Shown here piece by piece: positions 1-64,000 of a stretch of DNA of 64,000 bases (its first letter is position 1; each line of letters opens with the position of its first letter). Position numbers and translations under genes: made by a program. Source of the DNA: Panopea generosa (Eukaryota; Mollusca; Bivalvia; Adapedonta; Hiatellidae); the NCBI GenBank assembly GCA_029582155.1, contig CM055901.1:42309616-42373615 (forward strand), read 5' to 3'. A model generated the notes under the pieces. That model saw only the letters and a list, made by a program, of their open reading frames with translations, was not told the origin of the DNA and did no database searches.

Positions 1-420
1 GATCTTTATAAAGTATTATTTATATTTTCGTTCAATTTAAATTATTTGATATTTAATTAAATAGTTTACATTTCAGTCACGACGACCCCGGGGATGGTAT
101 TTGCTCAACTGTGACAGCGTTAAGTCAGTAAAATAAAGCGTCCATGTACCTGGGGTGAGTCATAATTTGAGAAAATAAATACCCTGTGATGTGACACAGC
201 GTCGCTTGTGTAAGCGTTCCGGTGTAAAGCGCGGAACTGAGGGTATCAGACAGGCTGTGTACCTGTTAAGGGTGACTGAATTACATAGATTTTTTTACAT
301 TGTTTGTGCAGCTTTAAAATTTGATTTAAATTTTTGAACTTACATGTTTGCTTTTGGATTATTGTGTATTGAAGAGAAATTTTTATGATGTCTCTGAGCG
401 AGAAGACCTGTTACAGGCAT
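1..420. other. Unassigned AT-rich spacer
   Basis: No reading frame or repeat that I recognise. A GC-richer patch near 80-260 could be the end of an old mobile element, but I see no paired terminal repeat. Confidence 0.4.
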
Positions 421-1072
421 TAAGCTTACACCGCGTCATCGCCATGCACGCCTTAGATGGCAAGAGTTCATCGGCGTTACACGACAGCAGATTGGGCAAA
501 TGTACTGTTTACTGACGAATCACGATTTAATGTGGAAGGGAATGATGGCAAAACACGCATATACAGGCGGGTTGGTGAGAGATACGCAGATACTTGCGTA
601 ATTTAGGCGGATAGGTTTGGTGGGGGTTCTGTAATGATTTGGGCGGGGATATCTTATCACACAAAAACACCAGCAGTAGTTGTTGACGGGATACTCACTG
701 CCGAGAAATACTGTGATGACATACTTGACCCTGTAGCGCTACCTCTCTTGCAGGCGAATCGTGGTATGCAACTTATGCAGGACGGCGCGACCAGTCACAC
801 CGCCCGTCTTACCCAGGCATATCTAGCAAGGAACAGTGTGCATGTTCTTCCCTGGCCAGCACGTTCACCCGACCTGAACCCGATTGAACATTTATGGGAT
901 GTTTTAGGCCGGGCGATCCGGAGAAACGACTTCCGGAGTCAAATGAGCTAGAACAAGCGCTCGACACGGAATGGAATCGCATCCAACAGAACGTGATTGA
1001 CCGTACATCGTCTCAATGCGCAGTAGGTGTTTGGCGGTCGTCAGGACGAGGGGAGGACATACTCGGTACTAG
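421..1072 (+). pseudogene. Tc1-like transposase, degenerate
   Basis: Remnant of a cut-and-paste Tc1/mariner transposase, covering the catalytic half. Reading the + strand with frame corrections, the first catalytic Asp lies in LFTDESRF (about 500). It is followed by GGGSVMIWAGI (from about 616), the second Asp in LMQDGATSH (about 779) and the acidic third residue in SPDLNPIEHLW (about 880). Thirty-four residues separate the last two, the DD34E spacing of Tc1. The frame is broken by a one-base loss near 460, a TAG at about 602-604, and shifts near 930 and 1010. The N-terminal DNA-binding helix-turn-helix region is not visible. No terminal inverted repeats were found around it, so this is a decayed fragment. 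It belongs to a different subfamily from the copy at 2.7-4.2 kb. Confidence 0.85.
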
Positions 1073-1452
1073 ACTGGGAGTAGCTCAGCACTCACTTTTT
1101 AAGGAATTTATTATCGTTTTTTTATTTTGTTAAGTTTGATCGTTGTTTGTACAATTGATTACTAAACAGTATACAAGATATATGATATAAAAAATGAACT
1201 TAGAGTGTTTGTATTGTATCTTACACCAGGTAAAAGCATTGGTTTAGTTTTGTGAATTTTATTATGTAGGGTCATGTAACAGAACCAGTCGGTGCTGAAA
1301 AAGTTGATGTTCAAATTGTTTAAAAAATTGCGTAGTCCCTGCATAAACAATAAGTTTTATATATTCCAAATTTCAAATTGATAGGTTACCAAATATTTCA
1401 ATTATTCAAAAAATATATAGCAGGGGGCGTTAGAAGTTTCGATTAGTGTATA

Positions 1453-1867
1453 TTGGCAGTTGTTTGTGCTACAGTAATAGAAAGTGAGGAGGACAGGATG
1501 GTAGATGAATCGGAGGTAAAATGGATTGATGTAGATATACCATTAGGGTGTCCATCTAAAGGAAGCCAGGAAAGTGTAGAAGATGTTCATATATGTCAGG
1601 AGTGGTCTGGCGAACAAACAAAAGCAGGTAGATCATGTAGTGAAAGAGTTCGCTGATGTTTTAACTGACATACCAGGAACCACTTCTTTCATTGAACATG
1701 ATATTAAGCTAAATACCAGTGAGCCAGTTAGATGTAAAGGGTATCCTACACCATACCAGTCCTTAGCAACAAAAGATAAGGAAGTCAACACAATGTTAGA
1801 GTCAAGTCCTATAGTATTGGTAAGGAAGAAAGATGGCAGTATACAAGCATTGATTATAGGCTATTGA
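1453..1867 (+). pseudogene. Ty3/gypsy Pol remnant (start of reverse transcriptase)
   Basis: Fragment of an LTR retrotransposon polyprotein, from the linker after the protease into the reverse transcriptase. Visible blocks are FADVLTDIPGTTSFIEHDIK, SEPVRCKGYPTPY and SSPIVLVRKKDGS, which are typical of the N-terminal edge of gypsy RT. A frameshift near 1640 separates an upstream segment (DESEVKWIDVDIPLG) from this block. About a dozen residues normally between EVNTMLE and SSPIVLV are missing, and the sequence leaves the family after KKDGS. The catalytic YXDD motif, RNase H and integrase are absent. The element is inert. Assignment to Ty3/gypsy rather than BEL or Copia rests on these motifs. Confidence 0.8.
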
Positions 1868-2205
1868 TTAGGGTAACAGTGTTTGAGAAAGATTAGATTA
1901 GTGAGTATAGCAGCTTATCTGAGTAGATTGTCGAATTAGGACAAGGAAGATTAGATTAGTGAGTATAGCAGAGACTGAGTAGTGAAGTATTAGTAGTAAG
2001 TTCAGTTCGTTATTTCAGAACTATGTTACTTTAATTGTATTAATTAAGGTAAGAGAAGTCTTTGTTTTAGAAGCTGTGTAATTTGTATATAGATATATAT
2101 TTAATTCGGTAACTAGTAAATGTAAACTAGGAAAATGCTAATTTGCTGAAGAAGCCTACTTTGTCTATCAATTTTGTTAGTTGTAAAATGTGTTACCACT
2201 TTTCT
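1868..2205. other. Non-coding gap between gypsy Pol remnant and putative LTR
   Basis: Contains a near-duplicate of about 25 bases beginning GATTAGATTAGTGAGTATAG (about 1891 and 1949). Otherwise it is probably the decayed 3' interior of the gypsy element. Confidence 0.4.
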
Positions 2206-2440
2206 CCTTAGGGGGGACGTGTTGTAACAAAATAGTTAGGTTGTTGTAGCCTAATTTAGTGGTGTCAGCCAATACGTGTCATTGTAGGGATATAGGCTAT
2301 ATTTAGGTCAGGTAGCGTGGAATTGTTAAAACGTATTGATAGATCGATAGGAGCAACGTTTAGATTTTTTTTACATTTTCATTCTTTCATTAAAGAATAA
2401 ATCATTTTGAAGTTTAGTTCATCAAATTCCGTTAAGTATT
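2206..2440 (+). repeat. Putative polypurine tract and 3' LTR of the gypsy remnant
   Basis: A purine run AGGGGGGAC at about 2210-2218 is followed immediately by TGTTGTAACA (from 2220), the arrangement expected of a polypurine tract next to an LTR starting with TG. A polyadenylation-like AAAGAATAAA lies near 2390. The 3' edge is uncertain because no second LTR is present to compare. Confidence 0.5.
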
Positions 2441-2746
2441 AAGAAAGTTGGAATAATTAAACGGGTTTATTTGTCATAAAACTGATTTAGGTTTACATTG
2501 GCCTAATAGCGTAAAATCTATTTCATACGATATTTGAGAATTGTTGTTTCATGATTTACACGAAATTTACTAAGGTATGTGGACGATTTTTCTATAAATG
2601 CTGACTCTGTTAGGAATGCAATGTCCAGTTAGCAGAATCATCTTTAAGTGTGGTTATGGCGAGAAAGATTAAGCATGTTACTGTTCCAGTACATAACGGC
2701 ATATGGGTATGTTAATTTTATAGTATGTTATATTTAAATGTCTGAT

Positions 2747-4241
2747 ATATACTAGCGGAAATAAGAAACTGTGCATGGGTATGATATGCTATAACTTAGG
2801 GTATATATAAGAAATCGCAAAAAAATTTTCAACAGGGTTTTATCTGACCTTTATTTAACACCAGCTCAGTTGATATGGTTATTGCATCAGCAGCGTCTTG
2901 GATAGAGATCAGTTTTCAAAGACGTTCTCTAAACAAAGTTCATCTCATCAATACCGTGTATGTACACCATTGGAATCGATGCATGCTTGGCAACGACGTC
3001 TCATTGATGCGAAAAGTGTGCTGAAAAATGCCTGGGGAATACCATTCCAGATTCTCACAAGCGCACGTGACAGGTCAGGTAACGTCAACGGCTGATTTTG
3101 GAGGCGACGTAAGCGACGATGCATCTCATCCCACACGTGTTCTATAGGCGACATATCCGGTGACATTGCAGGCCAGGGCAGTTCACATTGTTCTGGATCA
3201 AAAAGTCGGTGACGGCCCGCGCGACGTGCGGGCGAGCGTTATCCTGTTGCAGCGTGGCGTTACGTTGCTGCACAAATGGAAGAACGTGAGGCCGTATGCT
3301 TTAGTCACGGTATCTGATGCCTGTAAGTGTGCCGTCCACAACCACAAGAGCTGTTCTGCCACGGGATAAGATGCCACCCCACACCATGACACTACCTCCA
3401 CCGAATGGACGTCGTTGAATCACACAACTGTCATGGAAACGTTCACCAACACGACGGTACACTCTAGAAAGATCGACGCTGCTGTCGAGATGAAACCTGG
3501 GCTCATCCGTGAAAAGAACATGTACCCAGTCCTGTTGCGTGAAGTGTATGTGTCGTCTACATCAGGCAAAACGTGCTACACGATGACGTTACTGGAGAAC
3601 AGGACGTATGGCTGGATGTCGTGGACGTATGCCTCGTTCAAGCAATCGATTACGTACCGTTCGGGGACTAATTCTTCTAAGGCCAGGAATACTTCTAGCC
3701 GTCAAAGTAGCAGTTCTGAGGCGTTCACGGAGATGTACGTATCCTGGCGATTAGACGTTACGCGTGGACGTCCTGACCGAGGCAGGTCTCTTGTGGTCCC
3801 AAACTGTTGGTACCGTCTCTATAAGGCATTAACAGTATTTCGGTGCACACCAAATTGTCTGGCAACGTCAGTATGACGTACACCAGCTTCAATCATGCCT
3901 ACGGCGCGGCATCTGTCAGTTTCATTCAACCTTGGCATGGCGTATCAAAGACGTTTTTTCAAAATTATGCTGGTTTTGTGTCTTACAGGTATCAACACTA
4001 TGCTTTTACACAGGTTTAGGCGACAAATGTGTTTGCGATTGACTGCTGGCCGAAAAAAACGTGAAAACGAAGACGTTGGCCAGACAGACAAACTACCCGT
4101 GCAACTCATGCACTGATCAGTGTAAATGACCGAGAGGGATACACAACTTACCGTTGTAAAGTTTCAAACTTTGGTTTATAAAATTGAGCGATACATGAAC
4201 ATTTTACATATGCACAGTTTCTTTTTTCCGCTAGTATATAT
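2747..4241 (-). mobile_element. Tc1-like DNA transposon with terminal inverted repeats
   Basis: A whole element of about 1.5 kb. The left end reads ACTAGCGGAAATAAGAAACT (2751-2770) and continues GTGCAT. The right end gives the same sequence on the other strand with one mismatch. Both ends abut TA-rich sequence, consistent with the TA target of Tc1/mariner. The only coding content is the inactivated transposase on the minus strand. Confidence 0.85.
2948..3938 (-). pseudogene. Tc1-like transposase, inactivated
   Basis: Nearly full-length transposase (about 330 codons) read from an ATG at 3938. The N-terminal helix-turn-helix region is visible (AGVRHTDVARQFGVHRNTV), followed by GRPRVTS. The catalytic residues sit in LFTDEPRFHL, LQQDNARPH and SPDMSPIEHVW, the DD34E type. 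Damage includes a TAG in the N-terminal part (codon after VNAL), a frameshift near 3740, stops near 3587 and 3565, a TAA near 3305 and a frameshift near 3175. It lies inside matching terminal inverted repeats, so the element arrived intact and decayed in place. Activity would have to come from another copy. Confidence 0.85.
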
Positions 4242-6089
4242 ATATTGTAGCCGTTTTTAGACGTAAGCGAGAAATGTGTCCGCTTCGTCAATAACGACGT
4301 TTAGACGTGACAGGAAGTCAGTTGGTGGCAGTACAGTCATAGGACAGCAACCCACATATTCGTCATATGGACAACATGACGTTCCTGACGTCGGAATACG
4401 ATCGCGTTACAGGGCAACGTGAAGCCATATACTCAGTATAGAGTCAAAGAGGAGACAACCAAGTTATATAGCCACCGCCGCAAGGGACGAGTGATGCTAA
4501 ATCTATGATAGTCGGACGCGTAAAGTATATAGTGTCTTTTATAAACTTTTGAGTGATAGAAACAGTTTGGATCGCGATGTAGGTTACGTATGTGTAGGAG
4601 TTAGAACTTTGCGAAAATAAAAGTGTTAATACCATCAAAAGACTTTTTTTTTAAACGAGCTGTGTTTTTTTGTGTTGAGTAATTATCTTTAATTTGTATA
4701 TATTGTATACTTGTACATTCGTAATTTGTGAGTTGTCGGCCCTTGGCCATTTTGCTACAATATATATTTAATTTCATAAAGGGAGATAATTAAATTCACA
4801 ACAACGGAATTTACGATTTTTGGGATCTTTTCAGATGCTCATTCACAATGCATGATATATATATATGGAGATAATTATTTGTGAATAACCAAGACATAAA
4901 TGTACAGACCAGACTACGGCGAGTGCTCCTAGCTGCAATGTTAACCATAGCTACAATTTCAAGGTCTCTGCCAAACCAATAAATTTGGTGTCGACCATGA
5001 TTTATATACTATGGAATTACATGCAACACATCTGGACAGGGTGGACAAATTTACATACATGAACTGATAGCTTTGTATGAGTAGGATCCAGTTAAGGATT
5101 CATGACTACTCACATGCTATATAAATGATAGAGTACAGTAGTTCAATATTTTGGACACGTACGAATCGAAAAGGTTAAACATGATGGCTGGCGGTATGTC
5201 CATATTGCGAGTCACTGACATTAGTGAACTCATGGCTTTAACGGCTTTCCCTGCTAGAGCTGATGTTCCTTTGGTTTAAACATATTTTTTTCATATATAA
5301 TGTACAACGTATTCCACAACGTACATAGTTAAAGGATTGAAACGAAAGAAAATAATTCTTTTATAGATTCTTTCCTTAGTAACTTATCCAATCATTTGTG
5401 AAAATTTATTAATTTAGTTTTGACATATCAACAAAATACAGTTCTATAAAAGAAATTTAATTTTTACATCGATAGTTGTTTTTCTTTTAAAACAAAAAAC
5501 AACTTTTATAATTAATCATATAATTTAGAATTAAAAAATAGATAAACAGAAAGAAAATGCGGACGAGTTCGGGATTAAGGTGAGCGAGCCAAGGGAAACA
5601 GACAAGCAACATATAAGTGATTGTTATAGGTCATCATTTTCAAGTCTACAACTTCACAGCGTTGTTAGATCAGTTTTTAGTTTCGTTATTAAAACGCTTA
5701 CTCGAGAGTATAAATTTGTGTGAACCATTAAACATTTCGACGTTTGCATTGTGGGGGAGATGAGGTTCACCAAACAGAAATGTTTTGAGGGTAACAGTGC
5801 ATTTGTGAGAGATTGATGTGAGAAGTGTGTTGAGGGTAACAGTGCATATGTGAGAGATTGATGCGAGAAGTGTAGCCCGTTCGGTATGATAATAGGATTG
5901 ACGAGGAGGTATTGATTGGTCCTTTCAATTGCTCAACATGTACATAGTGGAGAATTTTCAATATTGTTTTTGAACAAGTGTTATTTCAGCGTACCACAAT
6001 TCGTACGAAGACGACTATGCAAGACCTGACATTTTCATGTACCTGTGTAAACGTGTTTTGATGTTTTGGTAAGATTTTTATTTAGCTGG
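4242..6089. other. Gene-poor spacer
   Basis: No supported gene. Contains AAGGGAGATAAT at about 4781-4792 and, at 5788-5873, two tandem copies of about 42 bp containing GGGTAACAGTGCAT. Confidence 0.5.
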
Positions 6090-6560
6090 TGCTTAAAGGC
6101 ATTGATAGAAACGGCTCGTCTTGTTTCTATAGGCAGATTGTTCCAATCGGACAACAGATGACATCAAAGAATTATAGAAGAGCACTGTTCTCGAACTTGG
6201 AATTTGTAGGTCATAACTATTTCTGAGGTTATACGGGGAATTTTCACCTATTTGGGATGGTACTAGTGCAGATAAGTAGGGAGGAGTCATATGGTTTACC
6301 ATTTTATAGAAAATAATTAATTTGTGCTTCGTCCTTCGAGTTTCTAGACTTTCCCACCCAACTTCTGTGTTTAAGTTATTAATTGATATACGTTTTGTTG
6401 TTCCATTTGCAATGCGTGCTGCTCCATGTTATCTAACTCGTGTTTTTCATAATTAGTTATCCCAGATTGTGTTACCATATTCTAACAGTGGTTGGCTTAA
6501 AGATGTATAGATAGTCTCCAGGGATCTTCTGTTTAGCTGATATTTCAGTTTTCCCGTAAT
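6090..6560 (-). pseudogene. CR1-like LINE, C-terminal part of ORF2
   Basis: Minus-strand remnant of the region after the reverse transcriptase of a non-LTR retrotransposon. Readable blocks are LNRRSLETIYTSLSQPLLEYG (thumb/connection), AARIANGTTK, WESLETRRTKHKLIIFYKM, VNHMTPPYLSALVP and SPYNLRNSYDLQIPSSRT, in the expected order. Several stops and frameshifts are present. It joins the piece at 7600-7925 once the intervening foreign segment is removed. Confidence 0.75.
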
Positions 6561-7592
6561 TTAATTCTTGACCATGATGCATGATGGCGGTTATGTAAAA
6601 TGTAAAATGATAATGTTAAAAGTGGTATTCTGACAAAAGTTTCAGTATTTCATGCCTGCAACTTGGTAGTATTACTGCAAATTGATAGTATTTAGTAAAA
6701 AAGAGATAATTAAGAAATTAGAAAAAAAAGTTTCCTTATAGGCATAGTACCTCCATTGGAGAATGGAAGTGCTTCCGAGGGTAGTCAGATAATGGCTGTT
6801 ATAAATAATCCTCATTTTTTTCTTCTTTAAAAATGCATTTTCCTTATTTTGATGCTCATTTGTTTATTTGAATGGCATTATTGATGTATTTTGAACATTT
6901 TGACAGCATTGTCATGTTTGAATTGTGAATTTAGAAAAAAAAATTGATACTTGGAAATTGAGGTATGAATACATGATTTCGGAAGTCTACTTTCACTTTG
7001 TCAACAGTGTACACACTGAGCAGAAAAAAATCTCTTATATGACACATGACCCCTACTTTTCTCAACATATTTTGGTAGTGTAGAGGTTGACAAACAGTAA
7101 AATGTAAGTTTCACTTCTTTCTTTGGGTCTCTCTATGAATGACAAGCCTTCAAACTTTCCACACGCCGTTTTCATCCCTTAAGTACACGAGTGTTATTGT
7201 TTGGTAAGAGTACATATACCAGTGACACAAATACATTTGTATTTACACAAGTACAACAATACATTAATGCCACGAAACGTTTTGTCAACAATTGACTCTC
7301 GGCATCATACCCAATTTTATGCAGCCCTTCAATGCACCGGAACAATATTATGACAGCACTTAAAACATATTATGTATTTTCTCTCTTTTTTCTCACCTAA
7401 TTTATTTATTTTTCTTTATTTATCTCTTCAATTTTATTGTTGGTTTACATCCTATTGATTGTTAAAATTGCCATCTTGATTCTAATGCTATTTGTATATT
7501 GAAAGGGGAGGGCCGTAATTAATGTTGCCAGAACTTGTGGCCCAACCCGTTTGCTATGTGAATTATGCAATAAAATATGTTTAAACTAAACT
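6561..7592 (+). mobile_element. Insert in the LINE remnant, ending in a LINE-type 3' tail
   Basis: About 1 kb that separates two pieces of the CR1-like remnant. Its last 90 bases match, in opposite orientation, the 3' end of the LINE at 19.6 kb: a GGGCC...GGCCC hairpin at 7505-7547, then AATAAAATATGTTTAAAC and TAAAC at 7570-7591. I interpret it as a 5'-truncated LINE on the + strand. The first 500 bases are not recognised, and no target duplication was found. Confidence 0.5.
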
Positions 7593-7599
7593 TCAAACT

Positions 7600-7925
7600 T
7601 TTATTATTTACTATAGTAATAACAAAAATCAATGGTGGGTTTACACCTATGATAAAAGTATAAGTGTTTGTGTGATTGTACTTCTGATATTTGTTGGTTA
7701 TGCATATATAGTGGTGGGTGGACGGGTTGATTGCGTTTCCTAGATATAAGAAGCGATTTAGTATTAACAGTTACAAGCCATTGTTTTGACCATTCGGTGA
7801 GTTTGTTGATGTCGGTATTCAAAATATGTGCAGCATTGTTTATATTGTTATTGTGATCGATTATAAAGTACAGGCTTGTATTGTTTGCAAAAAGGCAAAT
7901 GTTATATGCGAAAAAATAACGCTAA
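7600..7925 (-). pseudogene. CR1-like LINE, reverse transcriptase motifs A (trace) and C
   Basis: Continues the remnant. Directly after the tandem array comes VSVIFSHITFAF, a worn version of the motif A block (FCDISKAF). The sequence then jumps by internal deletion to LFANNTSLYFIID, where the catalytic FADD has become FANN. This is followed by ILNTDINKLTEWSKQWLVTVN and RNQPVHPPLYMHN. The enzyme is dead. Confidence 0.75.
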
Positions 7926-10205
7926 CTTCTTCACCGTCATCAATACCTTTACTTAATATATTGTACAGATACGTTACCTTAGTAATTGTTGAGCTTCTTC
8001 ACCGTCATCAATAGCTTTACTGAATATATTGTACAGATACATTACCTGGGTAATTGTTGAACTTCTTCACCGTCATCAGTAGCTTTACTGAATATATTGT
8101 ACAGATACGTTACCTGGGTAATTGTTGAACTTCTTCACCGTCATCAGTAGCTTTACTGAATATATTGTACAGATACGTTAACTGGGTAATTGTTGAACTT
8201 CTTTACCGTCATCAGTGGCTTTACTGAATATATTGTACAGATACGTTAACTGGGTAATTGCTGAACTTCTTCACCGTCATCAGTGGCTTTACTGAATATA
8301 TTGTACAGATACGTTAACTTGGTAACTGTTGAACTTCTTCACCGTCATCAGTAGCTTTATTGAATATATTGTACAGATACGTTAACTGGGTAATTGTTGA
8401 ACTTCTTCACCGTCATCAGTAGCTATACTGAATATATTGTACAGACACGTTAACTGGGTAATTGTTGAACTTCTTCACCGTCATCAGTAGCTTTACTGAA
8501 TATATTGTACGGACACGTTAACAGGGTAATTGTTGAACTTCTTCACCGTCATCAGTAGCTTTACTGAATATATTATACAGACACGTTAACTGGGTAATTG
8601 TTTAACTTCTTCACCGTCATCAGTAGCTTTACTGAATATATTGTACAGACACGTTAACTGGGTAATTGTTGAACTTCTTCACCGTCATCAGTAGCTTTAC
8701 TGAATATATTGTACAGATACGTTAACTGGGTAATTGTTGAACTTCTTCACCGTCATCAATAGCTTTACTGAATATATTGTACAGATACGTTAACTGTGTA
8801 ACTGTTGAACTTCTTGCCGTCATCAGTAGCTTTACTGAATATATTGTACAGATAAGTTAACTGGGTAACTGTTGAACTTCTTCACCGTCATCAGTAGCTT
8901 TACTGAATATATTGTACAGATACGTTAACTGGGTAATTGTTGAACTTCTTCACCGTCATCAGTAGCTTTACTGAATATATTGTACAGACACGTTAACTGG
9001 GTAATTGTTGAACATCTTCACCGTCATCAATAGCTTTACTGAATATATTGTACAGACACGTTAACTGGGTAATTGTTGAACTTCTTCACCGTCATCAGTA
9101 GCTTTACTGAATATATTGTATAGACACGTTAACTGGGTAATTGTTGAACTTCGTCATCAGTAGATTTACTGAATATATTGTACAGATACGATAACTGGGT
9201 AATTGTTGAACTTCTTCACCGTCATCAGTAGCTTTACTGAATATATTGTACAGATACGTTAACTGGGTAATTGTTGAACTTCTTCACCGCCATCAGTAGC
9301 TTTACTGAATATATTGTACAGATACGTTAACTGGGTAATTGTTGAACATCTTCACCGTTATCAGTAGCTTTACTGAATATATTGTACAGATACGTTAACT
9401 GGGTAATTGTTGAACTTCTTCACCGTCATCAGTAGCTTTACTGAATATATTGTACAGATACGTTAACTGGGTAATTGTTGAACATCTTCACCGTCATCAG
9501 TAGCTTTACTGAATATATTGTACAGATACGTTAACTGGATAATTGTTGAGCTTTACTGAATATATTGTACAGATACGTTAACTGGATAATTGTTGAACTT
9601 CTTCATCGTCATCAGTAGCTTTACTGAATATATTGTACAGATACGTTAACTGGGTAATTGTTGAACTTCTTCACCGCCATCAGTAGCTTTACTGAATATA
9701 TTGTACAGATACGTTAACTGGGTAATTGTTGAACTTCTTCACCGTTATCAGTAGCTTTACTGAATATATTGTACAGATACGTTAACTGGGTAATTGTTGA
9801 ACTTCTTCACCGTCATCAGTAGCTTTACTGAATATATTGTACAGATACGTTAACTGGGTAATTGTTGAACATTTTCACCGTCATCAGTAGCTTTACTGAA
9901 TATATTGTACAGATACGTTAACTGGATAATTGTTGAACTTCTTCACCGTCATCAGTAGCTTTACTGAATATATTGTACAGATACGTTACCTTGGTAATTG
10001 TTGAACTTCTTCACCGTCATCAGTAGCTTTACTGAATATATTGTACAGATACGTTAACTGGGTAATTGTTGAACTTCTTCACCGTCATCAGTAGCTTTAC
10101 TGAATATATTGTACAGATACGTTACCTGGGTAATTGTTGAACTTCTTCACCGTCATCAATAGTTTTACTGAATATATTGTACAGATACGTTACTTTGGTA
10201 ATTGT
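7926..10205. repeat. 68-bp minisatellite derived from LINE reverse transcriptase sequence
   Basis: About 33 tandem units of 68 bp, with + strand unit containing TTACTGAATATATTGTACAG. Most units differ by only a few bases, and a few are shortened (near 8810, 9150 and 9545). On the minus strand one frame of each unit reads TITQLTYLYNIFSKATDDGEEV, which is the LINE segment just before RT motif A. The 68-bp period is not a multiple of three, so the array has no continuous reading frame. The LINE continues on both sides. Confidence 0.95.
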
Positions 10206-10733
10206 TGAATCGTCAGGAAACAAAGCAGATTAAAATGACGAAATAAAATTGGTATCACGAAAGAATTTATGTATGTGTTTAACAATAAGTATTTTAAACA
10301 CTATGCCAATTACACTTAACAATAATATAGGTCTATAGTTATTAATCAAGGAAGAATCTCCCTTTTTATAAAGAGCGTATAAAAATGCTTTTTTTCTAGA
10401 CTTTTCGGAAAACACTTTTGGTCAGACAAACGTTAAATAAGTTGCATAAAGGCGTCGATAATAAATAGATATTTCACGCAAGACGTAATAGTTGATATCA
10501 TCGGGACCTGAGGCTTTGCCTGTTGGCAGTGTTTTTAAGATACTATTTACATCGTTAGGCTGTAGATTAATAATTGATACGATATCATTGTTATCACTTG
10601 GTAATAGCATTAGTGGTAAAATATTGTCATCATTAAGAATTGTCTGTTCCTGGAAGAAAACTTTTAAAATATTTGCTTTGGTATTGTTGTCAGAGACAAT
10701 GTTTCCATTATCGTAAAGTGGTGGGACAGTTGA
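10206..10733 (-). pseudogene. CR1-like LINE, start of reverse transcriptase
   Basis: Upstream half of the LINE remnant split by the 68-bp array. Readable blocks are STVPPLYDNGNIVSDN, KANILKVFFQEQTIL, LPTGKASGPDDINYYVLREIS, then after a frameshift KKAFLYALYKKGDSSLINNY, RPILLLSVIG and KFFRDTNFISSF, ending at the array in a worn FLPGDST-type block. The order and wording match the RT entry region of CR1-like LINEs. The 5' edge at about 10733 is fused in frame to a different LINE. Confidence 0.8.
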
Positions 10734-12046
10734 TTTATCTAGTACTTTCTTTTTAAAAACAATATGAAAGTTTAACAAATTTGCATCATCAGTACCTGAC
10801 CATATATACGAAAATCTATAATCATCCAGTAAATTTTTGTTGTTTTTCACCCAATTTTTACCACCTTTATTACAATCAATAAGTAATGAATTATATAAAT
10901 ATTCAACTATAATGTTATCAGATTTAACAATTTTATTCCAGTATTTAATCATACGAACATATCTATTTATATACAATGGGTATCTACCTAACTCTCCATA
11001 TACACCCATATTACTTGTCGAGGTTTTAACATTTAATAAATATTTACAAAATTTCAGATGAATTCTTTCGATTTCTTTTGATTTGGAAAATTCCCATATT
11101 TCGCAGGCATAATTAAGAGTTGAGCCAACAAAGGCATCAAATAATTGACAGACAGTTTTAGGTTTCAATGTATATTTACGAGTATTTGCCAGTAAAATGT
11201 TTAATGCTTTAAGACCCTTTCCAGCCAAAGCTTCCTGATTAGGAGAATAGTTACCGGTATAATTGAAATCGTGCCCAGATATTTAAAATCATTTACTACT
11301 TCTGAAGGTTGATTATTAAAAGTCCAATTTTCATCGCTTTTTAAAGGACCCCTTTTTCGAAATACAACAATCTTGGTTTTTAGCAGTATTCACCTCTAAC
11401 CCCCAAGTTTCACAATATTTATGTTTAAGATTAATACTTTTTTGCAGATCAGTCGCGTTTTTACCTAATATCACCATATCATCAGCAAAAAGCATTAAGA
11501 TAAATGTAATGTCATCCAAGTTCATGCCACAGTTAAGATCGTTGCACAAGTATAGCTCTAGATCTTCCAAAAATAATGAAAACAACAGAGGAGAAATTAC
11601 TTCCCCTTGCTTTAAACCGATAGCACATTCAAAAAACTCGGAATAGGAGTTACATCCCTTAACACATGCTTTCACATTTGAGTACATGTCACGAATAATT
11701 CGTAACATTTTAGCATTAACACCCAATCGATTAAGTTTAAACCATAAACCATTTCGATAAATACTATCAAAAGCTTTCTTTAGGTCTACAAATGCACAAT
11801 CTAATCGGTCATTTTTAATAATACTTTTTGTATAATGGAATTAAGTACAAATATTACATCAACATCATTATTATTTTCAATACAAGTATTAATTCGCTTA
11901 TTTAAAATACCCGTAAATATCTTAGATAAACAACTGACTAAGCTTATACCTCTGTAATTATTATAGTTGAACGCAGATGACATGGTATAAAAACTGTTAT
12001 GACTTGCCTGTGTTTGTCCCTGACGGTTGTTACACTCACCAGTCAA
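10734..12046 (-). pseudogene. Second LINE remnant, reverse transcriptase
   Basis: A different non-LTR element, also minus strand. Blocks in order: NYRGISLVSCLSKIFTGILN (RT entry, about 11980-11930), FVDLKKAFDSIYRNGLWFKL (motif A, about 11790-11735), IGLKQGEVISPLLFSLFL (motif B), ILMLFADDMVILGKNATDLQ (motif C, about 11490), WGLEVNTAKN, and the downstream region LLANTRKYTLKPKTVCQLFD and NYACEIWEF. FADD is intact, but frameshifts fall near 11800 and 11330 and the endonuclease is missing, so the copy is 5'-truncated and inactive. Its C-terminal end runs in frame into the neighbouring CR1-like fragment at about 10733. Confidence 0.85.
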
Positions 12047-12410
12047 GTATTATGAGAAATTATTTCAAACTTTCGTTTTATGTTAACTATATACGTTGTA
12101 TAAACCTAATTGATTATAGCAATTGAAGGTGTGAAAACTTATTGATTTCGGTGTACATAACATTTTTACCATGTATTGTCTCGTATATCTTGTTTGCGTT
12201 TATGTTTTCTTTTGGTAATTAAGTATCTAAACCATGCCAAAGCCATGTATGTGCAAATAAAATAATTTAAGTATTTAAGGAAAAAGTTAATAGATCACCG
12301 GGAGATTGAACAACTTTTTAGGACATAGTTACTGTATGGATAATTTACTAGACAGTACTTTATGTAATTTAATTTAACATTGTGAACTTAATATATATTT
12401 GGAAATTACC
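12047..12410. other. Spacer without recognised features
   Basis: AT-rich; nothing identified before the satellite starts. Confidence 0.4.
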
Positions 12411-14675
12411 CGATATTTGGACTACGTAATAGTTATTTTGTTATTTTACGGAACTATATTGTGATAAACGTAAGGCCATAATAAATAAATTGCTAGATAA
12501 TCATCCCCGCCCGCCCCCTAATTTTCATGCCGCCCAGACCCTTTGTATTTTCATAAAAAAAACATCAAAAGTAAAAAATAAAATCCTTCCGCCCTCCCCG
12601 TTTTTTAGAAAAAATTGGATGATATTCTAGCAATTAATTTATAATGGCCTAATAGTTATTTTGTTATTTTACGGAACTATATTCTGAACTACGTAATCGT
12701 TATTTTGTTATTTTACGGAACTATATTCTGAACAAATTAATGGTTATTTTGTTACTTTACGGAACTGTATTCTGAACTACGTAATCGTTATTTTACAGAA
12801 CTATATTCTGAACTACGTTATGGTTATTTTATTGTTTTACCGAACTATATTCTGAACTACGTTATGGTTAATTTGTTATTATACTGAACTATATTTTGAA
12901 CTACAATATGGTTATTTTGTTATTTTAAAGAACTATGTTCTGAACTACGTAACCGGTGTTTTACGGAACTATATTGTGAACTACGCAATGGCTATTTTAT
13001 GGAACTATATTCTACGTAAATTAATGGTTATTTTGTTATTTTACGGAACTGTATTCTGAACTACGTAATCGTTATTTTACAGAACTATATTCTGAACTAC
13101 GTAATGGTTATTTTGTTATTTTACAGTACTATATTTTGAACTACGTAATGGCTATTTTGTTATTTTACGGAACTGTATTCAGAACTACGTAATGGTTATT
13201 TTGTTATTTTACGGAACTGTATTCTGAACTACGTCATGGTTATTTTGTTATTTTACGGAACTGTATTCTGAACTACGTAATGGTTATTTTGTAACTTTAC
13301 GGAACTATGTTCTGAACTACGTAATCGTTATTTTACGGAACTATATTGTGAACTACGAAATGGTTATTTTGTTATTTTACCGAACTATAGTGTAAACTAC
13401 GTAATGGTTATTTTGTTTTTATACGGAACTTTATTGTGGTCTACGTAATGGTTACATTGTTATTTTACAGAACTATATTCTGAACTACGTAATGGTTATT
13501 TTGTTATTTTATGGATCTATATTATAAACTACGTAATGGTTATTTTGTTATTTTGCGGAACTATATTGTTAACTACGTAATGGTTATTTTGTTATTTTAC
13601 GAAACTATCTTTTGAACTACGTAATGGTTATTTTGTTATTTTACGGAACTATATTGTGAACTACGTAATGGTATTTTGTTATTTTACGGAACTATGATTG
13701 AACTACGTAATCGTTATTTTACAGAACTATATTGTTAACTACGTAATGGTTATTTTGTTATTTAACCGAACTATAGTGTAAACTACATTATGGTTATTTT
13801 GTTATTTTACGGAACTATATTCTGAACTACGTAATGGTTATTTTGTTATTTTATGGAACTATATTGTAAACTACGTAATGGTTGTTTTGTTATTTTACGG
13901 AACTATATTGTAAACTACGTAATGATTATTTTGTTATTTTAAAGAACTATCTTTTGAACAATGTAATCGTTATTTTGCTATTTTACGGAATTATATTGTG
14001 AACTACGTAATGGTTATTTTGTTATTTTACGGAACTATATTGTAAAATACGTAATGGTTATTTTGTTATTTTACGGAACTATATTGTGAACTACGTAATG
14101 GTTATTTTGTTATTTTACGGAACTATATTGTGAACTACGTAATGGTATTTTGTTATTTTACGGAACTATATTGTGAACTACGTAATGGTTATTTTGTTAT
14201 TTTACGGAACTATATTGTAAACTACCTACGTGATGGTTGTTTTGTTATTTTACGGAACTATATTGTAAACTACGTAATGATTATTTTGTTATTTTAAAGA
14301 ACTATCTTTTGAACTACGTAATGGTTATTTTGTTATTTTACCGAATTATATTGTGAACTACGTAATGGTTATTTTGTTATTTTACGGAACTATATTGTAA
14401 AATACGTAATGGTTATTTTGTTATTTACGGAACTATATTGTGAACTACGTAATGGTATTTTGTTATTTTACGGTACTTTATTGTGAACTACGTAATGGTT
14501 ATTTTGTTATTTTACGGAACTATATTGTAAAATACGTTATGGTTATTTTATTATTTTACGGAACTATATTGTAAACTACGTAATGGTTACATTGTTATTT
14601 TACGGAACTATATTGTGAACTACGTAATGGTTATTTTGTTATTTTAAGGGACTGTATTGTAAATTATGTAATGTT
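12411..14675. repeat. 44-bp satellite array
   Basis: About 47 tandem units of 44 bp built around GAACTACGTAATGGTTATTT and TTACGGAACTATATT. Units are moderately diverged, and some have internal deletions (near 12790, 12960 and 13690). The array is interrupted at 12474-12649 by a MITE. No coding potential. Confidence 0.95.
12474..12649. mobile_element. MITE with 33-bp TIRs and TAA target duplication (PIF/Harbinger-like)
   Basis: A 176-bp insert in the 44-bp satellite. The left end GGCCATAATAAATAAATTGC (12474-12493) and the following 13 bases match the reverse complement of the right end at about 29 of 33 positions. TAA flanks both sides (12471-12473 and 12650-12652). Deleting the insert plus one TAA restores a normal satellite unit. 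Harbinger elements duplicate a 3-bp TWA target and often start with GG, hence the assignment. The interior is C-rich, then A-rich, and non-coding. Confidence 0.85.
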
Positions 14676-15319
14676 TTTTTTTTATATTTTAAGCATGACA
14701 GTTATTATTTAAACGAAATTCTGAAATATGTTGTGGTTATTTAACTTGGTTATACAAGTGAAATGAAAGTGGAAGACGTTCTGGTACACAACTAAAATGT
14801 GTTTTGAAATATAAAATGTCTATTTAACTGAGTTTTATTTTGAAACACACTGGAATGTTTATGTGTTTTCATCATAACTATTATGTCGTTCATATAAATA
14901 TGTTTATGTTTATGTGTTGTCATCATAATGTATTATGTGAAAGTAATTGTCATCAATCTTCAGTGTATTTTGTAATGTACATATGTTAATAAACAAAAAC
15001 ATATATTTAACATGGACTGTGAGTTTGTAACGTTATCACGTGTGATGTGATCCATTGTTTTCTTCAAAAATGCAAGCATGCATTCTAAGCATACATAATT
15101 AATGCTTATTTATCATGTTAACATGTTAATTTAGATTATTGCAAAGTTAGCATATTATATCATTATAGAATGTTGTTTTTAATTATTTTTATTATATCCA
15201 CATTAATAAAATATGATGTATGCACATGCAGTTATTTGAAATTGTTTCCATTATTTATTGATGATATTAACGTCACATTTTTCACCGTATCGTTATAATG
15301 ATCATGATTATGATCAGGA
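14676..15319. other. Spacer without recognised features
   Basis: AT-rich flank of the satellite with no supported gene or repeat. Confidence 0.4.
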
Positions 15320-15700
15320 CTCACACTATTATCTCCCTTGAATACTCTAGACCTATAGTTGAATGAGGTAAAATTTAAACAATAGTTCTATTTTTCTTCT
15401 TTTTTTCAGGGCTTTATATTGCAGTGATTTGTTTTTTCCTGTCATGTGTTAAATGGTCAGTAGCTGAGAAATCACCACTGAAAATTTAATGCTGATAGCA
15501 GATTTCTAGGCAATTCGGTGTCATTTTAGAATTAATGATTCCAACCATATTATGGGCTAATAGTTGATATTTTATTTCTCTGAATTAAAAAAAACTCCAG
15601 CCTTGCCAAGATATAAATACTTTCTTTATAATTGCAAATCTTGAGCCAGTGAAAAATTTGAGCTCAGACACATGCTGCAGAATTTTGTGTTTTCTATGTT
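15320..15700. mobile_element. Dispersed element, copy A
   Basis: Matches 56230-57055 over its whole length. Shared landmarks in order are CACTATTATCTCCCTT, TTGCAGTGATTTGTTTTTTC, GAAATCACC, a TGCTGATA-CAGAT-GGTGTCA segment, GAATTAAAAAAAACT and CATGCTGCAGAATTTTGT. No protein is encoded and no TIR was found. It is possibly a non-autonomous element of the type with attached tandem arrays known in bivalves, but the superfamily is undetermined. The 35-bp segment that is amplified in copy B is present once here (about 15489-15523). Confidence 0.75.
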
Positions 15701-15704
15701 TTGG

Positions 15705-15895
15705 ATATAAATGTAACAATGGAGCCCTATGTGAAATGTAATAATGATGTGAGACATAAATGTTACAATGAAGCCCTATGTGAAATGTAATAGTGGTTTG
15801 AGACATAAATGTTACAATGAAGCCCTATGTGAAATGTAATAGTGGTGTGAGGCATAAATGTTACAAGGGTGCCCTATGTGAAATTAATTTTGACA
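15705..15895. repeat. 49-bp tandem array attached to dispersed element A
   Basis: About four units of 49 bp with GCCCTATGTGAAATGTAATA, starting straight after the CTGCAGAATTTTGTG end of the dispersed element. Confidence 0.9.
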
Positions 15896-16249
15896 ATTAT
15901 ATATACTCCTTGTTTGATTTTTTTCAGGTTTTATAGATACGCATATTTATATTAAATGAGAAAACGTCTTATTATCTGTTCAGACATAAAGTATAGATAT
16001 GTATACTAAATATTCATGTTTTGTTGATATTTTCATATATACTAAGTGATACTATTATGTTCTATTAACTCTATGTGCTTTTGTTAGTGCTTGATTTAAA
16101 AAGAACACATGATAAGTGATAACAATAGTTTAAGAAAACCCCACCCAACTCTATTGTAACGTGAAAAAAAGGTACTTCAAATATTTATCATTTGCGTTGC
16201 ACTTGTTATATTATTGGTTTGTTTCTACTACATTACAACTTTTTCATAT
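15896..16249. other. Spacer without recognised features
   Basis: AT-rich, nothing identified. Confidence 0.4.
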
Positions 16250-18480
16250 ACAAATGAACGCCTTCAAAATGCTCTACTTTGACTGTAACAGTATTCACAC
16301 GCTTTGGGCAATCCAGCCCGTGATCCTTACATGTGTGTCGAGTTATACGGCAATCTGACATTACACTTACATCTAACCACTTTAAATAAGCTAATAAACT
16401 GTGTGGTGTTGGAACTTTCAGTGTTTATACATCCACCATTTTACTTTACGTTGTACTACTTTCCAGTTCCATTCCTCTTATATATGCCATATGTATCCTT
16501 TCATACTTAATTGCTGATGCAGACGTTGATGGTATACGTACAGGTGTCACAAATGTAGTACTGGCAAGGCAACTTTCTAGAAGGACTTCATTAGCGTATC
16601 ACTGGTTTATCCCAGTTTTCCATTGTACACACTTACCAATGCCTCTTTTCTTGATTGGGCAATTGAAACGTTTGTGGAAGTTTCGTCTTCAAAAACAAAA
16701 GCACAATCACGAACTGTCTGATTTATTTGAAACTACCGAAGTGATAGTCCTGTTCCCGTACCATACAGACGAGAGGTTTTGTCACATCCAAGAACAGCAT
16801 GTATGAACAATATAATTTATGTATTTGTTTACGTACTTCTTTCCCTAGTTTTAGTGTTGTAAGCTTTGTGCTTTAAATCTTAAATCTGGATTTCATATTC
16901 ATCTTTATTTAGGTTTAAAGAATATATCATAGTAGTCCATGTTGGCGTAATAGAAAAGGACCAATATTCATATCATCACCGTTAAGAACCATTGACTGAC
17001 TTACTGGATGTTCCACAGATGTACTCTTAATGCTTGTCGGGATTTAACATCGTGTTAATTAGACATTGCTTATATTTTGTGCAAGCAAAGAACGCAGCTG
17101 TTTGTGTTTATTGTCAGTTCACCTACGAATATTGTTTTTCACGCATGTCCAACATTACATCTAAGGTGAGCAGTATATTTCGAAGATGAATCCTCTGGAT
17201 ATCAAATCAAATACAACTATTGATCATTGTTTATCGACAATATACCGCAAATAAAAATCGTATAATAAAGAGGTATCCGGTTATATGTATAACCTTGTTG
17301 GCTATGGAAGTTAAAAATCCTCCGTCAATGACATACTGAAAATATGTGGCCACAGTTTGTTGATATACCCAAGGAGGTACATAAGTCATATGTGATTAAT
17401 GAAGATAGTTCTTCTCTGGTCAACATAACTGCAGCAGCAGAAATCCAGTGTTGAAAACACAGCTGAAGATCGACTTGTATTATTTCATAATTTACTATAA
17501 TCGCAACTTTAAAACCCAGTGTATCAGCCTATTTATTTTTTAAAAATAATACTCATTGGGTCTTGTTCTTCCATTAATTTAATACTATCACTACTAGTAT
17601 CCCTTGATTTACCCATATTGACATTTGTATCTTCCATAACATCAAAATTGCATAGCAATGGATCGCCATTAAATGGATTTTATAAATTGACAAAGCTGGC
17701 AATTTGTTTCATTCTTTGCTATCCTTTTTATGCTGCTCACATGACGTATTCATAACTATTGCATACCCTGATGTAACTCAGCACATGTCGGTTAATTCGA
17801 GAACTTTAATGAATTATTATATTCTTCATTACGTTGTTAAATATTGTACAAGTACATACACCATTACTTCAAATAAGGTGTTTGTCATGTTGCAGCATAA
17901 TATAGTAACATTTCTAAAAAGTATGCAGACAAAGAGCCAATTTCCCTTGCGTATCTTTTAACGTTCCAAAAGGTTCAAACATCTCTAAGTATTGCATACA
18001 TAACAGTGCCGTTCTTTTAATAACCATAGTTTTTTTATAGGCGTCTGGTATTTTGATTAGCAAATGGTTTAGGCTTAAAGATGCAACTTTTATATCAGTG
18101 CGTGTTTCACATTCTGAGTTAATTAGAAACTTATTCCACAAAATTTTGAAATGTCTGATACTCTTCAGACAGTGGCAGTGCTATTGTCCGTGTTTCGAAA
18201 TTTAAAGAGGTTGTATTATGAACCTTTGATTTCATAATACTGCTACGAATTGCTTCTTTGCGAGTTTGTACCCTTATTCCTCTTATCATAGCTTTTCGCT
18301 AAGCATATACCCTACAGTTGTATCAGCATAAATGAACTCGAAAAACTCTTGTAGCTCCGAATCTCCAATCAGATGACCGATGTTCCATAAAAAGCTCTCT
18401 TCAACTTTGATTCTGATGTCCTCCCAATCAATGTTACAATGTTTCACTATTCACTGGCTCATTCTGTGGTGTTTCTATTT
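16250..18480 (-). pseudogene. Wreck of a recurring invertebrate repeat-encoded protein with a Cys-rich tail
   Basis: Minus-strand blocks, separated by many stops and frameshifts, fall in the order of a large protein family that I recall from mollusc and cnidarian genomes and whose function I do not know. They are ADTTVGYMLSEK and TRTIALPLSEEYQTFQNF (about 18350-18150); LNHLLIKIPDAYKKTMVIKR, CMQYLEMFEPFGTLKD and LCLHTF (18100-17914), then MLLYYA; SCEQHKKDSKE (about 17740, family form YTTSEQHKD); NPFNGDPLLCNFDVMED (about 17650); HAVLGCDKTSRLYGTGTG (about 16800-16750, family form ALTGCDTTSRxxGxGK); FVFEDETSTNVSIAQSRKEA and LVSVYNGKLG (about 16660); and a cysteine tail SDCRITRHTCKDHGLDCPK (about 16350-16290). 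The family assignment is by memory of these motifs and could be wrong in detail. That this was coding sequence is well supported by the consistent order. Confidence 0.55.
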
Positions 18481-19418
18481 TTTTCTTCCATAAAGACTGG
18501 CCAAAAGCAAGCATAAACATACCATATACCCTGATCACTTACAAAGTTCATCTTTAAAATAATACGAGTTTCATTATAATCATCGGCATGGGTCATATGC
18601 GATTTAAGTTACCAGAATGTTTCTGTTAATCAAATTGCACACGAACAATTACTTATACGGCAAACCTATCTTTCACAATTCACAGGCAAATGATTTATTA
18701 TACACAGAATGTAAGTTATTTGTAATCTTAAACATTTGTGATGTTTTGATCCCTCAAAATGGTCTTGAATTAAACGAATTGCAGCTTGAAGATTAAGAGC
18801 TGGTATACACATTTAAAAATCATAAACCCTTCAACTTGAAAGATAAATTGCTGGGAAAAGTCTCGTTTAGTAGAGAATTTCGTTTTACGAAGTAAACATT
18901 TTAGTTTGTCTTCTTAGAATGAATGGAAATAATTTGAAACGAGAATTCGCGAGAATTTGCGTAAATACGCGAGCATTTCTAAATCTGAATCAGTCGTTTT
19001 CACTTCTCTATGTAATTCCTTGGTGCAAAGTAGTGATATTTTGCTAGCTTCAATTTAAAATATTTACATTTCTACTACAATCGTTCTTAATGAACTATAT
19101 ATATCAACTGCATTTAATTTTTTTAATAAAAAACATTTTTTAGCTCGGCGCAGCTAAAATTACCAGTTTACATTTCAATGGTTGCACGTTTTTGTTTTGC
19201 TAGTTAGACGTCACGTTGTCGTTAGATTAAGGTGACGTTTGTCGTAAGTTGCCATACAAATGCGTGTACTTGTTTAGCATGTTGAGAGCGTCGCCGTTAC
19301 ATATATGACATTGGCTTTGCGGTTTAATGCGTATAATTCACTTGTTAAATATCAAAATTGCAAAAATAACGTAACATTTTTATCTAAAATAGTTCGAAAA
19401 TATAATGTAAATATAAGA
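18481..19418. other. Spacer, possibly the decayed 5' part of the preceding pseudogene
   Basis: A short coding-like stretch (VYGMFMLAFGQSLWKKK, minus strand, about 18530) may extend the pseudogene. Nothing else is recognised. Confidence 0.3.
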
Positions 19419-19536
19419 ATTAAAAGCCGAATTTTTAGTTTTGATCGGGGGAGAGAAAAACATCCGGGCTTCACGAATATAATTTTGGCGTAATGTTTTT
19501 CATCACCCGATGAAAACTCAAAATTCGGCTTTTAAT
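19419..19536. mobile_element. Hairpin (foldback) MITE
   Basis: Two arms of about 43-45 bp, 19419-19463 and 19493-19536, are near-perfect inverted copies (outer part AAAAGCCGAATTTT) separated by a loop of about 29 bases. TTAA occurs at both outer edges, so a TTAA target is possible but cannot be separated from the palindrome. Confidence 0.75.
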
Positions 19537-19578
19537 CCTTAATTATAAAAACCTACTATTTGAAATTCTTTATTGGTT

Positions 19579-22500
19579 AGTTTAGTTTAAACATATTTTA
19601 TTTCAACATAAAATGGGGATGGGCCACTAGTTCTTTCACCATTAGGTTCGGCCCGTCCCCTACATCTTTTTTGTACAATGTTTACATTAAATATCAAAAT
19701 GACATATTTCAAAAAAATTTTCTTAACCGATATTATGAGAATAGAAAAAGGTAGGAAAGGAAAGAAAGTAATAAATAGTAAAACAAACACATATCATTTC
19801 TTCTTTATGCCGTCCATACGCATGCGTCCTGTGTCCACATTTCGGTAGCACCCCAGTGAGAAGATCAGATTAGTAAATAAAAAAGAACAAAAATAAAAAC
19901 AAAACTTTGGTGTCCTATGCAACTTAACATTTATATGCAATGGGCAAAATAGTTAAATAATTCACACGATTGAAGTAATGTAGTACCGTTAAAAACAAGA
20001 TAGGAAAACATAAATGAGATTATGCAAAGCGTTTAGTTTCTTTGATATAGTATTGTACCGCTTTGGCTATAATAATATTGCTAACATGCGATAGTTTTTC
20101 ATCTCCATATAGAAGGCGCTGTGTACTTAGAGGGTGAAATGATCTTGTCGAGTTAAAAATGTTTATCTTTGAGTTCTGTTTATTTTGCATTTAAAAAGTA
20201 ATGCTCAGCATCTTCAATATTACCACAATGTCGACAACAAGAATCAGTTCTAATATGGTTGCGGAACAAGTCATTATTTAAATTACTGCAAATATTTCTT
20301 AATCTTGCTAATATAACTGATAATTTTCTATTTCTATAATAAAAGTGTTGAGGTATTGTAATATTATTTTGTTTTCTCATGGAGAACTTAAACGCAGTTA
20401 AAGAAGCGGCAGACTTAAAGTTGTTACCTTAGTGGTTTCATAATATAATTAAGGATGGTATACATAATTTCTCATGATTTCGGTTCTTGAAAACGGTATA
20501 GTGATGTCTCTGCTATTTCTTAAATTGTATGTTGTTCTTTCATCAACATTTGGTGGGAACAAATCAACTATATAAGATGGAATGATATATACATAAAGTA
20601 ATATTGCTGTAATGTTCTGCGATAAGAAAGAGTTTCCCATCTACATTATATATATAAATTTTCAATAGATCTGGTTAAGCCAGTGGCTATACGTGCAGCT
20701 TCATTTTGTAATTTATCGAGTGATTTCGATGATTGATCAGTGCAATTGTTCCAGACTAGAGAGGAATATTCAAGAATTGGTCGAACATACGAAATGTAAA
20801 TTTGGTTGAGGGTTTTTCGACCGAGTGAGTATTTAAGGCGACGCATTATACCTATCGTTTTTGAAGCAGACTTTAAAATATTATCAACATGATCGGTACA
20901 TTTTTCGTCTTAATTTAAAGTTACACCTAGATGTTTATGAGATTATACAAATTGAATGTCTACGTTATGAAATGTTATATAAGGTAAGTAATTGTTATCT
21001 CTTAAAGAAAAAACAATATAGCTTCCGTTTTGTTAGGGTTGACATTTACTAGCCATTGTTTATCCCACTGGGATATCATTAAAAAATCATGATTAATTAA
21101 ATCTTCAATATCACTTACTGATGAGGCTGAATAGTATAATGAACTATCGTCAGCATACACACGTGTTAAACTGAGACAATTGTTAGCTATATCATTAACA
21201 TAAATTAAAAAAAATAAAGGTCCATGAATGGATCCTTGAGACACTCCTGCATTAAGAGATTTTAAATTGAAATATGTACCCTGAAAAATTACCCGTTGGG
21301 ATCGGTTTGTAATCAGAAACCGATTCTAAAAGTTGACCATTAATACCGTTTTCCTGTAGTTTAAATAGTAAACCCTATGCCAGACTCTGTCAAAAGCCTT
21401 CGATATGTCACAAAATACCATACATGAATACTGTTTGTTATCAAAGGTTTGACAAATGTGATGATATATGTCTATAAGTTGATATGTAGAAGAATGATTT
21501 GGCAAAAAGCCTGACTGGTATTTATAAATCAAATTATTATCAAGAAAAAAGTTATACATATTCTTAAAAACAAGCCTTTCAAAATGTTTTCCGACACAAC
21601 TAAGTAAAGACACAGGTCTGTAATTTGACTCCAATGACTTTTTCCCTTTTTAAAAATAGGAGTGACATTTGCAATCTTCCACAAATCGGAATATATACAT
21701 TCACTAAGAGATCGGTTACATAAAAAATGAAAGTGGTTTTGAAATAGCTTTCGACACAGATTTCAGCATTCTATGACTGATCATATCATAGGCCGAAGGC
21801 CTTATTTATCGGTAAAATACTAATAAGTTCAGATATATCATCCTCAGTTATTATAAAATGTGAAAGGAAATTATTAGTTTTGTATAAAAGATCGGGTAAA
21901 ACAACACCAATATCGTTCACAGTGGATACTGAAGCAAAATAATCATTAAGGCAGTCATCTTTATTCTGATTTGTTTTATGTAAAAATATCATCAATAAAA
22001 TCATTTAAGGAGATATACTTGATGACAAATTATTTCCTTTGACAAAATAGCGAATAATTTTTCAAAAACTTCTTTTGTCGTGTGTTTGAAAATCGTTAAG
22101 TGTTGACTCTAAATTATTAAAGAAATGTTCTTTTGCATATTTTTTTTTATGGTTATTAACTTTATTTCGAGTATTTTGATTTGCCCGATTTTACAGCAAT
22201 AGATTTAAGTATGTTTGTTATACGACAAAGTTTCCTTAATTTTGAATAAAACCATGGTTGATCGTCAGGACGTACATTTATTAATTTAGATAGTATACAT
22301 TCCTTTATAATTTTCATAAAAGATTCTGTAAACAGTTCACATGTTGTATTTTAATTACAATTTGACAGACACGGCCAATCAAAATTGTTTATTTTATTTT
22401 TTAACAACTCAAAGTTAGTTTTATCCTAGAGCCATACTGATCTTTCATAAGTATGATCAGTACTATATAAAAAAGGTAAAATAATGAAAGTAGCTTTATG

Positions 22501-23000
22501 ATCACTAATATCAGGAGGTACATTGATACTACCTTCATTGAGATAAGATAAATCGTAAGGGATGATTACTGGATCAAGTATAGCATTATTTCTCGTTGGT
22601 TCAGTAATAACTTTCATTAATGAGTTTTGGTAAAGAACATTCTTTAAATTATGAATGTTATTGTTAAGCAAATATTCATTAAGATCTCCAAATAAAATTT
22701 AATTCCTGGACATTTCATAAGCTTTTTCGATATTATTATTAAGGCTGTTAAAGAAGTCTGCATCAGCTGTTTTAGGGCTATAAAATACGCCTAATAGAAT
22801 AATTTCTTGTCCCGATTTGACCTTAACCCAGATAGATTCATTTCAAAATGTTTCCAGATTTGGAACCCTTGAATGAATGATATTTTTTGCTAAATATATC
22901 AAAATACCCCCACCATGATTTGTTCTATCTTTGCGAAGGTTCATCAAATTTATCACTAATTTTCAATAAATCACTAGAGACTTGTGTATTTAAGTGCGTT
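19579..23000 (-). mobile_element. CR1-like LINE, 5' part lost in the assembly gap
   Basis: Minus-strand non-LTR retrotransposon with endonuclease and reverse transcriptase remains. Endonuclease blocks are NHGGGILIYLAKNI, ESIWVKVKSGQEIILLGVFY (about 22910-22790) and PPDISDHKATFIILPF (about 22510). RT blocks are ESNYRPVSLLSCVGKHFERL (21630), FCDISKAFDRVWH (about 21405), SQGSIHGPLFFLIYVNDI and intact YADD (21146-21157), WDKQWLVNVNPNKTE and YVRPILEYSSLVWNN (20780). A Cys/His motif CCRHCGNIEDAEHYF lies near 20210. The 3' region is non-coding and ends in a GC hairpin (19614-19661) plus AATAAAATATGTTTAAAC (minus strand). Stops and frameshifts at several places make it inactive. The 5' end is in the N run or beyond. 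Confidence 0.9.
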
Positions 23001-23500
23001 NNNNNNNNNNNNNNNNNNNNNNNNNNNNNNNNNNNNNNNNNNNNNNNNNNNNNNNNNNNNNNNNNNNNNNNNNNNNNNNNNNNNNNNNNNNNNNNNNNNN
23101 NNNNNNNNNNNNNNNNNNNNNNNNNNNNNNNNNNNNNNNNNNNNNNNNNNNNNNNNNNNNNNNNNNNNNNNNNNNNNNNNNNNNNNNNNNNNNNNNNNNN
23201 NNNNNNNNNNNNNNNNNNNNNNNNNNNNNNNNNNNNNNNNNNNNNNNNNNNNNNNNNNNNNNNNNNNNNNNNNNNNNNNNNNNNNNNNNNNNNNNNNNNN
23301 NNNNNNNNNNNNNNNNNNNNNNNNNNNNNNNNNNNNNNNNNNNNNNNNNNNNNNNNNNNNNNNNNNNNNNNNNNNNNNNNNNNNNNNNNNNNNNNNNNNN
23401 NNNNNNNNNNNNNNNNNNNNNNNNNNNNNNNNNNNNNNNNNNNNNNNNNNNNNNNNNNNNNNNNNNNNNNNNNNNNNNNNNNNNNNNNNNNNNNNNNNNN
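23001..23500. other. Assembly gap (500 N)
   Basis: Exactly 500 undetermined bases, so the size is probably arbitrary. It truncates the LINE endonuclease. Reading frames across it are artefacts. Confidence 1.
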
Positions 23501-23878
23501 TACTATATCAAAAAGACGAAGAAAAATTACTTTCGTGATAGAATATAACATGATGATACATGTAACTGCTTTATATAGTAAACACAATATTTTAACCAAC
23601 GTCTAGAAGTTTTTATCTGTTCCAATCTATAATCAATGGTGTGCTATTGATCGTTATATTATGCATTACTAATTGTTCGGTTTGAGAAGACATTTGTTAC
23701 TGAAAGTATCTAGCCGCTAAATTTACAGTTCACTATTACTATTCAGAGCATATGTGGTAATTTCAGGATCGAATTTCCATTATTCGTATAACATTTATTT
23801 ACTACATGATGCTGCCAGCTGTCCATCACGATTCCCTCTCTGATTGTGCGACAGTCGAAAGAAATGGGAATTAATAAA
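23501..23878. other. Spacer without recognised features
   Basis: May hold more of the LINE 5' region, but nothing recognisable is seen. Confidence 0.35.
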
Positions 23879-24012
23879 ACGCGTGGTCCAGTGGTAGAGC
23901 TCGATCGGAGGATCATGTGTTCGATCCTCCGCAACGGCTTTGTGTCGTGTTCCTGAGCAAGACACCTTTTCCGCATTATCGAATACAAATATATTTAAAC
24001 TAACCTAAACAG
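23879..24012 (+). mobile_element. tRNA-derived SINE
   Basis: The head resembles a tRNA, with an A-box-like TGGTCCAGTGGTAGAGC (23884-23900) and a B box GTGTTCGATCC (23917-23927), the internal promoter of RNA polymerase III. A central block, GTCGTGTTCCTGAGCAAGAC (23943-23962), resembles a conserved core found in many animal SINEs. The tail, ATATATTTAAACTAACC, resembles the LINE tails in this window, which would fit mobilisation by such a LINE. It is not a functional tRNA gene: the acceptor stem does not close. Confidence 0.75.
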
Positions 24013-24480
24013 TTGGCTGTGGTAAATACCTGTCCTTACCGCTATCTTGTCATACCTTTATTATTTACCTCTCTTGCTGCTCTCGCTTTTACGTCAATGA
24101 GTACATACAAATATTGCATCATTTATAAATTTACATAAACGACGGAGGAAGAGCTAGACACAGTGCACTCGTAAACCAACATTTAAGCCCAACAGTGTCA
24201 GTTTTACTACTGTCCCACTAAAGACGGTGATACCCGTTGTCAGTTCATCTGTGTGTATGTAATGTCTTTGTTGTGATCACTGTGTCCTTTCAATGTCTCT
24301 TGATGAACATAAACTTCTCTTTTTTTTATCATTTTGCAGAAATAAAACGAAACGCGTTTTGTAAAATTGAACATAGAAAATAGTACAATAACATTGCACG
24401 TAACACTAAACACGAGTTCAATAACTTTTAAAATTAAAAATAATCGTTTATATAATATTTATAATTCTATTGTTTAAGAA
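24013..24480. other. Spacer without recognised features
   Basis: No supported gene or repeat. Confidence 0.4.
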
Positions 24481-27400
24481 ATAGAACATATGGTTTATAT
24501 GTTATATGGACCCATTTAGCATTCAAGGTATGACTATCTGACCCCTGTAGCATTCTAGGTATGACTGTCAAGTAAGGGGTTTATATGTTATATGGACCCG
24601 TGTAGCATTCTAGGTCTGACTGTCTGACCTATGTAGCATTCTAGGTCTGAATGTCTGACCAGTGTAGCATTCTAGGTCTGTCTGTCAGGTTAGGGGTTTA
24701 TATGTTATATAAACCCATGTAACATTCAAGGACTGACTGTCAAGTTAGGGGTTTATATGTTATATGGACCGTGTAGCATTTTAGGTCTGACTGTTTGATC
24801 CATGTAGCATTCTAGGTATGACTGTCTAGGTATGACTGGGGTGGGGGGGGGGGGGTTATGTTATATGGACCCATGTAGCATTCTAGGTCTGACTATCAAG
24901 TAAGGGGTTTATATGTTATATGGACCATGTAGCATTCTAGGTCTGACTGTCAAGTAAGGGGTTTATATGTTTTATGGATCTTGTAGCATTCTAGGTCTGA
25001 CTGTCAAGTAAGGGGTTTATATGTTATATAGAACCATGTAGCATTCTAGGTCTGACTGTCTGACCCATGTAGCATTCTAGGTCTGACTGTCAAGTAAGGG
25101 GTTTTATATGTAATATGGACCCGTGTAGCATTCTAGGTCTGACTGTCTGACCCATGTAGCATTCTAGGTCTATAAGTAAGGGGTTTATATGTTATATGGA
25201 ACCATGTAGCATTCTAGGTCTGACTGTCTGACCCATGTAGCATTCTAGGTCTGACTGTCAAGTAAGGGGTTTTATATGTAATATGGACCCATGCAACATT
25301 CTAGATCTGACTGTCAAGTAAGGGGTTTATATGTTATATGGACTATGTAGCATTCTAGGTCTGACTGTCAAGTAAGGGATTTATATGTTTTATGGATCAT
25401 GTAGCATTCTAGGTCTGACTGTCAAGTAAGGGGTTTTATATGTTATATGGACCCATGCAACATTCTAGATCTGATTGTCAAGTAAGGGGTTTATATGTTA
25501 TATGGACCATGTAGCATTCTAGGTCTGACTGTCAAGTAAAGGATTTATATGTTTTATGGATCATGTAGCATTCTAGGTCTGACTGTCAAGTAAAGGGATT
25601 ATATGTTATATGGACCCATGTAGCATTCTAGGTCTGACTGTCAAGTAAAGGGTTTATATGTTATATGGACCCGTGTAGCATTCTAGGTCTGATTGTCAAG
25701 TAAGGGGTTTATATGTTATATGGACCCATGTAGCATTCTAGGTCTGACTGTCAAGTGAGGGGTTTATATGTTATATGGACCATGTAGCATTCTAGGTCTG
25801 ACTGTCAAGTAAGGGGTTTATATGTTATATGGACCCATGTAGCATTCTAGGTCTGACTGTCAAGTAAAGGGTTTATATGTTATATGGACCCATGTAGCAT
25901 TCTAGGTCTGACTGTCAAGTAAAGGATTTATATGTTATATGGACCCATGTAGCATTCTAGGTCTGACTGTCAAATAAGGGGTTTATATGTTATATGGACC
26001 CATGTGGCATTCTAGGTCTGTTTTTCAAGTAAGGGGTTTATATGTTATATGGACCCATGTAGCATTCTAGGTCTGACTGTCAAGTAAGGGGTTTATATGT
26101 TATATGGACCCATGTAGCATTCTAAGTCTGATTGTCAAGTAAAGGGTTTATATGTTATATGGGCCCATGTGGCATTCCAGGTCTGTTTTTCAAGTAAGGG
26201 ATTTATATGTTATATGGACCCATGTAGCATTCTAGGTCTGACTGTCAAGTAAAGGGTTTATATGTTATATGGACCCACGTAACATTCTAGGTCTGATTGT
26301 CAAGTAAGGGGTTTATATGTTATATGGACCCATGTAGCATTCTAGGTCTGATTGTCAAGTAAGGGGTTTATATGTTATATGGACCCATGTGGCATTCTAG
26401 GTCTGACTGTCAAGTAAGGGGTTTATAAGTTATATGGACCCATGTAGCATTCTAGGTCTGACTGTCAAGTAAGGGGTTTATATGTTATATGGACCCATGT
26501 ACCATTCTAGGTCTGATTTTCAAGTTAGGGGGTTTATATGTTATATGGACCCTTGTAACATTCTTTGTCTGATTGTCAAGAAATGGGTTTATATGTTATA
26601 TGGACCCATGTAGCATTCTAGGTCTGACTGTCAAGTAAGGGGTTTATATGTTATATGGACCCATGTAGTATTCTAGGTCTGACTGTCAAGTAAGGGGTTT
26701 ATATGTTATATGGACCCATGTAGCATTCTAGGTCTGACTATCAAGTAAGGGGTTTATATGTTATATGGACACATGTGGCATTCCAGGTCTGACTGTCAAA
26801 TAAGGGTTTTATATGTTATATGGACCCATGTAGCATTCTAGGTCTGACTGTCAAGTAAGGGGTTTATATGTTATATGGACCCATGTAGTATTCTAGGTCT
26901 GACTGTCAAGAAAAGGGTTTATATGTTATATGGACCCATGTAGCATTCTAGGTCTGACTGTCAAGTAAGGGGTTTATATATTATATGGACCCATGTAGCA
27001 TTCTAGGTCTGATTGTCAAGATAGGGGGTTTATATGTTATATGGACCCATGTAACATTCTAGGTCTGACTGTCAAGTAAGGGGTTTTTATGTTATATGGA
27101 CCAATGTAGTATTCTAGGTCTGACTGTCAAGTAAGGGGTTTATATGTTATATGGACCCATGTTGCATTCTAGGTCTGACTGTCAAGTAAGGGGTTTATAT
27201 GTTATAACGACCCATGTGGCATTCCAGGTCTGACTGTCAAGTAAAGGATTTTTATGTTTTATGGATCATGTAGCATTCTAGGTCTGACTGTCAAGTAAAG
27301 GGATTATATGTTATATGGACCCATGTAGCATTCTAGGTCTGACTGTCAAGTAAAGGGTTTATATGTTATATGGACCCGTGTAGCATTTTAGGTCTGTTTG

Positions 27401-29440
27401 TCAAGTAAGGGGTTTATATGTTATATGGACCCATGTAGCATTCTAGGTCTGACTGTCAAGTGAGGGGTTTATATGTTATATGGAACATGTAGCATTCTAG
27501 GTCTGACTGTCAAGTAAGGGGTTTATATGTTATATGGACCCATGTAGCATTCTAGGTCTGACTGTCAAGTAAGGGGTTTATATGTTTTATGGACCCATGT
27601 AGCATTCTAGGTCTGACTGTCAAGTAAAGGATTTATATGTTATATGGACCCATGTAGCATTCTAGGTCTGACTGTCAAATAAGGGGTTTATATGTTATAT
27701 GGACCCATGTGGCATTCTAGGTCTGTTTTTCAAGTAAGCGGTTTATATGTTATATGGACCAATGTAGCATTCTAGGTCTGACTGTCAAGTAAAGGATTTA
27801 TATGTTATATGGACCTATGTAGCATTCTAGGTCTGATTGTCAAGTAAGGGGTTTATATGTTATATGTACCCATGTAGCATTCTAGGTCTGATTGTCAAGT
27901 AAAGGGTTTATATGTTATATGGGCCCATGTGGCATTCTAGGTCTGTTTTTCAAGTAACGGATTTATATGTTATATGGACCCATGTAGCATTCTAGTTCTG
28001 ACTGTCAAGTAAAGGGTTTATATGTTATATGGACCCATGTAACATTCTAGGTCTGATTGTCAAGTAAGGGGTTTATATGTTATATGGACCCATGTAGCAT
28101 TCTAGGTCTGATTGTCAAGTAAGGGGTTTATATGTTATATGGACCCATGTGGCATTCTAGGTCTGACTGTCAAGTAAGGGGTTTATAAGTTATATGGACC
28201 CATGTAGCATTCTAGGTCTGACTGTCAAGTAAGGGGTTTATATGTTATATGGACCCATTTACCATTCTAGGTCTGATTGTCAAGTTAGGGGGTTTATATG
28301 TTATATGGACCCTTGTAGCATTCTATGTCTGATTGTCAAGTAAGGGGTTTATATGTTATATGGACCCATGTAGCATTCTAGGTCTGACTGTCAAGTAAGG
28401 GGTTTATATGTTATATGGACCCATGTAGTATTCTAGGTCTGACTGTCAAGTAAGGGGTTTATATGTTATATGGACCCATGTAGCATTCTAGGTCTGACTG
28501 TCAAGTAAGGGGTTTATATATTATATGGACCCATGTAGCATTCTAGGTCTGATTGTCAAGTTAGGGGGTTTATATGTTATATGGACCCATGTAGCATTCT
28601 AGGTCTGACTGTCAAGTAAGGGGTTAATATGTTATATGGACCCATGTAATATTCTAGGTCTGACTGTCAAGAAAAGGGTTTATATGTTATATGGACCCAT
28701 GTAGCATTCTAGGTCTGACTGTCAAGTAAGGGGTTTATATATTATATGGACCCATGTAGCATTCTAGGTCTGATTGTCAAGATAGGGGGTTTATATGTTA
28801 TATGGACCCATGTAGCATTCTAGGTCTGACTGTCAAGTAAGGGGTTTATATGTTATATGGACCCATGTAGTATTCTAAGTCTGACTGTCAAGTAAGGGGT
28901 TTATATGTTATATGGACCCATGTTGCATTCTAGGTCTAACTGTCAAGTAAGGGGTTTATATGTTATATGGACCCATGTGGCATTCCAGGTCTGACTGTCA
29001 AGTAAAGGATTTATATGTTTTATGGATCATGTAGCATTCTAGGCCTGACTGTCAAGTAAAGGGATTATATGTTATATGGACCCATGTAGCATTCTAGGTC
29101 TGACTGTCAAGTAAAGGGTTTATATGTTATATGGACCCGTGTAGCATTCTAGGTCTGATTGTCAAGTAAGGGGTTTATATGTTATATGGACCCATGTAGC
29201 ATTCTAGGTCTGACTGTCAAGTGAGGGGTTTATATGTTATATGGAACATGTAGCATTCTAGGTCTGACTGTCAAGTAAGGGGTTTATATGTTATATGGAC
29301 CCATGTAGCATTCTAGGTCTGACTGTCAAGTAAGGGGTTTATATGTTATATGGATCCATGTAGCATTCTAGGTCTGTTTTTCAAGTAAGGGGTTTATATG
29401 TTATATGGACCCATGTGGCATTCTAGTTCTGACTGTCAAA
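24481..29440. repeat. 55-bp satellite array with higher-order repeats
   Basis: About 90 tandem units of 55 bp containing GGGGTTTATATGTTATATGG and CATTCTAGGTCTGACTGTCA. The first 600 bp are more irregular and include a long G run (about 24839-24855). Variant units recur at fixed distances of 1705 and 1761 bp (31 and 32 units), showing block duplication. No coding potential. Confidence 0.97.
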
Positions 29441-29624
29441 TAAGATTGCGTTTGAAACGAAACACCATGTATTATTCGTTATATCATACTGAATGCAACT
29501 TATATGACGTCAAGACTCTTTTCATATGAATTCCGTATTTAAGTTTTATAAGTCTACTATCACGTATTTCCTTTTAAACAATATCTGAATACCAATAACT
29601 TAGCAGCGTATTTTGATAAAAGAA
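29441..29624. other. Short unique segment between two satellites
   Basis: No repeat or gene recognised. Confidence 0.4.
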
Positions 29625-30240
29625 TAGAACCGTTCAGAAAGCTATAGATTATATAGTTTTTAATTCCGAATCCGAATTATGATAACAAATTCAACCATTC
29701 AGATATGTGCAGATTATATCGTTTTTAATTCCAAATCCGAATTATGATAACAAATTAAACATTCAGATAGGTAAAGTTTATATAGTTTTTAATTCCAAAT
29801 CCGAATTATGATAACAAATTCAACCATTCAGATAGGTATAGATTATATAGCTTTTAATTCCGAATCCGAATTATAATAACAAATTCAACTATTCAGATAG
29901 GTATAGAATATATAGTTTTTAATTCCGAATCCGAATTATGAGAACAAATTTAACCATTGAAATAGGTATAGATTCTATAGTTTTAAATTCCGAATCCGAA
30001 TTATGATTTCAACCATTCAGATAGATATAGATTATATAGTTTTTAATTCCGAATCCGAATTATGATAATAAATTTTACCATTCAGATATGTGCAGATTAT
30101 ATAGTTTTTAATTCCGAATCCGAATTATGATAATAAATTCAACCATTCAGATAGGTAAAGATTATATAGTTTTTAATTCCGAATCCGAATTATGATAACA
30201 AATTTAACCGCTCAGATAGGTAAAGATTATATAGTTTTTA
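29625..30240. repeat. 65-bp satellite, left segment
   Basis: About nine units of 65 bp with TTCCGAATCCGAATTATGAT and TTCAACCATTCAGATAGG. It is the left part of one array that resumes, in the same orientation, at 41147 after the foldback element. Confidence 0.95.
30235..30240. repeat. Left target-site duplication of the foldback element
   Basis: TTTTTA, repeated at 41147-41152. Joining the flanks with one copy restores a 65-bp satellite unit of a variant seen elsewhere in the array. Confidence 0.8.
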
Positions 30241-30837
30241 TATGGAACGCCATAGCTGTCTTATGTGATCCATTTTATATGTATTGTGTGCATTCTTTAT
30301 TATATCATGTGCATTTATCATTATATTATGTAGATACTTTATTACATTATGTCGATACTTCATTACATTTTGTAGATACTTTATTATATTATGTAGACTG
30401 TTTATTACATTATGTAGATACGTCATTATATTGTGTAGTTACTTCATTACATTATGTTGATACATTATTACATTATGTGGATACTTTATTATATTCTGTA
30501 AATACTTCAATACATTATGTAGATATGTCATTATATTGTGTAGATACTTTATTACATTATGTAGACTGTTTATTACATTATGTGGATACTTTATTATATT
30601 CTGTAGATTCCTTATGACATTATGTAGATACTTTATTATATTATGTAGATACTTAATTACATTATGTAGATACTTTATTATATCTTGTCGAAACTTTATT
30701 ATATTATGTAGAAACTTTATTACATTATGTCGAAACTTTATTATATCTTGTCGAAAGTTTATTATATTATGTGCATTTTTCATTATATTATGTCGAAACT
30801 TCCTTATGATGACGAGATCATTTTGACTGGGTGATTT
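30241..30837 (+). repeat. Left terminal inverted repeat (21-bp subrepeats)
   Basis: The outer 60 bp are unique (TATGGAACGCC...); then about 22 subrepeats of 21 bp such as ACTTTATTACATTATGTAGA; then an inner unique block GATGACGAGATCATTTTGAC. It matches the right TIR at roughly 90 percent, with a different subrepeat number. Because 21 is a multiple of three, both strands show long artefactual reading frames. Confidence 0.9.
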
Positions 30838-30974
30838 CTAAATTCACACCGCTTTAAACAACAAGCTTCTTTGACAGAATGATTATTAAACATGGCGGAA
30901 GAGAAATTGGAAGTTGTTCTTTAAAATCTCAGCGTGGATAGACACATCCCTTCCTTTTAACGGGAAAAAATAGC

Positions 30975-31885
30975 AACACAGGTAGAGATATGGACACGCA
31001 CCACAGAAAGAGATATGGACACGCACCACAGGAAGAGATATGGACAAGCACTGCAGGAAGAGATATGGACACGCACCTCAGGAAGAGGAGATAAGGAAGA
31101 GATATGGACACGCATCGCAGGAAGAGATACAGACACACACCGCAGGAAGAGATATGGACACGCACCGCAGGAAGAGATACGGACACGCACCGCAGGAAGA
31201 GCTACGGACACGTACCGCATGAAGAGATACTGACACGCACCCCATGAAGAGATACGGACAAGCACCGCAGGAAGATCTACGGACACGCACCGCATGAAGA
31301 GATATGGACACGCACCGCAGAAAGAGCTATGGACACGCACCGCATGAAGAGATATGGACACGCACCGCAGGAAGAGATATGGACACGCACCGCAGGAAGA
31401 GCTATGGACATGCACCACATGAAGATATATGGACAAGCACCGCAGGAAGAGCTATGGACACGCACCACATGAAGAGATATGGACACACACCACAGGAAGA
31501 GATATGAACACGCACCGCATGAAGAGATATGGACACGCACCACATGAAGAGATATGGTTACGCACCGCAGAAAGAGATATGGACATGCACCCAAGGAAGA
31601 GCTATGGACTCGCACCGCAGGAAGAGCTATGGACACGCACCGCAGGAAGAGATATGGACACGCACCGCAGTAAGAGATATGGACACGTACCGCAGAAAGA
31701 GCTATGGACACGCACCCCCAGGAAGAGCTATTGACACGCACCCCAGGAAGAGCTATGGACACGCACCCCAGGAAGAGCTAGAGCTATGGACACGCACCCC
31801 AGGAAGAGCTAAAGCTATGGACACGCACCCCAGGAAGAGCTATGGACACGCACCACAGGAAGAGATATGGACACGCACTGCAGGA
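30975..31885. repeat. 25-bp minisatellite inside the foldback element
   Basis: About 36 units of 25 bp of the form GAAGAGATATGGACACGCAC plus CGCAG. Variant positions are few, mainly GATATG or GCTATG and CGCAG, CGCAT or CACAG. The unit lacks stop codons in most frames, so it appears open in several frames with a 25-residue protein period. I regard those frames as artefacts. Confidence 0.95.
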
Positions 31886-32719
31886 AGCGATATTTTTTCG
31901 TAAGGCGATTGTGTCTTCACTGGATTAAGCTGTAAAAACAGCCTAGCTTGAAACTATGTTAAATAATTTTGTTCAAACTGTATAATATATATAAATTTTC
32001 CTCAGGCTTCTTGCCTCATGATTCGTAAACGTCAAACAAACAAAATATAATAAAATGATTCTAATATTTAGAAATCATACAGACAATCATATCAATCAAC
32101 TATTTACAGTATAATGTTTCAAACCCTGTAGAGTTGAACTGTTGTTCAACACTATTTTAATAATTTTAACAACGTGTCTGGACAGCATTTGTTTGAGACT
32201 TGTTTCAAACTCAAACCAAAACTGTATGTCTGGAACAATGCTCAGCTCCAGCATAAAAATACATGTATATGTTTGAAGACTGTTTCAAACTAACCTAAAG
32301 TGCATGAAACAAAACCAAGCTTCAGCACGAAAATAAAGTTATTGTTTGAGAACGGGTTCAAACTAATAACAAAACTGTATGATTGGAACACTGCTCAGTT
32401 CCAGCATAAATATACACTTATATGTTTGGAAACTGTTCCAAACCTAAATCTTCGAACTAAGATACATGTCCAGTTCCAGCAAAAAACTAAACTGTTGTTT
32501 GAGAACAGTTTCAAACTAAAAGCATCCCCAGTTCCAACACAATAATTATTCCTATGAGTTTCAAACGAGCCTTTCCAGTGCCTATCGCTAGAAGAATCTT
32601 TGACGTAGTATACCCCCCTCCAACGCAATACTCAGCTTTCAAGCACACGTCGACAATTTGATCTGAATCAGACTTCTTGCGTCGAAATAAACTAGAACAA
32701 ATATGTAAGCAATAATCCG
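31886..32719. other. Interior of foldback element, degenerate ~75-bp repeats
   Basis: Between about 32190 and 32560, loosely repeated blocks with GTTTGAGAACNGTTTCAAAC-like palindromes and CAGTTCCAGCA recur. No protein recognised. Confidence 0.6.
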
Positions 32720-32731
32720 TCCTTCACTAAG
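32720..32731. repeat. Target-site duplication at the LINE 3' end
   Basis: TCCTTCACTAAG, identical to 40329-40340. The pair delimits the LINE exactly. Confidence 0.9.
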
Positions 32732-34842
32732 TGTGTGTGTGTGTGTTGTACTAAGGATTATAGTCCCTCCGCCAGGTTACCCCGGGGGCTTGCCCCCGGG
32801 CTGGCACAATAGAGTGTGGACTGTAAAAAGATTAATTTTGGAATTTTGATGTTTTTGCTGTTCCGCCGCAGAACTGTTTCTAAAGTTCCTAAATCTGTGA
32901 AAAATAGGGATATACCTGTCGGTTAATTTAACCTTTAGTTGGTTTATCCCGATATGCCGTGTTAAGGTGATGTATGTTGGAGTGGTGTTGGACATGCCGC
33001 CGTGTGGATCTATATTCTTTGTGTTTGGGTGTTGATTGGGATGGGGTCGATATAATATAAGAGTGTATGTTGTTGTTGTTGTTTAAGTTTTGAGGGTATA
33101 TCTTAGAATACCGTTGTTTTGTGCGTTGTGTGTGGTATGTATGAGTCAAGGTGGTTCGGGTAGGGTCAGGGAGGGCGCTAGTTCTCTTGTTTGTGGTGGT
33201 GTCTTCTTGGTTGGTCATTTTCGGAGGTTGTTGCTCTGTGGTAGGTTGTGCTGCGTAGTTCGTTGTCTAGAAGATACCCGGCAGTACCTGTACCCCACAC
33301 TTTAGGTGTGACGTATCTGGTACCCCGGGCTTGTTGGGTCGTCTTCTTGATGGGTCTTCTGGTCACGGCGCCTGTGAATTGGTTAGTTGGCCTCGTTCAG
33401 TCGTCGTGCCGTCTGGTCCCCGGTACTTCTAGACATCTTGGTGCAGTGAACCTTTGTTAATTGTTAGTGAGCTTGTTATGGGTTGCTTACAAAAAACGGC
33501 CTGCTTTATGGGGGTTTTATAGTTGGGCATTGCCTTTATTTTCAATAAATGATATATAATATATAAAATATCTAGATCTACTTTTTATAATATATTTACA
33601 GTTAATAGCTACATTTGTTGTGCCTAGCACCATGGTTCATTAGCACTATGGTATACCACTTCTTGGTGTGGTTTTGGCATAATATTGCTTGTCTAAGTAT
33701 GGTTAGTTGTTAAGGTTAGTGTCTGTTATACTTGCCTTTTCCTGTATCATCCATCAGTTTCCGGTGTTGTGACCATCTGTCTATTCTACTAGTTGTTTCT
33801 TCTATATACATTTTACTCTATGTTTATAATACTGCATTTATTTATGTGTCCTTGTTGTAATTACCTATATATCTACTTATCTATAAAATAGTTTTTATGT
33901 TTATATATCATTAGGTGAGCAGCGCTCACTGAGCAAAGAGCCTATCCGCTTAGGCAGTTAGTTCTATACTGTTTACCTTGTGTATTTGTTTTGTGTTTGT
34001 TTATATTGTTTCATTTATTGCTTATTGTAATTCCTATTTTTGTATTTATTAGAATATTTGTTTTTGTATTGTTTTATATATTTATTTATTGTATTTTTAT
34101 TTTTGTATCAACTGGTATCCAGCGCCCACAGAGCTAGATCCTAGCCGCTTATGGCAGTTAGTTCGTTACTGTCTACCAGATGTATTATTATTGTATTTCG
34201 CGTTCAACAATATTTTTGTTGTGTGATTTTATACCGCTTTGTGTGTTTGTTTATTGTATTTTTATTTTTGTATCATCTGGTATCCAACGCCCACGGAGCT
34301 AGATCCTATCCGCTTATGGCAGTTAGTTCGTTACTGTCTACCAGATGTACTATTATAGTATTTTGGTGTTTGATATTATTTTTGTTTTGTGTTTTATTAT
34401 CATGTTATATATTTGTTTATTGTATTTTTATTTTTGTATCATCTGGTATCCAGCGCCCACGGAGCTAGATCCTATCTGCTTATGGCAGTTAGTTCGTTAC
34501 TTTCTACCAGATGTACTATTATTATGTTTTGATATTTGATATTATTTTTGTTGTGTGTTTTTATATCATGTTATATATTTGTTTATTGTATTTACTTTAA
34601 TTTTTATATCATCTGGTATCCAGCGCCCACGGAGCTAGATCCTAGCCGCTTATGGCAGTTAGTTCGTTACTGTTTACCAGATGTATTATTGTCAATTGTG
34701 TGTCGGGATGGTTTTAATATTACTTCATTTTCATATTTATATACTGCTTTGTTTGTTCTTTTTCTGCTATTTTTATATATTGTTTATTATATTCGATTTT
34801 ATCTCACCATGCGTGCTGCAATCATTTGCCTTGTTTTAAATT
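32732..34842 (-). other. 3' non-coding region of the I-group LINE
   Basis: Contains four copies, about 165-170 bp apart, of a block starting TGGTATCCAGCGCCCACGGA (34113, 34278, 34444, 34614), plus a diverged fifth near 33915. Near the end is a perfect 9-bp-stem hairpin CCCGGGGGC TT GCCCCCGGG (about 32780-32800), then GGAGGGACTATAATCC and a (CA)n run (32731-32747 on the + strand as GT). The hairpin is a plausible recognition structure for the element's own reverse transcriptase. Confidence 0.75.
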
Positions 34843-37800
34843 CTATATTATTTTGTCTAGTCCTGTATCTTCAAGAAATTTAAAAACAATGTTTCTGACT
34901 TGTGTTTTGATTTTTTGCTCTGGGTATAGTAGTGTTTTGTCGTTGATATTCGTTAGTCCTAGTTTGAGTAGTTCTGTTTCTAATGTGTATCTTTCTAGTC
35001 TATTGTTTGGGCATGTATTGTTTATATTGAAGAAGACGTGGTTGAAGGTTTCGTTTTCGCCACATGCTCTACATTTTGTTTCCTGTTTAAGTCTTTTCCT
35101 AGTTTCGCCTATGCCATTTCGTCCCAGACGTAATTTTGTGTATGCTTTATCTAGTAACCTTTTATCATGATACTGTTCTATTTTGGTGGGTATTTTACTA
35201 TCTAGTTTTGTTCTGTAAGTTTTTAGATTTCTGCATTCTTGTTTTATTTTTTCCTTAATTATTGTGTTTGTCTCTTTTACGCTTGGTTTAAAATGTTTGT
35301 ATTTGCCTGTTTTGGACCCATTTTTTGCTATTTTATCTACTGTTTCGTTGCCTTCTATCCCTACGTGGCTTGGTATCCATGCTATTTCGATATTTATTGC
35401 TTTTTGTTTGATTGCTTTTATTCCTTGTAGTATTCTGGTGGCTATATCTTCTCTATTTTTTGATGTACCTGTCTGTATTGTTTGTACCGCGCTTAAACTA
35501 TCGGTGAGTATCACCACTTGTTTTGGTTTATTTATTTGGATCCATGTTAACGCTGTTAATATGGCTATTAATTCTGTTGTGTATACTGATATATATGCGT
35601 CAAGTTTGATTCCCTTTTCATATATTACGTTGTTGTTTTTATCGTATATTATTATTCCTGCTCCTGCTTGTTTATTTTCTATGTCTTTACTGCCATCTGT
35701 GTATATTTTTACGTGGTCCCTATAGTTTGTGTCTATATGGTTTATGGTTATTTGTTTTGCTATGTGAGCTGGTGTTTCTTGTTTTGATATCAGGTTTGTA
35801 ATATCTCTATCTGTGTGTATCGTATCCAGTTTTGTGATTGATGTGTATGTGGGTTCTTTTACCTGTATGTCTGCCATGTCATATTTTCGAAGTAGGTGTT
35901 GTATTTTGTGGGTGTATGGTAATATTTGTTTATTTTTGTTTGTTTCGAATACTTGTATGTCTGTTATCTGTTCATTTATGGGTAGATATTCTTTTAGTCT
36001 GTATGATCTTGCCCAATATTTTAGCATGTTTTTTTGTCTCTGAAGGTGCAGGGGTAGTTCTGCACATTTTATTAGTATTGCTTTAGCGTTTGTTGTTTTA
36101 TATGCTCCTGTTACTATTCTAAGCGCTTTATTTTGAATTGTCTGTAATTTATCTGTATGTTTCTTTTTCGCTGATGCATATGCTATGCTGCCGTAATTTA
36201 TTTTGCTAAGTATCAGTGCTTTATATAGATTAAATAGTGATTTTTTGTCTGCTCCATAGGATGTACCTGTGAGCATTCTTAGTAGGTTTAGATCTTTGTT
36301 GCATTTTTCCACTACATATTGTATGTGTTTAGCCCATGTTAGATGTTTATCAAAATACATTCCTAAGAATTTAGCATATGGTGCTACCGTTAATTGCTTA
36401 TTGCAGAGTGTAAGTGTTGGGAATCCTGGTTGTTTTTCTGGATGCTTGTTTTTTGTAACTAACAGTACTTGTGTTTTTGTTGGATTGATTGTTAGTCCCC
36501 ATTTATCTGCCCATGTTTCTATAGTGTTTAGTATTTTTTTTCCTTTTTTCATTACATGTTTTACATTTATAGAGCTTATCCATGTCGCTCCATCGTCTAC
36601 GAATTGTGAGAGTTGTGTTTTATTTTGGTATGTATTTTTTTGGGAGTTGAGTTCGTTTATGGCTTTTTCTAATGTGTTCATAAATATACAGAATATGATG
36701 GGTGATAGTACACTACCTTGTGGGCATCCGTTTTCTGTTTTATGCGATTCTGATTTGGTGTTATTGATTTTAACTTTTATTTTGCGTCCATGTAGAAAGT
36801 TTGCTATCCATTTTAACATTCGTCCTACTAGACCTATACTTAGGAGATTCATTAGTGATCCTTTGTTCCAATGTTTATCAAATGCGTTGCTTAAGTCTAA
36901 GAATATAGCTAATAGGTATTTGTTTGATAATTGTGCTTTTCTACAATCACTTTCTAATCTAGCTAAATGGTCTTCACATGATCTGTTTGGTCTACATCCT
37001 GATTGGTTTTTTGATATTAGATTATTGCGTTCTGCGAAGTTGACTAGTCTTGGTTTGATCATTTTTTGCATTATTTTTGATAGGCATGGTGTCAGTGATA
37101 TTGGCCTATATGATGCTGGGTTTTGTTTGTCTTTGCCTGTTTTAAATATTGGTATAATTATCGCTTCGCTCCAGCTTTCAGGTGAGGTGGATTGAGCCCA
37201 TGATTGGTTAAATAGTTCTAGTAACTTTTGTTTGCCTTTTTCGGGTAGTTGTTTTATCATTTCGTAGTGTATTGTGTCCTCGCCTGGGGCAGTGTTTTTG
37301 CATTGGTTTAGTGCTTTGTTTAGTTCAAATATTGTAAAGTTTTGGTTATAATCGAGCGTAGTGTAGTCTGGTAATTTTTCCATTAGATTGTAATATTTTG
37401 ATTCCATTTCTTGTTTTGTTTTTTTGGAAGCTTTGAGAGTACTCAGTGTCACTGCTGACTTTTTGGTAATGTTTGACTAGTATGTTTGCCTTTTCTTTAT
37501 CTTCTATGATAATATTATTGTCCTGTGTTAGTATTGGTATTTCTGCCTGTTCATTTTGGCCTCTGAATCGATTGACTAATTGCCATATATCTTTTAATTT
37601 CGTTTTGTGATTTATTTTGTTAATATATTCAATCCAGCTATGTTTTTTTGCTAGTTTAATTGTTTGTTTTGCCGTTTTTCTAAGTTCCCTGAATTTTTGG
37701 AGATTATGATCTGTTTTATTGTGGTGGTATGTTTTTCTGGCGTTTTCTCTTTTCTTTATGGCTATGTTACATTCTTCTGTCCACCAAGGATATACTTTTT

Positions 37801-38743
37801 TATGTTTTTTGATGCTTGCTTTGGTTTTGGGTATGGTTTCATTGCATATTTGTTTTAATTCTGTTATGAAATTATGGTGATTAGTTTCGATGTCGTTGTG
37901 TTGGTTGTTTTGGTTGAAGTGTGCATTGCATTTGCTTTTGAATAAGTCCCAATCTGCTTTCTTTAGGTTCCATTTAGGTGCTATTATTGTTTGTTCTGAT
38001 TTTGTGTTAAATTGTGTTGTTATTTTGGTGGGATAGTGGTCACTTCCTAGTGTATTTTGTATTACTGAGAAGTTGGATATGTGTGCTATGCTACTTGTTA
38101 CTATGCATAAATCAAGGGTCGAGTCTTTTTGGTGTTTTTTATTATCGCTTAATCTTGTGATTTCATTACTGTTCATTAGTATGCAGTTGTGTTCTTCAAT
38201 TTCATCAATTAAAAGTTCTGCCTGGTTATCACGTCTAGGATCATCAGGGTGGTTCCAGAGGGGGTGTTTCATATTGAAGTCTCCTGTGATTATTGTGTGT
38301 GTATTTACTTGATTAAACAGTTGCTTTAAGTTGTCTTCATTAGCACATGTTGTGTATGGTATATAGCAGTTGATTATTCTAGTATTATGTTTATTTCCGA
38401 ATATGGTTACTGCATTAGTTTCTATTTTTTCTAATGTTGGCATTTTATGTTCTAGGTACTTAATTCCATTTTTAATGTATATTGATAGCCCTCCCCCGTG
38501 ATCTCCATTAGTTCTCGGTGTGTCTATTGGATTTTGATACCCTAGTAGTTAAGTTGTTTTATTTTGTTTTTGATATGTTTCCTGTATACATATTACATCT
38601 GGTATTTCTTGAGTGTGATCTACAAAGTTTTGTAATTCTTGCTTTCTGTGTGAGTCATCCCCATTTAGTCCCCTGGCGTTCCATGACATGATAACTAGGT
38701 CTTTATTCTTATTTTTTGTTTTCCTGCTATTTTTGTCCTCCAT
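34843..38743 (-). pseudogene. LINE ORF2: endonuclease, reverse transcriptase, RNase H
   Basis: About 1300 codons from an ATG at 38743. The endonuclease is seen in LVIMSWNARGLNG, VICIQETYQ, IITGDFNMKHPLW and GSDHYPTKI. An in-frame TAA at 38549-38551 interrupts it; the frame then continues unchanged. A single frameshift near 37450 lies before the RT. RT blocks are SYRPISLTPCLSKIMQKMI, AIFLDLSNAFDKHW, GCPQGSVLSPIIFCIF and SQFVDDGATW, the catalytic box being FVDD. RNase H follows, with all expected acidic positions: KIYTDGSK, YTTELIAILTAL, VILTDSLSAV and AWIPSHVGIEGNETVD. A C-terminal CRACGENETFNHVFF motif completes the protein. It makes the DNA copy by target-primed reverse transcription. Only two lesions separate this copy from an open ORF2. 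Confidence 0.93.
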
Positions 38744-38783
38744 TGTTCCTAGTTATTTTGGTTTTTATTGTTTGTTCATAGAA

Positions 38784-40328
38784 CTACCTTTTTTGTATAG
38801 TTTGTATTTTAATACCCATAGTAATATGGGCGTGCTGCCTCGACAGGCATGTTCCATGTGTGTGCGTTATATCTTTGATATTGGTTGTTCCAGTAATTGG
38901 TTTGTGTATTTCTGTTTTGATTGTTGTGCCTTTGGTTGTTATGTTGATTATGGTACCTGTATTTGTTTGGTTGATTGTTTGGTTTTTCATTTGGTTTGGT
39001 ATGGTATGTGGGTGTTTTTTTGTGTTGTTGTGTGTGTTTATCGTTGGTGGGTTTGTCTCGTTTTGTGTTGTTTGTTCGGTTTCATTGATAGCTTCGTTTA
39101 TAAGTGCTTCTATTGTTTCTGCGGTCATTTCATCTTTGGTTATTTTTGGTATAATTTTTTCTAGTGCGTTTTTTACTTTTTGTTTGACTATTGTTTCTGT
39201 TGTTGTGGTTTTTGTTATTTGTGTGGTGATTGGGTTGTGTTCTCCAGCTTGTGTTTTTCTATTTAGGTATGTTTGTTGTATGTTTGTGTTTTGTTTGTTA
39301 ATTTTATTTATGTATGATTTGTATACTGGGCATCCTTCATACGCTGCACTGTGGTATCCTTGACAATTAGCACATATTTTATTGTTTCTATTTTTACATT
39401 GAGTAGCGTGATGGTTGCCCGCGCAGTGTGGACATTTTTTATTGTTCGTGCATTTTTTGGTGATGTGACCAAATCTTTGGCAGTTGTTGCACCTAATTGG
39501 GTTTAGTGTGGCTGGTTGTACATTGAGATATTGGCCTTCATTGTCTACTATTGTTAGTGGTGCTATGGTGGTGTCGAAGGTGACTTTAATTGTGTTGGAG
39601 GGTTTTTTTATGCCATTATTGTAATCATTGCCTATGTATGCTGAATTGATGTTGTTGTGCTTAGCATTGAGTGTTTTTAGGAGTTCTTTTTCGTTTATGT
39701 TTTTAGTTATTTTAATGATTCCTTTTGATTTATTGTTTGATTTTGGTTTGTTAATTATTACATCAAAGTCATTTCCTCTAAATTTGAAGTTTCTTGCTAA
39801 GTCGATTTTTTCGTTCCTTATTCTAAATTGGGGTTCCTGTCCTTCTGTAGCCGGAATGGCTTCACAGAAGGAGTTCCCTATGTAGTTAATGAATTTGTAT
39901 GTTATCTCTTTAAAGTGGATCCTGGGGAATGCATATTGAATTGTTGTTAATGTTATTAAGGTCCACAGACCGTGGTCGTTGTTTACTTTGTTTTTTGGGT
40001 TGTCCTTCGGAGGGCTTCTTTTGTTGTTTTTGTTTTTGATTTGAGTCCATGGGGTTTCCTCTAATGTTTCATTAGGTGTTACTTTGTTTCCTGTTTCATC
40101 ATAATCCTCTAATATGGCGTGTAGTGCCTGTACATGATTATCTACTGAATGATCACTTATTTCTTCCTCGAAGTATGCTTTACATAGTCTATCCTCTCTC
40201 GATCTATCAGAGTCGTGCGATTCGAACGACTCGTCTATCACTAGCGTGCACGCCACTTTCCTTACTGGGCTCTCTTCACTACTACTATTTACACTATCTA
40301 TACTCCTTTCTCTCTTTCTCGCTACATT
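38784..40328 (-). CDS. LINE ORF1, gag-like RNA-binding protein with three zinc knuckles, no start codon
   Basis: Open frame of about 515 codons. The N-terminal part is acidic (SFESHDSDRSREDR). A middle region contains VTFDTTIAPLTIVD. Three CCHC-type knuckles follow near 39480-39330: CNNCQRFGHITKKC, CPHCAGNHHATQC and CANCQGYHSAAYEGC. The C-terminal half is Thr/Asn/Lys-rich low complexity. Such ORF1 proteins coat the LINE RNA in the cytoplasm and accompany it to the nucleus. The frame stays open to the insertion junction at 40328 without an ATG in the first part, so the start codon was probably lost by slight 5' truncation at integration. ORF2 starts 40 bp after the stop. Confidence 0.85.
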   Translation of the reverse strand, partial: NVARKRERSIDSVNSSSEESPVRKVACTLVIDESFESHDSDRSREDRLCKAYFEEEISDHSVDNHVQALHAILEDYDETGNKVTPNETLEETPWTQIKNKNNKRSPPKDNPKNKVNNDHGLWTLITLTTIQYAFPRIHFKEITYKFINYIGNSFCEAIPATEGQEPQFRIRNEKIDLARNFKFRGNDFDVIINKPKSNNKSKGIIKITKNINEKELLKTLNAKHNNINSAYIGNDYNNGIKKPSNTIKVTFDTTIAPLTIVDNEGQYLNVQPATLNPIRCNNCQRFGHITKKCTNNKKCPHCAGNHHATQCKNRNNKICANCQGYHSAAYEGCPVYKSYINKINKQNTNIQQTYLNRKTQAGEHNPITTQITKTTTTETIVKQKVKNALEKIIPKITKDEMTAETIEALINEAINETEQTTQNETNPPTINTHNNTKKHPHTIPNQMKNQTINQTNTGTIINITTKGTTIKTEIHKPITGTTNIKDITHTHGTCLSRQHAHITMGIKIQTIQKR

Positions 40329-40340
40329 TCCTTCACTAAG
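40329..40340. repeat. Target-site duplication at the LINE 5' end
   Basis: TCCTTCACTAAG, identical to 32720-32731. Confidence 0.9.
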
Positions 40341-40612
40341 TTATAACAACCTGACCTTATATTCAGGAAAACACTTATTTAAAAATGGTGTCCAATTCAT
40401 GATGCATGAATATTGAATCATAAATCATTGACTATAATTGTATCATTCATCTTTTTATGATCAATTATCTTTTAAAACTTATATCTGGTATAATATTGTA
40501 TAATAATAGCGAAAAAAATAGAGTTTATTACCTCTTCTTATAATAATTGCTATATACAGACATTTATGCTATAAAACAACAACATTATTATTTTGACACG
40601 GTGTCAGTAAAT

Positions 40613-41146
40613 AAATCACCCCGTCAAAATGATCTCGTCATCATAAGGAAGTTTTGACATAATATAATGAAGAATGCACATAATATAATAAACTTTCGAC
40701 ATAATGTAATAAAGTTTCGACATAATGTAATAACGTTTCTACATAATATAATAAAGTTTCGACAAGATATAATAAAGTGTCTACATAATGTAATGAAGTA
40801 TCTACATAATATAATAAAGTTTCTACATAATGTAATAAAGTATCTACATAATGTAATGAAGTATCTACAGAATATAATAAAGTATCCACATAATATAATT
40901 AACAGTCTACATAATGTAATAACGTATCTACACAATATAATGACGTATCTACATAATGTAATGAAGTATCTACACAATATAATGACGTATCTACATAATG
41001 TAACAAACAGTCTACATAATATAATAAAGTATCTACATAATGTAATAAAGTATCGACATAATATAATGATGAATGCACATGATATAATAAAGTGTGCACA
41101 TAATACATAGAAAATGGACCATATAAGACAGCTATGGCGTTCCATA
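40613..41146 (-). repeat. Right terminal inverted repeat (21-bp subrepeats)
   Basis: Inverted counterpart of 30241-30837, about 60 bp shorter through loss or gain of 21-bp subrepeats. The outer end is GGCGTTCCATA and the inner end GTCAAAATGATCTCGTCATC. Confidence 0.9.
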
Positions 41147-44100
41147 TTTTTAAATTCCAAATCCGAATTATGATAACAAATTCAACCATTCAGATAGGTA
41201 AAGATTATGTAGTTTTAGGTATAGATGATATGGCTTTTAATTCCGAATCCGACTTATGATAATAAATTCAGCCATTCAGATAGGTAAACATTATATAGTT
41301 TTTAATTCCGAATCCGAATTATGATAACAAATTTAACCGTTCAGATAGGTAAAGATTATATAGTTTTTAAATTCCAAATCCGAATTATGATAACAAATTC
41401 AACCATTCAGATAGGTAAAGATATGTAGTTTTAGGTATAGATAATATAGTTTTTAATTCCGAATCCGAATTATGATAGCAAATTCAACCATTCAGTAACT
41501 TATAGATTGTATAGTTTTTGATTCCGAATCCGAATTATGATAACAAATTCAACCATTCAGATAGGTAAAGATTATATAGTTTTTAAATTCCAAATCCGAA
41601 TTATGATAACAAATTCAACCATTCAGATAGGTAAAGATTATGTAGTTTTAGGTATAGATAATATAGTTTTTAATTCCGAATTATGATAGCAAATTCAACC
41701 ATTCAGAAACTTATAGATTGTATAGTTTTTGATTCCGAATCCGAATTATGATAACAAATTCAACCATTCAGATAGGTAAAGATTATAACGTTTTTAATTC
41801 CGAATCCGGATTATAAGAACAAATTCAACCATTCATATAGGTATAGATGATATGGCTTTTAATTCCGAATCCGACTTATGATAATAAATTCAGCCATTCA
41901 GATAGGTAAACATTATATAGTTTTTAATTCCGAATCCGAATTATGATAACAAATTTAACCGTTCAGATAGGTAAAGATTATGTAGTTTTAGGTATAGATA
42001 ATATAGTTTTTAATTCCGAATCCGAATTATGATAGCAAATTCAACCATTCAGAAACTTATAGATTGTATAGTTTTTGATTCCGAATCCGAATTATGATAA
42101 CAAATTCAACCATTCAGATAGGTAAAGATTATATAGTTTTTAAATTCCAAATCCGAATTATTATAACAAATTCAACCATTCAGATAGGTAAAGATTATGT
42201 AGTTTTAGGTATAGATAATATAGTTTTTAATTCCGAATCCGAATTATGATAGCAAATTCAACCATTCAGAAACTTATAGATTGTATAATTTTTGATTCCG
42301 AATCCGAATTATGATAACAAATTCAACCATTCAGATAGGTATACATTATATAGTTTTTAATTCCGAATCCGAATTATGATAACACATTCAACCATTCAGA
42401 TAGGTATAGATTAAGTTGTTTTTAATTCTGAATCCGAATTATGATAACAAATTCAACCATTGAGATAGGTATATATTATATTGTTTTTAATTCCGAATCT
42501 GAATTATGATTTCAACCATTCAGATAGGTATAGATTATATAGTTTTTAATTCCGAATCCGAATTATGATAATCAATTCAACCATTCAGATAGGTATAGAT
42601 TATATAGCTTTTAATTCCGTATCCTAATTATGATAATAAATTCAACCATTCAGATATGGTTATATTATAAAGTTTTAAATTCCGAATCCGAATTATGATA
42701 ATAAATTCAACCATTCAGATAGGGTAAAGATTATATAGTTTTTAAATTCCAAATCCCAATTATGATAACAAAAATTCAACCATTTAGATAGGTAAAGATT
42801 ATATAGTTTTAGGTATAGATAATATAGTTTTGAATTCCGAATTATGATAGAAAATTCAACCATTCAGAAAGCTATAGATTATATAGTTTTTAATTCCGAA
42901 TCTGAATTATGATAATAAATTCAACCATTCAGATAGGTAAAGATAATATAGTTTTTAATTCCGAGTCCGAATTATGATTTCAACCATTCAGATAGGTATA
43001 CATTATATAGCTTTTAATTCGGAATCCGAATTATGATAACAAATTCAAATATTCAGATATAGAATATGTAGCTTTTAATTCCGTATCCGAATTATGATAA
43101 CAAATTCAACCATTCAGATAGGTAAATATTATAACGTTTTTAATTCCGAATCCGGATTATAAGAACAAATTCAACCATTCATATAGGTATAGATGATATG
43201 GCTTTTAATTCCGAATCCGACTTATGATAATAAATTCAGCCATTCAGATATGTAAACATTATATAGTTTTTAATTCCGAATCCGAATTATGATAACAAAT
43301 TTAACCGTTCAGATAGGTAAAGATTATATAGTTTTTAAATTCCAAATCCGAATTATGATAACAAATTCAACCATTCAGATAGGTAAAGATTATGTAGTTT
43401 TAGGTATAGATAATATAGTTTTTAATTCCGAATCCGAATTATGATAGCAAATTCAACCATTCAGAAACTTATAGATTGTATAGTTTTGATTCCGAATCCG
43501 AATTATGATAACAAATTCAACCATTCAGATAGGTAAAGATTATATAGTTTTTAAATTCCAAATCCGAATTATGATAACAAATTCAACCATTCAGATAGGT
43601 AAAGATTATGTAGTTTTAGGTATAGATAATATAGTTTTTAATTCCGAATCCGAATTATGATAGCAAATTCAACCATTCAGAAACTTATAGATTGTATAGT
43701 TTTTGATACCGAATCCAAATTATGATAACAAATTCAACCATTCAGATAGGTGTTTTTAATTCCGAATTAGAATTATGATAACACATTCAACCATTCAGAT
43801 AGGTATAGATTATGTTGTTTTTAATTCTGAATCCGAATTATGATAACAAATTCAACCATTGAGATAGGTATATATTATATTGTTTTTAATTCCAAATCCG
43901 AATTATGATTTCAACCATTCAGATAGGTAAAGATTATATAGTTTTAAATTCCGAATCCGAATTATGATAATCAATTCAACCATTTAGATAGGTATAGATT
44001 ATATAGCTTTTAATTCCGTAACCGAATTATGATAACAAATTCAACCATTCAGATAGGTATATATTATAAAGTTTTAAATTCCGAATCCGAATTATTAGAA

Positions 44101-45290
44101 TAAATTCAACCATTCAGATATGTATAGATTATATGGCTTTTAATTCCGAATCCGAATTAAGATAATAAATTCAACCATTCAGATAGGGTTAAGATTATAT
44201 AGTTTTTGAATTCCAAATCCCAATTATGATAACAAAAATTCAACCATTTAGATAGGTAAAGATTATATAGTTTTAGGTATAGATAATATAGTTTTTAATT
44301 CCGAATTATGATAGAAAATTCAACCATTCAGAAAGCTATAGATTATATAGTTTTTGATTCCGAATCCGAATTATGATAACAAATTCAATCATTCAGATAG
44401 GTATACATTATATAGTTTTTAATTCCGAATCTGAATTATGATAATAAATTCAACCATTCAGATAGGTAAAGATAAAATAGTTTTTAATTCCGAGTCCAAA
44501 TTATGATTTCAACCATTCTGATAGGTATACATTATATAGCTTTTAATTCGGAATCCGAATTATGATAACAAATTCAAATATTCAGATATAGAATATGTAG
44601 CTTTTAATTCCGTATCCGAATTATGATAACAAATTCAACCATTCAGATAGGTAAATATTATAACGTTTTTAATTCCGAATCCGAATTATAAGAACAAATT
44701 CAACCATTCATATAGGTATAGATGATATGGCTTTTAATTCCGAATCCGAATTATGATAATAAATTCAGCCATTCAGATAGGTAAACATAATTTAGTTTTT
44801 AATTCCGAATCCGAATTATGATAACAAATTCAACCATTCAGATAAGTATAGATTATATAGTTTTAAATTCCGAATCCGAATTATGAAAACAAATTCAACC
44901 ATTCAGATAGGTAAAGATTATATATTTTCTAATTCCGAATCCGAATTATGGTAACAAATTCAACCATTCAGATAGGTAAAATTTATATAGTTTTTAATTC
45001 CGAATCCGAATTATGATAACAAATTCAACCATTCAGATAGGTATAGATTATATAGTTTTAAATTGCGAATCCGAATTATGATAACACATTCAACCATTCA
45101 GATAGGTATATATTATATAGTTTTTAATTCCGAATCCGAATTGTGATAACACATTCAACCATTCAGATAGGTAAAGATTATATAGCTTTTAATTCCGAAT
45201 CCGAATTATGATAATAAATTCAACCATTCAGATAGGTAAAGATTATATAGCTTTTAATTCTGAATCCGAATTATGATAATGAATTTGACC
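41147..45290. repeat. 65-bp satellite, right segment, with higher-order structure
   Basis: About 64 units of 65 bp. Composite units carrying GTAGTTTTAGGTATAGATAA recur (for example about 41640, 41990, 42200, 43400 and 43615). A rare variant block with GGATTATAAGAAC and GATGATATGGCTTT recurs at about 41786, 43131 and 44660 (spacing 1346 and about 1529 bp), so blocks of 20 or more units have been duplicated. It starts with TTTTTA, the right target duplication of the foldback element. Confidence 0.96.
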
Positions 45291-46460
45291 ACACTGACAT
45301 GCATCAATATTAATATCATTGGATATGTAAAAATGAGTTGATAGGTAATTATTTGCAAATACATAGTTATATATTGCTAGCACGTAATTATATGTATGAC
45401 TTCCTTGCTAACTTGTCAGCATGAATGCATATAAATAAACAACTTCACATTTGTTGATGCGCAAACGTATATTTTTTTGTACATGATTGTTATTAAATTC
45501 GTATACATTGTTGCTATCAAATGTTGGTGATTTAAACTACTTGTAAAATGTTTTTATTGGATTTAAAATTACCTTACATGTATCAATGCTTATCTTTGGT
45601 TGCAGATAAACAACACGTGACAATGATGTATCAAATAAAAGGCATTTATTAAGTGTTACTTAATAATACTTTTGAATGCTTCATTGATCTTTTGATAAGA
45701 CATCAACAACCATTGAATAAAACAAGTGCTCATATGTCTTAATCGCTCAACTGTTTAACAGAAAGCAGGTATAGGTATATACACAATTACGAACTTATCA
45801 TTTACTAGTATTTGTTTAAAGGTGTAATTTTCGAAATGCCTGTATTCCCACATAAGTTTTATATTTATGTTTAAACATATATATATATTTACTGATGGAA
45901 TAGGTAACTGGATACATTTCTCAAAACCTAATGAAGTGGTATGATAAACTGCCAAAATTAATATTCAAGGTGTGTTAAAACATTCACGGACATCCTTGTT
46001 AAATTTAAAACACATAAACATACGGTAACAACATATTGCCAATATTTTTCATTTGCAATATTCCATAAATTATAAAAATACAATAAAACATGTGACGCTG
46101 TCAAACGTCATTGAAGAATATGTCAAGTGCTGATGTTCACATTATTTTCTTCATCGAAATAGTCCTCTGTTGGTTTAATTATGTAGAAACAAACACAGGG
46201 TTGACGAGGTCGCGATGGTAAGATGACACCCCTTCATTTTGGACAATTCGGTCCATTTGTTCAGCAAATCTTCAGCATCTTTAAATTGTTATAACTTCAC
46301 CAAACAGTACCCAGTGTTACTCAGACTTGGCAGAAATCATGGAAATGTTCCAATGTTCTCATATGCACAAAGAAATATGACAAGTTTATGCATTTTCAAC
46401 AAAAATAATGTCCAACCGATTAACACAGCTCTAATTTCTTGGGCGTAAGAATCTTGCTAC
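45291..46460. other. Spacer without recognised features
   Basis: AT-rich, no supported gene. Confidence 0.4.
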
Positions 46461-46588
46461 CGAGTTTCCAGTTACTTGCCGAAGGACGCTGGTTCTACTC
46501 AGTCTGACACAATCTGAGGTCTTCCTCCACCGGTAAATCTGGATATGCCATATATAACCTTAAATGTGTTGAAAATGGCGTTAAACCT
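46461..46588 (+). repeat. Molluscan SINE-like dispersed repeat, fragment
   Basis: Contains GGTCTTCCTCCACCGGTAAA, ATGCCATATATAACCTTAAA and the ending GAAAATGGCGTTAAAC. This combination recalls a widespread molluscan dispersed repeat with the same closing TGGCGTTAAAC. Identification is from memory. Confidence 0.55.
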
Positions 46589-47112
46589 CTTTCAAAAAGA
46601 AATAGCTTGTTTCTGTCATATAAGGGAGATAATTCCTAAGTAAGAACTACTTTATTACATAGAAAACAACGTCTCTTTCTTTGTTGATACATAGTTCATC
46701 TGTAATTTTTGACATAACTTATGTTTTATTAGTGGGTACACATATATAAATACCTAAAATCATTGGTGACGCCAGAACTCGAAATAATAATCGTGTCCAC
46801 GAACGTTTTGAACACACGTCGTACTCGGATTAAATAAAATGATCACATGTTACGATAAACCTTATTAAGTAATTGTTTAGGTAAATGCCAACTATCTAAA
46901 ATAAAGACTAACAGTTGATGGCCACGGCAGATCGCAATATCTCAAGCTTTTATAAGATGGGAAAATATACATCGAATTGTGTCAAAATACATGTATATGT
47001 GTAAAATACATATAATTATGCTTAAAGTAATACAAAATTAATGGAAGTGGTTTTGTTGGTTGGAATTGGGTTTGGGGTAAGGGCTATGCGATCAAAGTAA
47101 CAGAGATTTAGT
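46589..47112. other. Spacer with an AAGGGAGATAAT motif
   Basis: The motif sits at about 46622-46633. No gene seen. Confidence 0.4.
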
Positions 47113-47113
47113 G

Positions 47114-47172
<59 letters not shown>
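47113..47172 (+). repeat. (GAAA)n microsatellite
   Basis: About 15 uninterrupted copies of GAAA. Confidence 0.97.
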
Positions 47173-48737
47173 CCATTGTACATATAAGAGTGTACAATTG
47201 TTCTGGTCAAAGGTTGTCTCCAACCATTTCTCCATAGGCACAGGTATGCCATGGTCAAATACACACCGTCGTCAACAAAGGCCAAAAGGTCAAAATATAA
47301 CATCAATAATTATAGTTCCTCGCTATCTATTGTTCTATAAATAATTTAATACAACCTGTGAAATGATTAATGCAGGGATAATAAAACTGAATGAGATGGA
47401 TAGTAGTATCACCGAGAGATCTTTAAAGCAACATTTTATATTTCTTTATAAAATTGATATCAGTATTCAAAAAACATGAAAGTACTAATCAGTCAACAAA
47501 ATATGTAAAATATGTCTTTATTTTCCTGCAGTTACAACAATTTATGCTATGTTGTGAATTAAATACGAGTATACCTGGTCGATCGTAAACGTTTATTCAC
47601 ATTAATTTATTAACCACATGCAACGTGCATCTATGTAATGCGCAAATAACCACAATTATCGCATTTTTAACTTAAAATGGGAGACAGATTTGTGTACAGT
47701 CGTCAGAACATTTCAATTAAGATTAAAGTCAATTAATATTTCTATATGTAAATTGTCCTCCTTTGAATTCAATATTTTGAACTTTAAAAAGACTTAAAGA
47801 AACATAGACACATTTTCAATTATAATATAAATGAATGAACATCGAAGAATTTAGAAACAGAATTTTGGCGAATAATTCTATTACTTTATTAGTATAAAAA
47901 AATTTTTTTTTCAAATGCTGACCAATTAAAAATTTCTTTCATTGTAGACAACTCATGTACATAAAATGTTAGCGGTGAACTCATTTTACCAATAAACATA
48001 TTTGATGATTTTATTCTTTTCGAATGATATATATCTTTCTCCCACTTCTCTTTTAACGTATACAAACATGTAGCATAATATAACGTTAATATGTGAAATC
48101 AAGACGTTTTCAAAGTCTTGTGAAAGCATGAAACATAATCACTGCTTAAATCATTGAACATAAGTAATTATGATAAAAATGCAGACCAATAAACACATGA
48201 TGTACGATTCAAAGAAAGTGTATGTGAAAAAGTGTGATACCAGTCACTGGTGGTAGGTGGGCGGATGACAGAGCAGGTCACTAACATGTACCATAAATAC
48301 GAGTTCAAGAATATAAAATAGTTTATTCAACATGGAATAAAATGCCCATCTTGGGTGTATTCTAGAAAATTACCACAATGACTGCAATTAAAATACTTGG
48401 CTAGAACAAGCACCCCAAACAACGTACATCAAAGCATTAAATAAACGTACAAAAATAATCTAGAACTTTATATAGATAATGAGCTAAGGTACAACTTTAT
48501 TTCAAAGTTGATGATGACTAGAATGTGTGTAAAATCATCTATATAAAAATATAATATATCATCATAAGTTAGTAATCTGAACTATAATAGAAAGACACTC
48601 TTTTGTTCATAGCTACTTTATCTCTAACCAAATAGATCAAATACACCAAAGTAACCTTGAAAAAAAAACCCCATGCTACTTGTACTAAGAATGTAAATTG
48701 TTTTAATGTTACTAGTGGCTCTGGCAATATAGGCATT
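47173..48737. other. Spacer without recognised features
   Basis: AT-rich, no supported gene. Confidence 0.4.
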
Positions 48738-49220
48738 GACATTTTCATTATCATTTTCCTTTGTATCTCATATCCAAAACTACCATACCTGTATTTTCAT
48801 TATCATTTTCCTTTGTATCTCATATCCAATAACTACCATACCTGTATTTTCATTATCATTTTCCTTGTATCTTATATCCAATAACTACCATACCTGTATT
48901 TTCATTATCATTTTCCTTGTATCTCATATCCAATAACTACCATACCTGTATTTTCATTATCATTTTCCTTGTTTCTCATATCCAATAACTACCATACCTG
49001 TATTTTCATTATCATTTTCCTGTGTATCTCATATCCAATAACTACCATACCTGTATTTTCATTATCATTTTCCTTTGTATCTCATATCCAATAACTACCA
49101 TACCTGTATTTTCATTATCATTTTCCTGTGTATCTCATATCCAATAACTACCATACCTGTATTTTCATTATCATTTTCCTGTGTATCTCATATCCAATAA
49201 CTACCATACCTGTAGTTTTA
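48738..49220. repeat. 52-bp tandem array
   Basis: About nine units of 52-53 bp with TTTTCATTATCATTTTCCTT and CCAATAACTACCATACCTGT. Units differ mainly by one base in the CCTTGTATCTC segment. Confidence 0.95.
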
Positions 49221-49983
49221 TTATCTTAAAATTGAACTGCTGCTTCAAAACTGCTTTGTTGAAATTACAAACTTTTCTCTACCATATCTCTATGATTTAT
49301 CATTTACGTCTACGAATTCGAATGTCTGTATTATATAATTGTTTACAAAATTACTGTTTCTTAATTTTAAAATATTTACCAATTTTCAAGATCACAACTC
49401 TGATGAATGTGTAAATTAGGTTTTACGAGTATGACGCTCTTCATTTCTACAATGTAAAGAAATAGTAGAAACATGTGTATATATAAGTAGCTCATTATTT
49501 ATCCTTACAAATGTATTGACTGTTTAGACATTTTATGCGTCACATTTTGATATAACACTATGTGTTCTACAGTTTAAAAAAGAGGACGTTATCCATTTTT
49601 GGAAACAGTTGTGAAGAGAAGTTACTGGGAAATATAAGGGTTATTTAGAATATTTTATACCAACTTTAATAATAAATTTTAAACAATTATGATAAATAGT
49701 AATACTTATACAAACATTTGAAAGAGCTATATTTTCTAAAAAAAATTTGCACATGCTAAGATATTCACGTACCAGATGGAAAGTGAATACCACTTATCTT
49801 ACATGAAGCAAGATGCCGGTATTATAAAATCCATATGTATTTTTACGTGAACGTGTAAACCAATTTTATTGTCCATGTTTCATTTGAGGAAATATTTTTT
49901 TGTTTCATTTTAAAAACAGATGATGCATAAAAGCATTAACACAAAGAAGGAAACTCAAAACAACTGGAAGACACGAAAGTAAG
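49221..49983. other. Spacer without recognised features
   Basis: AT-rich, no supported gene. Confidence 0.4.
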
Positions 49984-50156
<173 letters not shown>

Positions 50157-50224
50157 AAATTTCTTTATTTAAAGAGGGGGAAACTCAATTGGTAAACCAA
50201 TCTTTCTTGAGGCCCTCGTGTACG

Positions 50225-50900
50225 GAACAGCTTGGTCAGCATCATTATTCAAATGGTTATCTATCACTTTGGACTGCATCATTGTTTGAATGGTAATCTA
50301 CCAATTTGGACTGCATCATTGTTTGAATGGTTATCTACCAATTTGGACTGCATCATTGTTTGAATGGTTATCTACCAATTTGGACTGCATCATTACTTGA
50401 ATGGTTATCTATCAGTTTGGACTGCATCATTGTTTGAATGGTTATCTACCAATCTGGACTGCATCATTGTTTAAATGGTTATCTACCAATTTGGACTGCA
50501 TCATTGTTTGAATGGTTATCTACCAATTTGGACTGCATCATTGTTTAAATGGTTATCTACCAATTTAGACTGCATCATTGTTTGAATGGTTATCTATCAA
50601 TTTGGACTGCATCATTGTTTGAATGGTTATCTATCAATTTGGACTGCATCATTGTTTGAATGGTTATCTACCTATTTGGACTGTATCATTGCTTTAGTGG
50701 TTATCTACCAATTTGGACTGCATCATTGCTTGAATGGTTATCTATCAATTTGGACTGCATCATTGTTTGAATGGTTATCTACCAATTTGGTCTGCATCAT
50801 TGCTTGAATAGTTATTAGATCAATTTGGTTTGCAACATTATTATCAATTTGGCTTGAATGGTTATTGATAAACTTTGCCAGCATCATTGTTTGAATGGTA
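50225..50900. repeat. 37-bp tandem array
   Basis: About 16 units of 37 bp with TTTGGACTGCATCATTGTTT and GAATGGTTATCTACC, decaying at the right end. Confidence 0.95.
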
Positions 50901-52570
50901 ATTGATAAACTTGGCCTCGTTATTAATGTTTTTTTATCAATTGATCTGAATTATTATTTAAATTGTTGTTTATCATATTTGTTCATTTCAACATAAGAAC
51001 AATTTAGAGTGAAAAGAAATCTTTTTCTGAAAGGTTTTTGTTATATGTACACGTATAAAAATTGTCTTGTGTAAAGTATTATTATATTGAAAAGATATAT
51101 TATGGAAAACATTATATTATTATAAACCTGCACTAAAAGTCTGCGATCCCCTTTTAGTATTAGGAATGTTTCTGTTAAATTGAAAGAGAAACGCTAGGAG
51201 ATGAATAAAATGTATTCAAAGTAAAATGATTAAAATGTATTACATGTAATATTTACTACAGCCAAATAAGAACGTCATTGCTTGACTAACAATGTGCTTA
51301 GATTGTATCTTATATACATACTGCATACAATTTACGGTAATATTGTTTTAAACATAATGTTTCAAATTTTTCATTTAACGTCTTGTTAATGCTAATATAT
51401 TTATTGTTAAAGAAATGCATGCTTTCTCGTTATCATTTCTTTTTCAAACAGTTCAACTTGATTTAATTTTGATTTTAAATGATCAAACTATAATGTAAAC
51501 CTATCTAAACCGTAGCACCAATTGATGAGGTACTTAATCCCGGTGAAGACGACATGCGTGCGAACATATAGAAAGTCAAACATTGAAATGAATTACATGT
51601 TCATCCAAATGAAAAGCTATTAACAACACTTAACTTAAGCAAATCGCTTTGAACGCAATGTTGCCATTTTTGTCATTTGTAACGGATATAGGCCAAGCAT
51701 CGTGACCATACTTAGATTGAGCAAGTTGTAAAAAATGCCCATACGCAGAACGGTTAGGCAGAGTTCAAGAGGAGAACAAATTGGTGGGAATATTTTATGA
51801 ACTCTGTATCGTTTTATGATGTGATGACGGCGAGCAGAGCGAGGGATTCAGCTACTGACCCTTCCAAGTCGGTGGCCCCTGTTCTCAGATATGCTGCATG
51901 TATGTATTTTGTTATACTTAATATATCCATTATATTTATGATGTTTTGGTAGCCGTGTCTTTTTAATGCTACATCCTCTATTTCTTTAATATGTATTTTG
52001 TGATATTGATATAATGTCTAGCATACTATGTCAATACGAAGAAACAACAGTACACCTTGTTTGTTTGATGTACGATTTAAAGAATTTCGTCAAACGTTCA
52101 CAGACATGACAAAAACACACGTCTTTGATGATACAAAAGAACACACTCCTGAGGTTGAATGAGAAACACTTCTGTGTGCAATGTAAAAGAAATATTGAAG
52201 TACTACCTTCTAATGTTGAATTAGATAATAAAAATTGGAAAATACATAAAATGTTCAAAATGATTGTCTGAATAGCAAAATATTGACCGTTCACAAATGT
52301 AAAAACTTTTTTAAATTTGACTATGTTGGAATTATAAATACGACTTACTTAAACGACTTTAGTATAATTGTAAGTTTCATTAAAGCCAATGTTTTACTTT
52401 AGTTAGTGAACACTGAAGTGTTATTTCCATAGATGGCGGAGTCACGATTGAACATGTACATTTCGATCATAGTTTTTAATGAAATCAATGTTTTTATATT
52501 GTTTTATGATCAGAAATAGCTCAATCATTTATATTTTCATTATTTCCAACATCGGAATCAGGTACACATA
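50901..52570. other. Spacer downstream of the CBARP exon
   Basis: No supported gene. The distal 3' UTR of CBARP could extend here if the proximal polyadenylation signal is not used. Confidence 0.4.
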
Positions 52571-52573
52571 ACA

Positions 52574-52579
52574 TTTATT
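52574..52579 (-). promoter_or_regulatory. Possible polyadenylation signal of CBARP
   Basis: AATAAA on the minus strand, about 255 bases past the stop codon. Such hexamers are common by chance in AT-rich DNA. Confidence 0.35.
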
Positions 52580-52833
52580 AGTTATGAACTTAGTTATATA
52601 ATTTTATCTCTTTAACAACATGTTTATCTCTTACAGTGATGTTGTTAATTGTCCTATAAGAATAAGTTTCGAATCCTTTTAACTGTGTCTTGACAAGGCA
52701 TTTTCAAGATCTTACACTAAACTGTATAAGGTATGTTGTACTATTGTTCATCACAACAACATTAACGTATTACAAAATAACCTGTGCTAATATAAAAAGA
52801 GAAAGTAATAACAATTAAAAAAATAGGCAGATC

Positions 52834-54958
52834 TCATCCATCTACAATTTCACCTTCTGGTAATTTGATAATTGGTATTTCATGAATAGACACTGTTGGT
52901 GTTGTTGCTTCTGAAGTTTTTGTCGATTGCTCTTCCAAAACTCTGTTTTTATGATACCTGACAGCTGCGTCGATATCATCCTCGTATTCCTCCTCCTCAA
53001 TACTATCTTGTGGGGATATTTTTCTTGCCGAACTCGCACTACTATCACTTCCTAAACTTGTACTACGCATTTCTGGAGACAGCCAATGTCGACTACTTTC
53101 GTCATAATATACACATGGTCCAGGATCTGTATATTTTCGTTGAAGCCGATGCCGTCTACCGTCACCAGTGGTCATTTTAATACCCGCAGTGCTGCCCCTA
53201 TATCCATCATACTTTGGATCATATCTGGTAAACTCTTGAAATATATCGTTTGATTTTTCATCTATGCTGAAGTCTCGTGATAATCCTTTCTCTCTCGAGT
53301 ATCTCTGGGATTTGAAAAATCGTGAAAATACTGAAAACTTACTACTGGGTGTATTCGGCTCTTCAAAACTGTCCCCAGAAGGCTGATCAGATCGTGCGGA
53401 ATCTGTTTCCGGTTCGTAAACACTTTCATACAACCGCACTGCCTGTCTATCTCTACTGTACTCTCGTCTTCGTTTTGAAGCTGTCCGTCCTTTACGTTTT
53501 TCAAATATACTACTTCGCCTTGGCACAATTTCACTTGCTCCAACACCCTCTAAAACTTCAACGGTTGAGGTACTTGGAACGACACTTTCCAGGACCACAA
53601 TTTCGTCGTCTATTACATGTGAATGTTTGGTACCATTATGACCAGCATTGGAATGTTGTGTTTCTAATGATTTATAACCACTATCTGCCTTCATCTGACG
53701 AAGCTTATTTGTTTGACTATCATTTGTGCTGTCAGTGTTATCTGTTGTAGATTCAAATGAAGTAGTCACCTCCTGTCTACTGGTATCAGAGACATCCCCA
53801 TCTGTGTCCACAGTTTCAACACTGTCAAAACTATTTTCCGCACTAGTCGATCCTCTTTTCTGATAACGTCTGTTCAGAACCTTTTTATAACAATCCCGAC
53901 GTTGTTCATAATTTGGATGCAGCAAGTTAGAGTCTTCTGGATCTACTCGATGCTGATCTATAAAGGCCAATCCGTGAACAGTAGGCATATTACCGTTTCT
54001 ATAAGTTTGTAAGCTATTAGAATTAGTCTGATAGTGTGCGGCTTCGGAAGCTGCATGATATGTAGGAGAGTATGAGGCTCCGCCATGAACGATTTCTGGA
54101 GACTGTATATCGGGAGATGGAATATCATCTAATCTGATTGTATCGCTACATTCCTCCTCTAGTGTTGTTCTCAGATTCCAAATTTCACGATATTTTTGTG
54201 TTCCGTTTAGAGTTGTTTCAGTATCAGCATCACTTTCATCTGGAATGATAGCTTCGTAGCCAAAATCATCATAGGTGTACAACTTTTCTTCATTTAACAC
54301 CTCGAGACTTCCCATGTCGTTATAACGCACCTTTCCAGACCCTAACGCTTCAACTTCTACTATAGGATCAAAATCATTGTTATGGAATGGTCCCCTGGAA
54401 AATTCTGTTATTTTAAGCACATCGTAATCATATTCAAGAACATCATCATAACTTTTAACTCTTCGTTTAGTTCTAGTCGTTATTTCCGAAGGACTAACAG
54501 CTTCCAAACTATATGAGGTTGGTTTTAATGCTTTAACTCTCTCTACCAATCTTGGTGACACTGCACTTTTGGAGAACGAACCAGTGTGTGACCTGTAGTT
54601 GTGCACAATATCCCTATTATTACTGATGTCAACACTGTCTTTAGAGCCACGTAAGCTGCGATAGTGTACTTCTACATCCACAAGCTGTAGTTCCATAGCG
54701 TCTTTAGTTGGAGAAGGGGATTCTAGAAAAGTAGCATGCATTAAGGATGCCGCTGCCGCTGCCGCAGATGGGGTTTCCATTTCAAGTAATACATCGTTGA
54801 CATGTTCCTTGGCGACGGGGATGGAGGCATGATCAAATACATTTGGAAATGCATTGTTATTGTCTGGCATCAACGAAACGCCTAATGAGTATTGACGAGG
54901 GACATTTTTCTTGTTAATACGAATTTTTTTCAGGTAATGAAAATCTCCTTCTGTGTAC
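52834..54958 (-). CDS. CBARP: CBARP/BARP orthologue, last coding exon
   Basis: A 2.1-kb terminal exon encoding about 707 residues of a mostly disordered cytoplasmic tail. The exon begins after a splice acceptor (minus strand ATGATTTTCAG, AG at 54959-54960) with the third base of a codon, and ends at TGA 52834-52836. Blocks shared with vertebrate CBARP, as I recall that protein, come in the same order: YTEGDFHYLKK at the exon start; YREIWNLRTTLEEE (about residues 260-273 of the open frame); KADSGYKSLE (427-436); SRDFSIDEKSNDIFQEFTRY (564-583); RRHRLQRKYTDPG (605-617). Also visible are a short poly-Ala run (69-74), a basic cluster KRKGRTASKRRR (491-502) and an acidic EEEEYEDDID (658-667). CBARP is a single-pass membrane protein that binds calcium channel beta subunits and lowers channel activity at the plasma membrane. 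The membrane-spanning part must be in upstream exons, which I did not find up to 64000. Confidence 0.85.
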
Positions 54959-56229
54959 CTGAAAATCATTTAGTATATGTTGTAAACATGATATTGTTTA
55001 TTTGAACATGTTCAACAATACAATTATTTCTGTTTTAAAAAAAGCTATTATTATACTGCTTATACTGCTTGGCAGCACATGTGTTCCCTGATTGACCTTC
55101 AACAATAAGACATACATGTAGTCTCATCTTAAAATAATGTTACACAAACGATTTATTTAATACAAATGGTTACAGATAATAATTTATGTATATTTTTTAT
55201 CACAGATATGAAAGCGTACACATGCATGCCTCTGACTTTGATACAAGTGTCAGCTGAAGGTATACACGTTTCACATGATTGTTACTACCTGTGACATTTA
55301 AACATCACACTGTTTTAAACGTGAAATATAACAAATTACAATCAAACGCAAAAGGGTTTTTAACATTTAAGGAAATGACAGCGCATGCAAGAAAATGTAA
55401 AATGATAAATATCCAGAGAAAAAGAGAAACATTGGTTTGATGCAAGGGAATATATAAATGTCCCTTCCGTGAGAATTATTTCAAAATTCGTTGTTTTTAA
55501 AGCTGTGTTTAAATCAACCCAGTCTTACTGATGATATATAAAGGTAACACATAGTGTATGTTATCAATATAAATGTTATAGTCTTATCACAAAAAATAAA
55601 ATAAGTAATTTAAAAATGTTATTTAAAACAATTTTGAATTGATATTGACTATTTTTAAGGGGTAAACGGCGAAAATCGTCCGAAAAATACGTACCGCTAG
55701 GAGGCGCTGTTAACGAGAAACTACGACACTTTATTAAAAAAACCAAAATAATTTTAATAAAGTGTTATAACCAATTTCTGTCGATATCTACAGATGCATT
55801 GAATTCAACCAAATGGCTTTAATGTTCATGTTATTACTATTTGACATGTTCACTATCATTGTAGTTAAATTACAGACACCGGTGTGATTTCCGAGTGCGA
55901 GTGGCGCCAAGTATAGGATCACTGTAGCTCGTGTGTACCGGGACAGTCGACAACTTTAAATTAGATAAAAGTTACTGAAACTCTTATCTAGGTTCTAGGT
56001 TCATTCAGCATATTTGTTTGTTGAAGCTTTTTAAGTGTGTGTGCTATATGTGTAATAATCATGGAGAGTGATCTTATATTATATGAAAAATAATGTAAAT
56101 AAATAAAAATAACTTGTTACAATAACTTGATATATTCATCGTCAGATAAACATGTACTAGCACACGATGAACAGATAAAATAAACCACGACGCATAAAAG
56201 TAATAAAGAATACACAACAGAGGTTACAG
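54959..56229 (-). other. Intron (partial) of CBARP, with a small hairpin
   Basis: No exon recognised. At 55727-55765, ACACTTTATTAAAA and its inverted copy are separated by about 12 bases, possibly the trace of a small foldback insertion. Confidence 0.5.
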
Positions 56230-57055
56230 GAATCACACCACTATTATATCCCTTCAGTACAACGGACATGTGAAGGAGGTAGAAATAAAACTTAAGTTCT
56301 CCTTTTCTACTTTTTTCAGGACGTTCTATTGCAGTGATTTATTTTTTCCTACCACGTGTTGAATGGTCAATTTTTAAGAAATCACCGCTGAATATTTGAT
56401 GCTGATACCAGATTTCTGGGTAATATCTGTGTCATGCTGGCATCAGATGTCTGGGTAATATCTGTGTCATGCAGGTACAAGATGTCTTGGTATGTCTGTG
56501 TCATGCTGGTACCAGATGTCTGGGTAATATCTGTGCCATGCTGGTACCAGATGTCTAGGTAATATCTGTGTCATGCTGGTACCAGATGTCTGGGTAATAT
56601 CTGTGTCATGCTGGTACCAGATGTCTGGGCAATATCTGTGTCATGCTGGTACCAGATGTCTGAATAATATCTGTGTCAGGCTGGTACCAGATGTCTTGGT
56701 AATATCTGGGTCATGCTGATACCAGATGTCTGGGTAATATCTGTGTCATGCTGGTACCAGATGTCTGGGTAATATCTGTGTCATGCTGGTACCAGATGTC
56801 TGGGTAATATCTGTATCATGCTGGTACCAGATGTCTGGGTAATATCTGTGTCATTTCAGAATTGTTGGTTCGAACCGCATCGTAGCAAATAGTTAACAAC
56901 GTATTACTCTGGAAATTGATAGTTATCACAAAACCATTGAATTAAAAAAAAACTGGTCAAGGTATGCTTTTTTCCTTTAAAATTGCATGTCTTGAACCCG
57001 TGAAGGACTTTTGAATCCAGAGACATGCTGCAGAATTTTGTTTTGGTTATGTAAT
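56230..57055. mobile_element. Dispersed element, copy B, with internal 35-bp expansion
   Basis: Homologue of copy A at 15320-15700 (shared TTGCAGTGATTT, CACGTGTTGAATGGTCA-like block, GAATTAAAAAAAAACTG and CATGCTGCAGAATTTTGT). It is longer because a segment single-copy in A is amplified here. It lies upstream of the CBARP terminal exon, probably in an intron. Confidence 0.75.
56400..56853. repeat. 35-bp tandem array inside dispersed element B
   Basis: Thirteen units of 35 bp with TGCTGGTACCAGATGTCTGG and GTAATATCTGTGTCA. The first unit keeps the ancestral TGCTGATACCAGATTTC form, like the single copy in element A. Confidence 0.95.
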
Positions 57056-57109
57056 AGAAACGTGAGATGTACACAATCTTGAAATATCATCGATCCAACT
57101 GTAAAGTAA

Positions 57110-59725
57110 TTATAAAGTTTCATAATCAGTTTGTGTGCGCCGTTAATCTACTACATCCAACCGCGCCTAAATATAGAAGTCATGCGGGAATTGTAATTGT
57201 AGAATCATTAGTTTCATGATCAGTTTGTGTTTGCTGTTACACTCCTACATCCAACCGCGATTACATATAGAAGTCATTCGGGGATTGTAATTGTAGAATA
57301 ATTAGTTTCATAGTCAGTTTGTGTGCGTTGTTACACACCTACATCTAACTGCGCCTGCGTAAAGAAGTCATTTGGGGATTGTAGTTGTAGAATCATTGGT
57401 TTCATAATCAGTTTGTGTGCGTTGTTACACTACTACATCCAACCGCGTCTACAAATAGAAGTTATGCGGGGATTTTAATCACAGAATCATTAGTTTCATA
57501 GTCAGTTTGTGTGCGCTGTTACAATGCTACATCTAACCGCGCCAACATATAGAAGTCATTCGGGGATTGTAATTGTAGAATCATTAGTTTCATAATCAGT
57601 TTGTGTACGTTATAACACTCCTACATCTCACTGCGCCTTCATATAGAAGTCATTCGGGGATTGTTATTGTAGAATCATTAGTTTCATAGTCAGTTTGTGT
57701 GCGCTGTTACACTCCTACATCTAACTGCGCCTTCATATAGTAGTCATTCGGGGATTGTAATTGTAGAATCATTAGTTTCATAGTCAGTTTGTGTGCACTG
57801 TTACGCTCCTACATCTCACTGCGCCTTCATATAGAAGTCATTCGGGGATTGTTATTGTAGAATCATTAGTTTCATAGTCAGTTTGTGTGCGCTGTTACAC
57901 TCTTACATCTAACTGCGCCTTCATATAGTAGTCATTCGGGGATTGTAATTGTAGAATCATTAGTTTCATAGTCAGTTTGTGTGCGCTGTTACACTCTTAC
58001 AGCTAACCGCACCTACATATAGAAGTCATGCGCGGATTGTAATTGTAGAATCATTAGTTTCATAGTCAGTTTGTGTGCGTTGTTACACTCCTACATCTAA
58101 CCGCGCCAACATATAGAAGTCATGCGGGGATTGTAATTGTAGAATCATTAGTTTCATAATCAGTTTGTGTACGTTGTAACACTCCTACATCTCACTGCGC
58201 CTTCATATAGTAGTCATTCGGGGATTGTTATTGTAGAATCATTAGTTGCATAGTCATTTTGTGTGCGCTGTTACACTCTTACATCTAACTACACCTTCAT
58301 ATAGAAGTCATTCGGGGATTGTAATTGTAGAATCATTAGTTTCATAGTAAGTTTGTGTGCGTTGTTACACTCCTACATCTAACTGCGCCTTCATATAGAA
58401 GTCATTCGGGGATTGTTATTGTAGAATTATTAGTTTCATAGTCAGTTTGTGTGCGTTGTTACACTCCTACATCTAACTGCGCCTTCATATAGAAGTCATG
58501 CGCGGATTGTAATTGTAGAATCATTAGTTTCATAGTCAGTTTGTGTGCGTTGTTACACTCCGACAGCTAACTGCACCTACATATAGAAGTCATGCGGGGG
58601 TTGTAATTGTAGAATCATTAGTTGCATAGTCAGTTTGTGTGCGCTGTTACACTCCTACATCCAACTGCGCCTACATATAGAAGTCATTCGGGGATTGTAA
58701 TTGTAGAATCATTAGTTGCATAGTCAGTTTGTGTGCGCTGTTACACTCCTACATCCAACTGCGCCTTCATATAGTAGTCATTCGGGGATTGTAATTGTAG
58801 AATCATTAGTTTCATAGTCAGTTTGTGTGCGTTGTTACACTCCTACATCTAACTGCGCCTTCATATAGTAGTCATTCGGAGATTGTTATTGTAGAATCAT
58901 TAGTTTCATAGTCAGTTTGTGTGCGTTGTTACACTCCGACAGCTAACTGCACCTACATATAGAAGTCATGCGGGGATTGTAATTGTAGAATCATTAGTTT
59001 CATAGTCAGTTTGTGTGCGTTGTTACACTCTTACATCTAACTGCGCCTTCATATAGAAGTCAAGCGGGGATTGTAATTGTAGAATCATTAGTTTCATTAT
59101 CAGTTTGTGTGCGTTGTTACATTCCGACAGCTAACCGCACCTACATATAGAAGTCATGCGGGGATTGTAATTGTAGAATCATTAGTTTCATAGTCAGTTT
59201 GTGTGCGCTGTTACGCTCCTACATCCAACCGCGCCTACATATAGAAGTCATTCGGGGATTGTAATTGTAGAATCATTAGTTTCATAGTCAGTTTGTGTGC
59301 GCTGTTACGCTCCTACATCCAACCGCACCTACATATAGAAGTCATTCGGGAATTGTAATTATAAAATCATTAGTTTCATAGTCAGTTTGTGTGCGCTGTT
59401 ACGCTCCTACATCCAACCGCGCCTACATATAGAAGTCATTCGGGGATAGTAATTGTAGAATCATTAGTTTCAAAGTCAGTTTGTGTGCGCTGTTACGCTC
59501 CTACATCCAACCGCGCCTACATATAGAAGTCATTCGGGATTTGTAATTATAGAATCATTAGTTGCATAGTCAGTTTGTGTGCGCTGTTACAAGCCTACAT
59601 CCAACCGCACCTACATATAGAAGTCATGCAGGGATTGTAATTGCAAAAACATTAGTTTCATAATCAGTACGGTGCGCTGTTCCACTCCTACATCCAACCC
59701 CACCTCTTTACAGTAGCTATGCGGG
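57110..59725. repeat. 94-bp satellite array
   Basis: About 28 units of 94 bp with CATAGTCAGTTTGTGTGCGC, CTACATCTAACTGCGCCTTC and CGGGGATTGTAATTGTAGAA. It begins shortly after dispersed element B, just as the 49-bp array follows element A. Two main variant types (AACCGCGCCTACAT and AACTGCGCCTTCAT) occur in blocks. Confidence 0.96.
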
Positions 59726-62700
59726 GAATGTGGATTCGATCGACACAAACGATTTAATTACTGAGAAAAGCACCAGCATAATTGACAAGTGCTTCGTGTT
59801 GATGGACCGACGTGATATCACACTTACAATAAGCCAATAGGTTATTGTCTTATGAATTCAGTAAATGAACCATCAATGTGTTTTATCACGTTACTTAAAT
59901 AACATCAGTTTTTTTATGTAGATATAGGTAAGTCATTTAAGGAATATACCGATAATACTAACAACCCTATAGTTAGTCTATGCTAGTACGCGTCATCTCC
60001 CGAGTCAGGTCTGTTATACCTTAATGGAGGTCCATGCCTGTCCCTTAATTTATAACAGTCTAGCGTTTACCAAACTGTGACATCATTCAACTTCCGTTAA
60101 AGCAACTGACCAATCATCGTGCTCATGTCAGTGCCATGAAGTGGTCATTAACGTAGAGAGCTAGGACAGTTTCTACCGTCTAGGCATACTAGTATATCTG
60201 TTTATTCCTGATATGATTCAAACAGTCTGAATTCTTCAGACGACAGTTACATTTATGAATCAAAGCTAGATGGAAATATATACATCAACTTTTGATACTT
60301 TTTACTGTTATTAATTTTACTATGAAATAAATTTAGTACAATTGATAACTAGGTAGGGTACTTTGGTAGTCTAAATATAAGAATCCATAACTTTAAAGAA
60401 AGCCAAACAAGAAACGAAGGGCCCACACATAACTTGTGACTTAGATATATCCTCTTGTAAATACTCGCACCCCATCACATACTCTGTACAATTACAAACA
60501 CTCACAGAGCCTCTCGAATGTGATATATTTTATTCCATGTTTATAGCATTAGCTTAGACAGCTCGTTGTCATAATTTGTAAAAAAAATACAACGACTGAT
60601 GTTTTATCTATGAATATTTCATTGATCTTCTTGGCAATTAAAGATACTAGCATATACTCGAAACATTTACGATACTAAATTCATTTTAATCCAGTGATTG
60701 ATCAAGAACAAAGAATAAATTATAGAAGTTAATTGAACTAGAAACACAAGGTTAAAACACAGTAGGGGAAGGGAAAGTGAAAAGAAGAAAAGGTTGGAAA
60801 ACTGCTGAAAACATGCAACACGTGTTTGAGAAAATTTAATGAGAATTAAAACATATTTAAAAATTAAAATGAGAAAAAAAAATCCACATATCAATTGTAA
60901 AATATAATTAACTACTCAAAATTTGCAATTTTTATAATCTGCATTTGATAAGAACTCTGTATTAGAACAAGTTAAGAATTAAACATTTACTTTTTATTAT
61001 TTTTACACTGTAAACTAGGTTCAACTTTACTTTAGTAATCATCGCATATAACAGTATTTATTGTGCAATCATATTGAGAAGTATGATCTTCATTGGTTTC
61101 AAGATAACACTTAACAAGTTTGATAGAGTCTTGGCCACTCGCGCCAGAGGTAGTAGGCTCGATCTCGCTCTAGACTCAATAGCCTCTCAAAAACCACAGT
61201 CGGTACTAATTTTACCTACGAATCAATGGGGAGCGATTCATATAAATTCTTAGCTTAATTCTCATTCGAGCTAAAATAAATAAGTAGTTGAAATAAGGCA
61301 CTCGGTTCTTAGTTCATCATAACGTTGAACTAATCATTCCATTGCCGTATAGATTTAGTTAACCAAAGCTTATTCGTTATATGCTGATCCATTGGACAAT
61401 GCATTTAACATAAATCGCATACGATTTTGTATCGGTTTTCAAATTTACTTCTGTTCCATAAGGAAAACATAACAAAAGTATCCTGTTCGAAAATGACATT
61501 TAATTGTATTCAGAGCACTAAAACACGAACAAGAATCAATCTCAGTTAAAAGGATAACATTAGAACAAAGTAAATAATAGGAATTTGTGATTAAGTTCAA
61601 TCTTTGACGCGACCATCATGAACGTTACATTTAGTTTATACTAATTTATAATTGCCAACAAAGCTAAAAGCTTATATGAGCCGCTCTCGAGTTTTCCTGA
61701 GTAGGACCAGTACTAGGTGTTGTTTCTTGGGAGGCATCGGGTCGAGCTGTGGAACGAACGTGAGTTGCAAAGACTATCACTTACAAGCGGCCCGATTTAA
61801 TATACTGTTCCGTGGATGGAGGTTTGGACATTGTTTTCTGTTTTATCCTTTTGTCAACTGTTTTCAAGCTTGTTAAGTGGTATTAAGACTTCAAGGAACA
61901 AAATTAACAACGGTTCCAGAGTAACCTCCCTTTCGTAGAAAATCGTGAATGTCTGAAGCTTTTATTTAACACGTGATGAAACATTTACCATATGTTGATT
62001 ATATACTTATATAACAGATATTAACCAGTTTTTGTTGTTAGAAACTATTGCGTTAGATGCAGACGACAAATGCAATTCTGACGTATAATCTTAAATTAAA
62101 GTGATCGGTTGTCACAATCGGTACATTCGGCACGCTAAATGGGGAACTTATTGCATATAAATAAACGAACAGGAAATGTATTTGATGCCTTTAAATGCTA
62201 ACTCTTTTGTCATTCATTTTTTAAAGAAAATTGTACCTATTTGGCAGTCTACATTTCCATTGAGACGTTATAATGTGGGCAAAATGTTTTGAATGCTGAG
62301 ACTATAATTATATTTTTAACATGACAAATAAACCAACTTGGCAGACGACATTTCCGCTAAGAGGAATATTGAGAATATTAAGGAAATAGATTGGGCAATA
62401 TCTATAGCTGAGATATTTAGTTTGTGTTCTCTCCATACGACAGCATTGTTATTTTATATACTGACGATTAATATGTGCTAGATTGATAAATGGGTGTCTC
62501 ATTAAATTGATACTAAGTTCATAATATTAATTTGAATCAGTTCTTTTTCTATTATGTTGTCCTAGATATAGAACAATTTGAAATAAATATATTTAACATA
62601 TTGCATATCCAAATATTATTAGATTTATAAACAATATGTCATCAAGGAACAGGAAAAAAAGTGTAATGTTGCAAAATTTATAAGCGAAGCTCATCAACTA

Positions 62701-62880
62701 AAACATGTTTTAAGATAATGTACTTGCTTCTTGAATACAATTTGAAATACCTTTGTTGTTATAGTGGCTTACATACCATGTCAGTTTCAGTTTGACGATG
62801 TGATATACAAGTGTGGGATCGTAAGTTGTACTTTATATTTCTGGATTTTAATATTGCCATATTTAAATTAATTTTGTTTT
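59726..62880. other. Spacer, no supported gene
   Basis: Possibly intron or upstream sequence of CBARP. No exon with a membrane segment was identified on the minus strand. Small reading frames here lack any recognisable motif. Confidence 0.45.
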
Positions 62881-62922
62881 GTTAACGGCCATAGTCAATG
62901 GCCAATAAACTTTAAACTAAAT
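62881..62922 (+). repeat. LINE-type 3' tail fragment
   Basis: Hairpin GGCCATAGTCAATGGCC, then AATAAA, then TTTAAACTAAA: the same architecture as the LINE tails at 7505-7591 and 19579-19661, but with a different stem sequence. Confidence 0.5.
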
Positions 62923-64000
62923 GACAAAATCCTGACTAAAACTTACTGACCTACGGTATAATTCAAATAGTGCATTGACAATCTTCAGATCAATCGAACT
63001 TGAAATTCAAGAAGAGTCGCCGATTTTCCCAAAGGCAATATTACCGCATACTGTTTAACTGAGAAAATACTGACAAGGTGAAGTTTTTGATACTTTTATA
63101 GTTTTAATGCGCATTTGCACGCCTATCAGATGGTGCTATTAACTCAGGACTAAATAAGATTTTGAATATCACAGCTACGTGTTCATTTATAGTTTTGAAT
63201 GTACGCCTACCCACAATGTCTTATTTCAGTCTATTTTAGTCTTTCTTCGAAAAAATTATATCTTACCCTATATATTAAATACCGATCTAACATTCATCAC
63301 TTCTTACTTTTTGTCATTTAAATGTTTTACATCATTACGGTTTAAGCAATATTATTTATTATGAGTTATTTTTATTTATGATTTCTTTTTAAATCTAGAT
63401 GTGCAAGCTGTGTGACGGCCGTAAAATACCACAGTGTCGTTAATATTGTTCATACCTTGGGCTGAGTTATAATGTTGCTTCAAACAAAACATCACTTAAC
63501 CCAGTTCTAGCGTGAGGTGGGGTGGGGTGAGGTAAGGTGGGGTGGGGGCAACGATTACATAGTTAGTCATGCTAATATTCTAACAAGAAATATACAAACA
63601 AATTGTATACCAGTTAAATTTTTTATAGTGTGTATCTTTATAAATATATAAGTGGTAAGGGAATGGGAATGCTACAAACACTGAACCAGACAATAATAAA
63701 AAAATAATGATTTGTTGGGAATGTAGGCTATTCCAGAACCTGATATCTCCCGAAGCAAATCTATAAACCCCAATGGGAAAGCAGGGACTTCTATGCCTGT
63801 CTATGCGTAGCAATTGAACACTTACTAAACTATGACGTCATTGATACTTTCTCTGAAGCTATTGACCACTCAGCTATTTAACAGACTGAATCAGGAGAGC
63901 TGGGTTCGTACTACATGTACATACTATTGGGAATATCAACACTGGGATACAGATACAGACAAATCTATAAATATTATTTTCAGCAGTCGTCTCCAACCTT
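62923..64000. other. Spacer with a G-rich tract
   Basis: No supported gene. 63513-63548 carries four runs of four or more G. Confidence 0.45.

Follow-up and report, generated by a model that had tools for sequence, protein, structure and literature searches.

Minisatellites derived from transposable elements (TEs), including those made from slices of LINE ORF2, are already published and common. For the human genome, the available part of one survey gives at least 7,276 TE-derived arrays, amounting to 23% of minisatellites and satellites (PMC3389668). Several satellites are likewise built from pieces of LINEs, and the accessible text of a second source lists HinfI/SCR1 of the chicken, derived from CR1, PROsat of Phodopus and Pvc20 of Phoca, both derived from L1 ORF2, and the common cetacean satellite, which derives from the L1 3' UTR (PMC9659126). 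In oysters, satellites associated with Helitrons have been reported as dominant, according to the portion of that report that was available (PMC11136912).

Here we describe a minisatellite found in a stretch of 64,000 nucleotides (hereafter the window) of the bivalve Panopea generosa, situated on contig C8 of a genome of 1.47 Gb in 39 contigs. Taking all the evidence together, we consider it highly probable that this array grew in place from a single 68-bp segment of the reverse transcriptase (RT) region of a dead, 5'-truncated LINE copy. Neither the array nor its LINE was found described in the literature, in searches that were not designed for a single locus.

Splitting of the minus strand resolved the array into 34 head-to-tail units at positions 10206..7923, each of them a copy of positions 534-601 of the LINE consensus. 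Thirty-one of the 34 units are exactly 68 bp long, the remainder being units 10, 16 and 21 (47, 62 and 67 bp, respectively). Tandem Repeats Finder (TRF) reports a period of 68 over window positions 7924-10209 in two main rows with 94% and 96% matches, and head-to-tail units of this size fall within the range usual for minisatellites (about 10-100 bp). A preliminary description of this DNA had recognized the amplification and put it at about 33 copies, one fewer than obtained by splitting. The range that it assigned, 7600-10733, includes the last part of a foreign insert (6577-7649) at its lower side, and its upper end falls 6 bp before the LINE junction at 10739. It was right that a period of 68 breaks the reading frame: the three minus-strand frames of 7901-10739 contain 59, 69 and 75 stops. 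As the plus-strand frames of the same interval contain 66, 72 and 65, all six are full of stops, and a coding role for the array as a repeat protein was ruled out; the array probably has no function at all.

The array lies inside a broken LINE copy that spans 10739..5270 on the minus strand. On its 5' side stands the RT entry (10207..10739, minus strand), in which 477 of 532 aligned bases equal the LINE consensus and which carries an in-frame stop together with indels upstream of the array. This copy is 5'-truncated at 10739, nothing in the window matching the first 1884 bases of the stretch taken from the relative L027; the truncation point is abutted by a fragment of a second, different LINE on the same strand (10740..11950, ends approximate), identified by eye from its translation as a broken RT reading FADDMVILGKN. 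After the last unit, alignments and printed boundaries place only a few further LINE bases before a deletion junction (7912..7922, minus strand): the sequence continues to consensus position ~613 and jumps to 854, so that ~240 bp (consensus ~614-853) directly 3' of the array are lost, with a microhomology of ~1 bp at the junction. The LINE then resumes from the motif C region onward (7650..7911, minus strand; 248 of 262 aligned bases as in the consensus, with 13 gap positions) and is interrupted by an insert of 1.07 kb (6577..7649), of which similarity searches matched parts 7649-7591 and 7158-6737 to a repeat adjacent to the LINE copy L015, and part 7158-7000 also to a repeat in L013. The remainder of the same copy runs to its 3' end at 5270..6576 (minus strand) and is 83-91% identical to L015. 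The flanks of the array are thus LINE sequence in the right order, consensus 1-533 before it and 854-1128 after it, apart from the deleted ~240 bp.

The deleted piece bears on how the exit from the array is read. In the consensus it holds FDISKAFD and GVPQGSILGP, which by common usage we take to be motifs A and B, so that VSVIFSHITFAF, which had been interpreted as a worn motif A, cannot be that motif. The reading at the exit, SHITFAFLQTIQA (SHITFAF), comes from the motif C stretch translated out of frame, the consensus giving SHLTFVFLQTIQA when translated likewise; in the correct frame the window has FANNT against FADDT, both aspartates having been replaced by asparagines. The window copy accordingly lacks an uninterrupted RT frame that would include motifs A, B and C, and it is dead many times over, through its stop, its indels, its frameshifts, the 5' truncation, the deletion and the insert. 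With lesions this numerous, the proposal in the preliminary description that amplification followed or caused inactivation is only one possible order of events.

The source of the unit was sought in other copies of the LINE. A consensus of 1128 bp was built from 11 copies, and the unit matches one segment of it, positions 534-601; single units match L015 with E values as low as 2e-23, which rules out chance. Other copies were retrieved with the 3' flank as query, for which 42 matches were listed (40 of 192 candidates scored); they comprise the window itself, two second pieces in copies already counted and 39 other places, all of which were fetched. The copies sampled are young, their aligned parts having 96-100% identity to the consensus (one short piece in L028 is 80% identical), older subfamilies being left out. 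Seven of the 39 begin inside or downstream of the segment (L011, L016, L020, L028, L030, L035 and L040). In BLAST comparisons the segment is present exactly once in each of the 32 copies that cover it, between RT entry and motif A, and two or more units were found in none of these 32. The unit of the array is therefore single in the other copies of the same TE that cover it, and amplification at this locus, as had been proposed, is borne out. The relatives also hold a unit-like segment precisely where the preliminary description had expected one, and where its absence from intact relatives would have spoken against it.

One relative, L027, places the segment within coding sequence. Its open frame, 1215 aa in length, includes both an APE-type endonuclease and an RT domain above the cut-offs (Exo_endo_phos, E 7.6e-9; RVT_1, E 5.4e-32), and the segment occurs there a single time, in frame, reading STINQLTYLYNMFSKAIDDGKEV immediately ahead of RVIFFDISKAFD. 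The unit is thus confirmed as a piece of LINE RT coding sequence, and the name CR1-like that had been attached to the element is, we presume, plausible. The idea that the family is a short form devoid of an endonuclease was considered and rejected, because L027 has the endonuclease and 11 of the 12 other printed copies share sequence upstream of the L015 start (L025 not beyond a few bases); the apparent common start base is merely the 5' truncation of L015, the query copy. In L027 (3371-7018, minus strand) and L019 (2250-4964, plus strand) the LINE frame includes SGDVHPNPGP upstream of the endonuclease, which resembles a 2A-like (StopGo) peptide; such peptides are known from some LINEs. In L025 a deletion of 164 bp, located at 5112-5113, begins where the unit segment has its 3' end (consensus 600 to 765). 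Recurrent 219-bp duplications in the LINE were also considered and ruled out: the two copies concerned, L011 and L020 of contig C1, share ~8.4 kb in two aligned blocks that are 97-98% identical and reach well outside the LINE, and as a segmental duplicate they represent one event.

The limits of the segment in the consensus are exact, GATTC/AACAAT at one end and GAAGTTC/GCG at the other, and have the 3-bp sequence TTC in common, of which the repeat junction keeps one copy. Since TTC stands at both ends, the new junction GAAGTTC/AACAAT is the product expected of slippage or microhomology-mediated joining. The repeated TTC is consistent with a microhomology-mediated duplication, with the reservation that three bases are weak evidence alone: by our estimate a 3-bp common end would occur by chance in about 1 in 64 boundary pairs, and oftener in DNA as A+T-rich as this.

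Variation among the units offers some insight into the later history of the array. The mean pairwise difference is 5.7% for all 34 units, a figure inflated, like the distances of unit 21, by misalignment of that 67-bp unit, and 4.9% for the 31 full-length units, seven of which are identical to the modal unit. With columns counted from 0 and units 10, 16 and 21 dropped for length, a G at column 13 occurs only in units 1, 2, 4, 32, 33 and 34 (6 of 31) and is associated with nearness to the edge (Mann-Whitney p 0.00014, a value flattered by the choice of this column after the units had been viewed). No confinement to the edges is seen for a T at column 47 (p 0.17), and units farther from an edge are not significantly less divergent from the modal unit (Spearman -0.24, p 0.20). 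The similarity between adjacent units exceeds that obtained after shuffling (reached by 0 of 5000 shuffles for the 34 units; p 0.033 for units 3-32), and a run of variants common to units 5-8 and 11-14, noted by eye, fits what a block duplication would leave. The edge-confined variant, the duplicated block and the many near-identical inner units are together consistent with a subsequent expansion through unequal exchange or conversion. All 34 units depart from the LINE consensus at columns 8 and 33, and 33 of the 34 at column 18; these changes predate the array, have swept through it, or are subfamily states. The flanks differ from the consensus unevenly, by 55 of 532 bases (10.3%) on the 5' side and 14 of 262 (5.3%) on the 3' side, and since they form no even clock we offer no date.

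The state of columns 10 and 13 is not one predicted by simple growth, in that the inner units have the LINE-consensus bases and the units at both edges another pair. Ectopic gene conversion is an unlikely cause; in this reading the many young LINE copies would have converted some of the units, and this type would afterwards have spread through the interior. If it were true, a minisatellite that arose from a dead LINE would be undergoing revision by the young transposon family to which its parent is related. The pattern is equally well explained by back-mutations due to chance, or by conversion of the edge units among themselves.

Three other accounts of the array as a whole were weighed against growth in place. 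An array formed during retrotransposition, through repeated slipping of the RT on its RNA template, and inserted ready-made with the copy seems to us decidedly unlikely. It would agree with an array wholly within a LINE copy, and tandem duplication is seen once independently in other copies, the 219 bp standing twice in L011 and L020. Against it, not even two units in a row occur among the 32 covering copies, the edge-confined variant and the repeated variant block suggest changes after insertion, and the divergence among units (4.9-5.7%) is below that of the 5' flank from the consensus, although the 3' flank shows no such contrast. We regard it as very improbable that a dispersed satellite family arose from this LINE elsewhere and that the array is one of its loci, moved here, given that the array sits exactly at the position of the single unit in the LINE, with LINE on both sides. 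The matches listed for the 3'-flank query include 39 other places at 90% over its full 201 bases, which also speaks against this account, as well as two further pieces of 79-80 bases at 92-93%; no sister copy of the locus is among the matches listed (40 of 192 candidates scored). A collapsed or over-expanded repeat in the assembly, an error to which tandem arrays are generally prone, can be virtually dismissed in view of the private unit variants, the edge-confined variant, the repeated block and the regular period, although the copy number may be inexact.

Under the favoured account, growth in place from a single segment, the events may have run in the following order. A decaying, 5'-truncated copy of a LINE with an APE-type endonuclease and an RT, lying on the minus strand, would first have undergone a tandem duplication of its 68-bp RT segment with TTC at both ends, for which replication slippage or microhomology-mediated repair is the most likely route. 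The resulting pair could then have expanded to 34 units through unequal sister-chromatid exchange, slippage or gene conversion, a growth that presumably included block duplication and homogenisation of the inner units. The loss of ~240 bp just 3' of the array would have been a separate event.

The surroundings are rich in similar structures. Seventeen merged tandem arrays with a score of at least 150 occupy 33% of the window, and in a stretch so rich in tandem repeats a LINE-derived array needs no special cause. Other long minisatellites lie at window positions 12650-14691 (44 bp), 24492-29444 (55 bp) and 57116-59698 (94 bp), and a combination of 65-bp and 21-bp arrays occurs twice, ~10 kb apart (29628-30801 and 40657-45279), with the 21-bp units in opposite and the 65-bp units in the same orientation, as judged by eye from the TRF consensus units. 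Elsewhere in the genome, a LINE copy is followed immediately at its 3' end by a 93-bp array of ~42 copies (L009:6134-10000).

Compared with the described systems, as far as the available parts of the sources permit, the array resembles the human TE-derived minisatellites in having started within a TE copy as a tandem repeat and grown through local duplication, and differs from that set in that the slice is LINE RT coding sequence and 32 single-unit copies can be set beside it (PMC3389668). With HinfI/SCR1, PROsat, Pvc20 and the common cetacean satellite, as presented in the accessible text, it shares a unit that is a slice of a LINE, ORF2 being included in three of those four; unlike them, it is one short array still in its parent copy, presumably at an early stage (PMC9659126). 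The oyster satellites, in the portion of the report that was available, are likewise TE-associated tandem repeats of mollusc genomes, but they are the central repeats of Helitrons, whereas the present array arose in one dead LINE copy (PMC11136912). No principle is changed by this locus, which is a useful worked example of transposon fragments feeding tandem repeats. The birth of a minisatellite can be seen clearly here, with the parent sequence, exact boundaries, a possible TTC seed and 32 unexpanded controls in one genome.
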